In this document: positions 1-64,000 of the stretch, in pieces
Layout of the letters: every line of letters begins with the position of its first letter
How positions within the stretch are numbered: the first letter of the stretch is position 1
NCBI GenBank assembly: GCA_040752835.1
Contig: JBFMGG010000007.1
Coordinates: 310,001-374,000 of the forward strand
DNA length: 64,000 bases
Source: Campylobacterota bacterium
GTDB taxonomy: Bacteria > Campylobacterota > Campylobacteria > Campylobacterales > Sulfurimonadaceae
Direction: 5' to 3'
Translations under genes and position numbers: made by a program
The notes under the pieces: generated by a model
What the model was told of the DNA's origin: nothing
The model's input: only the letters and a program-made list of their open reading frames with translations
The model's database searches: none

Positions 1-51
1 TTTCGAGTAAACTAGAGGTTATTTACCCCTATTTTTGTGACAGGCCTGTGC

Positions 52-1107
52 ATGACGATCAATATCAACCTTAAACGCGTTGTCGACGACTCGTATCCCA
101 TCCATATCGGGGAATTGCCGGAGATCGCGTACGACGGAAAAGTCGCGGTTCTCACCAACCCCAAAGTGGCGGGGCTGCATCTGCAGCGCCTTCTCTCCCG
201 TCTCAAAGCCAAAGAAGTCTACGTCATCACGATTCCAGACGGCGAACACTACAAAAATCTCCAGACCGTCGAATCGATTCTGGACCGGATGTTCGATCAC
301 CGTCTCAACCGCAAGTCGCTTCTCGTCGCCTTCGGCGGCGGCGTCATCGGCGATATGGGCGGGTTTGCCGCCAGCCTCTACAACCGAGGCATCGATTTCG
401 TCCAGGTCCCTACGACGCTCCTGAGCCAGGTTGATGCGAGTGTCGGCGGAAAAACGGGGGTGAACAACCGTTTCGGCAAAAATCTGATCGGGGCGTTCCA
501 TCAGCCCAAGGCGGTTTACATCGACCCCGCTTTCCTCTCCACCCTTCCCCCGCGCGAGTTTGGGGCGGGCGTCGCCGAGATCGTCAAAATGGCGGTCACC
601 TTCAACGCGCCGTTTTTCGAATGGCTCGAAACCAATGACCTGCGCGAGGGCGATAACCTGGTACACGCGCTGCAAAAAGCGGTTGAAACCAAAGCCGGCG
701 TCGTCGAAGCGGATGAAAAAGAGCAGGGGTTGCGTGCCGCCCTCAACTACGGCCACACGTTCGGGCACGTCATCGAAAACGAAACGAAATACGAAACCTA
801 TCTGCACGGCGAGACGGTGGCAATCGGGATGGTTATGGCCAACGATCTGGCGTGCGAGACTGGGCTGATGCAGCCTGCGCAGGCGGAACGGGTCAAAGCG
901 GTCCTGGAACGCTACGGACTGCCGCTGTCGTATCCGATCGCCGACGTCGAAAAGTTTTACGGCGCGTTTTTCCTCGACAAAAAAAGCGCCGACAGCTCGA
1001 TCACTTTCATCCTCCCCAAAGGGATCGGCGGGGTTGAAATCACCGATGCGATCGATGCGCCGACAGTCAAGAAAACCTTGGCCAAATTTGCGGGGAACCG
1101 ATCGTGA
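52..1107 (+). CDS. aroB: 3-dehydroquinate synthase
   Basis: Second step of the shikimate pathway: cytoplasmic, NAD- and metal-dependent conversion of DAHP to 3-dehydroquinate. The protein has the AroB hallmarks: the glycine-rich FGGGVIGDMGGF near residues 95-105, PTTLLSQVDASVGGKTGVN near 125-140, the metal-site stretch LNYGHTFGHVIE, and LHGETVAIGM. With the ATG at 52 it is 351 residues, the usual family length. A GTG at 37 would add five residues, but neither start has a clear ribosome site and the ATG gives the normal N-terminus. It is first in a tightly packed run; its stop overlaps the GTG of the MscS gene. From memory, H. pylori has the same aroB-mscS-mtaB-ftsH order. Confidence 0.95.
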   Translation: MTININLKRVVDDSYPIHIGELPEIAYDGKVAVLTNPKVAGLHLQRLLSRLKAKEVYVITIPDGEHYKNLQTVESILDRMFDHRLNRKSLLVAFGGGVIGDMGGFAASLYNRGIDFVQVPTTLLSQVDASVGGKTGVNNRFGKNLIGAFHQPKAVYIDPAFLSTLPPREFGAGVAEIVKMAVTFNAPFFEWLETNDLREGDNLVHALQKAVETKAGVVEADEKEQGLRAALNYGHTFGHVIENETKYETYLHGETVAIGMVMANDLACETGLMQPAQAERVKAVLERYGLPLSYPIADVEKFYGAFFLDKKSADSSITFILPKGIGGVEITDAIDAPTVKKTLAKFAGNRS

Positions 1108-2720
1108 AACGTTTGGCCCCTCTGGCCTTTGCGGCCCTGATGATCGGCATGTCGGCCTTCGCCGCCTCCGACAAAAACGACACTCCGCCTTCGGTGGAGA
1201 TCTCCAAAGAGGTACAGGTACAGCAGGCCCGCGACGAAGTGGCCAAAATCCAAAAAGAGCTCTCCAAGGCGAGCAGCGTCTGGATCAAAAGCTACAACTC
1301 CTACATGGCCTATCAGGAAGCGCGTAAAAACCTCCGCCAAATCAAATGGCGGATCGAAGAGCTTCAAAACCGCCGCCAGACGGTCGAACGCAAACTCGAG
1401 ATCGAGGCGCTGCAGGCCAAAGAGAAAATCCTCACCGATCAGGTCGAACTTCTCAAAGCGCAGGGGACCAGCCCGTTCGTCTCGCTGCTCAAGCCCGACG
1501 AGGCGGGGGAACAACCGACGATCACCAACCCTTTCGAGATCGTGACGGGACTCTCCTACATCAAACGCCTCAACAGCCAGTACAAAGATTATCTGCTGCG
1601 CGAAGAGGAACTTCAGGAACTGATTTCCCTGCTCGAGCGGCAGGTGGGGCTCTACAAAGACCTCATGCGGCTTGATCCCAAAGGGGATTACGAAGTGGAA
1701 CTCGAAGCGACGATGCTGCAGGTTGAGAAATTCAAACTTGCCCTTGAAACGCTCATTTCCACCGCCGAAGTCTACGAAAAACGGATCGAATCGACCGAAG
1801 CCAAAATCAACGAAGAGATCAAAGAACAGATCAGTAAACTGCTCAACATCGTTTTGATCGTCGTGGTGCTGTTTGTGGTGTCGTTTCTGGTCAAACGGAT
1901 CCTCAAGCGTTACATCGTCGACAACGAACGCCTCTATATGGCGAACAAAATTCTCACGTTCATCAACGTCACCCTGGTCGTGCTGATCCTGATGTTCAGC
2001 TACATCGACAACGTCGGCTATCTGGCGACGGTTCTGGGATTCGCGTCGGCAGGTCTTGCGATTGCGATGCGTGACTGGTTCATGAGCCTTTTGGGATGGC
2101 TGGTGATTGTGGTCGGCGGGGCAATCCACGTCGGCGACCGGATCCGCGTCGTCAAAGACGGGGTTGAATACGTCGGGGATGTGCTGGACGTATCGCTGCA
2201 GCGGATTACGATCATGGAGGACGTCACCCTTACCACGGTAGAGGTGAACCGCCGTGCCGGCCGGATCGTGTTCATCCCGAACAACTACATTTTCACGACG
2301 CTGATTTCGAACTATTCGCACGGGTCGCTCAAAACGGTATGGGACGGGATCGATATCGTCATCACGTTCGATTCGAATCATAAAAAAGCGGCTCACATCG
2401 TCAAAGAGATCACCCGCAAGTATTCGAAAGGCTACACCGACATCACCCGCAAACAGATCAACAAGCTGCGCGATCGCTACAGCCTCAAGAATAGCAACGT
2501 CGAGCCCCGTATTTTTACCCTGACCGCCCCTTACGGGATCCGTATCAGCGGCTGGTATCTCACCAACGCCTACGCAACGCTGACGTTGCGCTCGACGATT
2601 ACGGCCGACGTGATCGATGCGTTCAATGCCGAGCCCGACATCACGATCGCCTATCCGACCCAGACGTTCTACACCGGGCCGATTCCGCCCAAAGCCCCCA
2701 TGCCGGAGAGCGAGGCGTGA
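1104..2720 (+). CDS. MscS-family mechanosensitive ion channel with long periplasmic N-terminal region
   Basis: Small-conductance mechanosensitive channel of the inner membrane, expected to release solutes on hypo-osmotic shock. A signal peptide or first membrane segment (residues 1-21) precedes about 225 residues of charged, heptad-like helix, as in the large MscK/YbdG-type members. Then come hydrophobic segments near 250-265, 285-300 and 310-350 and the MscS core: the pore helix around GFASAGLAIAMRDWFMSLLGW, and the beta-domain region VGDRIRV...GDVLDVSLQRITI. The C-terminus is cytoplasmic. The GTG start overlaps the aroB stop by four bases and the gene overlaps mtaB in the same way, so translation is probably coupled. 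Substrate and gating details cannot be read from the sequence. Confidence 0.88.
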   Translation: MKRLAPLAFAALMIGMSAFAASDKNDTPPSVEISKEVQVQQARDEVAKIQKELSKASSVWIKSYNSYMAYQEARKNLRQIKWRIEELQNRRQTVERKLEIEALQAKEKILTDQVELLKAQGTSPFVSLLKPDEAGEQPTITNPFEIVTGLSYIKRLNSQYKDYLLREEELQELISLLERQVGLYKDLMRLDPKGDYEVELEATMLQVEKFKLALETLISTAEVYEKRIESTEAKINEEIKEQISKLLNIVLIVVVLFVVSFLVKRILKRYIVDNERLYMANKILTFINVTLVVLILMFSYIDNVGYLATVLGFASAGLAIAMRDWFMSLLGWLVIVVGGAIHVGDRIRVVKDGVEYVGDVLDVSLQRITIMEDVTLTTVEVNRRAGRIVFIPNNYIFTTLISNYSHGSLKTVWDGIDIVITFDSNHKKAAHIVKEITRKYSKGYTDITRKQINKLRDRYSLKNSNVEPRIFTLTAPYGIRISGWYLTNAYATLTLRSTITADVIDAFNAEPDITIAYPTQTFYTGPIPPKAPMPESEA

Positions 2721-3961
2721 AGCCGAAAGTCTTTTTCAAAACCTTCGGGTGCCGCACCAACCTCTTCGATTCGCAGGTGATGATGGGCGCCCTTCGGGAT
2801 TACGATATTACCGAAAATGAAGTCGAAGCCGACATCGTCATCGTCAACTCCTGCACGGTCACCAACGGGGCCGACGTCAGCGTGCGCGGCTACATCAACC
2901 AGATGGACAAACAGGGCAAGAAGCTTTTTCTGACCGGATGCGGCGCCCATACGAAAGGGGAAAGCCTTTTCGGTGCCGGCAAAGTGCACGGCGTCTTCGG
3001 ACAGTCGGAAAAGACCAAGATCAATTCACTCCTCTCCGAGCAGAGCCGTTTTTACGAAATCGGCGATCTGAACTACGTCGACGATGCGATCGTCGAGGAG
3101 TTCGTCGGGAAATCGCGGGCTTTTATCAAGATCCAGGAAGGGTGCAACTTCCGCTGCAGCTACTGTATCATCCCTTATGTGCGCGGAGACGCGCGGAGTC
3201 TGGATGAAGCGCGCATTCTCGAACAGGTTTCCCGTCTGGCGGCCAACGGATTCGGGGAATTCATCCTCACGGGAACGAACGTCGGCAGCTACGGTCAGGG
3301 AGAGGGGCGCAATATCGCCGAACTGATGAAGAAGATGGCGCTGATCCGGGGAGTGCGCCGTATCCGCGTGGGATCGCTCGAACCGATCCAGATCAACGAA
3401 TCGTTTCGCGAGATCCTGGACGAACCGTGGCTTGAACGCCATCTCCATATCGCGATTCAGCACGCTTCCGACGAGATGTTGCGCCTGATGAACCGCCGTA
3501 ACCGCAGCCGCAGTGACATCGAACTCTTCTCGATGCTACGCGAAAAGGGATTCGCGCTGGGGACCGATTTCATCGTCGGGCATCCGGGAGAGAGCGATGC
3601 GCTTTGGGAAGAGGCGATGGAGAATCTTCGTCTTTTGGGACTGACCCACGTCCACCCTTTTACCTATTCCAAACGTGACGGAACCCCGAGCGCGGCGATG
3701 AAACCCGAGGTCAACGGAGCCGTCGCGGCGGCCAGGATGGCGGAGCTGAACGCTCTCGTCGCCCAAAATAACCGTGCGTTTCGCCAACGGGTTTCTGCCC
3801 CGCTCGAAGTGCTCGTCGAGAGTGGTGAAAACGGCATTTATACGGGGTATGACCAGTTTTTTAATAAAACACTGATCGAATCGGCCGAAGATATCTCCGG
3901 CGACTGGATCACGTTAGAACATTACGAGGTGCACGATGAACATAACCTGGCCCGCGTTTAA
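2717..3961 (+). CDS. mtaB: tRNA t6A37 methylthiotransferase (MtaB type)
   Basis: Radical-SAM methylthiotransferase that makes ms2t6A at position 37 of ANN-decoding tRNAs. The N-terminal MTTase domain carries three spaced cysteines (in TFGCRTN, NSCTVT and LTGCGAH), which bind the auxiliary cluster. The radical-SAM motif CNFRCSYC lies near residue 140 and is followed by IIPYVRG, the MtaB/MiaB signature. The N-terminal TFGCRTN is typical of MtaB rather than MiaB or RimO. A TRAM-like C-terminal part ends near residue 400. At 414 residues it is of normal length. The GTG start overlaps the preceding stop, and its 3' end overlaps the FtsH-like gene by 26 bases, so this is one operon. Confidence 0.9.
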   Translation: MKPKVFFKTFGCRTNLFDSQVMMGALRDYDITENEVEADIVIVNSCTVTNGADVSVRGYINQMDKQGKKLFLTGCGAHTKGESLFGAGKVHGVFGQSEKTKINSLLSEQSRFYEIGDLNYVDDAIVEEFVGKSRAFIKIQEGCNFRCSYCIIPYVRGDARSLDEARILEQVSRLAANGFGEFILTGTNVGSYGQGEGRNIAELMKKMALIRGVRRIRVGSLEPIQINESFREILDEPWLERHLHIAIQHASDEMLRLMNRRNRSRSDIELFSMLREKGFALGTDFIVGHPGESDALWEEAMENLRLLGLTHVHPFTYSKRDGTPSAAMKPEVNGAVAAARMAELNALVAQNNRAFRQRVSAPLEVLVESGENGIYTGYDQFFNKTLIESAEDISGDWITLEHYEVHDEHNLARV

Positions 3962-5606
3962 CCGTAACCAGCTGATCCTCCTCGTTTCGGGGGGAATCAT
4001 TCTGCTGTTGCTGCTCTATGCGCTGCTGCGCGACGGTGCCGACACGGTCACGCTGGACGAAGCAAGCCGCCTGATCGAAACCGAACAGATCGAAAAAGCT
4101 TATACTGACGAGGGATACACCTATCTTTCGACCAAGGAAGACGGCGTGGTACGTATCCCCTCGTCGCAGCTTCCTGCGGAATTGACCGCCCATCTGGTCA
4201 TCGAACCCAAAGGGGGAAGCGGATGGGGATGGTTTTTCCTCTTCTTTGCGCTGATCGGGGGAGCCGGATACTGGGCATGGAAGAACCGGCTCGGTTTCGA
4301 AGAAGACGAGATCGCGGTCCAGACGTCGGGGCACGCCCCCGCTGCGGCCGAAACGCCCGAAAGTGCTCCCGCGACGATCCAGCCGGTCAAATCGACGGTC
4401 CGTTTCAGCGATATCGGCGGGATCGGCGACGTCAAAGAAGAGCTCGAAGAGATCATCGATTTTCTCCGTAACCCCAAACGGTATTACAGTTTCGGGGCGC
4501 GGATGCCGCGCGGCGTCTTGCTCGTAGGGCCTCCGGGGGTCGGAAAAACGATGATCGCCAAAGCGGTTGCCGCCGAGGCGGATGTGCCGTTTTTCTACCA
4601 AAGCGGGGCGTCGTTCGTCCAGATTTACGTCGGGATGGGAGCCAAGCGGGTGAGTGAACTTTTCAGCGCCGCCAAGAAAAATGCCCCCGCGATCATTTTC
4701 ATCGACGAAATCGACGCCGTCGGCAAAAAGCGGGGCGGAGAACGTAACGACGAACGCGAAGGGACGCTGAACCAGCTCCTGACGGAAATGGACGGGTTCG
4801 AAGATACCAGCGGCATCGTCGTCATCGCCGCGACCAACAACATCGACGTCATGGATGCGGCGTTGCTCCGTGCGGGGCGTTTCGACCGCCGAATTTTCGT
4901 CGAACTTCCCACCGCCGGCGAGCGCGAAGCGATTCTGGGCAAATACCTTCGCAACATTCCGCACGATCTTTCGGTAGCCGAAGTGGCGCGGATGACGGTC
5001 GGCTTCAACGGCGCCTCTTTGGCGGCGCTGGCGAACGAAGCGGCACTGTTGTGTCTGCGCCAAAAAGAGATCCAGGTTCGGATGGAACATTTTCTGGCCG
5101 TGAAAGACAAGGTGATGTTCGGGAAAAAGAAAGTGGCGATGCTCAGCGACGAACAGCGACGCTATCACGCCCGTTACCAGGCGGGTAAAGTGTTCGCCGC
5201 AACGTGGTTCGATCTGCCGTACGAGAAAATCAGCCTCAGCAACGACACGATTACCCCTCCGACCGCCGAACCGCTCCTCAAACACGAAATCGAAGCGCAC
5301 GTGCGGGTCCACCTGGCGGGGATCGCGGCCTCGAACCTCCGGTTCGGGGAACACGCCAGCAACGCGTCGCACGACGTCAAAGCCGCCGAAGAACTGGTGC
5401 ACGCGATGGTTTACGAGTACGGCATGGGCGGCTCAATCCTCCCCGGAGCCGAAGACGAATCCAAGCTTATGGAGCGGCTCTATCAGGAAATTTCGGCCCT
5501 TTTGGAACGTAACGAAAAAATCGTTGCCAAATTCGAATCGATCCTCGAAGAGTACGAACAGATTTCCAAAGCGCTGGCCAAGGCGGCAATGAATGAGATT
5601 CTTTAG
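3936..5606 (+). CDS. FtsH-like AAA+ membrane protein with an inactivated protease site
   Basis: The architecture is that of FtsH: membrane segment at residues 12-30, small periplasmic domain, second membrane segment near 95-112, AAA+ ATPase domain (Walker A GPPGVGKT at 198-205, Walker B IIFIDEIDAVG, SRH with RAGRFDR), then the M41-like domain. In the M41 domain the zinc motif HEAGH is replaced by YQAGK (residues 414-418), so both histidines and the catalytic glutamate are gone; the later SHDVKAAEE segment keeps the family's acidic position. It is 556 residues, about 90 shorter than typical FtsH. It should therefore be an ATP-driven unfoldase or chaperone rather than a protease. A second, active FtsH is expected elsewhere in the genome. 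It overlaps mtaB and bioV. Confidence 0.85.
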   Translation: MNITWPAFNRNQLILLVSGGIILLLLLYALLRDGADTVTLDEASRLIETEQIEKAYTDEGYTYLSTKEDGVVRIPSSQLPAELTAHLVIEPKGGSGWGWFFLFFALIGGAGYWAWKNRLGFEEDEIAVQTSGHAPAAAETPESAPATIQPVKSTVRFSDIGGIGDVKEELEEIIDFLRNPKRYYSFGARMPRGVLLVGPPGVGKTMIAKAVAAEADVPFFYQSGASFVQIYVGMGAKRVSELFSAAKKNAPAIIFIDEIDAVGKKRGGERNDEREGTLNQLLTEMDGFEDTSGIVVIAATNNIDVMDAALLRAGRFDRRIFVELPTAGEREAILGKYLRNIPHDLSVAEVARMTVGFNGASLAALANEAALLCLRQKEIQVRMEHFLAVKDKVMFGKKKVAMLSDEQRRYHARYQAGKVFAATWFDLPYEKISLSNDTITPPTAEPLLKHEIEAHVRVHLAGIAASNLRFGEHASNASHDVKAAEELVHAMVYEYGMGGSILPGAEDESKLMERLYQEISALLERNEKIVAKFESILEEYEQISKALAKAAMNEIL

Positions 5607-6108
5607 CGGATTCTCCCTCTGCGACGATCGTCGTTTTTTCGAATCCTACGACAGGGGTGGTGAATATACCCTCGGTGGGTTCAGTTACGGTGCCATCAAA
5701 GCGGCCCGGTACGCCGCCCAAACGGGTGAACGGATCGATACCCTCCAGCTCTTTTCCCCTGCTTTTTTCCAGACCCGCAAAGAGTCGTTCAAGCGGCTTC
5801 AGATGGCGGGGTATCTCAAAGACCCGCAAAGCTATCTGGAAAAATTCCGTGCGAGCTGTTTCGAACCCTGTCCCGTACAAAGCGTCGGGGAGGGAGAACA
5901 CAGCGCCGAAGCGCTCGAAGAGCTGCTCTATTTCGTCTGGGACGCCGAACTGATGGAGGCGATCCGTGCCAAAGGGACCCGCATCGAGGTCTACCTGGGA
6001 CTTGAAGACCGGATTATCGACGTGGAGGGCGCCCGCGAGTTTTTCCTTCCCTATGCGACGGTAACGTCGATCCGGGGAGCCAACCATTTTTTGCAGGAGT
6101 GTTTATGA
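5593..6108 (+). CDS. bioV: pimeloyl-ACP methyl ester esterase, BioV type
   Basis: Small alpha/beta-hydrolase of 171 residues. BioV enzymes, first described in Helicobacter, release pimeloyl-ACP from its methyl ester for biotin synthesis, replacing BioH. The sequence starts MRFFSGFSL, has the nucleophile elbow GFSYGA near residue 30, an acidic residue in LGLEDRIID and a late histidine in ANHFLQE, giving a plausible Ser-Asp-His triad. It is much shorter than BioH because the cap is reduced, as in BioV. The ATG lies inside the end of the FtsH-like gene and its stop forms an ATGA overlap with mog. The assignment rests on length, N-terminal sequence and triad spacing; another serine esterase is possible. 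Confidence 0.7.
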   Translation: MRFFSGFSLCDDRRFFESYDRGGEYTLGGFSYGAIKAARYAAQTGERIDTLQLFSPAFFQTRKESFKRLQMAGYLKDPQSYLEKFRASCFEPCPVQSVGEGEHSAEALEELLYFVWDAELMEAIRAKGTRIEVYLGLEDRIIDVEGAREFFLPYATVTSIRGANHFLQECL

Positions 6109-6635
6109 ATACGATTAAAATCGGCGTGATTACCGCATCTGACCGTGCGAGTGCGGGAATCTACGAGGATATTTCCGGGGTTGCGATCCAGGAAACGATG
6201 AGGGATTATCTCAAAAGCCCCCACGAGATCGTCTACCGATGCATCCCCGACGATCAGAAGACGATCGAGGAGACGATGATCGAACTGTGTGACACGCAAG
6301 GGTGCTGCCTTGTCGTGACGACCGGCGGGACGGGTCCAGCACGGCGCGACGTCACCCCCGAAGCGACGGAGAACGTTTGCGAAAAAATGATGCCGGGATT
6401 CGGCGAACTGATGCGTCAGGTGAGCCTCAAATACGTGCCGACGGCGATTCTCTCGCGTCAGACCGCCGGGATACGGGGACGTAGCCTCATTATCAACCTT
6501 CCCGGAAAGCCCAAATCGATCCGTGAATGCCTCGACGCCGTTTTTCCCGCCGTTCCGTACTGTATCGATCTGATCGAGGGGCCGTACCTGGAGTGCAACG
6601 AGGACGTGATCAAAGCGTTTCGTCCCAAATCCTAG
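6105..6635 (+). CDS. mog: molybdopterin adenylyltransferase (Mog/MoaB)
   Basis: Activates molybdopterin by adenylylation before molybdenum insertion. The 176-residue protein begins with the family pattern IGVITASDRASAG and contains the MPT-binding loop TTGGTGPARRDVTPEAT near residue 75-90, plus the C-terminal LPGKPKSIRECLDAVFPAVPYC. The ATG at 6105 is preferred over the in-frame GTG at 6099 because CAGGAGTG sits 5-6 bases upstream of it. It overlaps the bioV stop (ATGA). Molybdopterin is needed for Mo enzymes such as nitrate or formate enzymes, not for the nitrogenase cofactor, so it is not directly linked to the nif genes downstream. Confidence 0.88.
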   Translation: MNTIKIGVITASDRASAGIYEDISGVAIQETMRDYLKSPHEIVYRCIPDDQKTIEETMIELCDTQGCCLVVTTGGTGPARRDVTPEATENVCEKMMPGFGELMRQVSLKYVPTAILSRQTAGIRGRSLIINLPGKPKSIRECLDAVFPAVPYCIDLIEGPYLECNEDVIKAFRPKS

Positions 6636-6647
6636 GGGACCGGAACG

Positions 6648-7517
6648 ATGAAGGCTCTGATCGCATTCGTTTCCTTCCTCTTTCTTTTTTCTCTCTCCCT
6701 TTACGGCGCGTCAAGCGTATGGAAAGCGACGAAGGGGGGGCAAACCCTCTATGTCGGAGGGACCATCCATATTCTCCGTTCGGGCGATTTTCCTCTTCCC
6801 CCGGAATTCGACCGTGCTTTCGCACGAAGTGATGCGGTGGTTTTTGAAACCGACCTCCAATCAACCCTCAGTGCCCCGTTTGCCACCGAAATGGCGCGCC
6901 ATATGTTGCTGCCGGATCGTGAGAACCTTGCGGGAGTCCTTAAGCCTTCGACCTATGCGGCAATGCAGGAATACCTCTCATCGCAGGGGGAAGATATCCG
7001 CCGCTACGAGCGTCTTCGCCCCTGGGCTGCGGCAACGATGATGGCCCAAAAACGGCTGGCACAAGAAGGGATCGATGAAAGCGGTGTAGACGCCTATTAC
7101 GCCCGGCGTGCGCTGGCCGAACGCAAAGAGACCCGTTTTCTCGAAACCCCCGCCGAACAGCTTGCGCTGATCGTTCGGATGGGAGAGGGGGAAGAAGATG
7201 AGCTGATTCTTCAGACGATTCACGAAATGCGGAGCCTCTCGGAGAGCGTGGAGTGGCTGGTCTGCGAATGGCGCGAAGGAAAAACGAAACGGATCGAGGG
7301 CGAACTCGTCGACGCGATGAAAGCCCAATCGCCGAACATGTACCGCGAGATACTCGAAAAGCGCAATCGTGCATGGCTTCCCAGGCTCACGGAATGGTCC
7401 AAAGAGGGGAAAACCCTGTTCATTCTCGTCGGAACGATGCATCTTCTGGGCGACGACGGATTGCTGAGGGGACTGGAAAAAGAGGGGTATTCGATCACTC
7501 CGCTGGCGGAGGAGTAA
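6648..7517 (+). CDS. TraB/GumN family protein, exported
   Basis: 289-residue protein with a clear signal peptide (residues 1-20, hydrophobic core LFLFSLSLYG). The two family signatures are present: YVGGTIHILRSGDFPLP near the N-terminus and ILVGTMHLLGDDGLL near the C-terminus, each carrying the conserved GT(I/M)H. TraB/GumN proteins are related to Tiki-type metalloproteases, in which these histidines bind the metal; the bacterial substrate is unknown. It is the last gene of the plus-strand run, 12 bases after mog and preceded by GGGGACCGGAA as ribosome site. It is convergent with the sdh genes, with a hairpin between. Confidence 0.8.
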   Translation: MKALIAFVSFLFLFSLSLYGASSVWKATKGGQTLYVGGTIHILRSGDFPLPPEFDRAFARSDAVVFETDLQSTLSAPFATEMARHMLLPDRENLAGVLKPSTYAAMQEYLSSQGEDIRRYERLRPWAAATMMAQKRLAQEGIDESGVDAYYARRALAERKETRFLETPAEQLALIVRMGEGEEDELILQTIHEMRSLSESVEWLVCEWREGKTKRIEGELVDAMKAQSPNMYREILEKRNRAWLPRLTEWSKEGKTLFILVGTMHLLGDDGLLRGLEKEGYSITPLAEE

Positions 7518-7520
7518 GGG

Positions 7521-7538
7521 GGCCGGAGAATCCCGGCC
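7521..7538. terminator. hairpin between convergent traB-like and sdhE genes
   Basis: GGCCGG-agaatc-CCGGCC is a perfect six-pair stem with a six-base loop in the 28-base gap between the converging genes. There is no good T-run on either side, so it may be a weak bidirectional terminator or an RNA 3'-end stabiliser. Confidence 0.5.
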
Positions 7539-7545
7539 GGAAGGT

Positions 7546-8427
7546 TTAGACGAAATCGACTTTGGTAACGTGGTGGTTCAGACCCAGTTCGGCAGGGGTG
7601 CACCCGAGCGCGAGACCGACCATCTGTTGCATATGAAGAACCGGAAGGGAGACGTCGCGGCCGATTGCGACAGAGGCGTGGTGTGTCTGGGTGTCGAGTT
7701 TGAGATGACACAAAGGACACGGTGTTACCATCCAGTCGGCATTCGCATCCATCGCTCCGGCAACTGCATTGCCGGTGAGTACCGCAGCCGTACGCGGAGC
7801 CTGCAGTTCGGCATGGAAGCCGCAGCATTTGTTTTTCTCTTCGTAATCGACGTTCAGGCCGCCGCACGCGATGATCAGATCATCGAGCGATGTCGGGCGG
7901 TAGGGATTCTCCGGGCTTTTATGAGTTTCGTTCTGAAGCTCGGAAGGGCGGATGTTGTGACATCCGTAAAATGGCGCGATATTGAATTGGCTGAGCGGTT
8001 TGACCACCATCTCTTTGATTTTGTCAAGACCGAAATCATCGATAATCGCGTACAGAAAATGGGTGATTTGCGAAGTCCCTTTGTACTCCAGTCCCACTTC
8101 GGCGAGTTTGGCGTTTACTTTTGCTTTCAGTTCTGCATTGTGATCGAGACGGTGTTTGGTCATCGCGGTATTGAGCTGGCACGTATTGCAGATGGTAACC
8201 ATCGTCAGACCGTGTTTTTCGGCATAGGCGATGTTGCGCGCATTGAGTACGAGTGAAAGGAAATCGTCATAATCCTGGAGGTGCGAAGCGCCGCAGCAGG
8301 AAGCTTCGGTGAGCTCGACAAGCTCGATCCCCAGTTTCTCCGCGACCGCCAGCGTCGACATCATCTGCTCCGGCGTACTCTCTTTTGCAGTACAGCCGGT
8401 AAAAAGCGCGTATTTTAATTTTTCCAT
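7546..8427 (-). CDS. sdhE: succinate dehydrogenase / methylmenaquinol:fumarate reductase subunit E (HdrB-like)
   Basis: Membrane-anchoring, CCG-domain subunit of the non-classical SdhABE/MfrABE enzymes of Campylobacterota and archaea, which lack cytochrome b subunits. This protein has two cysteine-rich CCG motifs (ASCCGA near residue 43 and NKCCGFH near residue 198), plus single cysteines in FTGCTAK, ICNTCQ, FYGCHNIRP and TPCPLCH, the pattern that binds the special [4Fe-4S] clusters of HdrB. It is 293 residues, the normal length. It lies 10 bases downstream of sdhB in the operon sdhA-sdhB-sdhE. The direction of catalysis (succinate oxidation or fumarate reduction) cannot be told from the sequence. 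Confidence 0.9.
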   Translation of the reverse strand: MEKLKYALFTGCTAKESTPEQMMSTLAVAEKLGIELVELTEASCCGASHLQDYDDFLSLVLNARNIAYAEKHGLTMVTICNTCQLNTAMTKHRLDHNAELKAKVNAKLAEVGLEYKGTSQITHFLYAIIDDFGLDKIKEMVVKPLSQFNIAPFYGCHNIRPSELQNETHKSPENPYRPTSLDDLIIACGGLNVDYEEKNKCCGFHAELQAPRTAAVLTGNAVAGAMDANADWMVTPCPLCHLKLDTQTHHASVAIGRDVSLPVLHMQQMVGLALGCTPAELGLNHHVTKVDFV

Positions 8428-8437
8428 TGTGTACTCC

Positions 8438-9415
8438 CTAAAACTTTACTGTTGATGAACTTTTGACAAGTTTTTTGATCTCGTCGAGTTTATCGGCTTT
8501 GGGCATATTCCAGGGCAATACGATTTTGCCTTTGGCAAACATTTTAAGCGCTACCGGAACATGTTTGAGGACGCCGATGTTCCCTTCGGAATAACGGACA
8601 AGCTCTCCCTCGTCCAGCAGACCGTGTTTTTCGATCGAGTGGGCGAATCCGACCGCGTGACGGGTTGCAACGTTATTTTTCGCGATGTTCGCTTCGAACA
8701 CCATGTTGTGCAACTTGGTAATCTTTTCGATCGGGTTGACCTCTTTGGGGCACACCTGGGCGCATTCCATACATTTCACACAGTCCCAGACCCCCTGGGC
8801 TTCTTCGTTGACGATGTGCAGGCGCTCGACCGACGCGTCGTCGCGGACGTCCGCCGCGAAACGATACGCTGCGGCAAACGCCGCAGGCCCGATGTAGAGT
8901 TCGTTAATCTCGACCGAAGGGCACGAATAATGGCACGCGCCGCACTGGATGCAGTAGTCGGCTTCGAGAAGTTTCTCCGCATCGTGGGGACTGACGAGGT
9001 TTTCGGTGACCGGATGCTCATCGATGGGTGCTTCGAGGTAAGGTTTGATCTGGGCGTGTTTGTCCCAGAAGTCTTTTTTGTCCACGACGAGGTCTTTGAA
9101 CGCCCGCTTCGTGCTGAGCGGCTCGATGACGAGTTCGTTGCCGAACACGTCGATCATGTCGAACAGACGGGTTTTACAGGCCAGGACCGCTTTGCCGCTG
9201 ACTTTGATCGCACAGACGCCGCAGATACCGTGGCGGCAGCTTCGGCGGTACGAGAGGGAACCGTCGTGTTCCCATTTGATACGGTTGAGGATGTCGAGCA
9301 CGACCTCTTCGTGGGTAACGTCGAGGGTGTAGGTGTTGTAATAGGGGAGGTAATCGGTCTCCTCGTTGAAACGGAAAACCTTGAACGTCACCTGTTGCGT
9401 TTTAAGTGTATCCAT
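8438..9415 (-). CDS. sdhB: succinate dehydrogenase / fumarate reductase iron-sulfur subunit
   Basis: Transfers electrons from the flavin of SdhA through three Fe-S clusters. The N-terminal plant-type ferredoxin domain has CRHGICGVCAIKV for the [2Fe-2S] cluster; the C-terminal part has CIQCGACHYSCP and CVKCMECAQVCPKEVNP for the other two clusters. The start at 9415 follows AAGGAGAGCGAC and gives 325 residues beginning MDTLKTQQ. A longer reading frame upstream would run into the sdhA 3' end and has no support. The C-terminal extension beyond the ferredoxin core is usual for the SdhE-partnered type. It sits 13 bases after sdhA. Confidence 0.93.
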   Translation of the reverse strand: MDTLKTQQVTFKVFRFNEETDYLPYYNTYTLDVTHEEVVLDILNRIKWEHDGSLSYRRSCRHGICGVCAIKVSGKAVLACKTRLFDMIDVFGNELVIEPLSTKRAFKDLVVDKKDFWDKHAQIKPYLEAPIDEHPVTENLVSPHDAEKLLEADYCIQCGACHYSCPSVEINELYIGPAAFAAAYRFAADVRDDASVERLHIVNEEAQGVWDCVKCMECAQVCPKEVNPIEKITKLHNMVFEANIAKNNVATRHAVGFAHSIEKHGLLDEGELVRYSEGNIGVLKHVPVALKMFAKGKIVLPWNMPKADKLDEIKKLVKSSSTVKF

Positions 9416-9428
9416 AATGTCGCTCTCC

Positions 9429-11141
9429 TTAGTACGATCGTGCTTTGACTTCATGGCGGCCGAGAGTGACATCCATATAATCAAGGGTGATATTGCCTTC
9501 CGCATCCATGCACGCCATGGTGTGTTTCAGGAATTTTTCGTCGTCGCGGGCAGGGAAATCCTCACGGTAATGGGCACCGCGGCTCTCTTGGCGGGCCAGG
9601 GCGCTTTCGACGATGAACAGCGAGTAATCGAGCATGTGGCCCAGTTCGATCGCTTCTTGCAAGTCGGTATTGAAGATTTTCGATTTGTCCGCGATGCGGA
9701 TGTTTTGATAACGTTTGCGGAGATCTTTGAGGATCTCGACCTGGCGGCTGAGCGTTTGTGCGGTACGGAAAACGCCCGCGTTGTCAGTCATCGATTGCTG
9801 CAGTTCTTCGCGCAGCGCCGCTACCGATTCCTGACCGTTGTTGGTGAGGGCCCATTCGATTTCGCCGACCATACGCTGCGCATCGGCTTCGGTCGCGGGA
9901 AGAAGTTTGATCGAATCGACTTCCTCTACCATCGTTTTGCCGACGAAACGTCCGAAGAGAAGCGCTTCGAGAACCGAGTTGGCACCCAGGCGGTTCGCAC
10001 CGTGGACGCTTGAGCACGAGCACTCGCCCGCCGCATAGAACCCTTCGACGAATTCGGTGTTGTTTTTGCGGACGTGTCCGTCTTTATCGACGGGGATACC
10101 TCCCATCGAATAGTGGGCGGTGGCTGAAATCAGGATCGGCTCTTTAATCATGTCAAGGCCGAGGAAAGTGATCGCCAGATCCCGCAGTTCTGGGAGGCGC
10201 TCCATGATTTTTTCTTTTCCCAGATGGGTGAGGTCGATGTAAACGGCGTCTTTGCGCGGTCCCACACCGCGTCCTTCACGAATCTCCTGGATGATGGCGC
10301 GCGCGACGACGTCGCGCGAAGCGAGTTCCATTGCGTTGGGGGCATATTTCTCCATGAAACGCTCACCCAGCGAGTTGAGAAGTTTTCCTCCCTCGCCGCG
10401 GGCCGCTTCGGAGATAAGGACGCCGTTGCCCGAAAGCCCCGATGGATGGAATTGGACGAACTCCATGTCTTCGAGGGGAAGGCCGTGGCGTGCGACGAGC
10501 GAGAGGCCGTCGCCGGTATTGGCGTGGGCGTTCGAGTTGATTTTGAATGCGCGGGCATATCCGCCGGTTGCGAACATAACCGCTTTGGCGTTAAAAATGG
10601 CTTTTTCGGAGTTTCGGATATTGTAGGCGGCGACACCGTACGCTTTACCGTCGCGGTAAAGGAGATCGGCAACGTACCACTCGTCCCAGAATTCGACCCC
10701 CTCGCGGTATGCCTGTTCGTAAATGGTCTGAAGCAGGGTAAGGCCGGTACGGTCTTTGGCAAAACAGGCACGCGGCGACGATTGTCCGCCGAAAGGGCGC
10801 TGCGCGATGGTACCGTCTTCGTTACGACTGAACGCCGCACCCATACGCTCCGCCCAGCGGATCGTTTCGGGGGCTTTTTCACACATAAACTGGACGACGT
10901 CCTGGTCGGCGAGGTAGTCGGAACCTTTGACCGTGTCAAACTCGTGGAGTTCGACGCTGTCCTGGTCGCTGAATGCTGCATTGATCCCCCCCTGAGCGGC
11001 GCCGGAGTGGCTCCGCAGAGGATGGAGTTTGGTAATGACGGCCACTTTTTTGCCGTTCTTTTGCAACTCGCGTGCCGCGGCACATCCGGCCAGACCGGCT
11101 CCGACGACTACCGCATCATAAGTATAAATGGGAATACTCAT
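9429..11141 (-). CDS. sdhA: succinate dehydrogenase / fumarate reductase flavoprotein subunit
   Basis: Catalytic, FAD-carrying subunit that interconverts succinate and fumarate. It shows the dinucleotide-binding fold VVVGAGLAGCAAA near the N-terminus, the flavin-attachment region HSGAAQGGINAAF, the substrate site QFHPSGL, and the late HGANRLGANSVLE. The start at 11141 (MSIPIYTYDAV) is chosen because GAAGGAAGG precedes it; two upstream in-frame starts lack this. There is no twin-arginine leader, in contrast to the periplasmic MfrA of Campylobacter jejuni, so this enzyme should face the cytoplasm. It is 570 residues long. A TATAAT -10 box lies 32-37 bases upstream. Confidence 0.93.
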   Translation of the reverse strand: MSIPIYTYDAVVVGAGLAGCAAARELQKNGKKVAVITKLHPLRSHSGAAQGGINAAFSDQDSVELHEFDTVKGSDYLADQDVVQFMCEKAPETIRWAERMGAAFSRNEDGTIAQRPFGGQSSPRACFAKDRTGLTLLQTIYEQAYREGVEFWDEWYVADLLYRDGKAYGVAAYNIRNSEKAIFNAKAVMFATGGYARAFKINSNAHANTGDGLSLVARHGLPLEDMEFVQFHPSGLSGNGVLISEAARGEGGKLLNSLGERFMEKYAPNAMELASRDVVARAIIQEIREGRGVGPRKDAVYIDLTHLGKEKIMERLPELRDLAITFLGLDMIKEPILISATAHYSMGGIPVDKDGHVRKNNTEFVEGFYAAGECSCSSVHGANRLGANSVLEALLFGRFVGKTMVEEVDSIKLLPATEADAQRMVGEIEWALTNNGQESVAALREELQQSMTDNAGVFRTAQTLSRQVEILKDLRKRYQNIRIADKSKIFNTDLQEAIELGHMLDYSLFIVESALARQESRGAHYREDFPARDDEKFLKHTMACMDAEGNITLDYMDVTLGRHEVKARSY

Positions 11142-11172
11142 ACGCCTTCCTTCGTTCATAAAATCTGTGGAG

Positions 11173-11178
11173 ATTATA
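11173..11178 (-). promoter_or_regulatory. -10 box upstream of sdhABE
   Basis: On the minus strand the sequence TATAAT occurs 32 bases before the sdhA ATG, giving a leader of about 25 bases. A TTGCCC lies upstream, but only 14 bases away, so the -35 is poor. This fits sigma-70 promoters of Campylobacterota, which often lack a -35. Confidence 0.55.
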
Positions 11179-11202
11179 GCGCGCCGCTCCTTGGGCAAGA
11201 TT

Positions 11203-11224
11203 AAAAAGGGGGGCGAAGCCCTCC
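11203..11224 (-). terminator. intrinsic terminator after the degenerate GGDEF gene
   Basis: Read on the minus strand: GGAGGGC-TTC-GCCCCCC followed by TTTTT, with six of seven stem pairs matched. It lies between the stop of the GGDEF-like gene and the sdhA promoter, so it should end that upstream transcript and insulate sdhABE. Confidence 0.65.
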
Positions 11225-11310
11225 GGAGGCGGAAAGAGGCAAAAAATGTTTATTTAAGTAACATAATGAAGAATAATAGGAGTGTGTATGAGTGAAAAGG
11301 TTACATTTTT

Positions 11311-12510
11311 TTAAAACGAGCCGGAAGATTCGCGCAGTTGGGCGACGCGATTTCCGCCGTTTTCTTTGGCTTTCGCGATTAATTTTATGGCATCGTTGAT
11401 CGACTCGTCGAGGGGTTTGATCGGCGTTTTGAGCATAAAACCGGCACTGACCGTAATCCGGATCGCCCCTTTGGAGGTGAGAAAACTCGATTCCTGCACC
11501 GCCTTGACGATATGTTCGCATTCGTCCAGAGCCGCTTTTTTGGTTGAACGGGACATGACGAACACGAGGCGGTCATCATCGGTATGGGCGACGACGTCGA
11601 GGGGCTGTTCGTAAAGCGAAACCATTTCACCGAGTTTGCGGTAAATCGATTTGAGGTCCTCTTTCGTATATTCGGAGACCAGGACGGGGTACTGGTCGAT
11701 TTCGAAAACACTGAGGAAAATCGAATTCCCCGCTTTCCCCGCCCGCTTGGCATTAAAAGCGTTGAAAAGGCCGCGGTCGTTGTGAAGGCCGCTGCTGGGA
11801 TGGGTCAGGCAGGGGGCCGGTGCCGCCGAGGGTTGCTGAACGTTACGGCGCGCGAGCTGTTTGACGATAAAATCGAGTTCATGCGTTTTGGGTTCGTGGC
11901 GGCTTCCGTCGACGTCGACCGCGCATGCGTGGTGGATATCGTCGTAGACAAGATTGAGCCGTTTACGATAGACCAAAAATGCCGCCAGCCCGAGCAGTAC
12001 GACAAGCGCGGCGCTGACGTTGGCCGCGGCGATCGCTTTGTGGGTCACCCCGATCTGGTAGTCGAGCATCCGATCGATATCGGCAAGATAGGCGCTGCGG
12101 ACTTCCATAAGAGCGGCACGGTGCGTTTCGCGGAGGCTTTCTTTGGCGTTCGACCATGTCAGGACGCTCTCCTGGAACCGTTTTGACGAGGCTTCGAGCG
12201 AACGGAGGATCGCGTCGTGCTCTTCGGGTGAAGCGAACAAAGAATCGAGCAGGGTGGCTTCACCTGAAAGTTTGACTGAAAGTGCGAGTTCGGCGACGGC
12301 GGTATTCAAAAGGATCGCCGCCATGCTGGGATCGTGCAGCTCCGTGGTGAGCACTTTTTCGATCAGGAGATGCTGATTCCGGAGTGCGTCGAGGCGTCCG
12401 CCGTACTGGGAAATGTGAAAGAGCTGTACGGCGAGGATGCTTACCCCGATCCCGAGCGCCAGCAGCGCGTTCTGAAGACCGGAAAAAACCTTACGTATCG
12501 AGATCAACAT
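11311..12510 (-). CDS. membrane sensor protein with degenerate GGDEF domain
   Basis: 399 residues. Membrane segment at 15-33, a helical extracytoplasmic sensor region of about 130 residues, a second membrane segment near 160-180 (SAALVVLLGLAAFLVY), then a GGDEF-fold domain. The fold is recognisable from DRGLFNAFNAKRAGKAG, LSVFEIDQYPVL and the closing ITVSAGFML...KAKENGGNRV, the last typical of GGDEF domains. The active-site loop, however, reads HTDDDRL instead of GGDEF, so cyclic-di-GMP synthesis is unlikely. It may bind GTP or c-di-GMP as a receptor, or act by dimerisation. It is transcribed alone, divergently from thiL, and ends in an intrinsic terminator. Confidence 0.72.
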   Translation of the reverse strand: MLISIRKVFSGLQNALLALGIGVSILAVQLFHISQYGGRLDALRNQHLLIEKVLTTELHDPSMAAILLNTAVAELALSVKLSGEATLLDSLFASPEEHDAILRSLEASSKRFQESVLTWSNAKESLRETHRAALMEVRSAYLADIDRMLDYQIGVTHKAIAAANVSAALVVLLGLAAFLVYRKRLNLVYDDIHHACAVDVDGSRHEPKTHELDFIVKQLARRNVQQPSAAPAPCLTHPSSGLHNDRGLFNAFNAKRAGKAGNSIFLSVFEIDQYPVLVSEYTKEDLKSIYRKLGEMVSLYEQPLDVVAHTDDDRLVFVMSRSTKKAALDECEHIVKAVQESSFLTSKGAIRITVSAGFMLKTPIKPLDESINDAIKLIAKAKENGGNRVAQLRESSGSF

Positions 12511-12627
12511 AATCGGTTCCTTTTTGTTTTATAATAATAAGAAATAATTAGAACAAAAACTTAAGGGTTATTCTAACATAATCCGTGACGCTTTTGCCGC
12601 TTAACGGTTCCGTAAACTCTTTTCGAC

Positions 12628-12633
12628 TATAAT
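12628..12633 (+). promoter_or_regulatory. -10 box upstream of thiL
   Basis: TATAAT 46 bases before the thiL GTG in the divergent gap with the GGDEF-like gene; no convincing -35. It probably drives thiL-truD-psd. Confidence 0.5.
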
Positions 12634-12678
12634 CGCTTCCATAAAAACGTAACAGTGTGACAAAGGCGGCGACGAGCG

Positions 12679-13506
12679 GTGAACGCGGAATACTATTTTA
12701 TCGATACGTTTCGCTCCTCCCGAAGCCCCATCGGTGACGACGGTGCGCTCATCGGGAAGCAGGTTTTCAGCAAAGACCTTTTTTTTGAAAACGTCCATTT
12801 CCGCCGCCGCTGGCTCACTCCCTACCAGATCGGCTACAAAGCGATGGTCGTGAACATTTCGGATGCAATAGCGATGAATGCCGTTCCCCGCTACGCGCTG
12901 CTGGGGGTCGCGATGCCAAAGTCGATGAGCCTGCACGCGATGGATGAACTTTCCGCGGGGCTGCGGGATGCGGCCCGTGCGTACGGGATCGAAATCGTCG
13001 GCGGAGATACGATCGGCAACGTCAAACTCGATCTGTCCGTCACGATCGTCTCCGAAACCGCGGGCAAACCCCTGGTGCGGACGGGGCTCAAAACGGGGGA
13101 CCTGATCGCTTACACCGGACGGCTTGGGGATTCGGCGAAACAGCTGCGTTACCTGATGGCGGGGGGAAAGGTGCATCGTTCGTCGCGTTTCGTCGCGCCG
13201 AAGCTGCGATCGGAATTCGTCCGCAGGGCAAGCCGGTATCTGCGGTGCGGGATGGATATTTCCGACGGCCTTTTCAGCGATCTGGGGAAACTGTCCGAGG
13301 CCAACGCGAAAGGGATCGCATTTGCGCGAAAAATTGCCAAACGGGTCGGATGCAGCGGCGAAGAGTACGAAATGCTCGTCGCCTTTTCACCCCGCGAAGC
13401 TAAAACAATCCGCCGCATAGCGGCCAGGACCCGCACCCCGATGACGATCATCGGGCGCGCAAAGAGGGGCGCATTCGTCAACCGCTGCAAAGCGCACCAT
13501 TTTTAG
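12679..13506 (+). CDS. thiL: thiamine-monophosphate kinase
   Basis: Phosphorylates thiamine monophosphate to the active pyrophosphate cofactor in the cytoplasm. The 275-residue protein carries IGDDGALIG near the N-terminus (ATP/Mg site), VNISDAIAMNAVPRYALLGVAMP, VGGDTI, and MDISDGLFSDLGKL in the C-terminal half, all ThiL/PurM-superfamily landmarks. It is shorter than enteric ThiL (about 325), as is common in Campylobacterota. The start is GTG; no in-frame ATG lies nearby. It leads a plus-strand operon with truD 7 bases downstream and psd after that; the three functions are unrelated. Confidence 0.88.
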   Translation: MNAEYYFIDTFRSSRSPIGDDGALIGKQVFSKDLFFENVHFRRRWLTPYQIGYKAMVVNISDAIAMNAVPRYALLGVAMPKSMSLHAMDELSAGLRDAARAYGIEIVGGDTIGNVKLDLSVTIVSETAGKPLVRTGLKTGDLIAYTGRLGDSAKQLRYLMAGGKVHRSSRFVAPKLRSEFVRRASRYLRCGMDISDGLFSDLGKLSEANAKGIAFARKIAKRVGCSGEEYEMLVAFSPREAKTIRRIAARTRTPMTIIGRAKRGAFVNRCKAHHF

Positions 13507-13513
13507 GAGTTTC

Positions 13514-14605
13514 ATGGAACGTCAGTATTATCTCCCTCACAGCGTGATCGAATTTCATTTCCGCCAGTCGCCGCGCGATTTCGTCGTCGACGAGATTCCC
13601 CTCTACCCGTTTAGCGGGGAAGGGGAACACCTCGTCCTTCACGTCCGCAAAAAAAACCTCTCGACCTGGCAGATGGTGGATGTTTTCAGCAACCGCCTGG
13701 GAATCAAGGGGCGTGACATCGGCTATGCCGGGCTAAAGGACAAAAACGCGCAGACCAAACAGTACATTTCCCTCCCCCGAAAATACGAACCGATGCTGGA
13801 GAATTTCGAACACGAAGGGATCAAAATCCTCTCCAAAACCTATCATAACAACAAAATCCGCGTCGGCCATCTCAAGGGGAACCGTTTTTTCATCCGGCTC
13901 AAAAAAGTGACTCCCGTCGCCGCGGCCAAAATTACCGAAGCGCTCAAAGCGATCAAACAATACGGAATGCCGAATTATTTCGGATTCCAGCGTTTCGGTC
14001 TGGACGGCGAGAATTACAAAAAGGGGAAAGCGATCCTGGAAGGGAGCCTGCGGGAGCGGAACAAAAAACTCGCCCAGTTTTACGTCAACGCCTACCAAAG
14101 CTATCTCTTCAACGGCTGGTTGAGCCGACGGATCGAAATCTCCAAGCTCGTTGAGGGCTTCGGGATCGACGAACTCCCGGCCATTCTCTCGCTTCCCAAA
14201 GAGGAATGTGCGGCGATGAAATCCCAGAAACACCCTTTTAAGCTGATTCACGGCGACGTAATGATGCACTATCCTTACGGACGGATATTTCACTACGTCG
14301 AAGAGGGTGAACCCGAACGGTTCAATGCACGGGATATTTCGGTGAGCGGGCTTTTAAGCGGCAAACGGGCTACCCGTGCCGAGGGACATGCGGGCGCAAT
14401 CGAAAAAGAGTACGACCGGATCGAAAGCGGCATCGACGGTGCCCGGCGCTACGGATGGATTTTTCCCGAAGAGGTCGAGGGGGAATACAAAGAACAAGAA
14501 GCGTGGTACGAGTTGCATTTCACCCTTCCAAAAGGGTGCTACGCCACGGTGCTGATCGAAGAGATCGCCAAGCGCCCCATACAAACCGACGAAGAGCAGG
14601 AGTAA
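13514..14605 (+). CDS. truD: tRNA pseudouridine(13) synthase
   Basis: Converts U13 of tRNA-Glu to pseudouridine. Key motifs are FVVDEIPLYPFSGEGEHLVLHVRKKN near residue 20, the catalytic aspartate in IGYAGLKDKNAQTKQ near residue 75, and NYFGFQRFG near 155, together diagnostic of TruD. At 363 residues it is family-sized. It starts with ATG after AGGAGTTTC and is followed two bases later by the GTG of psd. Confidence 0.93.
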   Translation: MERQYYLPHSVIEFHFRQSPRDFVVDEIPLYPFSGEGEHLVLHVRKKNLSTWQMVDVFSNRLGIKGRDIGYAGLKDKNAQTKQYISLPRKYEPMLENFEHEGIKILSKTYHNNKIRVGHLKGNRFFIRLKKVTPVAAAKITEALKAIKQYGMPNYFGFQRFGLDGENYKKGKAILEGSLRERNKKLAQFYVNAYQSYLFNGWLSRRIEISKLVEGFGIDELPAILSLPKEECAAMKSQKHPFKLIHGDVMMHYPYGRIFHYVEEGEPERFNARDISVSGLLSGKRATRAEGHAGAIEKEYDRIESGIDGARRYGWIFPEEVEGEYKEQEAWYELHFTLPKGCYATVLIEEIAKRPIQTDEEQE

Positions 14606-14607
14606 AC

Positions 14608-15426
14608 GTGAAACGACACTACACATCGGCATTGTCGCAGGCTTTTGGAAAGCTTGCGTCCAAAGAACACTCATCCAAAGTCCAGAAAATCATCAATACC
14701 GCCTATGTCCGTATGATGGGGCTGGACATGAGTGAATTCGACGCTCCGCAAAGCTATCCGACGCTCAACGCCCTTTTTACCCGCCGGTTCAAGCGGATGC
14801 GTCCTTTTTCGGCCGATCCGGGGGATATGATCAGCCCGTGTGACTCGCTGATTACCGAATGCGGGACGATTCACAACGACCTCGCGCTTCAGATCAAGGG
14901 GATGAGCTATTCGGTCGACGACGTACTGGGCGGCTTTATTTCCGACGAAGCGAAAGAAGCGGTGCATGATGGGTTATTTGTCAATTTTTACCTCTCTCCA
15001 CGCGATTATCACCGTTATCACGCCCCTCTGGACATGCAGGTGCTCAGTGCCGTCCATATCCCCGGGAAACTCTATCCCGTGAACATCCCTTCGCTCAAAA
15101 AACAGGTCGATCTCTTCGTCGAAAACGAACGGGTCGTGCTGGAATGTCTGAGTTCGGCGGGGAAACGGTTTTTCCTGATTCTTGTCGGGGCACTCAACGT
15201 CGGCAAGATGGAAGTGTCGTTTGAACCGCGTATCCAGACCAATACCGTCTTAGAGCCGAGCCGCTACGGGTATGAGAACCTTTACCTGAAAAAAGGGGAG
15301 GATTTCGGATGTTTCCAGATGGGTTCCACTATCGTCATGTTGTGTGAAAAAGAGATGCTCGAGCTGAAAGTCAGTGCGTCCGAAAACGTCCGTTTCGCGC
15401 AGACGATCGCCCGCGTCATTTCCTGA
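14608..15426 (+). CDS. psd: phosphatidylserine decarboxylase
   Basis: Makes phosphatidylethanolamine at the inner membrane using a pyruvoyl group formed by self-cleavage. The cleavage motif is present as MGST (in CFQMGSTIVML, near residue 235 of 272), matching the usual LGST. The catalytic aspartate and histidine lie in SPCDSLIT and in LSPRDYHRYHAP. The start is the GTG at 14608, which follows GCAGGAG at the right distance. Upstream in-frame codons would lie inside truD and do not look like Psd. The last 11 bases overlap the end of the convergent unknown gene. Confidence 0.92.
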   Translation: MKRHYTSALSQAFGKLASKEHSSKVQKIINTAYVRMMGLDMSEFDAPQSYPTLNALFTRRFKRMRPFSADPGDMISPCDSLITECGTIHNDLALQIKGMSYSVDDVLGGFISDEAKEAVHDGLFVNFYLSPRDYHRYHAPLDMQVLSAVHIPGKLYPVNIPSLKKQVDLFVENERVVLECLSSAGKRFFLILVGALNVGKMEVSFEPRIQTNTVLEPSRYGYENLYLKKGEDFGCFQMGSTIVMLCEKEMLELKVSASENVRFAQTIARVIS

Positions 15427-16018
15427 AGAGGATATTGAGGCGGATCTGCAGGTGGCCGTCTTCCTGGAAAATATCGATGGAACTGTCGATAGGGGGGTGA
15501 AGCTTGCCGAGCACCCCCTGTAATGAATGAAAAACGTGCATGAACTTGGGGTACATCGGCGAAGAGATATGGTCGATGTGGCCGTTTTTGACAATCTGTG
15601 CGATCGACGTGATGCCGCTGTAGTAGACCGTTTTGTTGAGCGATCGCGAGATGCGGTAGCTTCGGAGCATCTCGATGTTTTTGAGCAGCACGTCGCGTTC
15701 TTCCTCGCACAACAGCTTGTTTGAACGGGCCCGCTCGAGCTCTTCGTCGATTTCGTCGTTGACGATCTGCCGGCGCCGGAGTACCTCTTCTTCGAGCAAA
15801 GGGTTTTTGGCCTGTATGATGGAGAGGATCAGATCGTTATCCAAAGGGCGCCCCGAGGTCATGTAGACGTAGCGCTTGTCTTCTTCGTATTCGTGGTCAA
15901 GGGCGCGTATGAGCTCGGCGACGATGCTGAGATAGACGAATTTGTCTTCTTTATTGAGATCGAAATTGATCCCGTGGGACGAGATTAGGGGCTTTGGCCC
16001 CGTATACTGAAGGCGCAT
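15416..16018 (-). CDS. conserved protein of unknown function (starts MRLQYTGPKPLIS)
   Basis: 200 residues, soluble, with charged helical segments in the middle (roughly 60-125, heptad-like, rich in Glu/Arg/Lys). The N-terminus MRLQYTGPKPLISSHGI looks familiar to me as a conserved Campylobacterota start, but I know of no assigned function. There is no signal peptide, membrane segment or cysteine cluster. It is a single gene on the minus strand, convergent with psd (11-base overlap of coding ends) and upstream of the chemotaxis pair in orientation. I cannot propose a biochemical role. Confidence 0.7.
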   Translation of the reverse strand: MRLQYTGPKPLISSHGINFDLNKEDKFVYLSIVAELIRALDHEYEEDKRYVYMTSGRPLDNDLILSIIQAKNPLLEEEVLRRRQIVNDEIDEELERARSNKLLCEEERDVLLKNIEMLRSYRISRSLNKTVYYSGITSIAQIVKNGHIDHISSPMYPKFMHVFHSLQGVLGKLHPPIDSSIDIFQEDGHLQIRLNILFRK

Positions 16019-16058
16019 GAAGCGGTTCCTGTCTATGATTTTTTGTACAATAATGCGA

Positions 16059-17555
16059 TTATTGTACCTTATCCATGCTTGAAACGGAAGAATCCGCTAG
16101 CGATAGGTTGACGGAACGGTTTCCTTCCGCAACCATTGCTTCGAGGAGCCGGAACAATTCAGTACTGTTTTTTTCCATTTCGCCCATTTGCTGCAAAATG
16201 TGTGCTTTGTTCGTTGTTTCCACGCATGTTTTTGACGGTATGCATTCGGCTACTTTCAAAATCAGGTCGTGCAAAGCGATATGATGTTTTTCGATGGCTT
16301 TAAAAGCTTCCGTGCGGCTGAGATTGGTGTGGTCGGAGAGGCCGTAATACCATTTGCCGAGGCGGCAGTCACGGTGGGATACCAGGTCTTGTGTTATCTC
16401 TTCGCGCTCGTGAATGATCGCACTGTAAGCAGTGTGTTTGAAAATGATATGATCCACTTTGATCAATGACGTGTAGAGCGAATCACTGATGAAGCTGGCC
16501 ATATCGGCCGATTGGTTGGTTTTGGCGATAAAATCGCCCAGCAGCATCTCGAACTGATGGACGTCGGATTGGGATTCGTTGGCGATATCGGCTATCGTTT
16601 CGGAGTCGGTTTCGATAATTTCGGTCTCCTGCTGGAGTGCGGAAAGCATCACCGAAATTTCCTGGGTCGCTTTTTGCGTCCGCTCGGCAAGTTTGCGCAC
16701 TTCGTCGGCGACGACGGCGAATCCCCGTCCGTGTTCGCCGGCACGTGCCGCTTCGATGGCCGCGTTCAGCGCCAGGAGGTTGGTCTGGTCGGCAATGTCT
16801 TTGATGAGGTTGGCGATGGAATTGATCTCTTTCATCCGGGTACCCAGCGATACGATGGCGTCGTTGGAATGGGTAATCAGCTCGATCAGCCGTTGTAGAC
16901 TATCGACGATATTGTGGATGGTGGATTGACTCTCTACGACTTCCGTAGCGGTTGCGGAGATGCTCTCTTTAATGTTGATGGCATAGCGGCTGTTTTTTTG
17001 AATATCGTTTTGGATGGTTGAGAGAACCTGCGCGATTCCGCCGCTGATGCGGTCGAATTCATCCGCCAGTTCGGAACGTTTCCCGCCGATGTAGGTGGCG
17101 GCGTTGGTCTTGATCGCGTCATTGAGCGCGCCGCTGAGGGATTCGAAATCCCCTTTGTATCCCGAACTGAACACGATACGGTCGGAAATCCCCACAGAAG
17201 CGCTGTCTAATGAGGAACGGATGTCCCGCATCAGCTGTTCGATCTGATCGAGAAGATCGTTGGTTCCCCACGCTATTTTTGCCAAAGGGCTGTTTTGCGG
17301 AATGTTCGTGATCCGTTCGGAAAGGATCCCCCGGCCCGCTTTTTCGAGTACATCGTTCAGACGGTTCAGGATTGTTTCCCCATCGACGGGGGATAAGGGA
17401 CGGTTGCCCGCAAATGTACCAGCCGCAAGGGCCAGGATGCTCAATGAAGCGGCTGCATAGTTCAACGTCGCCAGAAGGTAAATCGCCAGCAGAAGCAATA
17501 TGGCGCCAAAAAAAGCCGATTGCTTAGTGCTGAAGAAAGAGGATAAAGCGGTCAT
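16059..17555 (-). CDS. methyl-accepting chemotaxis protein with C-terminal CZB domain (CetA-like)
   Basis: 498 residues. Two closely spaced hydrophobic stretches at 12-45 form an N-terminal hairpin anchor without a periplasmic domain. A HAMP-like linker follows, then the signalling domain with the conserved hairpin tip [49 protein letters not shown] region (around residues 250-300). The C-terminus is a CZB domain with the zinc motif pattern H...[12 protein letters not shown]...H, which in other proteins senses zinc or hypochlorite. A receptor with no external sensor next to a PAS protein matches the CetA/CetB energy-taxis pair of Campylobacter. Its start overlaps the PAS gene by 32 bases. Confidence 0.85.
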
Positions 17556-18033
17556 AGTCCATTCCTTGGTCGTTCAATAAAGTGTTGAGGAGTTTTTTGG
17601 AAGCCTCCTGACCCCCGTTGCGTTCCGCATGCAGCAGTTTTTGGTAAAGATCGGGGATAACGTCCATCGCTTTTTGGCTTGGCTTCCGGCGGACCGAATG
17701 ATAATCCCTCACTTCTCCGTGCGCATCGGTTGTGGCCGTGACATTCGCAAATACCCAATAATAAGAGCCGTCTTTGCAGAGATTTTTGACGTAGGCAAAA
17801 ATTTCCTGACGGTTTTTGATACGTTCCCACAAAAGCTGAAAAACCACCGCCGGCATATCGGGATGGCGGAGAATGGAATGGGGCGCGCCGATCAGTTCAT
17901 GTTCAGCGTGGCCGGACATATCGATGAAAATCCGGTTTCCGTAGATGATATTACCGCGCGTATCGGTTTTCGAGACGATAAAATCGGTTGGTTTCAGGTG
18001 CTTTTGCACGGAGGAGGGGGCTATGGCTGACAA
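17524..18033 (-). CDS. PAS-domain energy-taxis sensor (CetB/Aer-like)
   Basis: 169-residue cytoplasmic protein consisting of one PAS domain (residues 15-125) and a short helical tail. The PAS sequence [46 protein letters not shown] is the Aer/CetB type, which binds FAD and reports redox state. The following gene is an MCP with no sensory domain of its own, so the two should work together as a split Aer-type receptor. Transcription comes from an AT-rich upstream region that contains direct and inverted repeats (18141-18231). The flavin is inferred from family resemblance, not visible residues alone. Confidence 0.82.
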
Positions 18034-18140
18034 AAACTCTCCTTTTGCTTTGCGTGTGATTGCAAAAATATTATTGATTGTGTATTACTATTATATTACA
18101 ATGAAGAATAGCATTATTTTTCTTATAAATGAGATAAAAA

Positions 18141-18231
18141 AATGATAATCAAGGGTAAATATAACGGTATATGTTATAACGCAATACAAATTTGTTCGGA
18201 ATTATAGACAGATTAACAATGATAATCAAGG
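18141..18231. repeat. direct repeat AATGATAATCAAGG flanking an inverted repeat
   Basis: AATGATAATCAAGG occurs exactly twice, at 18141-18154 and 18218-18231, 77 bases apart, in the AT-rich 258-base gap between ychF and the CetB-like gene. Between them is a perfect inverted repeat, TATAAC-ggtatat-GTTATA (18160-18178). This arrangement looks like an operator region for the energy-taxis pair; TGATAAT resembles Fur-type half sites. The rest of the gap holds no gene. Confidence 0.5.
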
Positions 18232-18291
18232 ATTCGGAAACGGATCGGGCTAAGAGGAGGAAACACCGGGAGAGGAAATACCCGGCGGCGT

Positions 18292-19392
18292 TTAAACGTT
18301 GAAACGGAAGTGCATGACGTCACCGTCTTGCACGATATACTCTTTCCCCTCCAAGCGCATTTTTCCCGCTTCTTTTGCTTTGGCTTCGCCTCCGCAGGTG
18401 ATGAAGTCCTCATAACCGATCACCTCGGCGCGGATAAACCCTTTTTCGAAGTCGTTGTGGATGACGGCGGCCGCTTTGGGGGCGGTGGTATTTTTGCGGA
18501 TCGTCCAGGCGCGTACCTCTTTGACCCCAGCGGTGAAGTAGCTCATCAGCCCCAGTTTGTCGAACCCTTTGCGGATGATCTGCTCGAGACCCGATTCCTC
18601 GACGCCCATGTCGCGCAGAAACTCGTTACGTTCATCGTCTTCCATCCCGACAAGTTCCTCTTCGATTTTGGCACAGAGTTTGATCACTTCGCACCCGTTT
18701 TTCGCGGCGTGTTCGCGGAGGCGTACGACGTAGTCGTTGTCCTCGCTCAGGCCGTCTTCGTCGACATTGGCGCCGTACATGATCTCTTTGGCGCTGAGCA
18801 TGCGTACTTCGGAGTTGAGTTTTTCGAACATTTCGCTGTCGGCTTTGGGGAAGTTGCGGGCGAGGTTTCCTTCGGCAAGGAACTCGGCGAGTTCTTCGGC
18901 AAACTCCACCATCGCGGCGGCTTCTTTATCGTTTTTGGCCTGTTTTTTGAGCCGTTCGATCCGGTTGGTGAGGACCTCGATGTCGGCGAAGATCAGTTCG
19001 TTTTCGATGATTTCAACGTCCTGCAGCGGATCGATGCGCCCTTCGGTATGGACGATGTTCTCATCGTCGAAACAGCGGACGATCTGCAGAATCACTTCGG
19101 TTTCGCGGATGTTGGAGAGGAACTTGTTCCCCAGCCCCTCACCTTTGCTCGCCCCTTTGACGAGTCCGGCGATGTCGACGAAATCGAGGGTGGAGTGCTG
19201 GATCCGTTCGGGATTGACGATTTTGGCCAGTTCGTCCAGACGGACATCGGGAACGGGGACGGTCGCTTTGTTCGGCTCGATTGTACAGAACGGATAGTTC
19301 GCCGCTTCGGCGTTCTGCGCTTTGGTCAGCGCGTTGAAAGTAGTCGATTTTCCGACGTTGGGGAGTCCTACGAGTCCGATGCTAAGTCCCAT
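18292..19392 (-). CDS. ychF: redox-regulated ATPase YchF (Obg family)
   Basis: Ribosome-associated P-loop ATPase of the Obg GTPase superfamily. The 366 residues include the G1 motif GLPNVGKSTTFNAL at 8-21, G3 DFVDIAGLVKGASKGEGLGN near 67-86, a long coiled-coil insert at 130-200, and the C-terminal TGS-like domain ending HFRFNV. The G4 region reads YGANVDED rather than NKxD, as in YchF proteins that prefer ATP. It is transcribed singly on the minus strand; a hairpin (CCGGG/CCCGG, 18266-18285) follows it and may end the transcript. Confidence 0.95.
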   Translation of the reverse strand: MGLSIGLVGLPNVGKSTTFNALTKAQNAEAANYPFCTIEPNKATVPVPDVRLDELAKIVNPERIQHSTLDFVDIAGLVKGASKGEGLGNKFLSNIRETEVILQIVRCFDDENIVHTEGRIDPLQDVEIIENELIFADIEVLTNRIERLKKQAKNDKEAAAMVEFAEELAEFLAEGNLARNFPKADSEMFEKLNSEVRMLSAKEIMYGANVDEDGLSEDNDYVVRLREHAAKNGCEVIKLCAKIEEELVGMEDDERNEFLRDMGVEESGLEQIIRKGFDKLGLMSYFTAGVKEVRAWTIRKNTTAPKAAAVIHNDFEKGFIRAEVIGYEDFITCGGEAKAKEAGKMRLEGKEYIVQDGDVMHFRFNV

Positions 19393-19499
19393 GAATGTTT
19401 CCTTGGATAGTAAAATAGGGGTGTTTCAGTGATGCAATTATAAACCATAGTTGTTGAGTGGGGACTGAGAGGAAGAGGTGCCCCGCGAACGGGGGAAAA

Positions 19500-20930
19500 T
19501 CAGCAGTTTTTGAGAATCCACTCCAGCGTCATTCGCACTCCCGCACCCGTTCCGCCGTAGGTATGGACGTCCCATGCGCTTTCGGTATACGCCGAGCCGG
19601 CAATGTCGAAGTGGACCCATTTGTCTTTCATATCCTCATCGATGAAGTTGTCGAGGAAGAGGGCTGCCGTGATCGCTCCGCCGTAAGGTTTGGAGGAGAC
19701 GTTGCACACGTCGGCGATGTCGCTTTTGATCAGTTTTTTGAGGTGGCGGTTGAAAGGGAGGACGCCGCAGTATTCACCGGCTTCCGCGCCGGCTGCGACG
19801 AAGCCCTGTTTCAGCGCTTCATTGTGTCCCATCACTCCGGTCGTATAGGGGCCGAGCGCGACCATGCACGCCCCCGTGAGGGTCGCGTAATCGAAGAGGT
19901 AGTCGGCTTTGACGTTCGCCTGTGCGTACCCCAGTACGTCAGCGAGGACCAGACGCCCTTCGGCGTCGGTGTTGCGCACTTCGATCGTTTTGCCGTTTTT
20001 GGCGCGCAGGACGTCGTCGGGTTTGTAAGCGTTTCCGCCGATCATGTTTTCGACCGCGCCGATGAAGCCGTGCACTTCGATGTCGAGACGGAGTTCACTG
20101 ATCGCTTTGATCATCCCCATGACGGCACAGGCTCCGGCTTTGTCCATTTTCATCGTCACCATCGACGTCGCCGCTTTGAGGCTCAGACCGCCGCTGTCGT
20201 AAGTGAGCCCTTTGCCCACGAGGGTGATCGTTTTTTTCGGGTTTTTGGGTTTGTAGGCGAGGTGGATCAGCCGTGGAGGGTTGACCGATGCGCGGCCGAC
20301 GCTGAGCATCGCGAACATTTTTTCGTCTTCGAGGCCGTTTGGATCGAGGATCGTGCATTCAAGACCGTGGCTTTTTGCCAGCATTTCGGCGGCTACCGCC
20401 ATGGCTTGGGGGGTCATGTCGTAAGGGGTCTGGTTGACCAGGTCGCGGACGAAATTCGTCGCCTCGGCGATGATGAGGGTTTCGCGCAGAATTTTTTCGA
20501 GTGCATCGGCATCGAGGACCGAACCGTCGCCGTTTTCGTTGGAGAAAACGATTTCGGAGAGTGCGGAGGGTTTGGGATCGGATTTGTACGCATCGAAACG
20601 GTAGCTTCCCAGGACGGCCCCTTCGATCAGGGCCGAAAACGCTTCTTTGCCGTATTGGGCGAGTTTGAGCGAAGCGTAGTTGTATCCCATGGCCGCTTTA
20701 ACCGCCGCCGCCATCGCCGAACGGAGCGTTTCGGAAGAGGTGTCGGCAATGCCGTACACCATCAACCCGCGTTCGTGCAGGGTACAGATTTGGTCGGTTT
20801 CGGCTTTGAACCCCGCCTGCTCCAGGAGGGGGCGTTGCGGATGGTTTTCAAGCTGCGGCTGCGTCAGGAATTCCAGGCACAGGCCGGCGTCGATCAGGTC
20901 GAGGGGTTGACTAGCGAGTCTGACGGTCAT
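19500..20930 (-). CDS. pepA: leucyl aminopeptidase (M17)
   Basis: Cytosolic zinc/manganese aminopeptidase that removes N-terminal residues from peptides; some PepA proteins also bind DNA. The catalytic C-terminal domain has VGKGLTYDSGGLSLK (metal and lysine residues) and the M17 signature NTDAEGRLVLADVL. At 476 residues it is full length. The ATG at 20930 lies within the 3' end of the DedA gene (20-base overlap), implying translational coupling. A CCCCG-cgaa-CGGGG hairpin (19481-19494) follows the stop. Confidence 0.93.
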   Translation of the reverse strand: MTVRLASQPLDLIDAGLCLEFLTQPQLENHPQRPLLEQAGFKAETDQICTLHERGLMVYGIADTSSETLRSAMAAAVKAAMGYNYASLKLAQYGKEAFSALIEGAVLGSYRFDAYKSDPKPSALSEIVFSNENGDGSVLDADALEKILRETLIIAEATNFVRDLVNQTPYDMTPQAMAVAAEMLAKSHGLECTILDPNGLEDEKMFAMLSVGRASVNPPRLIHLAYKPKNPKKTITLVGKGLTYDSGGLSLKAATSMVTMKMDKAGACAVMGMIKAISELRLDIEVHGFIGAVENMIGGNAYKPDDVLRAKNGKTIEVRNTDAEGRLVLADVLGYAQANVKADYLFDYATLTGACMVALGPYTTGVMGHNEALKQGFVAAGAEAGEYCGVLPFNRHLKKLIKSDIADVCNVSSKPYGGAITAALFLDNFIDEDMKDKWVHFDIAGSAYTESAWDVHTYGGTGAGVRMTLEWILKNC

Positions 20931-21504
20931 GGCGTTTCTCCAGAAGTTTTTTTTCGAGTCGGTTAAGGTAATAGAGAATACCTCCGGCGATGCTGAGCAG
21001 CATCGGCAGCGCGATATACCAGTGCTGTTTCATCCAGTGCAGCAGGTTCAGCAGCTCTTCGCCATAGTAGTAGGCGGGGATAATCGTGAGCGCTGCCCAC
21101 ATCCAGGCGCTGATGAGATTGATAAAAGCGAATTTGCGTGACGAGTATTTGGTCAGGCCGATTGACATCGGGATCACGGTGCGCAATCCGTAAAGATAGC
21201 GCTGGACGAAAATGATCGGCCAGCCGTATTTTTTGAGCAGCAGGTGGGCGATGGCGAATTTGCGGCGCTGCGAGCGCAGCTTTTCATGGATATACCCTTT
21301 GTTGAAACGGCCGATGTAAAAATAGATCTGGTCTCCGACGAAGCCGCCGACTCCCGCGACGAAAATGGCCATCGGGAGCCACATGTCTCCCGTATGGGAC
21401 ATGATACCGCCCATGATGAGTCCCATTTCCCCTTCGAGGATGCTCCATAAAAAGAGGATGACGTATCCGTATTCTTTGAGAAGATCGAGTAACAGTGCTT
21501 CCAT
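20911..21504 (-). CDS. DedA family membrane protein
   Basis: 197-residue integral membrane protein of the DedA/Tvp38 family, whose members flip lipid carriers such as undecaprenyl phosphate or phosphatidylethanolamine. Typical features are the short re-entrant N-terminal helix containing LEGEMGLIMGGIMSHTG, the glycine-rich GVGGFVGDQIYFYIGR and, later, QRYLYGLRTVIPMSIGLTKYS with the conserved arginine. The ATG at 21504 (after AGAGGATTG) is preferred over a TTG one codon earlier. It lies between trpB and pepA, with short gaps or overlaps. The transported lipid is not evident. Confidence 0.88.
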   Translation of the reverse strand: MEALLLDLLKEYGYVILFLWSILEGEMGLIMGGIMSHTGDMWLPMAIFVAGVGGFVGDQIYFYIGRFNKGYIHEKLRSQRRKFAIAHLLLKKYGWPIIFVQRYLYGLRTVIPMSIGLTKYSSRKFAFINLISAWMWAALTIIPAYYYGEELLNLLHWMKQHWYIALPMLLSIAGGILYYLNRLEKKLLEKRHDRQTR

Positions 21505-21513
21505 CAATCCTCT

Positions 21514-22713
21514 TTACGCATCGAAATTCAGTAGGGATTTGGCCTGGATCATGTCTTTGTCGCCCCGGCCGGAGAGGTTGACGATGATCAGTTTGTTCCG
21601 GATGTCGGGCATCTTTTTGAGATAGGCGACGGCGTGGGCGGTTTCAAACGCGGGGATGATCCCCTCGGCGCGGCTGAGCCATACGAATGCTTCGAGCGCT
21701 TCGGCATCGGTGACATGATCGTAGGTGACGGTGCCGTTGTCTTTGTGAAACGCGTGTTCGGGCCCGATTCCCGGATAATCCAGACCCGCCGAGATCGAGT
21801 GGGCTTCGAGGATCTGGCCGTCTTCGTCTTGGAGGAGATAGCTCATCTGGCCGTGGAGGACGCCGGGGCGACCTTTTTCGAGCGAGCACCCGTGTTTATC
21901 GGTCTCGATCCCCAGCCCTCCGGCTTCGATGCCGATACACTGCACCTCCTGGTCTTCGAGGAAATGCTGGAACGTGCCGATGGCGTTCGAACCGCCGCCG
22001 ATGCAGGCGATGACGTGGTCGGGAAGACGCCCCTCTTTTTCGAGAATCTGCGCACGCGCTTCCCAGCCGATGATCGCCTGAAAATCACGTACCATCATCG
22101 GATAGGGGTGCGGCCCCGCGACCGTTCCGATAATGTAGAACGTATCGCGCGCATGGGTGACCCAGTGGCGGATCGCGTCGTTCATGGCGTCTTTGAGGGT
22201 TTTGCTCCCGCTCTCGACCGCGTGGACTTTGGCTCCGAGGAGTTTCATCCGGAACACGTTGAGCTCCTGGCGCGCGACGTCTTTGGCTCCCATGAAGATT
22301 TCGCACTCCAGCCCCAGCAGTGCCGCGATCGTTGCCGTAGCAACCCCGTGCTGACCCGCGCCCGTTTCGGCGATCACTTTCTTCTTGCCCAGGCGTTTGG
22401 CCATCAGTCCCTGCGCGATAACGTTGTTGACCTTGTGGGCGCCTGTATGGTTGAGATCTTCGCGTTTGAGGTAGATTTTGGCTCCCAGCTCTTCGGAGAG
22501 GTTGGCGGCGTAATAAAGCGGGCTTGGCCGCCCGACGTAATCTTTGAGGTAGCCGTCCACTTCGCTCCAGAAGGTTTTATCGAAGCGGATCTGGCGGTAC
22601 GCCTCTTCGAGTTCCAGCAAAACCGGCATCAGCGTTTCGGGGACGTAACGTCCTCCAAAGATGCCGAAATGGCCTTCTACGGGGTCGAATTTGGAAGGTG
22701 AGGGGATATACAT
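21514..22713 (-). CDS. trpB: tryptophan synthase beta chain
   Basis: PLP enzyme that joins indole and serine to make tryptophan. The lysine that binds PLP is in [14 protein letters not shown] (near residue 90), and the phosphate-binding loop IGGGSNAIG is near 235. The N-terminal [17 protein letters not shown] is the classic TrpB1 start. With 399 residues it is normal. Its ATG overlaps the apt stop (TGATG). trpA is not adjacent, so the trp genes are dispersed here. Confidence 0.95.
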
Positions 22714-23261
22714 CAATCAACTCCGATAACGGTATAGACTTCGACCAGTTCACCCAGGCGGGCCTGGCCACCGAGGAAATCAAGCCCCATGATGAAACAC
22801 GCCTCGACACAGTCGGCTCCCACTTTGTTGATCAGGCTGGCGGCCGCGTACGCCGTCCCGCCGGTCGCGATCAAATCGTCGATGAGAAGTACTTTGGGGT
22901 TATCGACCCCCGCAAAGGCGTCGATGTGGATTTCCACCTCGTCCACGCCGTATTCGAGGGAGTATTTTTCCGAAACGGTCGTGTAGGGGAGCTTCCCTTT
23001 TTTACGGATGGGGACGAAACCGACACCGAGCATCTGCGCGAGTGCGGCGCCGAAGATGAACCCGCGCGCGTCGATCCCCGCGACGTGGCTGAGGTTGTAA
23101 GCGCCGTAGCGTTCGCTCAGGTGGCGCATCAGCAGGGCAAAAGCATCTTTGTTCGCCAGCAGGGTCGTGATGTCTTTGAAAACGATTCCGGGTTTGGGAA
23201 AATCGGGGATGTCGCGGATCGATGCCATCAAAAAAGCTCTTTCCTGTGTCGTCAGTGTCAT
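22713..23261 (-). CDS. apt: adenine phosphoribosyltransferase
   Basis: Salvages adenine to AMP using PRPP. The PRPP-binding motif [14 protein letters not shown] is present near residue 125, the N-terminal [22 protein letters not shown] is characteristic, and [13 protein letters not shown] supplies the hood/flexible region. 182 residues from the first ATG; a second in-frame ATG twelve codons in would still leave the conserved core. It is immediately upstream of trpB, with overlapping stop and start. Confidence 0.94.
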
Positions 23262-23303
23262 AGCGGTTCCTTTTGTAAAAATGGTTCGGTCGTTCGCACG
23301 CCG

Positions 23304-23636
23304 TTAGATCAACGCGTCGATACGCCCTTCGAGTTCTTTGATCTTGTTCTGGAGACGATCGGTCTCGGCCCGGTGTTTCGAGTTGCGCGATTTAAGCGTC
23401 TTGAGCTCGTTTCGCAGGTTGCTGAGCTCCTCGCTGAGGATGTCGACGTTCCCCAGAGCGCGTTGCAACTGGATCTGGTACTTACGGATGAGCAGTTCGG
23501 CTTCTTTGAGGGTGAGTTTCATCATTTCGCTGCTGCGCTGCTCTTTGACGGTGATACTGCGGAAATAAAACATTTTTACGAGGAAAAACAGCGCTCCCAG
23601 CGTAACGATCGTCAGTAGTGACCATTCCCAAAACAT
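23304..23636 (-). CDS. small membrane-anchored coiled-coil protein
   Basis: 110 residues: one N-terminal membrane helix (residues 4-24, LLTIVTLGALFFLVKMFYF) followed by an almost uninterrupted coiled coil to the C-terminus, with heptads in the region ELSNLRNELKTLKSRN and further on. No family is recognised. The topology resembles small divisome or envelope scaffold proteins, but that is only a shape comparison. It sits 3 bases upstream of the rpiB stop region, between rpiB and apt, all on the minus strand, so it is part of the housekeeping run. Confidence 0.65.
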   Translation of the reverse strand: MFWEWSLLTIVTLGALFFLVKMFYFRSITVKEQRSSEMMKLTLKEAELLIRKYQIQLQRALGNVDILSEELSNLRNELKTLKSRNSKHRAETDRLQNKIKELEGRIDALI

Positions 23637-23639
23637 CGG

Positions 23640-24077
23640 TTATCCTTTGATGGCCTCGATTTTTTCAACCCGGCCGCAATGGCGGCCCCCTTCGAATTTG
23701 CCGGCACACCAGGCGTCAAGGATCGACTCCGCGACACCCTGTCCCACGATCCGTTCGCCGAAACACAGGATGTTGGCGTCGTTGTGGCCGCGCGCGACGG
23801 TGGCGGTGTAGGCGTCATGGCACAGCGCGGCGCGGATACCGTGGAAACGGTTGGCGGCCATGCTCATCCCGATTCCCGAACCGCAGATGAGGATCCCCTG
23901 CGACCCGGCGTCGCCGAGGACGCTTTCGCATACTTTGACCGCATAGTCGGGGTAGTCGACCCGTTCTTTGTCGAAGGGCCCCAGATCGATCACCTCGTGT
24001 CCTTTGGAACGGAGGTTTTCGACGGTAAAGTTTTTCAGATCGATTCCGGCGTGGTCGGTAGCGACGTAAAATTTCAT
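23640..24077 (-). CDS. rpiB: ribose-5-phosphate isomerase B
   Basis: Interconverts ribose 5-phosphate and ribulose 5-phosphate. The 145-residue protein starts MKFYVATDHAGIDLKN, the family opening, and contains the active-site cysteine segment GILICGSGIGMSMAANR and ARGHNDANILCFGERIVG. The ATG at 24077 gives the normal RpiB length; the reading frame is open much further upstream, but that part is the antisense shadow of the M50 protease gene and is not translated. Confidence 0.94.
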   Translation of the reverse strand: MKFYVATDHAGIDLKNFTVENLRSKGHEVIDLGPFDKERVDYPDYAVKVCESVLGDAGSQGILICGSGIGMSMAANRFHGIRAALCHDAYTATVARGHNDANILCFGERIVGQGVAESILDAWCAGKFEGGRHCGRVEKIEAIKG

Positions 24078-24085
24078 GATACTCC

Positions 24086-24763
24086 CTATTTTAGCAACAA
24101 ATTTAAAACGATTTCGATCGGCCAGATGACCAACGGAATTTTGAGCGGCGTAACCAATATGATGATGATAGCAATGATTCCATAAGGTTCGGCTTTGGCG
24201 AAAAATTCGGCAACGGCTCGGACGCGGTATTTGAGGGTGAGGTAGCTGACGAAGTGGGCGCCGTCGAATCCGGGGATCGGCAGAAGGTTGAAAACCGCCA
24301 GCACGACGTTGATCAGCAGCAGCTTGATGACCAAGAGATAGGCGAAGGCGTAGAGGATCGTATCCCCTTCGGTGGGCTGTGGCATCGAGACAAGAAGGAC
24401 CGAAGCCATCGTCGCTGCGAAAAAGTTGTACACGATTCCCGCCAGACTCACCTGCATCGCGGCATTGTAGCCGCCGTTTCGGATCACGGTGGGGATGTGG
24501 ATCGGGACGGGCTTGGCCCATCCGAACAAAAAGCCGCTGGATGCTCCCAGCAGCATCGGGAGAAAATAGGTCATGAGCGGTACGAGGACAGACCCGAAAG
24601 GATCGATGTGGATAAGGGGATTGATGCTGAGACGGCCGCTCTCTTTGGCGGTACGGTCGCCGTATTTGTAGGCGACCCATCCGTGCATGATTTCATGCCC
24701 GATGATGGCGATCAGGAGGGCAAGAACGGCGGCAGGAATTTCCAGCAGATCAATAGAGTTCAT
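24086..24763 (-). CDS. site-2 protease family (M50) membrane metalloprotease
   Basis: 225-residue polytopic protein of the compact YwhC-like M50 group. The zinc-binding HEIMH is in the first helix (residues 23-27), and the third-ligand motif appears as NLLPIPGFDGAHF, both conserved. Five or six hydrophobic segments are visible and no PDZ domain, so it is the minimal form rather than RseP. Such enzymes cut transmembrane segments of regulatory or signal-peptide remnants. It overlaps lepB by 14 bases, which is suggestive because both act on membrane substrates, though no pathway link is proven. Confidence 0.86.
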   Translation of the reverse strand: MNSIDLLEIPAAVLALLIAIIGHEIMHGWVAYKYGDRTAKESGRLSINPLIHIDPFGSVLVPLMTYFLPMLLGASSGFLFGWAKPVPIHIPTVIRNGGYNAAMQVSLAGIVYNFFAATMASVLLVSMPQPTEGDTILYAFAYLLVIKLLLINVVLAVFNLLPIPGFDGAHFVSYLTLKYRVRAVAEFFAKAEPYGIIAIIIILVTPLKIPLVIWPIEIVLNLLLK

Positions 24764-25568
24764 AATCGTCGGCGTCCTCGCGGATCCGTTCGTCTACGGC
24801 CCGTTTGAGCGTTTCGGGCTGTTCCAGGTCGCTTGGGGTTTTGCCGATGCGGTCCCAGCGCACTTCGTAATTGTTGTCCATGCTGAAATAGACGAACCAC
24901 GGCGTCCCTTCGATCAGTCCGTAGGGGACGGCACCCCAAAAACGGCTGTCGTTGGAGTGGTCACGGTTGTCCCCCATCATGAAAAACTCCCCTTCGGGAA
25001 CCTGTACGGGGCCGAAGTTGAAAATTTCGGCCGGATAGAGGCCGTTGTCGACGATTTTGGCGTCGTGGTGGATACCGGGGTGCTGTTTTTCGTACGGATT
25101 TTTGACCCAGAGTTTCCCCTGGATTTCAACGAGTTCATAACCCTTGAACGCCTGGCGTGCGTACTCATCCCCTTCACGGGGATGGAGGTAGAGGTTTTTG
25201 TCCATGACGAACAACTCGTCACCGGGCAGCGCGACGCAGCGTTTGACGTAGTGCAGCTGGGTATTATTGGGATAGCGGAAGATGACGATGTCGCCGCGCT
25301 GCGGCTCGTCCCCGTCGAGGATGTGCCCGTCGGTCCCGGGGATCAGCGGGATTTCGAGAAACGGGATATGAGGTGTGGAGATTCCGTAGGCAAATTTTTT
25401 GGCAAAAAGATGGTCACCGATGAGGAGGGAATCTTTCATCGAGCCGCTGGGGATCCGAAACGCCTGGGCGACGAAAAAGATGATGAAAAGGACGATGACG
25501 ACCGTCCCCGTCCACGTGTTGGAAAAGCGGTAGGCGCCGTGCGCCGCGTCGAGGATTTTTTTCTTCAA
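24750..25568 (-). CDS. lepB: signal peptidase I
   Basis: Removes signal peptides from exported proteins at the outer face of the inner membrane. The 272-residue protein has one membrane helix (residues 20-38), the catalytic serine in FRIPSGSMKDSL, the lysine in FRYPNNTQLHYVKRCVALPGD, and the box E motif FFMMGDNRDHSNDSR. The start is TTG at 25568, four bases after the folD stop; no upstream ATG is available in frame. The C-terminal extension (DDYELY) overlaps the M50 protease start. Confidence 0.93.
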   Translation of the reverse strand: MKKKILDAAHGAYRFSNTWTGTVVIVLFIIFFVAQAFRIPSGSMKDSLLIGDHLFAKKFAYGISTPHIPFLEIPLIPGTDGHILDGDEPQRGDIVIFRYPNNTQLHYVKRCVALPGDELFVMDKNLYLHPREGDEYARQAFKGYELVEIQGKLWVKNPYEKQHPGIHHDAKIVDNGLYPAEIFNFGPVQVPEGEFFMMGDNRDHSNDSRFWGAVPYGLIEGTPWFVYFSMDNNYEVRWDRIGKTPSDLEQPETLKRAVDERIREDADDYELY

Positions 25569-25571
25569 GGG

Positions 25572-26429
25572 TTATTTCTCTTCTTCCGCGTGGATTTGGG
25601 CCGCTTTGAGGGTGTTGGAGAGCAGCATCGCGATGGTCATCGGTCCGACCCCGCCGGGGACGGGGGTAATGTAGGAGCTTTTCGGGGCCACGGCGTCGTA
25701 ATCGACGTCGCCGACGAGACGCCCGTCAGGGGCACGGTTGATACCGATGTCGATCACGATCGCACCCTCTTTGACCATGTCCGCTTTGATCAGGTTGATG
25801 ACCCCCGCACCGACGAGGACGATGTCGGCGGCGAGGGTGTGTTTTTTGAGGTCATCGGTGAAGATGTGGCAGATTTCAACGGTGGCGTTGGCATTAAGCA
25901 GCAGTGCGGCCATCGGTTTGCCGACGATGTTGGAAGCTCCGACGACGCAGCAGTTTTTCCCCTTGACGTCGATGCCGTATTCGGCGAGCAACTCCATCAC
26001 TCCCAGCGGAGTGCAGGGGACGAACCCGTCCAGTCCCGTCGCCAGACGCCCGACATTGTAGGGGTGGAACCCGTCGACGTCTTTGGTGGGGGCGACCACT
26101 TCGAGGATTTTCGTCGTGTCGATGTGTTTGGGAAGGGGGAGCTGGATCAAAATCCCGTCGATGTTGGGATTGGCGTTCATCATTTCGATGGTTTTGACGA
26201 TCGCCTCCTGCGAAATGTCCTCGGGCATTTCGTGGGTGACCGAATAAAATCCGGCGCGGTCGCACGCTTTTTTCTTCATTCCGACATAGGCCTGGCTGGC
26301 AGGATCATGCCCAACCAAAATGACCGCCAGGCCGGGGACTCTGCCTGTACGGGCTTTGAGTTCCCTCGCCCCTTCGGAGACCTTTTGTTCGATTTTGAGT
26401 GCGAGCGCTTTACCGTCGAGAATCTGCAT
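25572..26429 (-). CDS. folD: bifunctional methylenetetrahydrofolate dehydrogenase/cyclohydrolase
   Basis: Interconverts 5,10-methylene-, methenyl- and 10-formyl-tetrahydrofolate with NADP. The sequence has AYVGMKKKACDRAGF with the catalytic tyrosine and lysine, GILIQLPLPKHI, the Rossmann loop VVGASNIVGKPMAALL, and PVPGGVGPMTIAMLL near the C-terminus, all FolD signatures. 285 residues, standard. It begins the minus-strand folD-lepB-M50 run and is divergent from the cytochrome gene, with a 69-base gap. Confidence 0.95.
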   Translation of the reverse strand: MQILDGKALALKIEQKVSEGARELKARTGRVPGLAVILVGHDPASQAYVGMKKKACDRAGFYSVTHEMPEDISQEAIVKTIEMMNANPNIDGILIQLPLPKHIDTTKILEVVAPTKDVDGFHPYNVGRLATGLDGFVPCTPLGVMELLAEYGIDVKGKNCCVVGASNIVGKPMAALLLNANATVEICHIFTDDLKKHTLAADIVLVGAGVINLIKADMVKEGAIVIDIGINRAPDGRLVGDVDYDAVAPKSSYITPVPGGVGPMTIAMLLSNTLKAAQIHAEEEK

Positions 26430-26498
26430 TTAACCACCGTCAGCATTGTTTTTGGGTATGATACCGCTAAAAGTCTAAACATTGGTTAAAGGTTAAGC

Positions 26499-26861
26499 GT
26501 GCGCTGGATTTTTGTTCTCCTTCTGGCATCGGCAGGTGCGAACGCCGAGTCGTTCATCACGAAAGAGGAATACGCGGCCGGGCTTTATCACAACCCGCGC
26601 GGGGTGGGATGCCACCTCTGTCACGGCGAAAACGGCGAAGGGAAGCTCATCGCCCGCTACAAAGACGAAGGGGCCTCCAAAGTTTTCGCCGGAAAACCCA
26701 TCAACAAGCTCCCGTTCAAGGAATTTTATCTCAAGCTCAACAGCCGGATCATCGGGATGCCGCGGTATTACCTGACCGATACCGAGATCCAGACCCTCTA
26801 TTATTACCTGCATCGAGAGGAGTTCAAACGTGCCGCTAACCGACCTGCAAAAACTCGATAG
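26499..26861 (+). CDS. small periplasmic c-type cytochrome
   Basis: 120 residues with a signal peptide (1-16, cut after ANA) and one haem-binding CHLCH motif near residue 37-41. The likely axial methionine is in IIGMPRYYL near 85. This is the single-haem, small cytochrome c layout used as a periplasmic electron carrier. The start is GTG at 26499. Its last 32 bases overlap the CitE-like gene, so the two are probably co-transcribed, although no functional link is evident. The partner oxidase or reductase cannot be named. Confidence 0.8.
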   Translation: MRWIFVLLLASAGANAESFITKEEYAAGLYHNPRGVGCHLCHGENGEGKLIARYKDEGASKVFAGKPINKLPFKEFYLKLNSRIIGMPRYYLTDTEIQTLYYYLHREEFKRAANRPAKTR

Positions 26862-27762
26862 CCTGATTGCGAAAGACGATCTTTCCGCCCTGCAAACACT
26901 CGCTTCGGCCGTCCCCCGCATCCAAAACCGCTCCCTCTCTTTCCGGTCGGTCATGATGCTCTCGGCCCACAACACCAAGCATCTTTCGAAAATCCCCTCC
27001 GTTCCCGCCGAATGCCTGATGCTGAACCTCGAAGACGGGGTTGCGCCGGAGCAAAAACCCTATGCCCTTGCGCTGTGCGCGATCGCCCTCGCGGCGAATC
27101 CGAAAAGCGATAAAAAACTGATCGTCCGGGTCAATGCGCTCGGAGAGGGGGGCGAAGAGGAGATCGAATATCTCAACCCCTTTATGCCCGATGGTATCCG
27201 CATCCCGAAAATCCGCTCTGCGCAAGAGGTCCGGCGGGCGGCGGGGCTCATCGGGAAGGGGATCGAACTGCACCTCTCCGTCGAGACCAAAGAAGCATGG
27301 CTCGCACTGGAGGAGATTGCCTCGGAGCCGGGGATTTCGGCGTATTATCTGGGGGTGCTCGATCTGTTTGCCGATCTGGGGCTTTCCCAGAGCCTGCTGC
27401 ATCCGGACAATCCGACGGTCCATTACATGCTGGCCCGTTTTCTGACCACCGGGCGCGCGTGCGGCATCAAGCCGGTGTCGTTCGTCTACCAGAACCACAA
27501 GAACCTCGACTGCCTGCGTAACTGGCTCGAGCTCGAAAAGATGATGGGGTTTGACGCCAAAGGGTGCATTTCACCTGCCCAGGCCGAGCTGATCCACGAA
27601 GTGCTCGGCCACGGCGAAGCGGAACTCAAACGGGCCAGAGAGATCGTCGAACTGTTTCGCGAGCATGCGGCGCACGGCGTGACGGGGTTTGTCCATGAAG
27701 TATACGGTTTTATCGACGAGCCGATCTACAAAGGGGCGTTGGCAGTCCTCAACAGCCGCTGA
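26830..27762 (+). CDS. HpcH/HpaI aldolase / citrate lyase beta-like protein
   Basis: 310-residue TIM-barrel protein of the CitE-like family, which cleaves or forms CoA-linked or free oxoacid C-C bonds. Supporting motifs are RSVMMLSAHNTKHL (start of barrel), LMLNLEDGVAPEQKPYA with the metal-binding acidic pair, GIRIPKIRSAQEV, and GFDAKGCISPAQAELIHEVL with the conserved phosphate/CoA segment. An N-terminal 40-residue extension precedes the barrel. No citrate lyase alpha or gamma subunit is nearby, so it is more likely a stand-alone lyase (malyl-CoA or citramalyl-CoA type). It abuts the convergent TonB-like gene. Confidence 0.78.
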   Translation: MPLTDLQKLDSLIAKDDLSALQTLASAVPRIQNRSLSFRSVMMLSAHNTKHLSKIPSVPAECLMLNLEDGVAPEQKPYALALCAIALAANPKSDKKLIVRVNALGEGGEEEIEYLNPFMPDGIRIPKIRSAQEVRRAAGLIGKGIELHLSVETKEAWLALEEIASEPGISAYYLGVLDLFADLGLSQSLLHPDNPTVHYMLARFLTTGRACGIKPVSFVYQNHKNLDCLRNWLELEKMMGFDAKGCISPAQAELIHEVLGHGEAELKRAREIVELFREHAAHGVTGFVHEVYGFIDEPIYKGALAVLNSR

Positions 27763-28437
27763 TCATTTGACGATGATGTAGACCCGTATCCGCACTTTGG
27801 TCGGTTGATCGGGTTTGGGGTATTTGGGATGGGCGAGGTTGATCGTTTGCAGCGTCAGCTCGTCCAGCGGTGTTCCGATGCGGTTTTTTTCCAGGTGCAG
27901 GTCGCTGATCGTCCCGTCGGGACGGAGGGTGAATTCGACGACGTTGCTGTCGTGGGGATCGACGTCGTCGGGCCGCTCGCGCAACAGCCGCGTACCGACG
28001 ATTTCGTTGATCTTGCGTATGCGCTGGAGATTGTCGACGATGTAGTGCTGTTCGCCTGCGGAGAGGTTAAAAAACTCTTCGCCGTAGTGGTGCAGCACCG
28101 AGTAGGGGAGGGAATCGCGGTCGGCTTCGCTGAACGCCCTGGGCTGGGGTTTCTGGGGCGCGATAAGCGTAGTGTCGGAAATATCTCCCGCGGGCTGTAC
28201 CCGCGCGGCCGGCGGCGCTGGATCCGAAGGGGCTGGGGGAGATGCCTGCAGAGCAGAGGATGCGGATTCTTCCTCTTCCGTTACCGTTTCCCCGAAACGG
28301 ACGGCGAACCGCTCTTTCGGGGGCGGGAGATCGTCCCTGTCGAAGGGGGACGCAAGGGCGAACCAGATAACCGATACGATCCCGATGTGGATGGACAAAG
28401 CCGCGACAAAAGCGCCGATCGATCGCGAAGGTTTCAT
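27763..28437 (-). CDS. TonB-family protein (copy 1)
   Basis: 224 residues: N-terminal membrane helix (10-28), a proline/alanine-rich spacer (70-105), and a C-terminal TonB-type domain (about 165-224) with VVEFTLRPDGTISDLHLEKN and LAHPKYPKPDQPTKVRIRVYIIV. It should span the periplasm and energise TonB-dependent receptors. It follows a paralogue of the same design on the same strand, 25 bases downstream. No exbB/exbD is adjacent. Confidence 0.78.
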   Translation of the reverse strand: MKPSRSIGAFVAALSIHIGIVSVIWFALASPFDRDDLPPPKERFAVRFGETVTEEEESASSALQASPPAPSDPAPPAARVQPAGDISDTTLIAPQKPQPRAFSEADRDSLPYSVLHHYGEEFFNLSAGEQHYIVDNLQRIRKINEIVGTRLLRERPDDVDPHDSNVVEFTLRPDGTISDLHLEKNRIGTPLDELTLQTINLAHPKYPKPDQPTKVRIRVYIIVK

Positions 28438-28462
28438 GGGAACCGATTATAACCGTTTGGGA

Positions 28463-29305
28463 TCAATATCCGGTAAGGTTGTACCAGACGCGGTAGCGGA
28501 TCAGCGTTTTTTGCTGGGGACGGGGGTATTTGGCGTAGGCGAGTTCGATCACTTCGCGCGTCGTGTCGTCGAGGATCGAGAGCCGGCTGTTTTTGAGGAA
28601 GCGCAGATCGGAGATGCTACCGTCGGGGTGGAGATAAAATTCGATCATGTTGGTGTCGTTGACGCGGATGCTGTCGGGGATGCGGCTGCGCCCGTAGCGG
28701 TCGAGCACCCCCTGGGTGATGCGGCGCATGATCTCCTGGTTGTCGAGGATATAGCGCTGTTCCCCCTCGGAGAGTTCGTTGAACTTGTCGCCGTAAAGGC
28801 GCTCGATGCTGTCGGAGAGTTTTGTCGAACTTTTGACCGGCTGGTTCGCCGAAGCATCGGGACGCGAGAGGATGTCGTAGAGCCCCGGCTCTTTTTTCGG
28901 CTGGCGTTCGATCGTGGCAACCGTTTTGGCGGTGTGCGGGACGAACGCTTTTTTCGGTTCGGGCTTTTCGGCTTCTTGGACGGCGCGGGGCGCGGGAGGC
29001 GGAGGTGCTACGGGGCTTGAAACCGTTTTGGGCGCCGGCGCGGGGGAGGAAGGTTTGAGAAGCTGTTCACCACGGGGGATCGGCCGTGCCGGGGTGATTT
29101 TTGGGATCTCGTTGGGGACGATTGCTTCGGGACGGGAGGTGGGGTATTCTCTGAGTGATAGGCGGAACCGTTCTTCTGCGGGTTTGGTTTCGGGGGGGAC
29201 GGGCGGTTCGAGCTGGTTCAAAAGAATCAGCAGCAATACGATGATGAGGTGAACCAGTACCGCGATGATAAAGGCGTAGAGAGAAAAAGATTCGGTTCGC
29301 TTCAT
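28463..29305 (-). CDS. TonB-family protein (copy 2)
   Basis: 280 residues: N-terminal membrane helix (8-30), a long Pro/Glu/Lys-rich spacer (35-150) that could bridge the periplasm, a region resembling copy 1 (EGEQRYILDNQEIMRRI against AGEQHYIVDNLQRIRKI), and a C-terminal TonB domain with MIEFYLHPDGSISDLRFLKN. The resemblance over the whole C-terminal half shows a tandem duplication followed by divergence of the spacer. A TonB-dependent receptor at 33645-35684 is a possible partner. Confidence 0.8.
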   Translation of the reverse strand: MKRTESFSLYAFIIAVLVHLIIVLLLILLNQLEPPVPPETKPAEERFRLSLREYPTSRPEAIVPNEIPKITPARPIPRGEQLLKPSSPAPAPKTVSSPVAPPPPAPRAVQEAEKPEPKKAFVPHTAKTVATIERQPKKEPGLYDILSRPDASANQPVKSSTKLSDSIERLYGDKFNELSEGEQRYILDNQEIMRRITQGVLDRYGRSRIPDSIRVNDTNMIEFYLHPDGSISDLRFLKNSRLSILDDTTREVIELAYAKYPRPQQKTLIRYRVWYNLTGY

Positions 29306-29373
29306 AAGGGCGCATTCTACCCTGATTTTCCTAACGAAACCAAAAGCGCCCCTCTATTGTGCGGCGGGAGGGA

Positions 29374-29850
29374 TCAGCCCCGGAGTGCCGCGTCGATTTG
29401 TGCGAGGGCGAGGGATTTTGCGTTTTCGGTCTCCCGGTTGTCCCACCAGTAATCGATGATGGCGTGTTCGATCTGCTCGATCTGCTCCATCCGCAGGTTG
29501 GCGAAGACTTCGTACGAACTGATCTCCTCGTCGGTAATCCCTTTGCGCGCAGCGAGGAGGGCGAGCGTTTCGCGGATGCTTTGTTCGAGCGCTTTGGGAT
29601 CGGTTTCGAATCGGGCCTGGTCGATCCATGCGGCGATCTCCTCTTCGAGGTAGTCGTGTCCCCACACTTCGTAGCACAAAATGCGTCCCGTTCCGTAGAC
29701 CAGGCTTTCGGTTTCGTCCAGAACGTCGGTAGTGATCACTTTTCCTTCGTGCAGATAGACTTCGAGGCGCTCGTTTTCGCGCAGCGTGCAGGCACGTTCG
29801 AACGCTGCACGGGCGTGGCGCAGGATTTCGGTTCTGAGAGTTTCGTTCAT
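29374..29850 (-). CDS. unknown protein, last gene of a nif-type operon
   Basis: 158 residues, acidic, soluble and mainly helical, with no signal peptide and only two scattered cysteines. The segment EVYLHEGKVITTDVLDETESLVYGTGRILCYEVWG looks like a small beta-rich region inside helices. I recognise no family. The ATG at 29850 is taken in preference to one five codons earlier, since the extra residues are not supported by a ribosome site. Context is the only clue: it ends the three-gene minus-strand unit that starts with a NifX-like protein and has a sigma-54-type promoter, so it is probably made under nitrogen-fixing conditions. Confidence 0.6.
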   Translation of the reverse strand: MNETLRTEILRHARAAFERACTLRENERLEVYLHEGKVITTDVLDETESLVYGTGRILCYEVWGHDYLEEEIAAWIDQARFETDPKALEQSIRETLALLAARKGITDEEISSYEVFANLRMEQIEQIEHAIIDYWWDNRETENAKSLALAQIDAALRG

Positions 29851-29896
29851 GGCAGAGGTCTCCAATATTGGTATGGTTGGGTCGATAAGAGGGCGA

Positions 29897-30127
29897 TCAG
29901 CGTATCGCGTCCGTTCCGTTATGGTAGTCCCACAGCCGTTTGTAATGGCTGTCGAGCTCGCAGAGAGTCGAATCGACGGTGATCAGCTCGCTGCTGAATT
30001 CGAAACGGCTTCCCCGATTCAGGCTGTACCACGTTTCCATCTCCTGTTTGAGGACATCGCGTTTGGCGACGGTCTGCGCGATCAGACGGCGCAGTTCCTC
30101 CATTTCCGCGGTGATGATTTCACTCAT
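29897..30127 (-). CDS. small helical protein of a nif-type operon
   Basis: 76 residues beginning MSEIITAEMEELRRLI, predicted to form a helical hairpin. No cysteines, no membrane segment. The start at 30127 overlaps the end of the NifX-like gene by 8 bases, which supports translational coupling; the longer frame would begin deep inside that gene. Its size and charge recall small nif accessory proteins such as NifW or DUF683, but no motif lets me name it. Confidence 0.55.
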   Translation of the reverse strand: MSEIITAEMEELRRLIAQTVAKRDVLKQEMETWYSLNRGSRFEFSSELITVDSTLCELDSHYKRLWDYHNGTDAIR

Positions 30128-30515
30128 GGCTGCATCCGCAGGTGCATGCGCCCGCATCGGTTCCGGGATCGAGATAGAGGCTTGCGTTCTCCGGGGTCAC
30201 CTCGACGAGCTGCCCTTTGATCGCGCAGCGGATCGCCTCCTGCAGGCGCATCGTCTTGCGTCCCAGCCAGAACACTTTCATCCCGCCGCGTATCATCGTA
30301 TGGAAAGGTCCGTCCCCCAAAAAGCCGTACAGCGCCGACGTGGCTCCCCGTTCCAGCAAAAAAGCGGCAGTCCGGATGCCGTTTCCGCACCCCTCGTTGG
30401 AGATGAGGGTATGACGGTCGGTCGCAGGGTCGTACAGCGCGAAATATTTGGCGTTTCCGAAGAGTTTGCTACTCATCAATACGGCGTTGGGCGATTCGAT
30501 CGGAATGGCGATCAT
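30120..30515 (-). CDS. NifX/NifB C-terminal-like FeMo-cofactor accessory protein
   Basis: 131-residue protein of the dinitrogenase iron-molybdenum cofactor family, whose members (NifX, NafY, VnfX, the NifB tail) bind NifB-co or FeMo-co on the way to nitrogenase. The ribonuclease-H-like fold shows in MIAIPIESPNAVLMSSKLFGNAKYFALYD and LYGFLGDGPFHTMIRGGMKVFWLG. Instead of the common HFG there is LFGNAKYF. A cysteine-rich tail (CTCGCSHE) could bind a cluster. It heads a minus-strand operon whose sigma-54-type promoter is at 30549-30564; the ribosome site is AAGGAGGAGCTG. Confidence 0.75.
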   Translation of the reverse strand: MIAIPIESPNAVLMSSKLFGNAKYFALYDPATDRHTLISNEGCGNGIRTAAFLLERGATSALYGFLGDGPFHTMIRGGMKVFWLGRKTMRLQEAIRCAIKGQLVEVTPENASLYLDPGTDAGACTCGCSHE

Positions 30516-30548
30516 CAGCTCCTCCTTGGATAGGTATCGGGGACGAAA

Positions 30549-30564
30549 TGCATATTCCGTTCGT
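30549..30564 (-). promoter_or_regulatory. sigma-54-type promoter for the NifX-like operon
   Basis: Minus-strand ACGAACGGAATATGCA fits the pattern (A/C)GAAC(A/G)-N4-(A/T)TGCA seen before five other nif units, with 12 bases between the -24 and -12 dinucleotides. The predicted transcript start is about 22 bases before the ATG. It is the weakest of the six: C in the first -24 position and ATGC instead of TTGC. Confidence 0.55.
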
Positions 30565-30569
30565 CACCG

Positions 30570-30585
30570 TAGAACGGCAAATGCA
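30570..30585 (+). promoter_or_regulatory. sigma-54-type promoter for the Sel1-NifU operon
   Basis: TAGAACGGCAAATGCA: AGAACG, four bases, then ATGCA, spaced as in Campylobacter sigma-54 promoters (GGAAC(A/G)-N4-TTGC). The predicted start is near 30597, 28 bases before the ATG. It lies back to back with the minus-strand element at 30549-30564. Confidence 0.6.
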
Positions 30586-30624
30586 ATCCGTATTGCATTG
30601 AGAAACGGATACAAGGAAGCAACT

Positions 30625-31353
30625 ATGGAATCCCTACCGCTTATGGAAGAAGCCCTGAGAGCTTATGAACGGGCGGACTACCCGACCGCCCGCTCGATCT
30701 GGGAAAGCCTGATCCACACCGATACCGACGCGATGGTCAACCTGGGAACGATGTACGTCAAGGGCTACGGCGTCGCCAAAGACCTCGCGACGGCGCGGGA
30801 ACTGTTCGAGCGTGCGGCGGAAACGGGGCACGAAGTTGCTTCGTTTTACCTGGGGGGAATGTACGAAAACGGAATCGGCGTAGCGGCGGACAAAGCGCTG
30901 TCGTTGCACTACTACACGCACGCGGCCGAAGGGGGAATCGGCGGGGCGCAGCTCAAACTGGGGATACTGCTGCGCCACGAGGAACCTAAAGATGCGATGC
31001 ACTGGATGATCCGCGCCGCCCATGCGGGGGAGAAGCAGGCCCATGCGCTCCTCACCTACGTCAGTAACAAAAACGGGGCGGCCGACATAAATGTCGCGTT
31101 TCGGAGGCTGGATGAGGACGCGCAGCGCAAAAAAGTCGAGGCGGTGATTTCCGCCCGGCTCTCTCCCGTCCTTGCCGGCGACGGGGGCGGGGTGGAACTG
31201 GTCCACTATGTCAGCGGCGATACCCCCGAAATCTGGCTGCGTTATCTGGGGGCCTGTTCCGGATGCCATCTGGGTCCCACGTCGACGGCGGGGATGATTC
31301 TCGAAGCGTTCGAAAGCGAAATCGACAAACAAATCGTCATTTACCTGTGGTGA
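30625..31353 (+). CDS. Sel1-repeat / NifU C-terminal domain fusion protein
   Basis: 242 residues in two parts. Residues 1-150 hold Sel1-like (TPR-type) repeats: AMVNLGTMYVKGYGVAKDLATARELFERAAETGH, then SFYLGGMYENGIGVAADKALSLHYYTHAAEGG, and a shorter third. Residues about 165-242 are a NifU C-terminal Fe-S scaffold domain with VLAGDGGGVELVHY and the cluster motif GACSGCHLGPTSTAGMI (CxxC). NifU domains assemble and hand over Fe-S clusters to apo-proteins; the repeats may choose the recipient. The ATG at 30625 follows CAAGGAAGC. It heads the plus-strand half of nif cluster 1. Confidence 0.82.
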   Translation: MESLPLMEEALRAYERADYPTARSIWESLIHTDTDAMVNLGTMYVKGYGVAKDLATARELFERAAETGHEVASFYLGGMYENGIGVAADKALSLHYYTHAAEGGIGGAQLKLGILLRHEEPKDAMHWMIRAAHAGEKQAHALLTYVSNKNGAADINVAFRRLDEDAQRKKVEAVISARLSPVLAGDGGGVELVHYVSGDTPEIWLRYLGACSGCHLGPTSTAGMILEAFESEIDKQIVIYLW

Positions 31354-31364
31354 GGGGGTGGCGT

Positions 31365-31808
31365 ATGAATACGTTTCATGCCACCGTTGAAGCGATCAAC
31401 AGCGACGAATTCTTCAGCTGTATCACCGTGCGTGCGGCCGACATGCTTCTCAAGCTCCTCAAAACGCAGACCCCTTCATGGCTCAGTGTCGGCGACGAGG
31501 TGGAATGCCGCGTTCAGGAAGCGGCCATCGCGATCTGCCGCGGAACCAAAGAAGAGAGCGTGTCGATCGAGAACCGTCTCCAAGGACAACTGCATCGTTT
31601 CCGTAAGGGGACGGTGCTCAGCGAAGTAAGCGTCCAGACCCCCTGCGGGGCCCTTAATTCCCTCATCACGACCGACGCGTTTGAACGGATGGAGTTGTGC
31701 GAAGGGTGCGAGGTGACGCTGCTGCTCAAAGCGGTGGACATCAAGCTCACCCCGCCGGTCGAGTCGCTCTCGTATGAAAAATGCAAAGAGAAGCTGTATC
31801 CGGTTTAG
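31365..31808 (+). CDS. molybdate-binding (TOBE/Mop, molbindin-type) protein
   Basis: 147 residues forming two Mop/TOBE-like units. The second, clearer one spans residues 65-130: NRLQGQLHRFRKGTVLSEVSVQTPCGALNSLITTDAFERMELCEGCEVTLLLKAVDIKL, matching the NxxxGxV...V....G..L.a.IT..a pattern of molbindins and the ModE tail. Such proteins store or buffer molybdate, which suits a diazotroph that must supply FeMo-co. It begins 11 bases after the Sel1-NifU stop, with GAGGGGGTGG as ribosome site. Confidence 0.75.
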   Translation: MNTFHATVEAINSDEFFSCITVRAADMLLKLLKTQTPSWLSVGDEVECRVQEAAIAICRGTKEESVSIENRLQGQLHRFRKGTVLSEVSVQTPCGALNSLITTDAFERMELCEGCEVTLLLKAVDIKLTPPVESLSYEKCKEKLYPV

Positions 31809-31865
31809 TACGGATAAATCGCGACAGAAGCGTATTAACCTTTACCATCCGACAAGGAGTTTACA

Positions 31866-32240
31866 ATGGCGGTAATGATTAACGATTTGTGCATCAACTG
31901 CGATGCCTGTATCGAGGTGTGCCCGGTGGGCGCAATCGTAAGCGAAGGCGATTCCCCGCGCAGCGACTGGGAATACACCTACGTCAAACCCGAAAAATGC
32001 ATCGAGTGCGTCGGCCATGCCGAAACGCCCGCCTGTGCGGCCGAGTGCCCCACCGAGGGGTGCATCGTCTGGGATATGCCTTACACGGCCGAATACAACG
32101 ACTATTTCGTCAACAGTGCCGATTACGTCATCGGCGAGTCGAAAAAACGGGGGGTACTGACTCCCGAGGTTTCGCCTCAGCCGTTCAAGGAAGAGATCTC
32201 CATCGCCGCGCGCGAAGCGCACGAAGCGGTCGCGGTCTAA
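31866..32240 (+). CDS. 4Fe-4S ferredoxin, nif-associated (copy 1)
   Basis: 124 residues: an N-terminal 2x[4Fe-4S] domain with CINCDACIEVCPVGAI (CxxCxxCxxxCP) and a second set, CIECVGHAETPACAAECP, where the spacing CxxC-N8-CxxxC is the FdxN-type or Alvin-type insertion; then an acidic tail of about 45 residues. Ferredoxins of this shape donate electrons to NifH or to NifB-type radical chemistry. Its partner at 32635-33033 is a paralogue, with a NifX-like gene between. AAGGAG precedes the ATG. Confidence 0.85.
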   Translation: MAVMINDLCINCDACIEVCPVGAIVSEGDSPRSDWEYTYVKPEKCIECVGHAETPACAAECPTEGCIVWDMPYTAEYNDYFVNSADYVIGESKKRGVLTPEVSPQPFKEEISIAAREAHEAVAV

Positions 32241-32252
32241 GGGGAGGGGACC

Positions 32253-32630
32253 GTGCTCGTCGCGTTTGCCTCTTCCGACGGCGTTTTTGTCAATCAGCAT
32301 TTCGGGTGGTCGAAAAGTTTTGAACTCTACCGCGTAACCCCCCAGAGCGCCGAATACGTCAAGACGATCGACAGTTCCGAAGATGCGATCGCCGACGAGC
32401 ACGAGAAACTCGCCTACAAAATCGGTACGGTCAGGGAAGCGGACATTCTGTATTGCTCGCAGATCGGGCCGACGGCATCGAAACTGGTGCTGGCCGAAAA
32501 AATCCATCCCCTGCGCTGCGGCGAAAACGATCGGATCGACGACTCGATCGCCAAGCTCCAGGAACTGCTGCTGGGCAATCCGCCCCCGTGGCTGTTGCGT
32601 ATTCTACACACTTCAAAAGACAAGGGGTAA
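32253..32630 (+). CDS. NifX-like FeMo-cofactor carrier
   Basis: 125 residues of the NifX/NafY fold: MLVAFASSDGVFVNQHFGWSKSFELYRV has the conserved HFG, with its histidine placed to bind the cofactor, and ADILYCSQIGPTASKLVLAEKIHPLRC corresponds to the second half of the domain. It most resembles NifX itself (single domain, HFG present). The GTG start at 32253 follows AAGGGGAGGG, and it sits between two ferredoxin genes, so cofactor and electron delivery are encoded together. Confidence 0.8.
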   Translation: MLVAFASSDGVFVNQHFGWSKSFELYRVTPQSAEYVKTIDSSEDAIADEHEKLAYKIGTVREADILYCSQIGPTASKLVLAEKIHPLRCGENDRIDDSIAKLQELLLGNPPPWLLRILHTSKDKG

Positions 32631-32634
32631 CATC

Positions 32635-33033
32635 ATGTCCGTTATCATCAACGATACCTGCATCACCTGCGATGCCTGTTTACAGCAATGTCCCGTGGGG
32701 GCGATTCTCGACGATGCGCACAACCCGGTAGGGGAAAAACGCTATTACGTCCAGCCCGAGAAGTGTGTCGAATGCGTCGGCATCTATGACGATCCGCAGT
32801 GTGCCGCGATCTGCCCGAGCATCGGGTGCATCACGTGGGATATGCCCTTTAGCGCGGCTTTCGATGAACATTTTCGCAACGAAACGATCTACAAACTGGG
32901 AAGGACGAAAGAGGGAATCCTCAAATCGCCTCTTTACAAAGAAAAACCGTGCCGGAGCGACATCCCCCTCGAAGATCGCGGGGTGGGGCGTCTTGTGCAG
33001 GAAGAACCGGACGGTCTCGAAGAAGCGGGGTGA
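32635..33033 (+). CDS. 4Fe-4S ferredoxin, nif-associated (copy 2)
   Basis: 132 residues, paralogue of the ferredoxin at 31866-32240: CITCDACLQQCPVGAI then CVECVGIYDDPQCAAICPSIGCITWDMPFSAAFDEHF, again with an eight-residue insertion inside the second cluster motif. The tail differs from copy 1. The ATG at 32635 comes five bases after the stop of the NifX-like gene. It ends nif cluster 1 and is convergent with nikR. Confidence 0.85.
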   Translation: MSVIINDTCITCDACLQQCPVGAILDDAHNPVGEKRYYVQPEKCVECVGIYDDPQCAAICPSIGCITWDMPFSAAFDEHFRNETIYKLGRTKEGILKSPLYKEKPCRSDIPLEDRGVGRLVQEEPDGLEEAG

Positions 33034-33086
33034 GGGCGGCGCCTGGACGAGCGCTTCCCGTCGAATCCTTTTCCCCTGCCGGACAC

Positions 33087-33500
33087 TCAGAACGTGGCGG
33101 TTTTCGTCAGTTTTGAAAAATTGATCCCTTTGAGGCCGCTGATTTTGCCGGCCAGCTCTTCCACCTGATGCGCCGTACCTTTGATCATAATCGTTTCGAG
33201 GCAGTTATGGTGATCGATGTGGATGTGGGTATTGCACAGTACCTGCGCATCGGTATCGTGCTGAAAATCCGTCATTTTTTGAAGAAGATCACGCTGGTGA
33301 TGGTCGTAAATCAACGTCAATACGCCGATGACTGCATCTTCCCCGCTATTCCACCGGTCTTCGACGATCTGCTCGCGGATGAGGTCACGGATAAATTCCG
33401 AACGGGAAACGTACCCCTGATTGATAATTTGGTTGTCCAGCGAGATCAGCAGCTCTTCGGGGAGCGAAACGCTGAACCGTATGATTGCGTCGTTGGCCAT
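33087..33500 (-). CDS. nikR: nickel-responsive transcriptional regulator
   Basis: Ribbon-helix-helix N-terminal domain (residues 5-45, [38 protein letters not shown]) plus a C-terminal ACT-like nickel domain. The high-affinity nickel ligands appear as YDHHQRDL and [11 protein letters not shown] (His, His, Cys). 137 residues from the ATG at 33500, which is preceded by AGGAGCGG; an upstream in-frame start adds 14 unsupported residues. NikR controls nickel uptake and nickel enzymes such as hydrogenase or urease. It is divergent from a TonB-dependent receptor that is a likely target. Confidence 0.88.
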
Positions 33501-33594
33501 CTCCGCTCCTGTCCGTTTTTTCCCCGTCATTATAGCAAACACCGTGTCGGGAAAAAGTCAATGAACAATCATTCAGTTTATTTTAATGGGGAGA

Positions 33595-33627
33595 GGATAA
33601 TAATACTAAAATAAAAAAAATATTACC
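33595..33627. promoter_or_regulatory. possible NikR operator upstream of the TonB-dependent receptor
   Basis: GGATAATA at 33595-33602 and TATTACC at 33621-33627 form an imperfect inverted repeat in a very AT-rich stretch 18-50 bases before the receptor GTG. Helicobacter NikR sites are imperfect AT-rich dyads of similar form. The low complexity of the region makes chance resemblance easy. Confidence 0.25.
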
Positions 33628-33644
33628 GATCGAGGGGGTGGAGC

Positions 33645-35684
33645 GTGGATCATCGGGTTGCCGGCCGCATCTTTGCCGTTTTGGGTGCCGTTTCTCCGTT
33701 ATACGCAGGGGGAGAACAAACCATCTCCGACATCTTTGTTCCCGGCGTCACCGTCGAGGCCGCTGCCGACGCCGCTGCGTCCCGCACCTCTGCGGGAGAG
33801 GGGACGGTGAACGCCCGGCAGCTGGAGGAACGTCCGCTGCTCCGTCCTGCCGAAGTGCTCGAAACGGTTCCGGGATTGATCGTGACCCAGCACAGCGGCG
33901 ACGGCAAAGCGAACCAGTATTTTCTGCGGGGGTTCAGCCTCGATCACGGGACCGATTTTTACACCACGATCGAGGGGATGCCGACGAATCTTCCCACCCA
34001 TGCCCACGGGCAGGGGTACAACGATCTCAATTTCCTGATCCCGGAGCTGATTTCGCAGATTACGTATAAAAAAGGGCCCTATTATGCGTCGGAAGGAGAT
34101 TTTGCCTCCACCGGAAGCGCCCGTATCCGCTACGCCGATCGGTTCGATGCGGGTCTGGTGAGCGTCACCGGGGGGAGTTTCGGCCACCGAAGGGTGTTGA
34201 ATATCGACTCGTTCGAAGCGGACGGGGGGACGCTGCTGTACGCGCTGGAATATTTTCATAACGACGGTCCGTGGGATCATCCCGAAGGGTACGAGCGTTT
34301 CAACGGTGTCGTGAGCTATACGAAAGAATCGGCGAATCGGCGGTACAAAATTACCGCCATGGGGTATCGCGGAGAATGGGACGCGACGAACCATGTTCCC
34401 GTTCGGGCGATCGACAGCGGCCTGATCGGACGCTACGGTTCACTGGATACTTCAGACGGAGGTACAACCCACCGTTACAGCCTGTCGGGAGAATACGAAC
34501 GCCGCGACAGCCGAGGCGTGACGAGCCTGAACGCATACGTCATCGATTACGGGCTTGATTTGTATTCGAATTTCACGTATTTTCTGAACGACCCCCTACA
34601 CGGAGACCAGTTCCGACAAAAAGACGCACGCACCATTCTTGGCGGTGAAGCGAAACGGACCGAAGCAGGGTCTTTTTTCGGTGCCGATTCGATTCGCACG
34701 TACGGTTTGCAGCTGCGCCACGACGCGATCCGAAACGTCTCCCTCTCCAACACCCAAAACCGCGTATTCGTCAGCCCCGTGACCTCGGACCGTGTCGATG
34801 AGAGTGCGGCGGGAGCGTACTGGCAGGAGGAGATCGAAGCGGCAGACAAAGTGCGGGTCACCCTCGGAATTCGGGGGGACACCTACCGTTTCGGCGTCGA
34901 AAGCGGGGTCAATCCCGCCGATTCGGGAACGGTCCACGATTCGATCCTGAGCCCGAAACTGGGATTGATCTTCGGACCGTGGGGCCAAACGGAGATATTC
35001 CTCAACGGCGGGTACGGATTTCACAGCAACGACGCCAGGGGGGTGACGAAGGAATCCGATCCGGCCACGCCGCTGGTACGGACCAAAGGGGCCGAAATCG
35101 GCGTACAAAACCGCTCGGTGAGCGGCTTGCAGACGGCATTGTCGTTGTGGATGATGCAAAGCGATTCGGAACTGGTCTTTGCCGGAGACACCGGCGGGAC
35201 CGAAGCAACCGGCCCTTCGCGACGGATGGGAATCGAATGGGCCAACTACTGGACCCCCGCACCGTGGTTTATCCTCGATGCCGATGCCGCAGTCTCCCGC
35301 GCCCGTTACAGGGATCCCGCTTCGGCAGGAGGGAAATACGTTCCCGAAGCGATCGAGCAGGTGGTATCGCTTGGAGCGGCCGTAACCGACTATAACGGTT
35401 GGTTTGGCGGGCTTCGGCTCCGTTATTTCGGAAGCCGCGCGCTGAACGAGGAGAATACGCAGCGCTCGAAACCTTCGACGCTTGTCAATCTCAAAGCCGG
35501 ACGCCGGATTGCGAAAAACGTTGATCTCGCGTTGGACGTGTACAATCTTTTCAACCGTAAAACCTACGATATCGAGTATTTTTACGAATCGCGGCTGGCG
35601 TCCGAAGCCGCGGGCGTTGCCGATCACATGGTCCATCCGGGCGAACCGCGTTCGTTTCGGATCAGGCTGGATATGCGCTATTGA
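33645..35684 (+). CDS. TonB-dependent outer-membrane receptor
   Basis: 679 residues: signal peptide (1-20), a plug domain (about 45-170: RPAEVLETVPGLIVTQHSGDGKANQYFLRGFSLDHGTDF and YYASEGDFASTGSARI), then a beta-barrel ending in MRY, the aromatic C-terminus needed for outer-membrane insertion. A TonB-box-like stretch IFVPGVTVEA lies after the signal peptide. The plug phrase HGQGYNDLNFLIPELI is typical of the receptor group that lacks siderophore-specific marks. Start GTG at 33645 with GAGGGGGTGG upstream. Being divergent from nikR, nickel or a nickel chelate is the likely cargo, but this is inferred from position only. Confidence 0.85.
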   Translation: MDHRVAGRIFAVLGAVSPLYAGGEQTISDIFVPGVTVEAAADAAASRTSAGEGTVNARQLEERPLLRPAEVLETVPGLIVTQHSGDGKANQYFLRGFSLDHGTDFYTTIEGMPTNLPTHAHGQGYNDLNFLIPELISQITYKKGPYYASEGDFASTGSARIRYADRFDAGLVSVTGGSFGHRRVLNIDSFEADGGTLLYALEYFHNDGPWDHPEGYERFNGVVSYTKESANRRYKITAMGYRGEWDATNHVPVRAIDSGLIGRYGSLDTSDGGTTHRYSLSGEYERRDSRGVTSLNAYVIDYGLDLYSNFTYFLNDPLHGDQFRQKDARTILGGEAKRTEAGSFFGADSIRTYGLQLRHDAIRNVSLSNTQNRVFVSPVTSDRVDESAAGAYWQEEIEAADKVRVTLGIRGDTYRFGVESGVNPADSGTVHDSILSPKLGLIFGPWGQTEIFLNGGYGFHSNDARGVTKESDPATPLVRTKGAEIGVQNRSVSGLQTALSLWMMQSDSELVFAGDTGGTEATGPSRRMGIEWANYWTPAPWFILDADAAVSRARYRDPASAGGKYVPEAIEQVVSLGAAVTDYNGWFGGLRLRYFGSRALNEENTQRSKPSTLVNLKAGRRIAKNVDLALDVYNLFNRKTYDIEYFYESRLASEAAGVADHMVHPGEPRSFRIRLDMRY

Positions 35685-35722
35685 GGCGGCGGCGTTTACC
35701 AAACCGGTCGATTCGTTGACAA

Positions 35723-35748
35723 TTGTCTGCTAACATAACGTCAGACAA
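35723..35748. repeat. inverted repeat upstream of a small membrane protein gene
   Basis: TTGTCTG-ctaacataacgt-CAGACAA, a perfect seven-base inverted repeat with a 12-base spacer, overlapping a TTGACA hexamer. It could be an operator, or a terminator-like hairpin after the receptor gene, although no T-run follows. Confidence 0.45.
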
Positions 35749-35773
35749 GTTAGAATTAGTAGAAGGAGACGCG

Positions 35774-36049
35774 ATGCGTTTAGTAGTGTATGCGGTTGCC
35801 CTCATCATCGCTTTTTTGGTCTTCAAGGCGTTTTATCTCGATGCGTATCTCGCCGAACGCAAAGCAGCCGAAGCCAATGCCAGCGAAGAGACGAATGTCT
35901 CGACCCTGCCTGCGGCGCAGACTCCGCCAAACGTTCCGGCGGCTGAACCTGCCGAAACCAACACAACCCCTACCAAAGCCCCCTACAGCGATATGCCCCT
36001 CGAACGTGCGGGCGAGAAAATCGCCGAAACGATCGGCTCGAAATTCTGA
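35774..36049 (+). CDS. small single-pass membrane protein, unknown function
   Basis: 91 residues: one membrane helix at the N-terminus (4-22, VVYAVALIIAFLVFKAFYL) followed by a Pro/Ala/Thr/Glu-rich, probably disordered stretch and a short amphipathic C-terminal helix (PLERAGEKIAETIGSKF). The ATG at 35774 has the excellent ribosome site AGAAGGAGAC. No family is recognised. It is convergent with the EamA transporter, with one base between stops. Confidence 0.65.
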   Translation: MRLVVYAVALIIAFLVFKAFYLDAYLAERKAAEANASEETNVSTLPAAQTPPNVPAAEPAETNTTPTKAPYSDMPLERAGEKIAETIGSKF

Positions 36050-36050
36050 T

Positions 36051-36929
36051 TCAGCGGCTGCGGATCAGCAAAATACCGCTGAGGACAACCAGCGCTCCCC
36101 CCGCGATTACCATCGGGGTCGGCAGCGCATCCCCCAAAACGATTCCAAACGCCGTCGCAAACAAAACGACCGAATAACTCGTCGTGCTCACGATCCCCGC
36201 TTTGGCGTAAAAATAGGCGCGGGTCATAAAGATCTGTCCGTAGGCCGCCGCACTCCCCATCAGGACGATCCACAGCCAGTCACGCCCCTTGGGGATCACG
36301 AACGGGCTGAGGGCGAAGGCAAACAGTTCCGAGGTGTAGCGTTCCGCCGCGATCATGAGTGCCGCGGGGATCAGAACCCCGAAGATCATGAAGGAGAGGA
36401 CGACCGTCCGTTCGTCGTAATGGGATTTGAGGCTTCGGACGCTGGTATAGGCCAGTGCCGAGAGGAACCCCGTCAGCAGCCCCATCGCGTGGAGGTACCC
36501 GAAATCGGCCCCGCTGAGCATCACTACCCCCGTAAAACCGACGACGATCGCTAAAACCGCCCGTTTGGAGAGGTGCTCCCCCATCAGAAGAAATGCGAGG
36601 ATCGCCGTAAATATGGGTTCGGTTTTGGAATAGACGATGGCGTTGGAGAGGGTGGTCGCGCCGACCGTGTAGAAAAAGGCCAGCAAGGCCACCGTTCCCA
36701 CAATGCCGCGAAAAACGAGGGTAAAGGGGCGTCCTCCGACGTTGCGGATCGGTTTGCGAAACGCGAGGGAAAGGATCAGCACCAGCCCGACGGCATTGCG
36801 CCAGAAGGTTACTTCGACCGATCCCATCGACGAGGAGAGGAGTTTGGCAAACGCGACGGTGAGGGCGAACAAAAACGAGGCGGCGAGCATGTAAAGGATG
36901 CCGAGCCGGGTATCGGGATGGAAAATCAT
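36051..36929 (-). CDS. EamA/DMT-superfamily transporter
   Basis: 292 residues with ten hydrophobic segments arranged as two EamA repeats of five helices (roughly 5-135 and 150-290). The first repeat has GILYMLAASFLFALTVAFAKLL and later YTVGATTLSNAIVYSKTEPIFTAILAFLLMGEHLSKRAVLAIVVGFTGVVML; the second repeats the pattern to VIAGGALVVLSGILLIRSR. Proteins of this type export amino acids or other metabolites; the substrate cannot be read from the sequence. It is a single gene with its own upstream region shared with the divergent SulP gene. Confidence 0.85.
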   Translation of the reverse strand: MIFHPDTRLGILYMLAASFLFALTVAFAKLLSSSMGSVEVTFWRNAVGLVLILSLAFRKPIRNVGGRPFTLVFRGIVGTVALLAFFYTVGATTLSNAIVYSKTEPIFTAILAFLLMGEHLSKRAVLAIVVGFTGVVMLSGADFGYLHAMGLLTGFLSALAYTSVRSLKSHYDERTVVLSFMIFGVLIPAALMIAAERYTSELFAFALSPFVIPKGRDWLWIVLMGSAAAYGQIFMTRAYFYAKAGIVSTTSYSVVLFATAFGIVLGDALPTPMVIAGGALVVLSGILLIRSR

Positions 36930-36988
36930 GGGCGCGATTGTAGCACGAATCGCCCTCTTGGAGGCAAACTAATCGCCTTTTGGATACA

Positions 36989-39214
36989 ATGGAAAGAAAA
37001 AGCGAAGAAGTTTGTCGAATGGTGAAGAAAACGGGATGGATGGGTGATTTTTGGGGCGGAACGGCGGCGATGCTCGTCGCGCTCCCCTCGGCGATTGCGT
37101 TCGGCGTCATCGTCTACGCCTCGATCGGAGGCGATTACGGCGCGTACGGTGCGATAGCGGGGATTTTGGGTGTCGTCGCGGTCGGAGGCATCGCCGCGCT
37201 GATGGGAGGGACGAACCGCCTGATTTCGGCTCCGAGTGCTCCGGCCGCAGCGGTACTCTCGGCGTTTTGTCTGGAATTTATCGCGCGCGGATACGGTGCG
37301 CAGAGCGTATTTACGATGGTCATGCTCGTTGCGCTGATGGCGGGGATGATCCAGATCGCTTTTGGGGCTGCAGGGCTGGGGAGGCTGATCAAATACATGC
37401 CTTTTCCCGTAGTCAGCGGCTATCTCAGCGGGGTGGGACTTTACATTATCGCCTCGCAGGCTCCCAAATTCCTTGGGCTCCCCGAGGAGGTCGGATTCTG
37501 GGACGGGGCGCTGAACCTTTTTATGTGGGAATGGCAAAGCATTGCCGTGGGGACCGCGACGGTACTGGCGATGCTCTATGCCGATCGGATCGTCCGGCAC
37601 GTGCCGGCGGTCATCGCGGCGCTGGCGGCGGGAACGGCGGCCTATTTTCTGCTGGGGCTGGCGGACCCTGCGCTCTACCGCCCGAACAATCCCTTCGTCA
37701 TCGGTACACTCGGCGGGAGCGGAGGTATCGATTTTTTCGGCGCCCTTGAAGGGCGTTTCGGTCTCCTGGCAGAATTCTCGTTGAACGATGCGGCATTGTT
37801 GCTGCTCCCCGCCCTGACTCTTGCGGCGCTCCTTTCCATCGATACCCTCAAAACGTGCGTGATCGTCGATTCGATGACCCACTCCTATCACGATTCGAAC
37901 CGCGAACTGGTCGCGCAAGGGTCGGCCAATACCGTCTCAGCCCTCATCGGGGGGATGCCCGGATCGGGGACGATGGGGCCGACGATGGTCAATATCGCCT
38001 CGGGTTCGGAAAGCGCGCGCTCGGGGTTGATTGCCGCTTTGATGGCCGTGATCGCGTTTTGGGTATTGGGCAGCTTCATCGCCTGGATTCCCGTTGCCGT
38101 CCTCTCGGGGATACTGATTGTGATCGGGTGGCGGATGATCGACCGTCACAGCATCCGGCTGGTGCGCAACCCCAAGACGGCCTTCGATTTCATCATCATC
38201 GCGACCGTCGCGGTGATCGCCGTTTCGGTGAGCCTGATCGTCGCGGCGGGGGTGGGACTGGCGCTGGCGGTGGTGCTTTATATTATCCGCCAGATCGGGA
38301 TGTCGGTCGTCTACCGGCGGATCGAGGGGACCGACGCCCGCAGCAAAATCGTCCGTAAACGGGACGAAGAGGCCATTCTGCGGCAAAGCGGGGATCTGTT
38401 CGCACTCTACGAACTGCACGGAACGCTGTTTTTCGGGACGGCGAACCAGCTGTATTCGGTGCTGCGCAACGACCTCGCCGACAAAAAATACATCATCATC
38501 GACATGAAACGGGTGCAGACGGTGGACATCACCGCGGCCCATATCCTGTTGCAGATCAAGGACATCCTGCACGAAAAAGAGGGATACCTGATTCTCTGCC
38601 GTCTGCCGCACAAGCTGCCGACGGGGGATGATCTGGAGATTTTTTTCAACCACGTCGGGCTCCTTAAACACATGAGTCCCGTCAAAGTATTCGGCGACCT
38701 CGACGATGCCATCGAATGGGTCGAGGAGAGGATTATCCGTGAAAATCGCGAGGTGGAATTCAGCGAACTGCCCCTTACGCTGGCCCATTTCGATTTTTTC
38801 CGGGGACGCCGCACCGATACCCTCGAAGAGATCGAAAGACTCGTCGAACTCCGTACGTTTCACAAAGGGGAAACGATTTTCGCTGCGGGCGACCTGGGAT
38901 GCGAGCTGTTCCTGATCCGCCGGGGGCTGGTACGGGTAACGCTCCCGATGGGTGAGGGGAAAAGCATCCATCTCAATACGCTGGGGCAGGGGAACTTTTT
39001 CGGCGAATTTTCGTTTCTGGAAGGAAGCCCGCAGTACACGATGGCCATCGCGGCGGCCGATACGGACGTTTACGTGATCTCGCGCGAAGCGTTCGAACGC
39101 TTTTCGGAACGCCACAAAAAAGCGTCTTTCGAGTTTATGCGCAGCGTCGCGGCGGTGCTCGCCGAGCGGCTTCGATCGACGAGTACCGAGTTGGGGGACG
39201 AATACGAAGTTTAA
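36989..39214 (+). CDS. SulP-type anion transporter fused to STAS and cyclic-nucleotide-binding domains
   Basis: 741 residues in three parts. Residues 10-430: SulP transport domain with FWGGTAAMLVALPSAIAFGVIVYASIGG, the LMGGTNRLISAPSAPAAAVLSAF segment and GGMPGSGTMGPTMVNIASG. Residues about 460-590: STAS domain, including YIIIDMKRVQTVDITAAHILLQI. Residues about 610-735: cNMP-binding domain with GELFLIRRGLVRV-like and FFGEFSFLEGSPQYTMAIAAADTDVYVISREAFERFS. SulP proteins move sulfate, bicarbonate or molybdate-like anions; this fusion suggests control by a cyclic nucleotide. The start could be ATG 36989 or ATG 37019; neither has a strong ribosome site. Confidence 0.85.
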   Translation: MERKSEEVCRMVKKTGWMGDFWGGTAAMLVALPSAIAFGVIVYASIGGDYGAYGAIAGILGVVAVGGIAALMGGTNRLISAPSAPAAAVLSAFCLEFIARGYGAQSVFTMVMLVALMAGMIQIAFGAAGLGRLIKYMPFPVVSGYLSGVGLYIIASQAPKFLGLPEEVGFWDGALNLFMWEWQSIAVGTATVLAMLYADRIVRHVPAVIAALAAGTAAYFLLGLADPALYRPNNPFVIGTLGGSGGIDFFGALEGRFGLLAEFSLNDAALLLLPALTLAALLSIDTLKTCVIVDSMTHSYHDSNRELVAQGSANTVSALIGGMPGSGTMGPTMVNIASGSESARSGLIAALMAVIAFWVLGSFIAWIPVAVLSGILIVIGWRMIDRHSIRLVRNPKTAFDFIIIATVAVIAVSVSLIVAAGVGLALAVVLYIIRQIGMSVVYRRIEGTDARSKIVRKRDEEAILRQSGDLFALYELHGTLFFGTANQLYSVLRNDLADKKYIIIDMKRVQTVDITAAHILLQIKDILHEKEGYLILCRLPHKLPTGDDLEIFFNHVGLLKHMSPVKVFGDLDDAIEWVEERIIRENREVEFSELPLTLAHFDFFRGRRTDTLEEIERLVELRTFHKGETIFAAGDLGCELFLIRRGLVRVTLPMGEGKSIHLNTLGQGNFFGEFSFLEGSPQYTMAIAAADTDVYVISREAFERFSERHKKASFEFMRSVAAVLAERLRSTSTELGDEYEV

Positions 39215-39260
39215 GAACGGTTTTTGCTTGTAGGGCGTATACCGCCATGAGGAGTTTACC

Positions 39261-39812
39261 ATGAACGTCTCGTCTGTATCCGGTGCGTCGGCAGGCTATC
39301 CGATACCGAACGCTTTCGAAACCCCAGAGGATGTTTCGGCCTATGCGCAGATTATGGCGCAGCTTTATCCGGTAGAGCCGTATCGCACCCGCGACGAAAT
39401 CAATGCCGAAGACGCCGCGCTCGCCAAGTTCAAAGAAGACCTCAAAGTCAAAGGGGCCGCTTTGTTCCTGCAAGAACTCAACGAAGAGAAAATCGAAGCC
39501 CTCGTCGAAGAGTATCGCCAGAAACTGATGAAACTCAAAGAAGAGAATCCCGAACAGCCCATCGACGTGAACCAGATGGTCAGCGATTTTCGCAAACAGC
39601 TTTTGAAAGAACTGGCCGAAGCCCAGAAAGCCGAACAGTCCGAAAAAAGTTCGCCTACGGCCGAGGGGATGATGAGTGCCGATCTGCTCGAAAACATCAA
39701 AACGGCGCAATCCAAAGAGAAAACAGCCCTGCAGGGGGAAGAGGGATTTTTGGAAAAGATGCTGAACCCGCAGCCCCAGGAAAAGGAAAAACGCCCTGTT
39801 TTTAACCTTTGA
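39261..39812 (+). CDS. unknown soluble helical protein
   Basis: 183 residues, very rich in Glu, Lys and Gln, predicted almost wholly helical from residue 50 to 150, with a Pro/Ser-rich N-terminus (SVSGASAGYPIPNAFETPE). No signal peptide, no cysteines. The N-terminal MNVSSVSGASAGY pattern resembles flagellar-associated or export-linked small proteins of Campylobacterota, but I cannot place it in a family. ATG after AGGAGTTTACC. It is followed 15 bases later by the helix-hairpin-helix gene, so the two are likely co-transcribed. Confidence 0.65.
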   Translation: MNVSSVSGASAGYPIPNAFETPEDVSAYAQIMAQLYPVEPYRTRDEINAEDAALAKFKEDLKVKGAALFLQELNEEKIEALVEEYRQKLMKLKEENPEQPIDVNQMVSDFRKQLLKELAEAQKAEQSEKSSPTAEGMMSADLLENIKTAQSKEKTALQGEEGFLEKMLNPQPQEKEKRPVFNL

Positions 39813-39827
39813 AGCCAAGGAGACGCC

Positions 39828-40130
39828 ATGAACCCCTCCAAAGTGATCCGCGAAAAAGTCGAACGGCTTACCGACCTCCCCAACATCGGCAAAACGATGG
39901 CGCACGATCTGATGCGCATCGGCATTTCCCGCCCCGCCCAGCTCGTCGGGGAAGACCCCTACGATCTCTACGTCCGGTTCTGCCGGGCGTTCGGGGAGCG
40001 CCAGGACCCGTGTGCCCTCGATGTGCTGATGTCGATCACCGATTTTATGAACGGCGGAGAGCCGAAGGTGTGGTGGGCCTATACTGCCGAGCGTAAACGC
40101 CGCTACGGGGAGCGGATCACGCTTGACTAG
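39828..40130 (+). CDS. helix-hairpin-helix protein, Cdd1 / pathogenicity-locus family
   Basis: 100 residues. Residues 10-50 contain a helix-hairpin-helix-like element, LTDLPNIGKTMAHDLMRIGISRPAQLVGEDPYDLY, followed by the family phrase DPCALDVLMSITDFMNGGEPKVWWAYTAERK. This matches the small Cdd1/TfoX-C-like proteins, thought to bind nucleic acid but without defined function. GGAGACGCC precedes the ATG. Its stop overlaps the 3' end of the convergent HD-GYP gene by four bases. Confidence 0.8.
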   Translation: MNPSKVIREKVERLTDLPNIGKTMAHDLMRIGISRPAQLVGEDPYDLYVRFCRAFGERQDPCALDVLMSITDFMNGGEPKVWWAYTAERKRRYGERITLD

Positions 40131-41521
40131 TCTTCGGGGAGGTCTTTGAAGCGTTCCTGTATCTCCAGAAAGCTTTCGAGATTTTCGAACATCAAATCGA
40201 CCAGATTCGGGTCGAAATGTCTTCCCCGCTCCTGCCGGAAATAATCGAGGATACTCTCGATGGTCCATTCGCTCTTGTAGATCCGTTTGCACCCCAGTGC
40301 GTCGAAGACGTCGGCGATCGCGGTGATTCTTCCGAAAATGTGGATATTCTCTCCGCTGTTTCCCTTGGGATAACCCCTGCCGTCCCAGCGTTCATGGTGC
40401 TCGTTCGCCACGATCGCAGCCGCCTGAAGGAGCGGGTGGGGGGAATTCCGGAAAAAAGACGCCCCGATTTCGGCATGGCGTTTCATGATGTCGAACTCTT
40501 CTTCGGTCAGTTTCCCCGGTTTGTTCAAAATGGCGTCGGGAATCCCGATTTTCCCGATGTCGTGCATCGGGGCGATCAGCCAGAGCCGTTCGGCTTCTTC
40601 GCTCGAGAGGCCGCAGGCCTCGGCCAAAATTTTGGAATACTCCGCAACCCTGCGGACGTGCAGCGCCGTCTCTTTGGATCGGCTCTCCCCCACATATCCC
40701 AGCGTGATAAAGAGCTCTTTCTGGGTCGCCTCGACCTCTTCTTTGAGATCGAAAATTTCGGTGATGTCGTTTCGGACGCTGATGTATTCGACGATCTCAC
40801 CCTTGCTGTCGAGGATCGGGCTGACGTACGAATCGACGATGTAGTGCCCGCCGTCTTTTTTGCGGTTTTTGACGATCCCGTGCCACGAGCGTTTGGAGCG
40901 GATAATGTCCCACATCTCCTTGTAGACTTCGCGCGGGACGTCGGGATGGCGGACGATCCGATGGTGCTTGCCGATGAGTTCGTCGCGCGTGAAACCGCTG
41001 ATCTCGCAGAAGGTGTCGTTGACGTAGGTAATCACCCCGGCGAGGTTGGTTTTGCTGACGATGGAACTTTGGTCGACGATCTCTTTGTATTGTTTGAGAA
41101 GCTCTTTGTTTTCCGAAAGTTCACTGCTGAGCTGTTTTTGCGCGATCCGGAGTTTGAGCTGGGTGTTGACCCGTGCGGTGAGTTCGCGGCGCTGAAACGG
41201 TTTGGTGACGTAGTCCACCGCACCCGCTTCGAACGCGGCAATCAGGCTCTCTTCGTCGTTTTTGGCGGTCAGGAAGATGACGGGAATGTCCGAATGCCGG
41301 GGCGAAGCCTGCAGCCGCCTGCAGGTTTCGAGCCCGTCCATCACCGGCATCATCATGTCCAGGAGGATCAGGTCGATGTCGTTTTTATCGATCCTCTCAA
41401 GCGCCTGTTCGCCGTTGGTCGCATAAAGGATGCGGCATCCCTGTACTTCTTTGAGGATATTGGAAACAACCTGGATATTGCGGGGTTCATCGTCGACCAC
41501 CAAAACGGTACACGATTGCAT
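40127..41521 (-). CDS. response regulator with PAS and HD-GYP domains
   Basis: 464 residues: receiver domain at 1-120 (VLVVDDEPRNIQVV, phospho-acceptor Asp in LILLDMMMPVMDG, the lysine in YVTKPFQRREL), a PAS domain at 140-265 (VITYVNDTFCEISGFTRDELIGKHHRIVRHPDVP), then an HD-GYP domain at 280-455 with HDIGKIGIPDAILNKPGKLTEEE and NEHHERWDGRGYPKG. HD-GYP domains hydrolyse cyclic-di-GMP; HD and GYP are both intact, so activity is expected. The ATG at 41521 shares a base with the stop of the hybrid kinase upstream (TAATG), so the two form a kinase-effector pair. Confidence 0.9.
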   Translation of the reverse strand: MQSCTVLVVDDEPRNIQVVSNILKEVQGCRILYATNGEQALERIDKNDIDLILLDMMMPVMDGLETCRRLQASPRHSDIPVIFLTAKNDEESLIAAFEAGAVDYVTKPFQRRELTARVNTQLKLRIAQKQLSSELSENKELLKQYKEIVDQSSIVSKTNLAGVITYVNDTFCEISGFTRDELIGKHHRIVRHPDVPREVYKEMWDIIRSKRSWHGIVKNRKKDGGHYIVDSYVSPILDSKGEIVEYISVRNDITEIFDLKEEVEATQKELFITLGYVGESRSKETALHVRRVAEYSKILAEACGLSSEEAERLWLIAPMHDIGKIGIPDAILNKPGKLTEEEFDIMKRHAEIGASFFRNSPHPLLQAAAIVANEHHERWDGRGYPKGNSGENIHIFGRITAIADVFDALGCKRIYKSEWTIESILDYFRQERGRHFDPNLVDLMFENLESFLEIQERFKDLPED

Positions 41522-43686
41522 TATTCGGCTCTCCATTGTTTAAGATAGTTGGGATAGGCGTTCAGGAACTGTTCGACGGCGTTGACGTCGAAACTCTCCG
41601 CCCCTTCGCGCAGACGGTTGCCGTAGTCGGCAATCTCTTCGATCCCCTCTGCTTCGCCGATACGGGTGAAGGTGTCTCCGAGTGAACGGGCACTTTCCAT
41701 ATCGCCCGATGCGAGGGTGTCGGCGACGGCGGAGCGCAGTTCCAGAACCTGCCGGCGCACGGTTTCCCTGCCGCTTTGCGAAAGATCGACGCCCTGAGTC
41801 GCCGGGATCGGCGACAACGTACGGACCGAGTGGGGGACGAACTGACGTATTGTCCCCAGCAGGGCATTTTTGCTGACCGGTTTTTCGAGGAAACCGTCGA
41901 ACGACTGCACGATCCGTTCGTAGTCGTGTTTCATCACCGATGCGGTGACGGCGACGACGGGGATGGGGTTTTCGGGATTCTCTTCGGCCCGCCAGGTACC
42001 GATCGCCTGCCAGCCGTCCATGTTGGGCATCCGTATGTCCATCAGCACGAGGTCGTAATGGCGGTTACGCATCCGCTCGAGCGCGACAAGCCCGTCCTCG
42101 GCTTCGTCGATCTCAAAGCCGTATTCGTGCAGGAACTCTTTGAGAAGAAGGCGGTTTTCGGCGATGTCGTCGACGATGAGGATCGTGCGGCGTTCGAAGA
42201 CGAACTCCTGCGTGTGGTCGATCGGTTCGTCGAGGAACAGCGGTTCGGAGATTTCGAGGCCGTAGAGTTTGAGCGTGAAGGTGCTCCCCACGCCCACTTC
42301 GCTCTCCAGCCCCATCTCCCCGTCCATCAGCCGCGCGAGTTTGTCGCAGATCGAGAGCCCCAGCCCCGTTCCACCGTACTGGCGGCTGTCCTGACCGTCG
42401 TTTTGGACGAACGCGTCGAAAATCTTTTTGCGGCTGTGCAGGGGGATGCCGATCCCGCTGTCCTGGACCGAAAAGGCGAGGTCCACGCTCCCCTCGTCGG
42501 GCTGCGAGAGGTTTGCGACACGGAGCGAGACGCTGCCGTGATGGGTGAACTTGAGGGCGTTGGAAAGGAGGTTTAGGAGAATCTGGCGCAGGTGGATCTC
42601 ATCGGCGATGATCCAGTCGGGGACTTTGGGCTCGATCCTGTAATCGAGGACGAGACCTTTTTTCTCCGCCGTTTCCTGAAAAAGCGTCACGATGTCTTTG
42701 ATAAAAGCGTGAAGATTGACCGGGTGGTATTCGATTTTCATGTGCCCCGCCTCGATCTTGGAGAGATCAAGGATGTCGTTGATGAGCGAGAGCAGGGTCC
42801 GTCCGCCGTTTTTGATGGCGGTGAGGTATCCCCGCTCTTTGGCCCCTTCGATTTTTTGTTCGAGCAGCTCGGCAAAACCGATGACGGCATTGAGCGGAGT
42901 ACGGATTTCATGGCTCATGTTGGCGAGGAATTCCGATTTGAGGCGGTTGGCCGAATCGGCTTCTTCTTTGGCGTGTTTGAGGTCTTCGGAGAGTTCGATC
43001 TGTTTTTGGAGCGCGCTTTGCAGGTCGCGCGTCCGCTCTTTGATCTCTTCTTCGAGGTGGAGGTTGAAGCGGTTGAGCTTTTCGTTGGAGAGATCCAGAG
43101 CCGCTTTCGCCTCGCGGATGCTCAGGAACTGCTGGATCGAAGAGCGGATGATGTAGCCCAGGACGATCGCTTCGGCGACGACCATCACGCCGTGCAGATA
43201 GACGTACTCGATCCCGCACCCGTAGCTGAAAATCATGATCGGGTGGCCGTCGATCGTGAACTGTCGGGACTGGAACCAGTTGAAGAGGAAATGGTGGGCG
43301 ATGATCGTGATGCTCCCCAGCAGCATCGGGAGAGTGTCTTTGTAGATCGTCAGGATCGCCAGTCCGATAAAGACATGGAAATGCATCTCGATCCGCCCCA
43401 GATGCTGCTGGATGTAGAGCGCCGAGAACATCATCACCGCGACGGCGGCGATGAGGCGGAACCACACCGTTCCGCGCACGGTAACGTAGGCCAGGGCACT
43501 CAGCCCCAGGATGAGGGCGCTGCCGAAGATGCCGATCCAGTAGGTCGAATAGTAGCTCGACGTGACGAATACGGCGATGAACGCATGGGCGAGAAGGATG
43601 AGCATCATGTTCCGGTCGGCTTCGAGGTAATGGGCGGCAAGCTCCTCGCGGTCGCGTCTGCGCAGGACGGAAAACGGTGAAATCAT
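41521..43686 (-). CDS. hybrid sensor histidine kinase with six-helix membrane sensor
   Basis: 721 residues. About 28-190: six membrane helices, with a histidine-rich stretch [19 protein letters not shown] and [10 protein letters not shown]. 195-245: coiled coil. 255-480: HisKA ([23 protein letters not shown]) and HATPase (N box [12 protein letters not shown]1 DSGIGI, G2 GGTGLGL). 500-620: receiver domain ([15 protein letters not shown], Asp in [13 protein letters not shown], lysine in FLEKPVSK). The last 80 residues are helical like an HPt domain, but no HPt phospho-histidine motif is seen. The next gene is its HD-GYP partner. The stimulus is unknown; conserved histidines in the sensor hint at metal or haem. 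Confidence 0.88.
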
Positions 43687-44237
43687 CGGGTGTACCTTTG
43701 GATATCGTCGAGTACCGAAGCCTCGTGATAGGGGTGGGTGGTGTAGATGCGTTTGAGTTCGTACCCCGAACCGTTACGCACCATCAGGTAGAGGTTCGAG
43801 GAATGCGACATTTCCGACTCGCCGCTGATGGCGAGGTTGAAATCTTTTTCGAGCCGCGAGACCTGTCGCAGATCGGCATAGACCCCTTTGAAATCGGGAT
43901 GGAAACTGCGGGCGAACGGTTCTGCCCATTGCGGGTCTTGCGTGGGGTTGAGGTTGACGAAATAAAACGAGACGTCGTCCGACCGGCGCTGTATTTTCCG
44001 ATAGAGGGGGGCGAGTTCGTTCAGCGCGGGGATGCAGATCGAGGTACACCCGACGTAGCCGAAATAGACGAGGACGGCCGAAGCGGTTTCGTCTTTTAAA
44101 AACCACGGGTTCAGACGGTTGGCAGGGGCGTCGAGCGCATGGGCCTTTTCTCCCAACAACCCTGCCGAAAGCGGGAAAACGGCCAGCAGTGCGAGCATGC
44201 TCAGCAGGATAATGCTTCCGATGAGAGTCTGTTTCAT
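43683..44237 (-). CDS. SCO1/SenC family copper chaperone-like protein
   Basis: 184 residues, N-terminal membrane anchor (5-28), then a thioredoxin-like domain with the copper/redox motif GCTSIC (CxxxC) near residue 65 and the third-ligand histidine in SHSSNLYLM near 150. SCO proteins load copper into cytochrome oxidase or act as thiol-disulfide carriers. The ATG at 44237 is preferred to a GTG nine codons earlier because it begins the anchor normally. Its 3' end overlaps the kinase start by four bases, suggesting that the kinase operon responds to redox or respiratory state. No oxidase gene is adjacent. Confidence 0.85.
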
Positions 44238-44373
44238 CGCTGTCCCGGTATTCAGTATGTTCACCGATTATACCACCGGATAACGCTTTAATCTATATTT
44301 TATCCATCGCTATTTTGATAAATCGGTGATGCGTTACGATCCGAATCACTACGGCAAAACGGCAGCCGTTGCT

Positions 44374-44702
44374 TTAAAAGGAGGAGGGACGTTTGAGAAG
44401 ATAGAGCTGCCCGTAGCAGTCGCAAAAGCGTTTGCAGCCGCAGGGGACGAACATGTTTTTTCCGCTGTAGAGCGCATAGCTGCCGAAGTCGGTTTTGATC
44501 ACGTCGCCGCGAATGTCGAGGACCGTGAGGGTACGGACCAGCCGTTTATCGAGAGGGGAAAGCGGCGCGTGTTTTTCGCGTAGGGTATGCACCCACAGCA
44601 CCTGCGCGGGGAGCGGCGTCCCCAGCAAAGCGGCGGGGTCCCATTCGCGCAGCGCCCCCAGCGATGAAAGCTCGTCGTCGGAGATATTGCGATACGGCCG
44701 CA

Positions 44703-44703
<1 letters not shown>
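44374..44703 (-). CDS. small Cys-rich partner of NifS, unknown
   Basis: 109 residues whose ATG shares a base with the nifS stop (TGATG), so it is translationally coupled to nifS. The C-terminal third carries three cysteines in VPCGCKRFCDCYGQLYLL (in fact CGC and CDC pairs, four in all), a pattern fit for binding a metal or accepting sulfur. The N-terminal part, REWDPAALLGTPLPAQVLWVHTLREKH, is not recognised. A sulfur-acceptor or Fe-S assembly role beside NifS is a guess from position and cysteines alone. Confidence 0.55.
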
Positions 44704-45896
<1,193 letters not shown>

Positions 45897-45925
45897 TCAG
45901 TGTGTCGGAGATTATGAGGAGGGAT

Positions 45926-45941
45926 TGCAAGATTTGTTCGA
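45926..45941 (-). promoter_or_regulatory. sigma-54-type promoter for nifS
   Basis: Minus-strand TCGAACAAATCTTGCA: CGAACA, four bases, TTGCA, the exact spacing of the nif pattern in this window. The predicted start is near 45914, leaving a 27-base leader before the nifS ATG. Confidence 0.7.
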
Positions 45942-46138
45942 GAACTGGAGGAGAGGTGATTTTATTGCTTTCGATAATGTAAAATTCAAAATATTGAACA
46001 TTTTTGATTCAGTCTTCCATGAATAATCAATGATGGCACACTTCTATCATCATATAAATTTTCTTATTTATTTTATTTAACAATGTAAACTAATAGCTTT
46101 AAACTCTTTATGTTTAGTCGCTCGTAAGCTGTATTGCA

Positions 46139-46144
46139 TATAAT
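46139..46144 (+). promoter_or_regulatory. -10 box before the AT-rich endonuclease-like gene
   Basis: TATAAT, preceded by TTGCA, 40 bases before the TTG start. The surrounding 45945-46183 stretch is strongly AT-rich, unlike the rest of the window, and contains no gene. Confidence 0.5.
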
Positions 46145-46183
46145 GTCTAATAATAAACAGTTATTTATAAAGGAAAATGTCAG

Positions 46184-47245
46184 TTGGCAACCATTTACGC
46201 AATAAAAGGTTTATTACTAGAAGAAGTATTACTTAAGTTACTAAGAGAAACAGGTTATTTGACAGTAGATGATGCCACTGGTGATCCTACTTTAAAAATA
46301 GGTCGATCTGGTTTAGAAGTGAAAGGAAGAGGTTGGAATCATCAGATTGATGCGATAGCTGATTTCATTATGTCACCTCCTTTTTCATACCCAATAAGAT
46401 TATTGCTTGAAGCAAAATTTTATACTTCTAAAGTTGGTATTGACATTGTAAGAAATGCTGTTGGTGTTTTGAAAGACGTAGACGAATATTGGGTATCAAA
46501 CGATCGAAATCCTATTTCTAAACCTAGATATCATTACCAATATGCGATTTTTACATCTTCCTCGTTTACAAATCCAGCACAAAGGTACGCATTTGCTCAA
46601 GACATTTATTTGATCAAACTAGAAAATAATAAATACTTTTTACCTATTATTGATGCTATACGAAACTTAACTTTCCAAGACTTCCATGGAACATCAGATG
46701 ATTCAATAAATATAAATATGTCAGAGTTGAGAAGGGCAATAAGACACAGTCTTAGAAGCAATGATCGGAATATATTGATGGACTATGCTACGAGTAATAG
46801 ACTTGATCAAAGTATCTTTAATGAGATATTCCAATCATGCCACTCACTGAGTTTGTCATATCTAGGTATGTTAGGGAATAGGTTTCCTGTATTTTTAACA
46901 CCATCACCAGCATTTGATATAAACTATTTACTAAGAAATCCACGAATCAGAATATGTTGGGATGACAACTATTGGTATTTGGTTAATGATCATGCGAATT
47001 GTAGACGCTTACGAGAAGAGGATATATTGTTTTCATTCGACTTGCCTGGTGAACTATTTGAACTGTATGCTGAAAACAATATGCTGACTCAACATCGGGC
47101 TTTAGAGTTGAAACGGGAACTGATGTCAAACATTCAAATTATTTTTAAAGACATTGAACGTGGAATCATGTCTTCTTTGGAATTGACACTTGATAATGAC
47201 TGGATTGAGCGAATAAGGGAACATCTTAATACTGAAGACAGATAA
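46184..47245 (+). CDS. putative PD-(D/E)xK restriction-endonuclease-like protein, AT-rich
   Basis: 353 residues. Residues 40-95 fit a PD-(D/E)xK nuclease core: EVKGRGWNHQIDAIADF, with the aspartate, then IRLLLEAKFYTSKVGIDIVRNAVGVLKDV, with the ExK, as in Mrr-type enzymes. The remainder is unrecognised, with a second domain beginning near 175. Codon use is AT-rich (many TTA, ATA, AAT) against a GC-rich background, so recent transfer is likely. The start is TTG, supported by AAAGGAAA eight bases upstream; an ATG at 46177 is out of frame. No methyltransferase is adjacent, so it may be a lone nuclease or defence gene. Confidence 0.6.
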   Translation: MATIYAIKGLLLEEVLLKLLRETGYLTVDDATGDPTLKIGRSGLEVKGRGWNHQIDAIADFIMSPPFSYPIRLLLEAKFYTSKVGIDIVRNAVGVLKDVDEYWVSNDRNPISKPRYHYQYAIFTSSSFTNPAQRYAFAQDIYLIKLENNKYFLPIIDAIRNLTFQDFHGTSDDSININMSELRRAIRHSLRSNDRNILMDYATSNRLDQSIFNEIFQSCHSLSLSYLGMLGNRFPVFLTPSPAFDINYLLRNPRIRICWDDNYWYLVNDHANCRRLREEDILFSFDLPGELFELYAENNMLTQHRALELKRELMSNIQIIFKDIERGIMSSLELTLDNDWIERIREHLNTEDR

Positions 47246-47267
47246 TAAACTCAAAAAGCCGTTTATA

Positions 47268-47303
47268 CTCGCTCCCAAACTCAACGAGGACGTTGGGAAC
47301 GAG
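47268..47303. repeat. palindromic repeat element after the endonuclease-like gene
   Basis: CTCGCTCCCAA at 47268-47278 pairs with TTGGGAACGAG at 47293-47303 (one mismatch in 11), with a 14-base loop. The CTCG(T/C)TCCCAA...TTGGGAACGAG form resembles short palindromic repeats that are common in many bacterial genomes. It may be a mobile repeat or serve as a terminator. Confidence 0.5.
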
Positions 47304-47439
47304 AAAATCGAGTCTGGAATTGATGAGTTTTTCACCATCCTATTGAGAGATTCTGCCTCTGAATATCGTTATAATCGAACTAATTCGATAAAATACGGAC
47401 TTTATTAAGTACAGCATTACGATTGAGAAGGTTTTTTAT

Positions 47440-49701
47440 ATGAGCGAGAGCAAAGATTTTTTACGGTCCATTGTCGAAGAGGATTTACAAGCAGGCAAAT
47501 ACAGCGAGGTGGTGACCCGTTTCCCTCCCGAGCCTAACGGCTTCCCCCACATCGGACACGCCAAATCGATCGCGATCAATTTCGGGATCGCGCGGGACTA
47601 TAAAGGGCATTGTAATCTTCGGATGGACGATACCAACCCGACGACGGAAGACACCCGCTACGTCGAAGCGCTCAAAGATGCCGTAGAATGGCTGGGATTT
47701 GAGTGGGAGGGGAATGTACGCTACACCTCCGATTATTTTCCTGAACTCTACGAATACGCCAAACAGCTCATCAAAATGGGCAAGGCATACGTCGACAGCC
47801 TGAGCGAAGAGGAGATCCGCGAGTATCGCGGAACGGTGACCGAACCGGGACGTCGCAGCGTCTATGCCGAGCGGAGCGTCGAAGAAAATCTCGACCTGCT
47901 GGAGCGGATGAAAAACGGCGAGTTCAAAGACGGCGAACACGTTCTACGTGCCAAGATCGACATGAGTGCGGCGAATATGAAGATGCGCGATCCGCTGCTG
48001 TACCGTATCCGACACGCCCATCACTACCGCACAGGGGATGCGTGGCACATCTACCCGATGTACGATTACGGTCACTGCCTCTCGGATTATATCGAGGGGG
48101 TGACCCACTCCATCTGTACGCTGGAGTTTGAAAACAACCGCGACATTTACGACTGGGTGCTCGATACGCTGGGACTCAACCCCCCGCGCCCTTACCAGCA
48201 CGAGTTTGCACGGCTCGGGATCAACTACACCGTCATGAGCAAACGAAAGCTCCTCGAACTGGTCAACGAAGGGTATGTGAACGGCTGGGACGACCCGCGG
48301 ATGCCGACGATTGCGGGACTCCGAAGAAGAGGGTATACCCCCGAGTCGATTTTAAACTTTTGTCATCAGATCGGTATCGCCAAAGCCAACTCGATGGTCG
48401 ACGTCGCACAGCTGGAGTTCTGCATCCGGGACGATCTCAATACCAAAGTGCCGCGCGTGATGTGCGTCCTCGACCCGCTCAAAGTGACGATCGAAAACTA
48501 TGAGGGGAGCGAAGAGCTTGACGCTTCGTATTACCCTGAGGACGTCCCCAAAGAGGGGAGCCGGAAACTCCCGTTTTCGCGTGAGATCTACATTGAGCGC
48601 GAGGACTTCAGCGAGAACCCGCCCGCCGGATTCTACCGTCTCACACCGGATCAGCCAGTACGCCTCAAACACGCCTACATCATCACCTGCAAAGAGGTGA
48701 TCAAAGACGCTGAGGGCAACGTCACCGAGATCATCGCAACATACCATCCCGATTCCAAAAGCGGCTCCGACACGAGCGGTATCAAGGTGAAAAGCGCTAT
48801 CCAATGGGTCGAAGCGAACACCGCCAAAACGGTCGAGGTGAGACTCTACGACCGCCTCTACTCGTGCGAAGCGCCGGAGGGGGTCGAGGATCTCAACCCC
48901 GATTCGCTCAAAATCATCCAAAACGCCCTCATCGAACCCGCCGTCATCACCGAAAAACCCGACGTCCGTTTCCAGTTCGAACGTCAGGGGTATTTTTACG
49001 CCGATCCGGTCGACTATACCGACGAAGCGCCGGTATTCAACAAAATCGTAGGGCTTAAAGACTCGTGGAACAAAAAAGCCAAAGCCGAAGATGCCCCGGC
49101 TAAGAGTGAACGCAAGGCTCCGGAGAAAAAAGTCCAGGTTGAGGGTGAAGTGGCACCGATGAGCGAAGAAGAGCAGGCGCGATTTGACAAATACACGGGT
49201 GAACTGAAGCTCAATAGCGAAGTCGCCAACACCCTCGCACGGGATGAGAAACTCTCAGGCTTCTATGAAGCGGCGCTCGCGGCAAACGCCAGCCCGGTCA
49301 CCCTCGCCAACATCGTCGCCAACGAAGTGGCGCGGGAGCTGAAAGAAAAGGGCTCTGCTGAGCTGAAATTCACCCCCGCGCAGATCGCCGAACTGGTCAC
49401 AATGATCGATGATGAGATTATTTCAACCAAAATCGCCAAGCAGGTCTTTGAAGAGATGGTGCAAAGCGGCGAAAATCCCGCAGCGATCGTCGAAGCGCAG
49501 GGGCTGGTGCAGATCAGCGATCCGGCCGTGATCGGGCCGATCATCGATGATGTGATGGCGAAAAACCCCGATAACGTCGAAAAGTACAAAGCGGGCAATA
49601 CGAAACTGTTCGGGTTCTTTGTGGGGCAGGTGCTCAAAGCGACGGGGGGAAAAGGAAACCCTCAGGTAGTTAATGATCTGGTAGCGCAGAAGTTACAATA
49701 A
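47440..49701 (+). CDS. glnS: glutaminyl-tRNA synthetase with C-terminal YqeY domain
   Basis: 753 residues. 1-550: class I GlnRS with FPPEPNGFPHIGHAKSI (HIGH), LRMDDTNPT, and VMSKRKLLELV (KMSKS equivalent), then the anticodon-binding beta-barrels. About 560-600: charged linker. 605-753: a GatB/YqeY-like helical domain (LARDEKLSGFYEAALAANASPVTLANIVANEV and later KLFGFFVGQVLKATGGKGNPQVVNDL). GlnRS with this tail is known from Deinococcus and others. Most Campylobacterota charge tRNA-Gln through GatCAB, so the gene was probably gained. Its own TATAAT (47370-47375) lies upstream. Confidence 0.93.
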   Translation: MSESKDFLRSIVEEDLQAGKYSEVVTRFPPEPNGFPHIGHAKSIAINFGIARDYKGHCNLRMDDTNPTTEDTRYVEALKDAVEWLGFEWEGNVRYTSDYFPELYEYAKQLIKMGKAYVDSLSEEEIREYRGTVTEPGRRSVYAERSVEENLDLLERMKNGEFKDGEHVLRAKIDMSAANMKMRDPLLYRIRHAHHYRTGDAWHIYPMYDYGHCLSDYIEGVTHSICTLEFENNRDIYDWVLDTLGLNPPRPYQHEFARLGINYTVMSKRKLLELVNEGYVNGWDDPRMPTIAGLRRRGYTPESILNFCHQIGIAKANSMVDVAQLEFCIRDDLNTKVPRVMCVLDPLKVTIENYEGSEELDASYYPEDVPKEGSRKLPFSREIYIEREDFSENPPAGFYRLTPDQPVRLKHAYIITCKEVIKDAEGNVTEIIATYHPDSKSGSDTSGIKVKSAIQWVEANTAKTVEVRLYDRLYSCEAPEGVEDLNPDSLKIIQNALIEPAVITEKPDVRFQFERQGYFYADPVDYTDEAPVFNKIVGLKDSWNKKAKAEDAPAKSERKAPEKKVQVEGEVAPMSEEEQARFDKYTGELKLNSEVANTLARDEKLSGFYEAALAANASPVTLANIVANEVARELKEKGSAELKFTPAQIAELVTMIDDEIISTKIAKQVFEEMVQSGENPAAIVEAQGLVQISDPAVIGPIIDDVMAKNPDNVEKYKAGNTKLFGFFVGQVLKATGGKGNPQVVNDLVAQKLQ

Positions 49702-49721
49702 AAGCTGGATTTACCCGCAAG

Positions 49722-49750
49722 GGGCACAATGCCCGCATTCGCGGGAATGC
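49722..49750. terminator. overlapping hairpins between convergent glnS and clpX
   Basis: GGGCA-caa-TGCCC (49722-49734), CCCGC-attc-GCGGG (49732-49745) and GCATTC-gcgg-GAATGC (49735-49750) overlap, so alternative stems can form in the 51-base gap. This suits a bidirectional terminator; the pattern ATTCCCGCGAATGCGGG also resembles a widespread short palindromic repeat family. Confidence 0.5.
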
Positions 49751-49752
49751 CT

Positions 49753-50967
49753 TTACTCTTGCTCTTTTTCGGATTTGAACGTGTAGATCGGCTCTTGGGT
49801 CGGATCGTCGATCACCGCTTCGGTGATCGTGACGCTCTGCAAATTCTTTTTTGACGGGCAGCTGTACTGCAGCGGCAGCATCGATTCCTCGATAATTCCC
49901 CGTAATCCCCGTGCTCCGACACCCCGATCGATCGCTTTTTGCGCCACCGCTTCGAGGGCTTTATCGTCAAAGTTCAGCTCGATGCCGTCCATGTCAAAAA
50001 ACGCCTGAAACTGCTTGATGAGGGCGTTGTCCGGTTCGGTGAGGATCTGGATCATCTGATCTTTGGTGAGTTCTCCCAGCTGCGCGATGACGGGGATGCG
50101 CCCGATAAACTCGGGGATCATTCCGTAGTGGACCAGCGCTTTGGCGTCGATCTTTTTGGGCTTGGCGGCAATGCCCGCCGTGCTTTTAGAAAATCCCACT
50201 TTGTTCGTCTTTTTCGTATGGGTGTCGGGGACGAGGCCGACGAATGCGCCGCCGCAGACGAAAAGGACGTGGGAGGTGTTGAAAAGTACCGTTTCGGTCG
50301 TGGAGTTTTTGCGGCTCCCTTTGACGGGTACGTAGACTTCGGCACCCTCGAGAATCTTCAATAATCCCTGCTGTACCCCTTCGCCCGATACGTCGCGCCC
50401 CATCGTAGAGCTCTCTCCTTTGCGGGCGATTTTGTCGATTTCGTCGATATAGACGATACCGCGCTGGGCGAGATCGATGTCGTAGTTCGCTGCGGCGAGG
50501 AGGCGGGAGAGGATGCTCTCGACGTCTTCGCCGACGTATCCCGCTTCGGTGAGGGCGGTCGCATCGGCGACGGCAAAGGGGACCTGCATGATTTTGGAGA
50601 GCGATTTGGCGAGCAGCGTTTTACCGCTCCCCGTCGGGCCGACGAGGAGGATGTTGGATTTTTCCAGCTCGACGTTGTTGTAGACCGGATTTTCGATCCG
50701 TTTGTAGTGGTTGTAGAGGGCGACGGCGAGGACCTTTTTCGCCTCCTCCTGACCGATGATGTATTTGTCGAGGAATTCGACGATCTTCTCGGGAACGGGG
50801 AGCTGCTGCTGCATCGCGGAGCGCTGCTCGTAGCGTACCTCTTTTTGTAATACTCCCGCACAGGTGGTGACGCACTCGTTGCAGATGTGGGTCGTCTCCG
50901 AAGAGAACATCTTTTTGACTTCGCTCTGGGGGCGTCCGCAGAACGAGCAGGTTTTCTCAATACTCAT
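49753..50967 (-). CDS. clpX: ClpX unfoldase of the ClpXP protease, in the nif region
   Basis: 404-residue AAA+ unfoldase: N-terminal zinc-binding domain ([15 protein letters not shown]...HICNECV), Walker [15 protein letters not shown] near 120, Walker [12 protein letters not shown], sensor-2 [13 protein letters not shown]. It recognises substrates and feeds them to ClpP. The start is ATG 50967, overlapping the clpP stop. It lies in the same strand run as the SIR2-like, peroxiredoxin-like and NifX-like genes, with gaps of 60 bases or less, behind a sigma-54-type promoter. From memory, standard Campylobacterota clpX lies next to accA/fabZ or mreB, so this may be a second, nif-dedicated copy. 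Confidence 0.93.
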
Positions 50968-51563
50968 CACGCATCCTTTGGGGTGAATTTGGTGAGGATT
51001 TCATCCGCCAGACCGAACGCGATCGCCGCTTTGGCTTCCATGTAGTTGTCACGGTCGGACTCTTTTTCGATCACCTTGGTACTTTGTCCCGTCGCTTCGG
51101 CGAGGATGACATACAAACGGCGTTTGAGATTCAAAATATGTTTGGTGTGGATCTCGATGTCGCTCGCCTGACCCGAATAGCCACCCAGTGGCTGATGGAT
51201 CATGATCTCGGCGTTAGGGAGCATGTAGCGGTGGGACTTTTCGCCGCAGGTAAAGAGGACCGCGGCCATCGAGGCGACCAGACCCATCGCGTAGGTATGG
51301 ACGGGGGCGTTGATGAGGTTCATTGTATCGAGGATCGCCAGACCCGCCATCACCGAGCCGCCGGGGGAGCTGATGTACATGTGGATCGGCTCGTCCGGGT
51401 CCATCGCCTCCAGATAGAGCAGCTGGGAGACGATGACCCCCATCATGTGGTCGTCGATCGCTTCGGTAATGACGATGACGCGGTCGCCGAGGAGTTTGGA
51501 GAAGAGGTCGAAATAGCGCTCTCCGCGCGGGGAAACATCTTTGACGGTGGGAATGTAGGGCAT
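50967..51563 (-). CDS. clpP: ClpP protease subunit, in the nif region
   Basis: 198 residues of the S14 serine protease. Catalytic serine in GLVASMAAVLF near residue 98, histidine in EIMIHQPLGG near 123, and aspartate in ESDRDNYM near 172. The N-terminus MPYIPTVKDVSPRGERYFD has the loop that contacts ClpX. It shares a base with the clpX start (TGATG) and begins 10 bases after the SIR2-like stop, so it may be transcribed with the nif genes upstream. A separate housekeeping clpP is likely elsewhere. Confidence 0.94.
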   Translation of the reverse strand: MPYIPTVKDVSPRGERYFDLFSKLLGDRVIVITEAIDDHMMGVIVSQLLYLEAMDPDEPIHMYISSPGGSVMAGLAILDTMNLINAPVHTYAMGLVASMAAVLFTCGEKSHRYMLPNAEIMIHQPLGGYSGQASDIEIHTKHILNLKRRLYVILAEATGQSTKVIEKESDRDNYMEAKAAIAFGLADEILTKFTPKDA

Positions 51564-51573
51564 CTTTGACTCC

Positions 51574-52407
51574 TTATTGCACGAATGCTTGGATGAATTC
51601 GCGAAGCGGCATTTTGATCACTTCGAGATGGTGTTTGTCGATAAACTTCTGCTCTTTTTTCCCCAACTCTTTGTCGCTGAGGACGTATCCCCCCTCCAGA
51701 TCGAGGGTGAGTTCGTTGGCGACCATCCGGTCGGTGTCGCGGTCGAAAAAGGTCCCCAAAAAGAGGTATTTGCGCGTTTTACGATAGGTTTTGAGCACTT
51801 TGGGCACCGCGTAGCCTCCCATTGCCTCGGTGAGCCAGTCGACGTAATCGGCGTCGCTGATGACGAAACTGGGGTTGGGCAGAGGCGTACCCATCGGTTT
51901 GAAGAGGATTTTTTCCGCACTCTCCAGCGCCTCTTCGTCAACCAGAAAATACTTCTGATTCTCGACGTCGTATTCGTACACTTCGTAGCGGTAGTCGTTG
52001 CCGAATATCCGCGCTTTTCCGACGATCATGCAGTGCGGTGTGTAGGCCAGAAGCTCCTGGAACTTCGTGTCGCGGTTGGTGTCGATGAGGTAGCGCGGCG
52101 ACATGTCAACGATCGCCTTGTGCAGGGGGGTGGGATCGAAGGGCTTGGTGTAGATGTGGTTGATGAGCTGGGTCATGTACTCCACACCTCGGCGCTGCTC
52201 TAGATGCATCGCGGCGCGCGAATACTCGTACATCAATCGGGGTGCCATCGCCCGCCCGCCGTTCATGGCGAGGATCAGCGAATCGCTGTCAAAGGGGACG
52301 TTCTCCCCCTCCTTGGTCGTGATCCCCTCAAACACGCCGATCCCGAAATAGGGGATCGTGGTCTGGTTGCGGATCTCTTTTTTGATCGTTTCGAGTGGGG
52401 TATTCAT
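51574..52407 (-). CDS. SIR2-like (SIR2_2-type) NAD-binding protein in the nif region
   Basis: 277 residues with SIR2-fold traits: an N-terminal glycine motif TIPYFGIGVFEG replacing GAGIS, helical AMAPRLMYEYSRAAMHL, the central AIVDMSPRYLIDTNRDTKFQELL (equivalent of TTN.D), and late KYLFLGTFFDRDTDR. Proteins of this group bind NAD and often hydrolyse it in defence systems; others deacylate. Here no defence partner is present, and its neighbours are a NifX-like gene, a peroxiredoxin-like gene and clpPX. The ATG at 52407 overlaps the upstream stop (ATGA). Role in nitrogenase control is possible but unproven. Confidence 0.65.
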   Translation of the reverse strand: MNTPLETIKKEIRNQTTIPYFGIGVFEGITTKEGENVPFDSDSLILAMNGGRAMAPRLMYEYSRAAMHLEQRRGVEYMTQLINHIYTKPFDPTPLHKAIVDMSPRYLIDTNRDTKFQELLAYTPHCMIVGKARIFGNDYRYEVYEYDVENQKYFLVDEEALESAEKILFKPMGTPLPNPSFVISDADYVDWLTEAMGGYAVPKVLKTYRKTRKYLFLGTFFDRDTDRMVANELTLDLEGGYVLSDKELGKKEQKFIDKHHLEVIKMPLREFIQAFVQ

Positions 52408-52922
52408 CCGTGGCATCCTTTTCCGGTGTAGCAGTTTTGGGCGGCGGCGATTTTGACAAGGGCGTTTTCGACCGAAAACGGTCCGCTCAGGTCGCGGAGA
52501 ACCTCGTCGTAAAAAAGGGCGCCGTCTTTTGAAATCACAAACAGCGCTTTGGCGAACTCTCCGCCCAGCTCGCCGGGAGCGAGGCGGATGCCGTAGTAGT
52601 CGCCGAACGCTTCGTCCGCGTCGATCCCGAACCGCCATTCTTCCAGTTCGGGGTCGTCGTGTTTGTCGGTAGCGACAACGAGGGCTTTGGTGATCGCGTC
52701 CAGCGCGTTGAGGGAGAGGAGGTCGTCGAGCTCGCGCAGTTGGGTGAGCAGGGCCTCATCGAGAAACGGTGCGGTGACGATCAGCTGTGTCGCTCCGCTC
52801 TGGCCGCCGATGTGGAAGGTTTCGCCCGAAGCGTTTTTGAGCTCGACGCGTTCGGAAGCGTAACCGATATCGAGCGGCAGCTCTTCGAGCCGAACGGTGG
52901 ACGTGTGGTAGCGGATCTGCAT
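52404..52922 (-). CDS. thiol-peroxidase-like protein lacking catalytic cysteines
   Basis: 172 residues resembling Tpx peroxiredoxin: an N-terminal beta hairpin (HTSTVRLEELPLDIGYASERVEL), an ALVVATDKHDDP segment like the Tpx ISxDLPFA, DEAFGDYYGIRLAPGELGG, and AKALFVISKDGALFYDEVL. The usual peroxidatic cysteine (in DTxVC) is missing: the region reads TAPFLDEALLTQL. The resolving cysteine (SRFC) is also gone. The only two cysteines are in the tail NCYTGKGCHG. It may bind a peroxide or metal, or act by the C-terminal pair. The ATG at 52922 has an excellent ribosome site, CCAGGAGGCGC. It is second in its operon. Confidence 0.7.
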   Translation of the reverse strand: MQIRYHTSTVRLEELPLDIGYASERVELKNASGETFHIGGQSGATQLIVTAPFLDEALLTQLRELDDLLSLNALDAITKALVVATDKHDDPELEEWRFGIDADEAFGDYYGIRLAPGELGGEFAKALFVISKDGALFYDEVLRDLSGPFSVENALVKIAAAQNCYTGKGCHG

Positions 52923-52978
52923 AAGCGCCTCCTGGATGCCTGTTGTGAAGGATCGATGCATTTTGTATTCTTGCGGCT

Positions 52979-53419
52979 TCATACCTGGTGGACGCAGCGG
53001 AGGTATCGGGTGATTTCGGTAGCGATGATGAAGTGCTCGACCGCCTCGGAAGCGGTTTTGAGAAACGGGGGGATTTTGTGGACCTTGATCCCGACGTGTT
53101 TCATCGCATAGAGGGTATTGATGCAGTAGTTGCCCGCGATGAGGACATTGCATTTTCCGAGGGCCTGGAGGAGAACGTAGTGTTCGCTGATGTGCGAAGG
53201 GTTCTGCATCATCGCGCATTCGCATTCGCACGCTTTCATCGTGGGATCGCTGATCATGGTTCCACCGTACCGCGCCCACGGATTCGGGCGGGTTTCGACG
53301 AAGCTGTAGCGGACCTCCTGCTGTTCGGAGAGGACCTCGTAAAAGGCGAACTGCGCGCAGGTACAGGGGTTGTCGTGGCTGAGCGATCGGTAAGGGTCCA
53401 TCGGTACGGCGACGATCAT
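52979..53419 (-). CDS. NifX/NafY-like FeMo-cofactor protein with Cys-rich insert
   Basis: 146 residues with the dinitrogenase-cofactor fold: MIVAVPMDPYRSLSHDNPCTCAQFAFYEVLSE and VLIAGNYCINTLYAMKHVGIKVHKIP. An insertion, KACECECAMMQNPSHISEHYV, adds cysteines and histidines; the N-terminal half has CTCAQ. The extra cysteines could hold a cluster. It is the first gene of the minus-strand unit with the peroxiredoxin-like, SIR2-like and clpPX genes, divergent from nifB, with GAGGAGCAG as ribosome site. The ATG at 53419 is chosen for this reason over an upstream in-frame start. Confidence 0.75.
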   Translation of the reverse strand: MIVAVPMDPYRSLSHDNPCTCAQFAFYEVLSEQQEVRYSFVETRPNPWARYGGTMISDPTMKACECECAMMQNPSHISEHYVLLQALGKCNVLIAGNYCINTLYAMKHVGIKVHKIPPFLKTASEAVEHFIIATEITRYLRCVHQV

Positions 53420-53456
53420 CGGCTGCTCCTCGTTATTTCGGTATCGGAAGCAACGG

Positions 53457-53472
53457 TGCAATTATCGTTCTG
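53457..53472 (-). promoter_or_regulatory. sigma-54-type promoter for the NifX-like/SIR2/clpPX run
   Basis: Minus-strand CAGAACGATAATTGCA: AGAACG, four bases, TTGCA, a full match to the nif pattern. The predicted start is near 53445, 26 bases before the ATG of the NifX-like gene. Confidence 0.75.
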
Positions 53473-53490
53473 CGAAACGGGGTCTCTCTG

Positions 53491-53519
53491 AAATGTCGCC
53501 GAATAGACAAAAATGTCAC
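53491..53519. promoter_or_regulatory. candidate enhancer (UAS) between the NifX-like and nifB promoters
   Basis: AAATGTCGCC (53491-53500) and AAATGTCACG (53511-53520) are direct repeats exactly 20 bases apart. TGT at 53494 and ACA at 53507 also form TGT-N10-ACA, the NifA binding pattern known from Proteobacteria. It lies between the two divergent sigma-54 elements and could serve both. Confidence 0.5.
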
Positions 53520-53548
53520 GATTGGGCTCGGGAAAGGGGAAAAAGATT

Positions 53549-53564
53549 AAGAACGGCGTTTGCA
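53549..53564 (+). promoter_or_regulatory. sigma-54-type promoter for nifB
   Basis: AAGAACGGCGTTTGCA: AGAACG, four bases, TTGCA. The predicted start is near 53576, leaving a leader of 60 bases before the nifB ATG at 53636. Confidence 0.75.
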
Positions 53565-53635
53565 TCACCCCTGATGAGAATGATTGCGCGCCGGATGAGG
53601 CACAGGATCATTGGATTTACATCAAGGAGAAACCT

Positions 53636-55051
53636 ATGAGCTGTTCGTCTAGCCACAACGAAGCTTTTATGCCCGATGATATCAAGGAAAAGATCCACAA
53701 CCATCCCTGCTATTCCGAGGGCGCGCATCACCATTATGCCCGTATCCACGTCGCGGTCGCCCCGGCGTGCAATATCCAGTGCAACTACTGCAACCGTAAA
53801 TACGACTGTTCCAACGAAAGCCGTCCCGGCGTCACGAGCGAGCGGCTCACCCCTGAAGAGGCGGCGAAAAAAGTGCTCCTCGTCGGCGGTGAAGTTCAGC
53901 GCATGAGCGTGCTGGGGATCGCAGGTCCGGGGGATGCGCTGGCCAATCCGGGCAAAACGTTCGAGACGTTCGGCCTCGTGCGCAAATTCGCCCCCGATCT
54001 CAAACTCTGCCTCTCGACCAACGGCTTGGAACTGCCCGAATTTATCGATGAGATGGTCGAATACAACATCGACCACATCACCGTCACGATCAACAGCGTC
54101 GACGAAACCGGAGAGATCGGAAGCCAAATCTATCCGTGGATTTTCAAAAACAACAAACGCTATTACGGTAAAGAAGCGGCGCAAATCCTCCTCGAAAACC
54201 AACTCGAAGGGATGAAGCGCTGTGTCGAAAAAGGGATTTTGATCAAAGCCAACTCGGTTCTGATCCCCGGTATCAACGACAAACACCTCCCCGAAGTCTC
54301 CAAAAAGCTCAAAGAGATCGGGGTGTTCCTGCACAATATCATGCCGATTCTCTCCGAGCCGGAGTTCGGAACCAAGTTTGCCCTCGACGGTATCCCAAGC
54401 GCGACCGATCAGCAGCAGATGGAGGTGCAGGAGGCGTGCGGCATGGACATGAAACTGATGCAGCACTGTCGTCAATGCCGTGCCGATGCGGTCGGGTTGA
54501 TCGGTGAAGATCGCGGGGCGGAATTCACCAAAGACACCTTTGCAGGGCTTAGTTTCGACGAGCTTCAGATCAAGTACGATCTCGAAGCACGCCAGGCGGC
54601 TCAGGCAAAAATCGAAGAGTTCCGGTTTTTCCTCGATCAGGCCAACGAACGGGTGCGCAAAGAGAAAGCGGAACTCAGCTCGGATGGGCATACCATCCTC
54701 GTCGCCGTCACCACTGCGGGGGAGGGGATGATCAACCAGCATTTCGGCAGCGTACGCGAATTCCTGATCTACGAAGCGGGAGATCGCGGTATCCGATTTA
54801 TCCACCACCGTAAAGTCGAAGCCGAATACTGCGCGGGGCCGGACGGCACCAATCCGTTGCAGCCGATTCTCGACCGTCTCAAAGACGTGAAACTGATCCT
54901 GACCGCCAAAATCGGCGGATGTCCTCAGGGGGATTTGGCGGCAGCCGGGATTGTTGCGGATCAAGACTACGCGTACCAGCCGATCGAAGCCTCGGTGCTG
55001 AAAGCGACTCGAAAATATTTTAACCTTCCCGAAGAGTTAGAAGTAAACTAA
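53636..55051 (+). CDS. nifB: nitrogenase cofactor biosynthesis radical-SAM protein NifB
   Basis: Makes NifB-co, the 8Fe-core precursor of FeMo-co, from two [4Fe-4S] clusters and SAM carbon. 471 residues: N-terminal MSCSSSHNEAFMPDDI, the radical-SAM CxxxCxxC as CNIQCNYC at residues 45-52 with a further CNRKYDC, and the C-terminal NifX-like domain with NQHFGSVREFLIYE and later CPQGDLAAAG (about 360-470). The ATG at 53636 is preceded by AAGGAGAAACCT; longer open frame upstream runs through the promoter and is not used. It heads a long operon with nifV 10 bases downstream. Confidence 0.96.
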   Translation: MSCSSSHNEAFMPDDIKEKIHNHPCYSEGAHHHYARIHVAVAPACNIQCNYCNRKYDCSNESRPGVTSERLTPEEAAKKVLLVGGEVQRMSVLGIAGPGDALANPGKTFETFGLVRKFAPDLKLCLSTNGLELPEFIDEMVEYNIDHITVTINSVDETGEIGSQIYPWIFKNNKRYYGKEAAQILLENQLEGMKRCVEKGILIKANSVLIPGINDKHLPEVSKKLKEIGVFLHNIMPILSEPEFGTKFALDGIPSATDQQQMEVQEACGMDMKLMQHCRQCRADAVGLIGEDRGAEFTKDTFAGLSFDELQIKYDLEARQAAQAKIEEFRFFLDQANERVRKEKAELSSDGHTILVAVTTAGEGMINQHFGSVREFLIYEAGDRGIRFIHHRKVEAEYCAGPDGTNPLQPILDRLKDVKLILTAKIGGCPQGDLAAAGIVADQDYAYQPIEASVLKATRKYFNLPEELEVN

Positions 55052-55061
55052 GGAGCCTATC

Positions 55062-56177
55062 ATGGCGCTCATCAACGACACCACTCTGCGCGACGGGGAG
55101 CAGGCTCCCTACGTCGCGTTCAATACCGCCGAGAAAATCCGGATCGCGACGCTGCTCGATGCGTGCGGAGCGGACGAACTCGAAATCGGTATCGCGGCGA
55201 TGGGCGAACGGGAACGCGACGACATCAAAGAACTTTTGGATTTGGGGCTCGGGGCGCGGATGATGACATGGAACCGGATGAAGATGGAGGACCTCGACGC
55301 CTCGCTGTCGTGCGGGGTGCGGGCCGTCGATCTCTCCATCCCGATTTCGGATCTGCTGATCGGGGTGAAATTCGGAGGGAACAAACGGAAAGTCCTTGGG
55401 GAGCTCGAATCGGTCGTGAGGGCGGCGAAAGGGGAAGGGCTGTTCGTCTGCATCGGGGGCGAGGACAGCTCACGCGGCGACAACGGATTTATTCGCGACG
55501 TGATGGAACTCGCCCGCGAGTGCGGAGCGGACCGTTTCCGCTACTGCGATACGGTGGGGATACTGACCCCGACACAGACCTATAATACGATCAAAACGCT
55601 GTGCGCGTACGATCTGCTGCCCATTGAAATGCATACCCACAACGATTTCGGCCTGGCCAATGCGAACGCCCTCAGCGGCCTCGATGCGGGGGCCGTGAGT
55701 CTCAATACCACCGTCATCGGGTTGGGAGAGAGGGCGGGGAACGCCTCGTTCGAGCAGATTCTGATGGCGCTGCGTCGTCTGTACGGCGAAAACCGCATCA
55801 TCGATCCGGTCAAGATCAAAGAGCTGGTTTCGACGGTGTCGAGTGCGGCGAATATGCCGCTGCTTCCCAACGCTCCCGTAGTGGGTGAGCGCCTTTTTGC
55901 GCATGAAAGCGGCATCCATGCCGATGGGATGATGAAAGATTCGCACGCGTACGAGCCCTATGAAGCCGAAGAGGTGGGATGCGTCCGCGAGTTTCCGATC
56001 GGCAAACATTCGGGCAGTGCGACGATCCGCTACCACCTCGAACGGATGGGAATCAGTGCCGATACGCGCATCCTCTCTTCGCTGCTCCCCAAAATCCGTG
56101 AGATCGTCACGGCGCGTAAACGGGTACTCGAATCGTATGAGCTCAAATCCCTCTATCAGGAAGCGGTATGTTTATAG
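55062..56177 (+). CDS. nifV: homocitrate synthase NifV
   Basis: Condenses acetyl-CoA with 2-oxoglutarate to homocitrate, the organic part of FeMo-co. 371 residues: NDTTLRDGEQAPYVAF at the N-terminus, the metal and substrate site MHTHNDFGLANANALSGLDAG, and VIGLGERAGNASFEQILMAL. Being in the nif operon directly after nifB and lacking the leucine-feedback domain of LeuA argues against 2-isopropylmalate synthase. AAGGAGCC precedes the ATG. Its 3' end overlaps the GNAT gene by 10 bases. Confidence 0.94.
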   Translation: MALINDTTLRDGEQAPYVAFNTAEKIRIATLLDACGADELEIGIAAMGERERDDIKELLDLGLGARMMTWNRMKMEDLDASLSCGVRAVDLSIPISDLLIGVKFGGNKRKVLGELESVVRAAKGEGLFVCIGGEDSSRGDNGFIRDVMELARECGADRFRYCDTVGILTPTQTYNTIKTLCAYDLLPIEMHTHNDFGLANANALSGLDAGAVSLNTTVIGLGERAGNASFEQILMALRRLYGENRIIDPVKIKELVSTVSSAANMPLLPNAPVVGERLFAHESGIHADGMMKDSHAYEPYEAEEVGCVREFPIGKHSGSATIRYHLERMGISADTRILSSLLPKIREIVTARKRVLESYELKSLYQEAVCL

Positions 56178-56995
56178 GATGGCTCAAATACGCCGACGTC
56201 GCGGAACTGGCCAAAATTGCCGAGGAAGCGGGGGTGCTGCTCGATGGGTACCATATCAAACTCATGATGATGCACGCGCCGCATTTGTGCTACGGTGCTT
56301 ATGAAGAGGGGCGGCTCGTCGGGGCGGCCATCGGGGTCGTGTACGAGAAAAGCGCGGCCGTCAAATATTTCATGGTTCGTCCCTCGCATCAGAATCTGGG
56401 GATCGGGCAGCGTCTGTTCGAGACGCTGCTCGGAGCGCTGGAAAGCGAATCTCCGGCATTGTCGCTTCTTTCGAGCGCGGCGATGCGCCCTTTTTTCGAA
56501 GGATACGGATTTGGGGCCGCATGCGAAGTGGGACGGTTTCTCAACGTCGGGAAAGTTCCCCCGTTCAGTTTTACGAACGCCCAGGCCAAGGAACTCGACG
56601 GCGGAAACTTCGACGCGATACTCCGCCGGCTCGATTACGAGACCTACGGCGAGGACCGGAGTGCCTTTTTGCTCGATGAGATGGAGCGGAACAGTTCTCT
56701 CAAATTCGCACTGCCCAATTCGTTTCAGCACTCCAGTGTCATCAACGCGCGCGGCGTCTACCTGGGGCCGTGGGAATGCCGCGAAGGGTTCGAAGAGGAA
56801 GCGGAGAAGATGATGCGCGGCGTTTTGTATTTTCGCGGGCTCAAAAAAGTGATTGCCGACGTGCCGCTCCAGAACCGCGCCGCCGTCGATCTCTACGAAC
56901 GTTACCACTTCCAGTGCAAAGAGACGTTTTATCAGATGGTGCGGGGCGGGGGCCAAACGGTGAAATTCGAAAACATCTACGCCTTTTCACTCTGA
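56168..56995 (+). CDS. GNAT-family acetyltransferase-like protein in the nif operon
   Basis: 275 residues with two GNAT-like halves. The first (about 10-125) has YGAYEEGRLVGAAIGVVYEK and FMVRPSHQNLGIGQRLFETLLGALE, with the acetyl-CoA loop QNLGIGQ, and FEGYGFGAACEV. The second (150-275) is an acetyltransferase-18-like domain ending KVIADVPLQNRAAVDLYERYHFQCKETFYQMV. N-acetylation of an unknown substrate is likely. It overlaps nifV and lies upstream of small nif genes. A role in nitrogen fixation is implied only by the operon. Confidence 0.75.
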   Translation: MFIGWLKYADVAELAKIAEEAGVLLDGYHIKLMMMHAPHLCYGAYEEGRLVGAAIGVVYEKSAAVKYFMVRPSHQNLGIGQRLFETLLGALESESPALSLLSSAAMRPFFEGYGFGAACEVGRFLNVGKVPPFSFTNAQAKELDGGNFDAILRRLDYETYGEDRSAFLLDEMERNSSLKFALPNSFQHSSVINARGVYLGPWECREGFEEEAEKMMRGVLYFRGLKKVIADVPLQNRAAVDLYERYHFQCKETFYQMVRGGGQTVKFENIYAFSL

Positions 56996-57037
56996 TTTGA
57001 ACGATAAATGCATTCAACCTACAAACAAGGAGCCGTT

Positions 57038-57229
57038 ATGTCTGAAGAAATCGATCCCAAAAAAGAGCTGGCCAAGCTCAAACGCCTCGCGACCGAGGTC
57101 GCATCCCAGATCCACGACATCGTCGAAGATACCCTCTGGAGCGATTACGTCAAAATGCCCGATCTCGCCGCACAGCTTTACGACGCCGTGAAAGCGGCCA
57201 ACGACTATAAAAAGGCCCACTCCCTCTAA
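57038..57229 (+). CDS. small nif-associated protein, DUF683 / CCE_0567 type
   Basis: 63 residues, two-helix hairpin: LAKLKRLATEVASQIHDIVEDTLWSDYVKMPDLAAQLYDAVKAANDYKKA. The LKRxATE...HD..EDL....Y..(I/M)P.LA...Y.A pattern matches a small family that travels with nifX-nifW in diazotrophs and has been described as metal-binding in cyanobacteria. Ribosome site AAGGAGCCG before the ATG at 57038. It is clearly in the nifB operon. Confidence 0.65.
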   Translation: MSEEIDPKKELAKLKRLATEVASQIHDIVEDTLWSDYVKMPDLAAQLYDAVKAANDYKKAHSL

Positions 57230-57239
57230 GGGGGCTTTC

Positions 57240-57518
57240 ATGGCGACGAAAGAGGAAGTGCTCGCCCTGGAGATCTGCGAATGCGGCGGCAAGAGCGTCG
57301 CCGAAGCGATCGTCATCTTCCAGGAGACCGACCTGCCGTACAAAAAAGCGAAAAAACTCGTCACCGAGTGTGACAAGAGCTGCTGCCGCGCAGCCCTTCT
57401 CAGACTTTTTGAAATGAGTTATTTCGGGACGTTCGATTATGATGAGATCGAGCGGCTGATTCAGCTGCGCCATGATAAACTCGCGGAAATTCTCGAGAGG
57501 ATGAAAACGGGCCGATGA
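57240..57518 (+). CDS. small cysteine-containing protein of the nif operon
   Basis: 92 residues, helical, with four to five cysteines arranged as ICECGG near residue 13 and ECDKSCCR near 44. The rest is charged helix (FDYDEIERLIQLRHDKLAEILERMKTG). This cysteine arrangement could bind an Fe-S cluster or metal, as in other nif accessory proteins (e.g. the NifT-to-NifZ group), but I do not recognise it. The start follows GGGGGCTTTC; its stop overlaps the next gene's ATG (ATGA). Confidence 0.6.
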   Translation: MATKEEVLALEICECGGKSVAEAIVIFQETDLPYKKAKKLVTECDKSCCRAALLRLFEMSYFGTFDYDEIERLIQLRHDKLAEILERMKTGR

Positions 57519-57955
57519 TGATCCGCCGTGCAACGATGGACGATCTCGAAGCGATGGGAACGCTGTTGTGCGAGCTCTTCGCCGTCGAAGACGATTTTAC
57601 GATTGACGTTGCGGCGCACCGGCGGGGGCTCGCGCTGCTGATCCAAAACGAGAACGCGGCAGTGTCGGTCGCCCTGAGCGGGGAGAAAATCGTCGGGATG
57701 GCGACGATGCAGCCGCTGGTGTCGACTGCGGTGGGCGGAAACGTCGGGCTGATCGAAGACGTCATCGTCACCGAATCGTATCGGGGCAGGGGGATCGGCA
57801 GAATACTGCTCGAAGAACTCATCGCCGAGTCGCGGCGCAGGGGTTACCGCCGTATCGCGCTGGCGGCCGATCGCCGCAACGGACGAGCCATCGCCTTTTA
57901 CCGCCGTTACGGTTTCGTCCCCGGTAACATGGGGATGCTCTACCGCCTCGACTGA
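57515..57955 (+). CDS. GNAT-family N-acetyltransferase
   Basis: 146 residues, single GNAT domain: MMIRRATMDDLEAMGTLLCELF, IEDVIVTESYRGRGIGRILLEELIAESRRRGYRRIALAADRRNGRAIAFYRRYGFVPGNMGML. The acetyl-CoA loop is RGRGIG. Acts on an unknown substrate. It ends the nifB-led plus-strand unit, after which a 199-base gap with the nifH promoter begins. It is unlike the two-domain GNAT protein upstream, so the two are not recent copies. Confidence 0.85.
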   Translation: MMIRRATMDDLEAMGTLLCELFAVEDDFTIDVAAHRRGLALLIQNENAAVSVALSGEKIVGMATMQPLVSTAVGGNVGLIEDVIVTESYRGRGIGRILLEELIAESRRRGYRRIALAADRRNGRAIAFYRRYGFVPGNMGMLYRLD

Positions 57956-58049
57956 TCGTCTCTTTCCACCCTTTTCATACCGGACCGCTTTACCCACCGT
58001 CGCTTTAGAGGGAAAAATCCCCCTCCTGCAAAACCCGTTCCTACAAATT

Positions 58050-58094
58050 TGTCTTTAATGCGGCATTTTGTCGCGTCAGATTGGAAAATGTCGC
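58050..58094 (+). promoter_or_regulatory. candidate enhancer repeats upstream of nifH
   Basis: TGTC occurs at 58050, 58069 and 58089 within ATTTGTCTT, TTTTGTCGC and AAAATGTCGC, spaced 19 and 20 bases. The last two match the 20-base-spaced repeat at nifB. A perfect palindrome ACAAATTTGT (58043-58052) lies at the upstream edge. Confidence 0.45.
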
Positions 58095-58103
58095 AAAAAA
58101 CCG

Positions 58104-59069
<966 letters not shown>

Positions 59070-59076
59070 TGTGAAA

Positions 59077-59133
59077 GGGGTCAGGATGATTTCTTGACCC
59101 CGTAGGGTAAAAGCGGTGCGGGGCTCTGCCCCG
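59077..59133 (+). terminator. tandem hairpins between nifH and the 119-residue gene
   Basis: GGGGTCA-(11)-TGACCCC at 59077-59101 and CGGGGC-tct-GCCCCG at 59119-59133. Without T-runs these are more likely processing or attenuation hairpins that keep nifH mRNA more abundant than nifDK, as is known in other diazotrophs. Confidence 0.55.
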
Positions 59134-59183
59134 TCGCGTATAACATCTTTAATGAAAAGAAAAGAACAGAAAAAGGAGACAAG

Positions 59184-59543
59184 ATGTTTATTTTAGGTTT
59201 TCACTTCCCAGCAGATATGGGAAACAAAATTCCGGACGAAAAAGTGGTTGAAAAACTGAAAGATGTCGATACCAGCGGTATCAACGAGATCAAATTGCTG
59301 ATGGGGACCAAAGAGAAAGACAAACAATGGCTCAGCTACACGAACAAAAACACGTTCCTGTTCAAAGCCATGGTTCACTACTTCAAAGAAGAGAACCCCA
59401 ACAACGAACAAAAGTACATGATCTACATGAACCGTTACCAGATGTCGGAAATCTCCAAACGCCTTGATGCGGGTGACGATGAGACCATGGCACTGTGCAA
59501 AAACCTCGATTCGATGGAACAATTCCGTATCGAAGTGGCCTGA
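59184..59543 (+). CDS. unknown protein between nifH and nifD, possibly CowN-like
   Basis: 119 residues, soluble, acidic and helical, without cysteine clusters. It begins [21 protein letters not shown]. In the C-terminal half, [15 protein letters not shown], then [36 protein letters not shown] resembles the order of features in CowN (NxFxxYFL, then a helix, then DDEEALALLDRLEEE), a small protein that protects nitrogenase from CO. The similarity is by eye and partial. AAAAGGAGAC precedes the ATG. It is 12 bases upstream of nifD, where methanogens and clostridia carry nifI, which this is not. Confidence 0.55.
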
Positions 59544-59554
59544 GGAGGTGTACC

Positions 59555-61021
59555 ATGGGTCCAGAAACATTAGAAGCCAGACAGAAAGCCGCCGTTGAGG
59601 AGATCCTCAAGGCGTATCCCGAAAAAGCGGCCAAAAACCGTGAAAAGCACCTCGGGGTCGGTTCGCCGAACGACGAGAGCCAGAAAACGTGCGGCGACGT
59701 ACGTTCCAACAAAAAAACCGTTCCGGGCGTCATGAGCCAGCGCGGATGTGCCTATGCGGGGTCCAAAGGGGTCGTATGGGGTCCGGTCAAAGACATGATC
59801 CACATCAGCCACGGTCCGATCGGATGCGGTCAGTACAGCCGTGCGGGTCGCCGTAACTATTACATCGGGGTAACCGGAGTCGATACGTTCGTTACGATGA
59901 ACTTCAGCTCCGATTTCCAGGAAAACAGCATCGTTTTCGGGGGGGACAAAAAACTTGCCCTGTGTATCGACGAGATCGAAACGCTTTTCCCGCTTAACAA
60001 CGGAATTACCGTCCAGTCGGAATGTCCGATCGGTCTGATCGGGGACGACATCAACGCCGTGGCGAAAGTCAAAGCGGCTGAGCTGGGCAAAACGATCGTT
60101 CCGGTCAACTGTGAAGGGTTCCGCGGGGTTTCCCAGTCGCTCGGTCACCACATCGCCAACGATACCGTTCGCGACTACGTTTTCGATGCCGACGTCAACC
60201 TGACAACGGACGATGTCGTCGCAACGGACTATGACGTCGCTATCATCGGGGACTACAACATCGGCGGTGACGCATGGTCGAGCCGTATTCTCCTCGAAGA
60301 GATGGGACTTCGCGTTGTGGCGCAATGGTCGGGAGATGCGACGCTCAAAGAGATGGCGCTGACGCCGAAAGTGAAATTGAACCTGCTTCACTGCTACCGT
60401 TCAATGAACTACATCAGCCGTCACATGGAAAAAGAGTACGGGATCCCCTGGGTCGAGTACAACTTCTTCGGACCGACTCAGACGATCAAATCGCTTCGCA
60501 AAATCGCGTCGTTCTTTGACGAATCGATTCAGAAAAAATGCGAAGAAGTGATCGCCAAATACCAGCCGATGATCGATGCGGTCATCGCGAAATACCGCCC
60601 GCGTCTCGAAGGGAAACAGGTCATGCTGTTTGTCGGCGGACTTCGCCCGCGTCACGTTATCGGTGCGTATGAAGACCTGGGAATGGAAGTGATCGGAACC
60701 GGTTACGAGTTTGCCCACGACGACGATTACAAACGGACCAAAGAAGAGATTTTCCGCTCGACGGTCATCTACGATGACGTCAACGAATACGAACTCGAAG
60801 CGTTCGTCAAAAAACTTCAGCCGGACCTCGTCGCGTCGGGGATCAAAGAGAAGTACGTATTCCAGAAAATGGGTCTGCCGTACCGTCAGATGCACTCATG
60901 GGATTACAGCGGACCTTACCACGGGTACGACGGATTCGCCATTTTCGCCCAGGATATGGATCTTGCGATCAACTCTCCGGTATGGGCACATTCCAAAGCA
61001 CCATGGGAGAAAGAGGGGTGA
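59555..61021 (+). CDS. nifD: nitrogenase molybdenum-iron protein alpha chain
   Basis: Catalytic subunit carrying FeMo-co. 488 residues; P-cluster cysteines in [10 protein letters not shown] and GPIGCGQYS, the FeMo-co cysteine in [33 protein letters not shown] near residue 278, and the cofactor histidine in [17 protein letters not shown] near 450. These two ligands identify Mo- (or alternative) nitrogenase rather than NifE. The start at 59555 follows GAGGAGGTG. nifK follows 31 bases later. Confidence 0.98.
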
Positions 61022-61052
61022 CCCCCTCTTTTTCTGACATAAGGAGAATGAG

Positions 61053-62597
61053 ATGCAAAACGTAGAGAAAATCGTAAACGGGAAAGACCTGTTTCAAAAA
61101 CCCGAATACCAGGAAGTCCTGGCCAACAAAAAACAGTTCGAGTCTTCCATGCTCGCGATCAACCCGGCCAAAGTGGACGAGATCGCCGAATGGACCAAAA
61201 CGTGGGATTACCGCGAGAAAAACCTCGCCCGCGAAGCGATCACGATCAATCCTGCCAAGGCGTGCCAGCCTCTGGGTGCGGTCATGGTTGCTCTGGGCTT
61301 TGAGGGGACGATGCCTTATGTCCACGGCTCACACGGCTGTGTCGCGTATTTTCGTTCCTACTTTACCCGTCACTTCAAAGAACCGACACCGTGCGTATCG
61401 GACTCTATGACAGAAGACGCGGCGGTATTCGGCGGTCTGGTCAACATGAAAGAGGGGCTCAAAAACTGTGCCGCCATCTACAAACCCAAAATGATCGCCG
61501 TTTCGACGACGTGTATGGCCGAAGTCATCGGGGATGACCTTGGGGCATTCATCACGGGTGCCAAAGAAGAGGACGGCGGAGAATTCCTCCCTGCCGATTA
61601 TCCGGTACCGTTCGCCCATACCCCATCGTTCGTCGGCAGCCATATCACGGGTTATGACAACATGATGCACGGGATCATGAGCCAGCTGACCGAAGGTCAA
61701 AAAGGGGAAACCAAGGATCGGATCAACATCATCCCCGGTTTCGAAACCTACATCGGAAGCCTCCGCTCGGTCAAAAGCATCGTCGAAGCGTTCGGAACCG
61801 ATTACATCATGCTCGGTGACCACTCCGACCAGTGGGACATGCCTGCGGGACAGTACCAAATGTTCCAGGGCGGAACGAAACTTGAAGACGCCAAAGACTG
61901 CATCAACTCGAAAGCGACGATCAGCCTTCAGAAATACGCGACCGCCAAAACCATGAAAATGGTTCAGAAACGCTGGAAGCACGAGGGTGGGTTCTCTAAT
62001 CCGATCGGCCTGAAAGGGACCGATGAGTTCGTGATGAAACTCGCCGAACTGACGGGCGCGGAAGTACCTGAAAAACTCAAAATCGAGCGCGGCCGTCTGG
62101 TCGACGCGATGCAGGATTCCTATCCGTACATGCACGGCAAAAAATTCGCGATCTGGGGCGACCCCGATTTCCTTCTCGGCGTGGTTTCATTCCTCCTCGA
62201 GATGGGTGCGGAGCCGACGCACGTTCTGTGCCACAATGCACCCAACGGCTGGGCAGAAGAGATGAGAGCGCTGCTCGATACCTCTCCTGCCAAAGACAGC
62301 CTGAACGTATGGGCCGGAAAAGACCTGTGGCACATGCGCAGCTTCCTCTTCACCGAGCCGGTCGATTTCATGATCGGTAACAGCTACGGTAAAGAGCTGA
62401 TGCGCGATACGGGTACCCCGCTGATTTACGTCGGGTTCCCGATTTTTGACCGCCACCACCTCCACCGCTACAGCATCAGCGGTTACGACGGGGCGCTGAA
62501 TCTTCTTACCTGGATCACGAACAAAGTTCTCGATCAACTGGACGAAGAGACCAAAGACATCGCGTCTACCGACTACTTCTTCGATATCGTCCGCTAA
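61053..62597 (+). CDS. nifK: nitrogenase molybdenum-iron protein beta chain
   Basis: Partner of NifD in the MoFe protein, holding part of the P-cluster. 514 residues; cluster cysteines in NPAKACQPLGAVMVALGFEGTMPYVHGSHGCVAYF (near 72 and 97) and in STTCMAEVIGDDLG (near 155). Later GNSYGKELMRDTGTPLIYVGFPIFDRHHLHRYS is typical. AAGGAGAATG precedes the ATG. It is the last nif gene of this cluster; nifE and nifN do not follow. Confidence 0.98.
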   Translation: MQNVEKIVNGKDLFQKPEYQEVLANKKQFESSMLAINPAKVDEIAEWTKTWDYREKNLAREAITINPAKACQPLGAVMVALGFEGTMPYVHGSHGCVAYFRSYFTRHFKEPTPCVSDSMTEDAAVFGGLVNMKEGLKNCAAIYKPKMIAVSTTCMAEVIGDDLGAFITGAKEEDGGEFLPADYPVPFAHTPSFVGSHITGYDNMMHGIMSQLTEGQKGETKDRINIIPGFETYIGSLRSVKSIVEAFGTDYIMLGDHSDQWDMPAGQYQMFQGGTKLEDAKDCINSKATISLQKYATAKTMKMVQKRWKHEGGFSNPIGLKGTDEFVMKLAELTGAEVPEKLKIERGRLVDAMQDSYPYMHGKKFAIWGDPDFLLGVVSFLLEMGAEPTHVLCHNAPNGWAEEMRALLDTSPAKDSLNVWAGKDLWHMRSFLFTEPVDFMIGNSYGKELMRDTGTPLIYVGFPIFDRHHLHRYSISGYDGALNLLTWITNKVLDQLDEETKDIASTDYFFDIVR

Positions 62598-62648
62598 GAG
62601 GATATTATTTGAACGCCAGTGGAGCAAAGCCCCACTTGGCTTCGCTAG

Positions 62649-62740
62649 CCGCTATGGCACATGTAGCGTAGCGGAAAGCTTAGCCGTAGGCGACAGCAAA
62701 CGCTTGCCTCTTCGAGGCAGAATCTGTCCCCTTGCGGGAC
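62649..62740. repeat. cluster of hairpins after nifK
   Basis: The 261-base stretch from 62598 to 62858 holds no larger gene. It contains several stems: CCGCTA/TAGCGG (62649-62674), TGCCTC-ttc-GAGGCA (62705-62719) and GTCCC-cttgc-GGGAC (62726-62740). They may stabilise the nifDK 3' end or be a decayed repeat element. Confidence 0.4.
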
Positions 62741-62764
62741 ACACTTCATTGATTTTCGTCATTT

Positions 62765-62789
62765 CTCCGCGTCTGCGGAGATTTTTCTT
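62765..62789 (+). terminator. intrinsic terminator of the nifHDK operon
   Basis: CTCCGC-gtct-GCGGAG followed by ATTTTTCTT: a perfect six-pair stem with T-run, 168 bases after the nifK stop. Confidence 0.75.
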
Positions 62790-62858
62790 CCAAAAATTTT
62801 GATTTTTCGTTGATTTTTTCGCCACTATAATTTGCTGAAACGATGCAAGTGGGGTAAT

Positions 62859-62957
62859 ATGTCTGATCATATGTGGACAGTGGTTTTCGAATCGCTTTTT
62901 TTATTTGTATTGGTTATTATTTTTTTCATCCGACTGGTAAAGACACTTCATAAATGA
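62859..62957 (+). CDS. 32-residue membrane protein (KdpF-like position)
   Basis: Reads MSDHMWTVVFESLFLFVLVI and continues IFFIRLVKTLHK: one membrane helix (9-26) with a basic C-terminus. AGTGGGG precedes its ATG by about five bases and its stop overlaps the next ATG (AAATGA), good signs of a true coupled gene. KdpF of the potassium pump is similarly tiny, but here no kdpABC follows within the window. Confidence 0.55.
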   Translation: MSDHMWTVVFESLFLFVLVIIFFIRLVKTLHK

Positions 62958-63982
62958 CAACATTCGTTTTTCCCTATCGCCATTACGTCGTCGCGTTGGT
63001 ACTTTTATTCGTGATAAGCGTCACGAGTGCACTGTTCGGCGCCGTTATGGGACTTACCAATATCGCGCTGCTCTATCTTTTGCCGGTTCTCGTCATTGCG
63101 TTGCGCGGAGACATGAAAGCGACGACAATTGTGACGGCGATTACCGTCGTGGTTTTCGACCTGCTGAACGTTCCGCCGCTGTTTAGCTTTAGCGTGCACG
63201 ATTTGGTCCACGCGTGGAGCTTCATCCTTTTTTTCCTGGTCGGATACACGATTACCTATCAGGCCAAGCGGATCCAGGCCAATGCAATCAAAGAGATGTT
63301 TCTTGATACCTTGTCGCACGATTTGAAGACTCCGCTTTCCTCACTTCTGGGGAATGTTTCCTTGCTGCTCAAAGACCATCCGGTCGATTCGCAGACACGA
63401 CGTGCTTTATTGCTGCAGATCAACGATTCCGGACAGCGGATCAACCGTCTGGCATCGAACCTTCTCGATAGCGCACGGCTCAAAGACGGAAACGGGGTAC
63501 TGCGACCCGAATGGTGCGATTTCGAAGACATTATCGGTGTCGCGTTGCAAGAATTCCGGTATCACCCCAACCAACATCGTATCGAGGTGGTGATTGATCC
63601 CGACACGGCGCTGTTTTGGGGCGATTGCGCGCTGCTGGTACGTCTGATGGTCAATCTGATGGACAATGCGCTCAAATATACCGAAGAGGGGAAGCGGATC
63701 CGGATTACGGTAGCGACGGATCGGAAAACGATCACGCTCCTCTTTTTCAATGAATCCTCCCCCATCAAAAAAAGCGATTTGAAAAACCTGTTTGAGCGGT
63801 TCTATCGTATCGATGACCGTGCCGATGTCGGCGGAAGCGGTATAGGGCTGTCGATTTGCCGCGATATTGCCGCAGTGCACGGCGGAACAATCGACGCGCG
63901 TAATTGTACGGGCGGAGTCTGTTTCGAAATCCGCCTCCCCATCCGCAAAGCATCGGACCATCCCATCGGAGAAGCATTATGA
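62954..63982 (+). CDS. KdpD-like histidine kinase lacking the N-terminal KdpD/Usp domains
   Basis: 342 residues: four closely packed membrane helices (10-100) of the DUF4118 type found in KdpD, then HisKA with EMFLDTLSHDLKTPLSSLLGNVSLLL (phospho-His) and HATPase (N box VNLMDNALKYTEEG, G2 DVGGSGIGLSICRDIA). The large cytoplasmic KdpD input and USP domains are missing, so turgor or K+ sensing is less certain. It overlaps the tiny membrane ORF upstream and the truncated gene downstream (ATGA). The order small ORF-kinase-next gene suggests a signalling operon. Confidence 0.85.
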   Translation: MTTFVFPYRHYVVALVLLFVISVTSALFGAVMGLTNIALLYLLPVLVIALRGDMKATTIVTAITVVVFDLLNVPPLFSFSVHDLVHAWSFILFFLVGYTITYQAKRIQANAIKEMFLDTLSHDLKTPLSSLLGNVSLLLKDHPVDSQTRRALLLQINDSGQRINRLASNLLDSARLKDGNGVLRPEWCDFEDIIGVALQEFRYHPNQHRIEVVIDPDTALFWGDCALLVRLMVNLMDNALKYTEEGKRIRITVATDRKTITLLFFNESSPIKKSDLKNLFERFYRIDDRADVGGSGIGLSICRDIAAVHGGTIDARNCTGGVCFEIRLPIRKASDHPIGEAL

Positions 63983-64000
63983 AGGTTCAGGAACTGGTTC
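63979..64000 (+). CDS. partial gene at the window edge (starts MKVQELV)
   Basis: ATGA overlap with the kinase stop and seven in-frame codons (MKVQELV) before the window ends. A response regulator or CBS-domain partner of the kinase would fit the position, but nothing can be told from seven residues. Confidence 0.4.

Follow-up and report, generated by a model that had tools for sequence, protein, structure and literature searches.

Why would a unit divergent from nifB encode ClpP, ClpX, a SIR2-like protein and a peroxiredoxin-like protein side by side, and what could such a unit do in nitrogen fixation? For the stretch of DNA studied here (the window; 64,000 nt, positions 310,001 to 374,000 of contig JBFMGG010000007.1, Campylobacterota genome assembly GCA_040752835.1), a first-pass annotation had proposed a dedicated ClpXP that, with an NAD-linked partner, serves the quality control of nitrogenase assembly. 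Our analyses favour, with a probability of about 0.62, a ClpX(P) module dedicated to nitrogen fixation and accompanied by pseudoenzyme partners. To our knowledge, little is known about the way in which cells clear nitrogenase parts that are fragile and damaged by oxygen. Such clearance matters for the transfer of nitrogen fixation to new hosts, where the instability of NifB has been named as a hurdle (PMC5715403). The unit supplies concrete candidate genes for nif-specific proteolysis across a whole phylum and highlights a nif-linked family of pseudo-sirtuins that is widespread.

Organization of the unit and its promoter region

Gene content and coordinates were verified as annotated: five minus-strand genes at positions 49753–53419 form one unit in the order NifX-like, Tpx-like, SIR2-like, clpP and clpX. 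The tight spacing was also borne out when all four junctions were measured. The largest gap, 56 nt, separates the NifX-like stop codon from the Tpx-like ATG (52922), ahead of which lies an AGGAGG; the Tpx-like and SIR2-like genes overlap by 4 nt (ATGA), the SIR2-like gene and clpP are 10 nt apart, and clpP and clpX overlap by 1 nt (TGATG). The first gene (52979–53419, minus strand) encodes a 146-AA protein resembling NifX and the NifB C-domain. It scored 16.0 bits against PF02579, below the cut-off of 26.3, and 6 of 15 family members match weakly (family alignment A3), so that the label "NifX-like" given in the first pass describes a sub-threshold resemblance. No significant relative was found in the PDB, the best weak match being 1rdu (E 0.1).

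A nif-type sigma-54 promoter had been assigned to the unit. The textbook pattern TGGCAYR-N4-TTGCW gave no match at the unit with up to 2 mismatches allowed and was dropped as a description of this promoter; the assignment holds for the form kept in relatives, RGAAY-N5-TTGCA. The sigma-54-type −24/−12 element AGAACGATAATTGCA lies at 53457–53471 (minus strand), 37 nt upstream of the first ATG of the unit, and the same element occupies the same place in relatives. Another, at 53550–53564 (plus strand), faces the divergent nifB, and the elements in both directions are conserved in relatives. The pattern occurs 4 times in the window vs. 0.5 expected (0/100 shuffles). As it was defined after the unit and nifB sites had been seen, only the two others, at 58105–58119 (plus strand, upstream of nifH) and 58027–58041 (minus strand), count as independent. 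We also noted a TGT-N10-ACA at 53494–53509, possibly a NifA upstream activator site common to the unit and nifB. This motif is as frequent in the window as by chance (6 vs. 6.4), and therefore its position is its sole support there; it recurs at about the same distance in relatives L060, L062, L071 and L077.

The unit encodes a second ClpX and a second ClpP

The last gene (49753–50967, minus strand) encodes a 404-AA ClpX and the preceding one (50967–51563, minus strand) a 198-AA ClpP. That they represent second copies, as had been suggested, was confirmed by the housekeeping clpX (C6:242555) and clpP (C11:24321) on other contigs of the genome, which exclude the possibility that the unit holds the only clpP and clpX genes. 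The unit proteins are 48% (ClpX) and 51% (ClpP) identical to these counterparts. Housekeeping clpP and clpX were said to lie apart in Campylobacterota, and in complete relatives, e.g., G016, they are indeed separated. In the ClpX phylogeny, 39 nif-linked sequences group together with 100/100 support, to the exclusion of both the housekeeping ClpX of Campylobacterota and ClpX of other phyla. Judged from this tree, nif-linked ClpX (nif-ClpX) is a deep paralogue, and a recent duplication of the housekeeping gene is ruled out. The nif-linked ClpP (nif-ClpP) likewise forms its own clade (100% SH-aLRT).

Nif-ClpX passes the curated ClpX models TIGR00382 (506.9 bits vs. a cut-off of 370.75) and NF003745 (545.8 vs. 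359 bits) and carries the zinc-binding domain PF06689 (53.9 bits). Its Walker motifs, GYVG pore-1 loop and sensor-2 GAR motif are retained, as is the IGF-type ClpP-docking loop, which reads VGF in the window protein and is of the MGF type in lineages without nif-clpP. By contrast, the pore-2 loop TRDVSG is changed to GRDVSG, and the RKH loop at the pore entrance, present in the housekeeping types compared, is changed to RKN or RKS. The RKH loop is typical of ClpX, not strictly defining. Since the substrate-gripping loops are changed while the ATPase, pore-1 and ClpP-docking elements are kept, the substrates that nif-ClpX unfolds are probably different ones, specific to nif. Nif-ClpP matches PF00574 (233.7 bits) and NF001368 (259 bits vs. 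a cut-off of 249), falls below the equivalog model TIGR00493 (238.1 vs. 308.6 bits), and has conserved Ser-His-Asp triad positions as seen by eye in an alignment with E. coli ClpP.

The unit is linked to nitrogen fixation across Campylobacterota

Linkage of the ClpX(P) unit to nif is strong. In a survey of 397 good-quality Campylobacterota genomes, nif-ClpX was present in 56, 55 of which encode NifD (Fisher p about 1e-50, genomes being counted without correction for relatedness). The SIR2-like gene was found in 72 genomes, 70 of them with NifD. As to conservation of gene order, the SIR2-like gene and nif-ClpX are linked in all 55 genomes that have both; 31 of these have no clpP between them. 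The two genes are 0–38 bp apart in 31 genomes and 204 bp apart in one; in the other 23 a clpP-sized gap separates them. Genome G406 shows co-decay: the nif genes, the SIR2-like gene and nif-ClpX have all been disrupted, whereas its housekeeping clpX and clpP remain whole. In G354, nif-ClpX overlaps nifA.

The SIR2-fold and Tpx-fold proteins have lost catalytic residues

The third gene (51574–52407, minus strand) encodes a 277-AA protein whose whole-chain fold is that of ThsA and DSR2 (Z 17.8 with ThsA). By sequence it stays below the gathering threshold of PF13289 (SIR2_2; 21.0 vs. 24.5 bits), although the fold is clear, and 26 of 26 members of alignment A1 match this model with E values no higher than 0.1 (lowest 2e-8). 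With the catalytic columns located by HMM alignment to ThsA, the unit protein retains the Asn (N111) and has Met in place of the His (M172). Among 115 distinct relatives, none combines the catalytic Asn (TTNYD) with the His (HG); Campylobacterota have Met or Leu at the His position, and Proteobacteria have Trp at the Asn position. As the pair is never complete, NAD hydrolysis or deacetylation appears unlikely, while ligand binding is possible. The proposed "NAD-linked partner" thus has the fold of SIR2 NADases without their full catalytic pair.

Relatives about 22–28% identical to the unit protein occur in rhizobia, Methylococcus and Paraburkholderia; these and Bradyrhizobium carry the gene in nif clusters, usually near nifT, nifZ or nifB, and clpX is absent among the neighbours listed for the proteobacterial genes. 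Because the gene is found in nif clusters without an adjacent Clp gene, its product need not be a Clp adaptor. Its occurrence without nif-ClpX (17 of the 72 genomes; Sulfurospirillum; rhizobial nif clusters) rules out a strict link to Clp and indicates a function independent of nif-ClpX. The literature searched contained no functional study of this pseudo-sirtuin family.

The second gene (52404–52922, minus strand) encodes, from the ATG at 52922, a 172-AA protein with the fold of thiol peroxidases (Foldseek E 2e-14; hmmsearch E 5e-11). It shares this fold with the Tpx of H. pylori and Aquifex, but a peroxidatic Cys was not found at the aligned position in alignment A2, the Aquifex residue falling opposite a non-Cys column, and the family has a C-terminal tail of its own, G-x-G-C-H, in 89 of 90 members (...CYTGKGCHG in the window protein). 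The description as a "cysteine-less peroxiredoxin" is hence right for the peroxidatic residue and wrong for the protein, given the Cys in the tail. The tail is retained in G107 and G143, which have the Tpx-like and SIR2-like genes without a linked Clp gene, so the idea that it serves just as a nif-ClpX degron is disfavoured. No match to the Tpx-like protein was found on plasmids.

Comparison with known systems

A nif-linked ClpX is already known. In A. vinelandii, control of NifB and NifEN levels is reported for ClpX2 (Martinez-Noel et al. 2011, as cited in PMC3916325), and the nif cluster of this species carries nifWZM-clpX2 (PMC9866876); in Azoarcus BH72, clpX and clpP are under NifA control (PMC3916325). 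The unit resembles the Azotobacter case in having a second ClpX encoded with nif genes, and differs in its SIR2-fold and Tpx-fold genes and in the clpP linked in one lineage. In line with the first-pass annotation, the literature searched yielded no description of this combination. For other phyla, nif-ClpX and the SIR2-like protein were searched in plasmid sequences, and no ClpX in that collection was more than about 50% identical to nif-ClpX, vs. a reported 76% between A. vinelandii ClpX and Azoarcus azo2070 (PMC3916325). This makes recruitment independent of Azotobacter ClpX2 likely, the comparison being with plasmid ClpX. By description, SIR2 family genes also lie inside the nif clusters of Zymomonas (ZMO1821), Rhodobacter capsulatus (Rcc03262), Rhodovulum and Pseudomonas stutzeri (PST_1325) (PMC8594446, PMC6925177, PMC9412634, PMC11332353). 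The R. capsulatus protein was found in the wild type and not in a nifA double mutant (PMC6925177), in keeping with NifA dependence.

Possible role of the unit

We propose that the sigma-54/NifA-type promoter would transcribe all five genes under nitrogen-fixing conditions. Their products would be the paralogous ClpP-ClpX pair, the two proteins that resemble pseudoenzymes and a NifX-like protein with an accessory role. Proteins unfolded by nif-ClpX would be degraded by nif-ClpP, or by housekeeping ClpP in the lineages without nif-clpP. With Azotobacter ClpX2 as a guide, the likely substrates would be proteins of the assembly pathway, for example NifB and NifEN, or nitrogenase that has been damaged. 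The most likely role of the proteins with SIR2 and Tpx folds is as binding partners that respond to a ligand or to redox state, not as NADase or peroxidase. The claim of a dedicated nitrogenase quality-control ClpXP is upheld as to a dedicated, nif-linked second ClpXP, given its paralogy, NifD co-occurrence, constant gene neighbourhood and conserved promoter; a role in quality control is suggested by the ClpX2 analogy.

It is possible, if less probable, that the genes are co-regulated yet functionally separate, with nif-ClpXP turning over nitrogenase proteins and the SIR2-like, Tpx-like and NifX-like proteins assembling or protecting metal clusters without ever touching ClpX. The proteobacterial SIR2-like genes, the Clp-free G107 and G143 loci and the nif-ClpX-independent Tpx-like tail agree with such a division, but the SIR2-like/nif-ClpX linkage in 55 genomes of several families is closer than shared regulation needs. 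Control of the regulator NifA, or of its signalling, instead of cofactor-assembly proteins would fit G354, where nif-ClpX overlaps nifA, and Sulfurospirillum, where the SIR2-like gene follows and overlaps nifA; we consider it improbable, as the window and most relatives have the unit divergent from nifB with nifA absent from it.

The intact core motifs of ClpX and ClpP would also suit an ordinary second ClpXP merely raising general proteolytic capacity in nitrogen starvation. The deep paralogous clade, the fixed changes in substrate-contacting loops and the near-absolute restriction to diazotrophs make this very improbable. A SIR2 NADase anti-phage defence unit placed in the nif cluster by chance has a negligible probability: the fold is shared with ThsA, DSR2, KomC and SPARSA, but we rejected this reading on the replaced catalytic residues and the best PADLOC match of only E 0.003, and the family co-occurs strictly with nif, lying in nif clusters instead of defence loci.

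The dedicated module could be taken further in a version that we regard as rather doubtful. Here the pseudo-sirtuin and pseudo-peroxiredoxin would act as ligand- or redox-gated adaptors handing nitrogenase assembly proteins to their private ClpXP, so that nitrogenase turnover would follow NAD or redox state. In Proteobacteria, the same pseudo-sirtuin family would regulate Nif proteins with the help of other partners.

Function of the unit

The best-supported reading of the unit, to which we give a probability of roughly six in ten, sees it as a ClpX(P) dedicated to nif and partnered by pseudoenzymes. An adaptor role for the SIR2-like and Tpx-like pseudoenzymes is plausible but less certain, because SIR2-like family members also work in nif clusters where no Clp gene is linked. 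A nif-linked ClpX is already known from Azotobacter, whose ClpX2 is the nearest precedent (PMC3916325, PMC9866876). The ClpP-ClpX-SIR2-Tpx combination was not found in the literature searched, in which few subscription journals were represented.

Organization and promoter

All five minus-strand genes (NifX-like, Tpx-like, SIR2-like, clpP and clpX) that the first-pass annotation had placed at 49753-53419 were present when the genes were read. The first junction measured 56 nt because the Tpx-like start was set at the ATG at 52922, the most likely start, preceded by AGGAGG; at the next three the genes overlap by 4 nt, lie 10 nt apart and overlap by 1 nt. The genome comprises 2.13 Mb in 11 contigs, with Sulfuricurvum as the nearest named relatives.

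The nif neighbours of the unit are nifB, nifV, a double GNAT, two small ORFs, a GNAT, nifH, nifD and nifK. Both GNAT acetyltransferase genes, 56168-56995 (+) and 57515-57955 (+), lie inside the nif cluster; the first, double one adjoins nifV, and this pairing persists even in nif clusters of distant Campylobacterota (26-35% identity). The small ORFs, 57008-57229 (+) and 57240-57518 (+), encode proteins of 73 and 92 aa that matched no family; both are conserved next to nifV or the GNAT gene in nif clusters throughout Campylobacterota (41-92% identity). An ORF of 353 aa between nifS and glnS, 46184-47245 (+), gave no NCBIfam match.

The proposed sigma-54 promoter held insofar as an element of the form common to relatives, RGAAY-N5-TTGCA, faces the unit (53457-53471, -); this pattern, defined after the unit-facing and nifB-facing sites had been seen, occurs four times in 64 kb vs. 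0.5 expected, with as many in 0 of 100 shuffles. Further predicted sites face nifB (53550-53564, +) and nifH, and the fourth, 58027-58041 (-), is a perfect, leftward match with no evident minus-strand gene as target. TGT-N10-ACA, which occurs at chance frequency within the window, lies between the divergent predicted promoters of the unit and nifB.

ClpX and ClpP paralogues

As anticipated, the unit's clpX and clpP are second copies: another clpX is found on contig C6 (48% identity to the unit's copy) and another clpP on contig C11 (51%). Housekeeping-type ClpX was present in every genome of 30 relatives and controls, nif-ClpX being the extra copy. The ClpX tree (76 sequences) placed 39 nif-linked sequences in a single clade and 29 Campylobacterota housekeeping sequences in another, both with 100/100 support, and eight from other phyla apart from both; nif-ClpP sequences also formed one clade. 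Judged from sequence, these separate clades mark the nif copies as old paralogues and rule out recent duplication as their origin.

The zinc domain, Walker motifs and GYVG pore loop are retained in nif-ClpX, as is a docking loop of the IGF type (VGF; MGF-type where nif-clpP is missing). In the RKH loop the sequence has become RKN or RKS, and in the pore-2 loop GRDVSG stands in place of TRDVSG. As the RKH and pore-2 loops of ClpX touch substrates, these changes naturally suggest altered substrate choice.

SIR2-like and Tpx-like proteins

By sequence the SIR2-like assignment is marginal (PF13289, 21.0 vs. 24.5 bits); the AlphaFold model (pLDDT 81.7) matched SIR2 NADase domains over its full length, ThsA with a Z of 17.8 and an rmsd of 3.3 across 231 residues. 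HMM alignment places the catalytic Asn of ThsA at N111 and the catalytic His at M172. Among 115 distinct members these positions hold N/M in 95, N/L in 13, W/H in 4, and T/M, W/L and W/I in one each; N was paired with H in none. Relatives (about 22-28% identity) occur on 72 plasmids, mostly rhizobial, and all six loci read lie inside nif clusters. Published work notes SIR2-like genes in other nif clusters (PMC8594446, PMC6925177, PMC9412634, PMC11332353) and reports that a nifA double mutant of R. capsulatus yielded no such protein (PMC6925177); the literature searched yielded no functional study of such proteins.

The Tpx-like model (pLDDT 85.8) resembles thiol peroxidases. Described earlier as a cysteine-less peroxiredoxin, the protein does lack the peroxidatic Cys but carries another in a C-terminal G-x-G-C-H, located at the end or one residue before it in 89 of 90 distinct proteins and kept also where nif-ClpX is missing.

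Distribution in Campylobacterota

Across 397 Campylobacterota genomes (completeness at least 90%), NifD was found in 73, the SIR2-like protein in 72 and nif-ClpX in 56. SIR2-like and NifD co-occurred in 70, nif-ClpX and NifD in 55, and nif-ClpX and SIR2-like in 55 (Fisher p = 1e-50 to 1e-71, values that ignore relatedness), a pattern recurring in families f1, f4, f6, f7 and f10. Of the 55 genomes with both, 31 have the SIR2-like gene 0-38 bp from nif-ClpX; the spacing is 204 bp in one and about 610-710 bp in 23, where the gap contains clpP at the loci read.

Sulfurospirillum has a SIR2-like gene overlapping nifA, without nif-ClpX; two genomes (G107, G143) have only the Tpx-like and SIR2-like genes of the module; and in genome G354 nif-ClpX overlaps nifA, without SIR2-like. 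In genome G406, nifB, nifV, nifH, nifD, nifK, SIR2-like and nif-ClpX are all broken, with housekeeping clpX and clpP open, as a module serving nitrogen fixation predicts. The whole nif cluster there (locus L284, C1:1422000-1441900) is apparently decaying, open frames of at least 150 codons covering 28% vs. about 80% elsewhere.

Genome G091 has a Tpx-SIR2-ClpX unit without clpP, and a second clpP, like housekeeping ClpP by sequence, about 1.2 kb upstream of nifH (locus L292, 9711-10301, +). An SdhA/NadB-like flavoprotein gene lies directly upstream of nifA in Sulfurospirillum (by NCBIfam) or of nif-clpX in G354 (by eye), at 5306-6994 of locus L279, 6671-8308 of L137 and 7946-9601 of L294.
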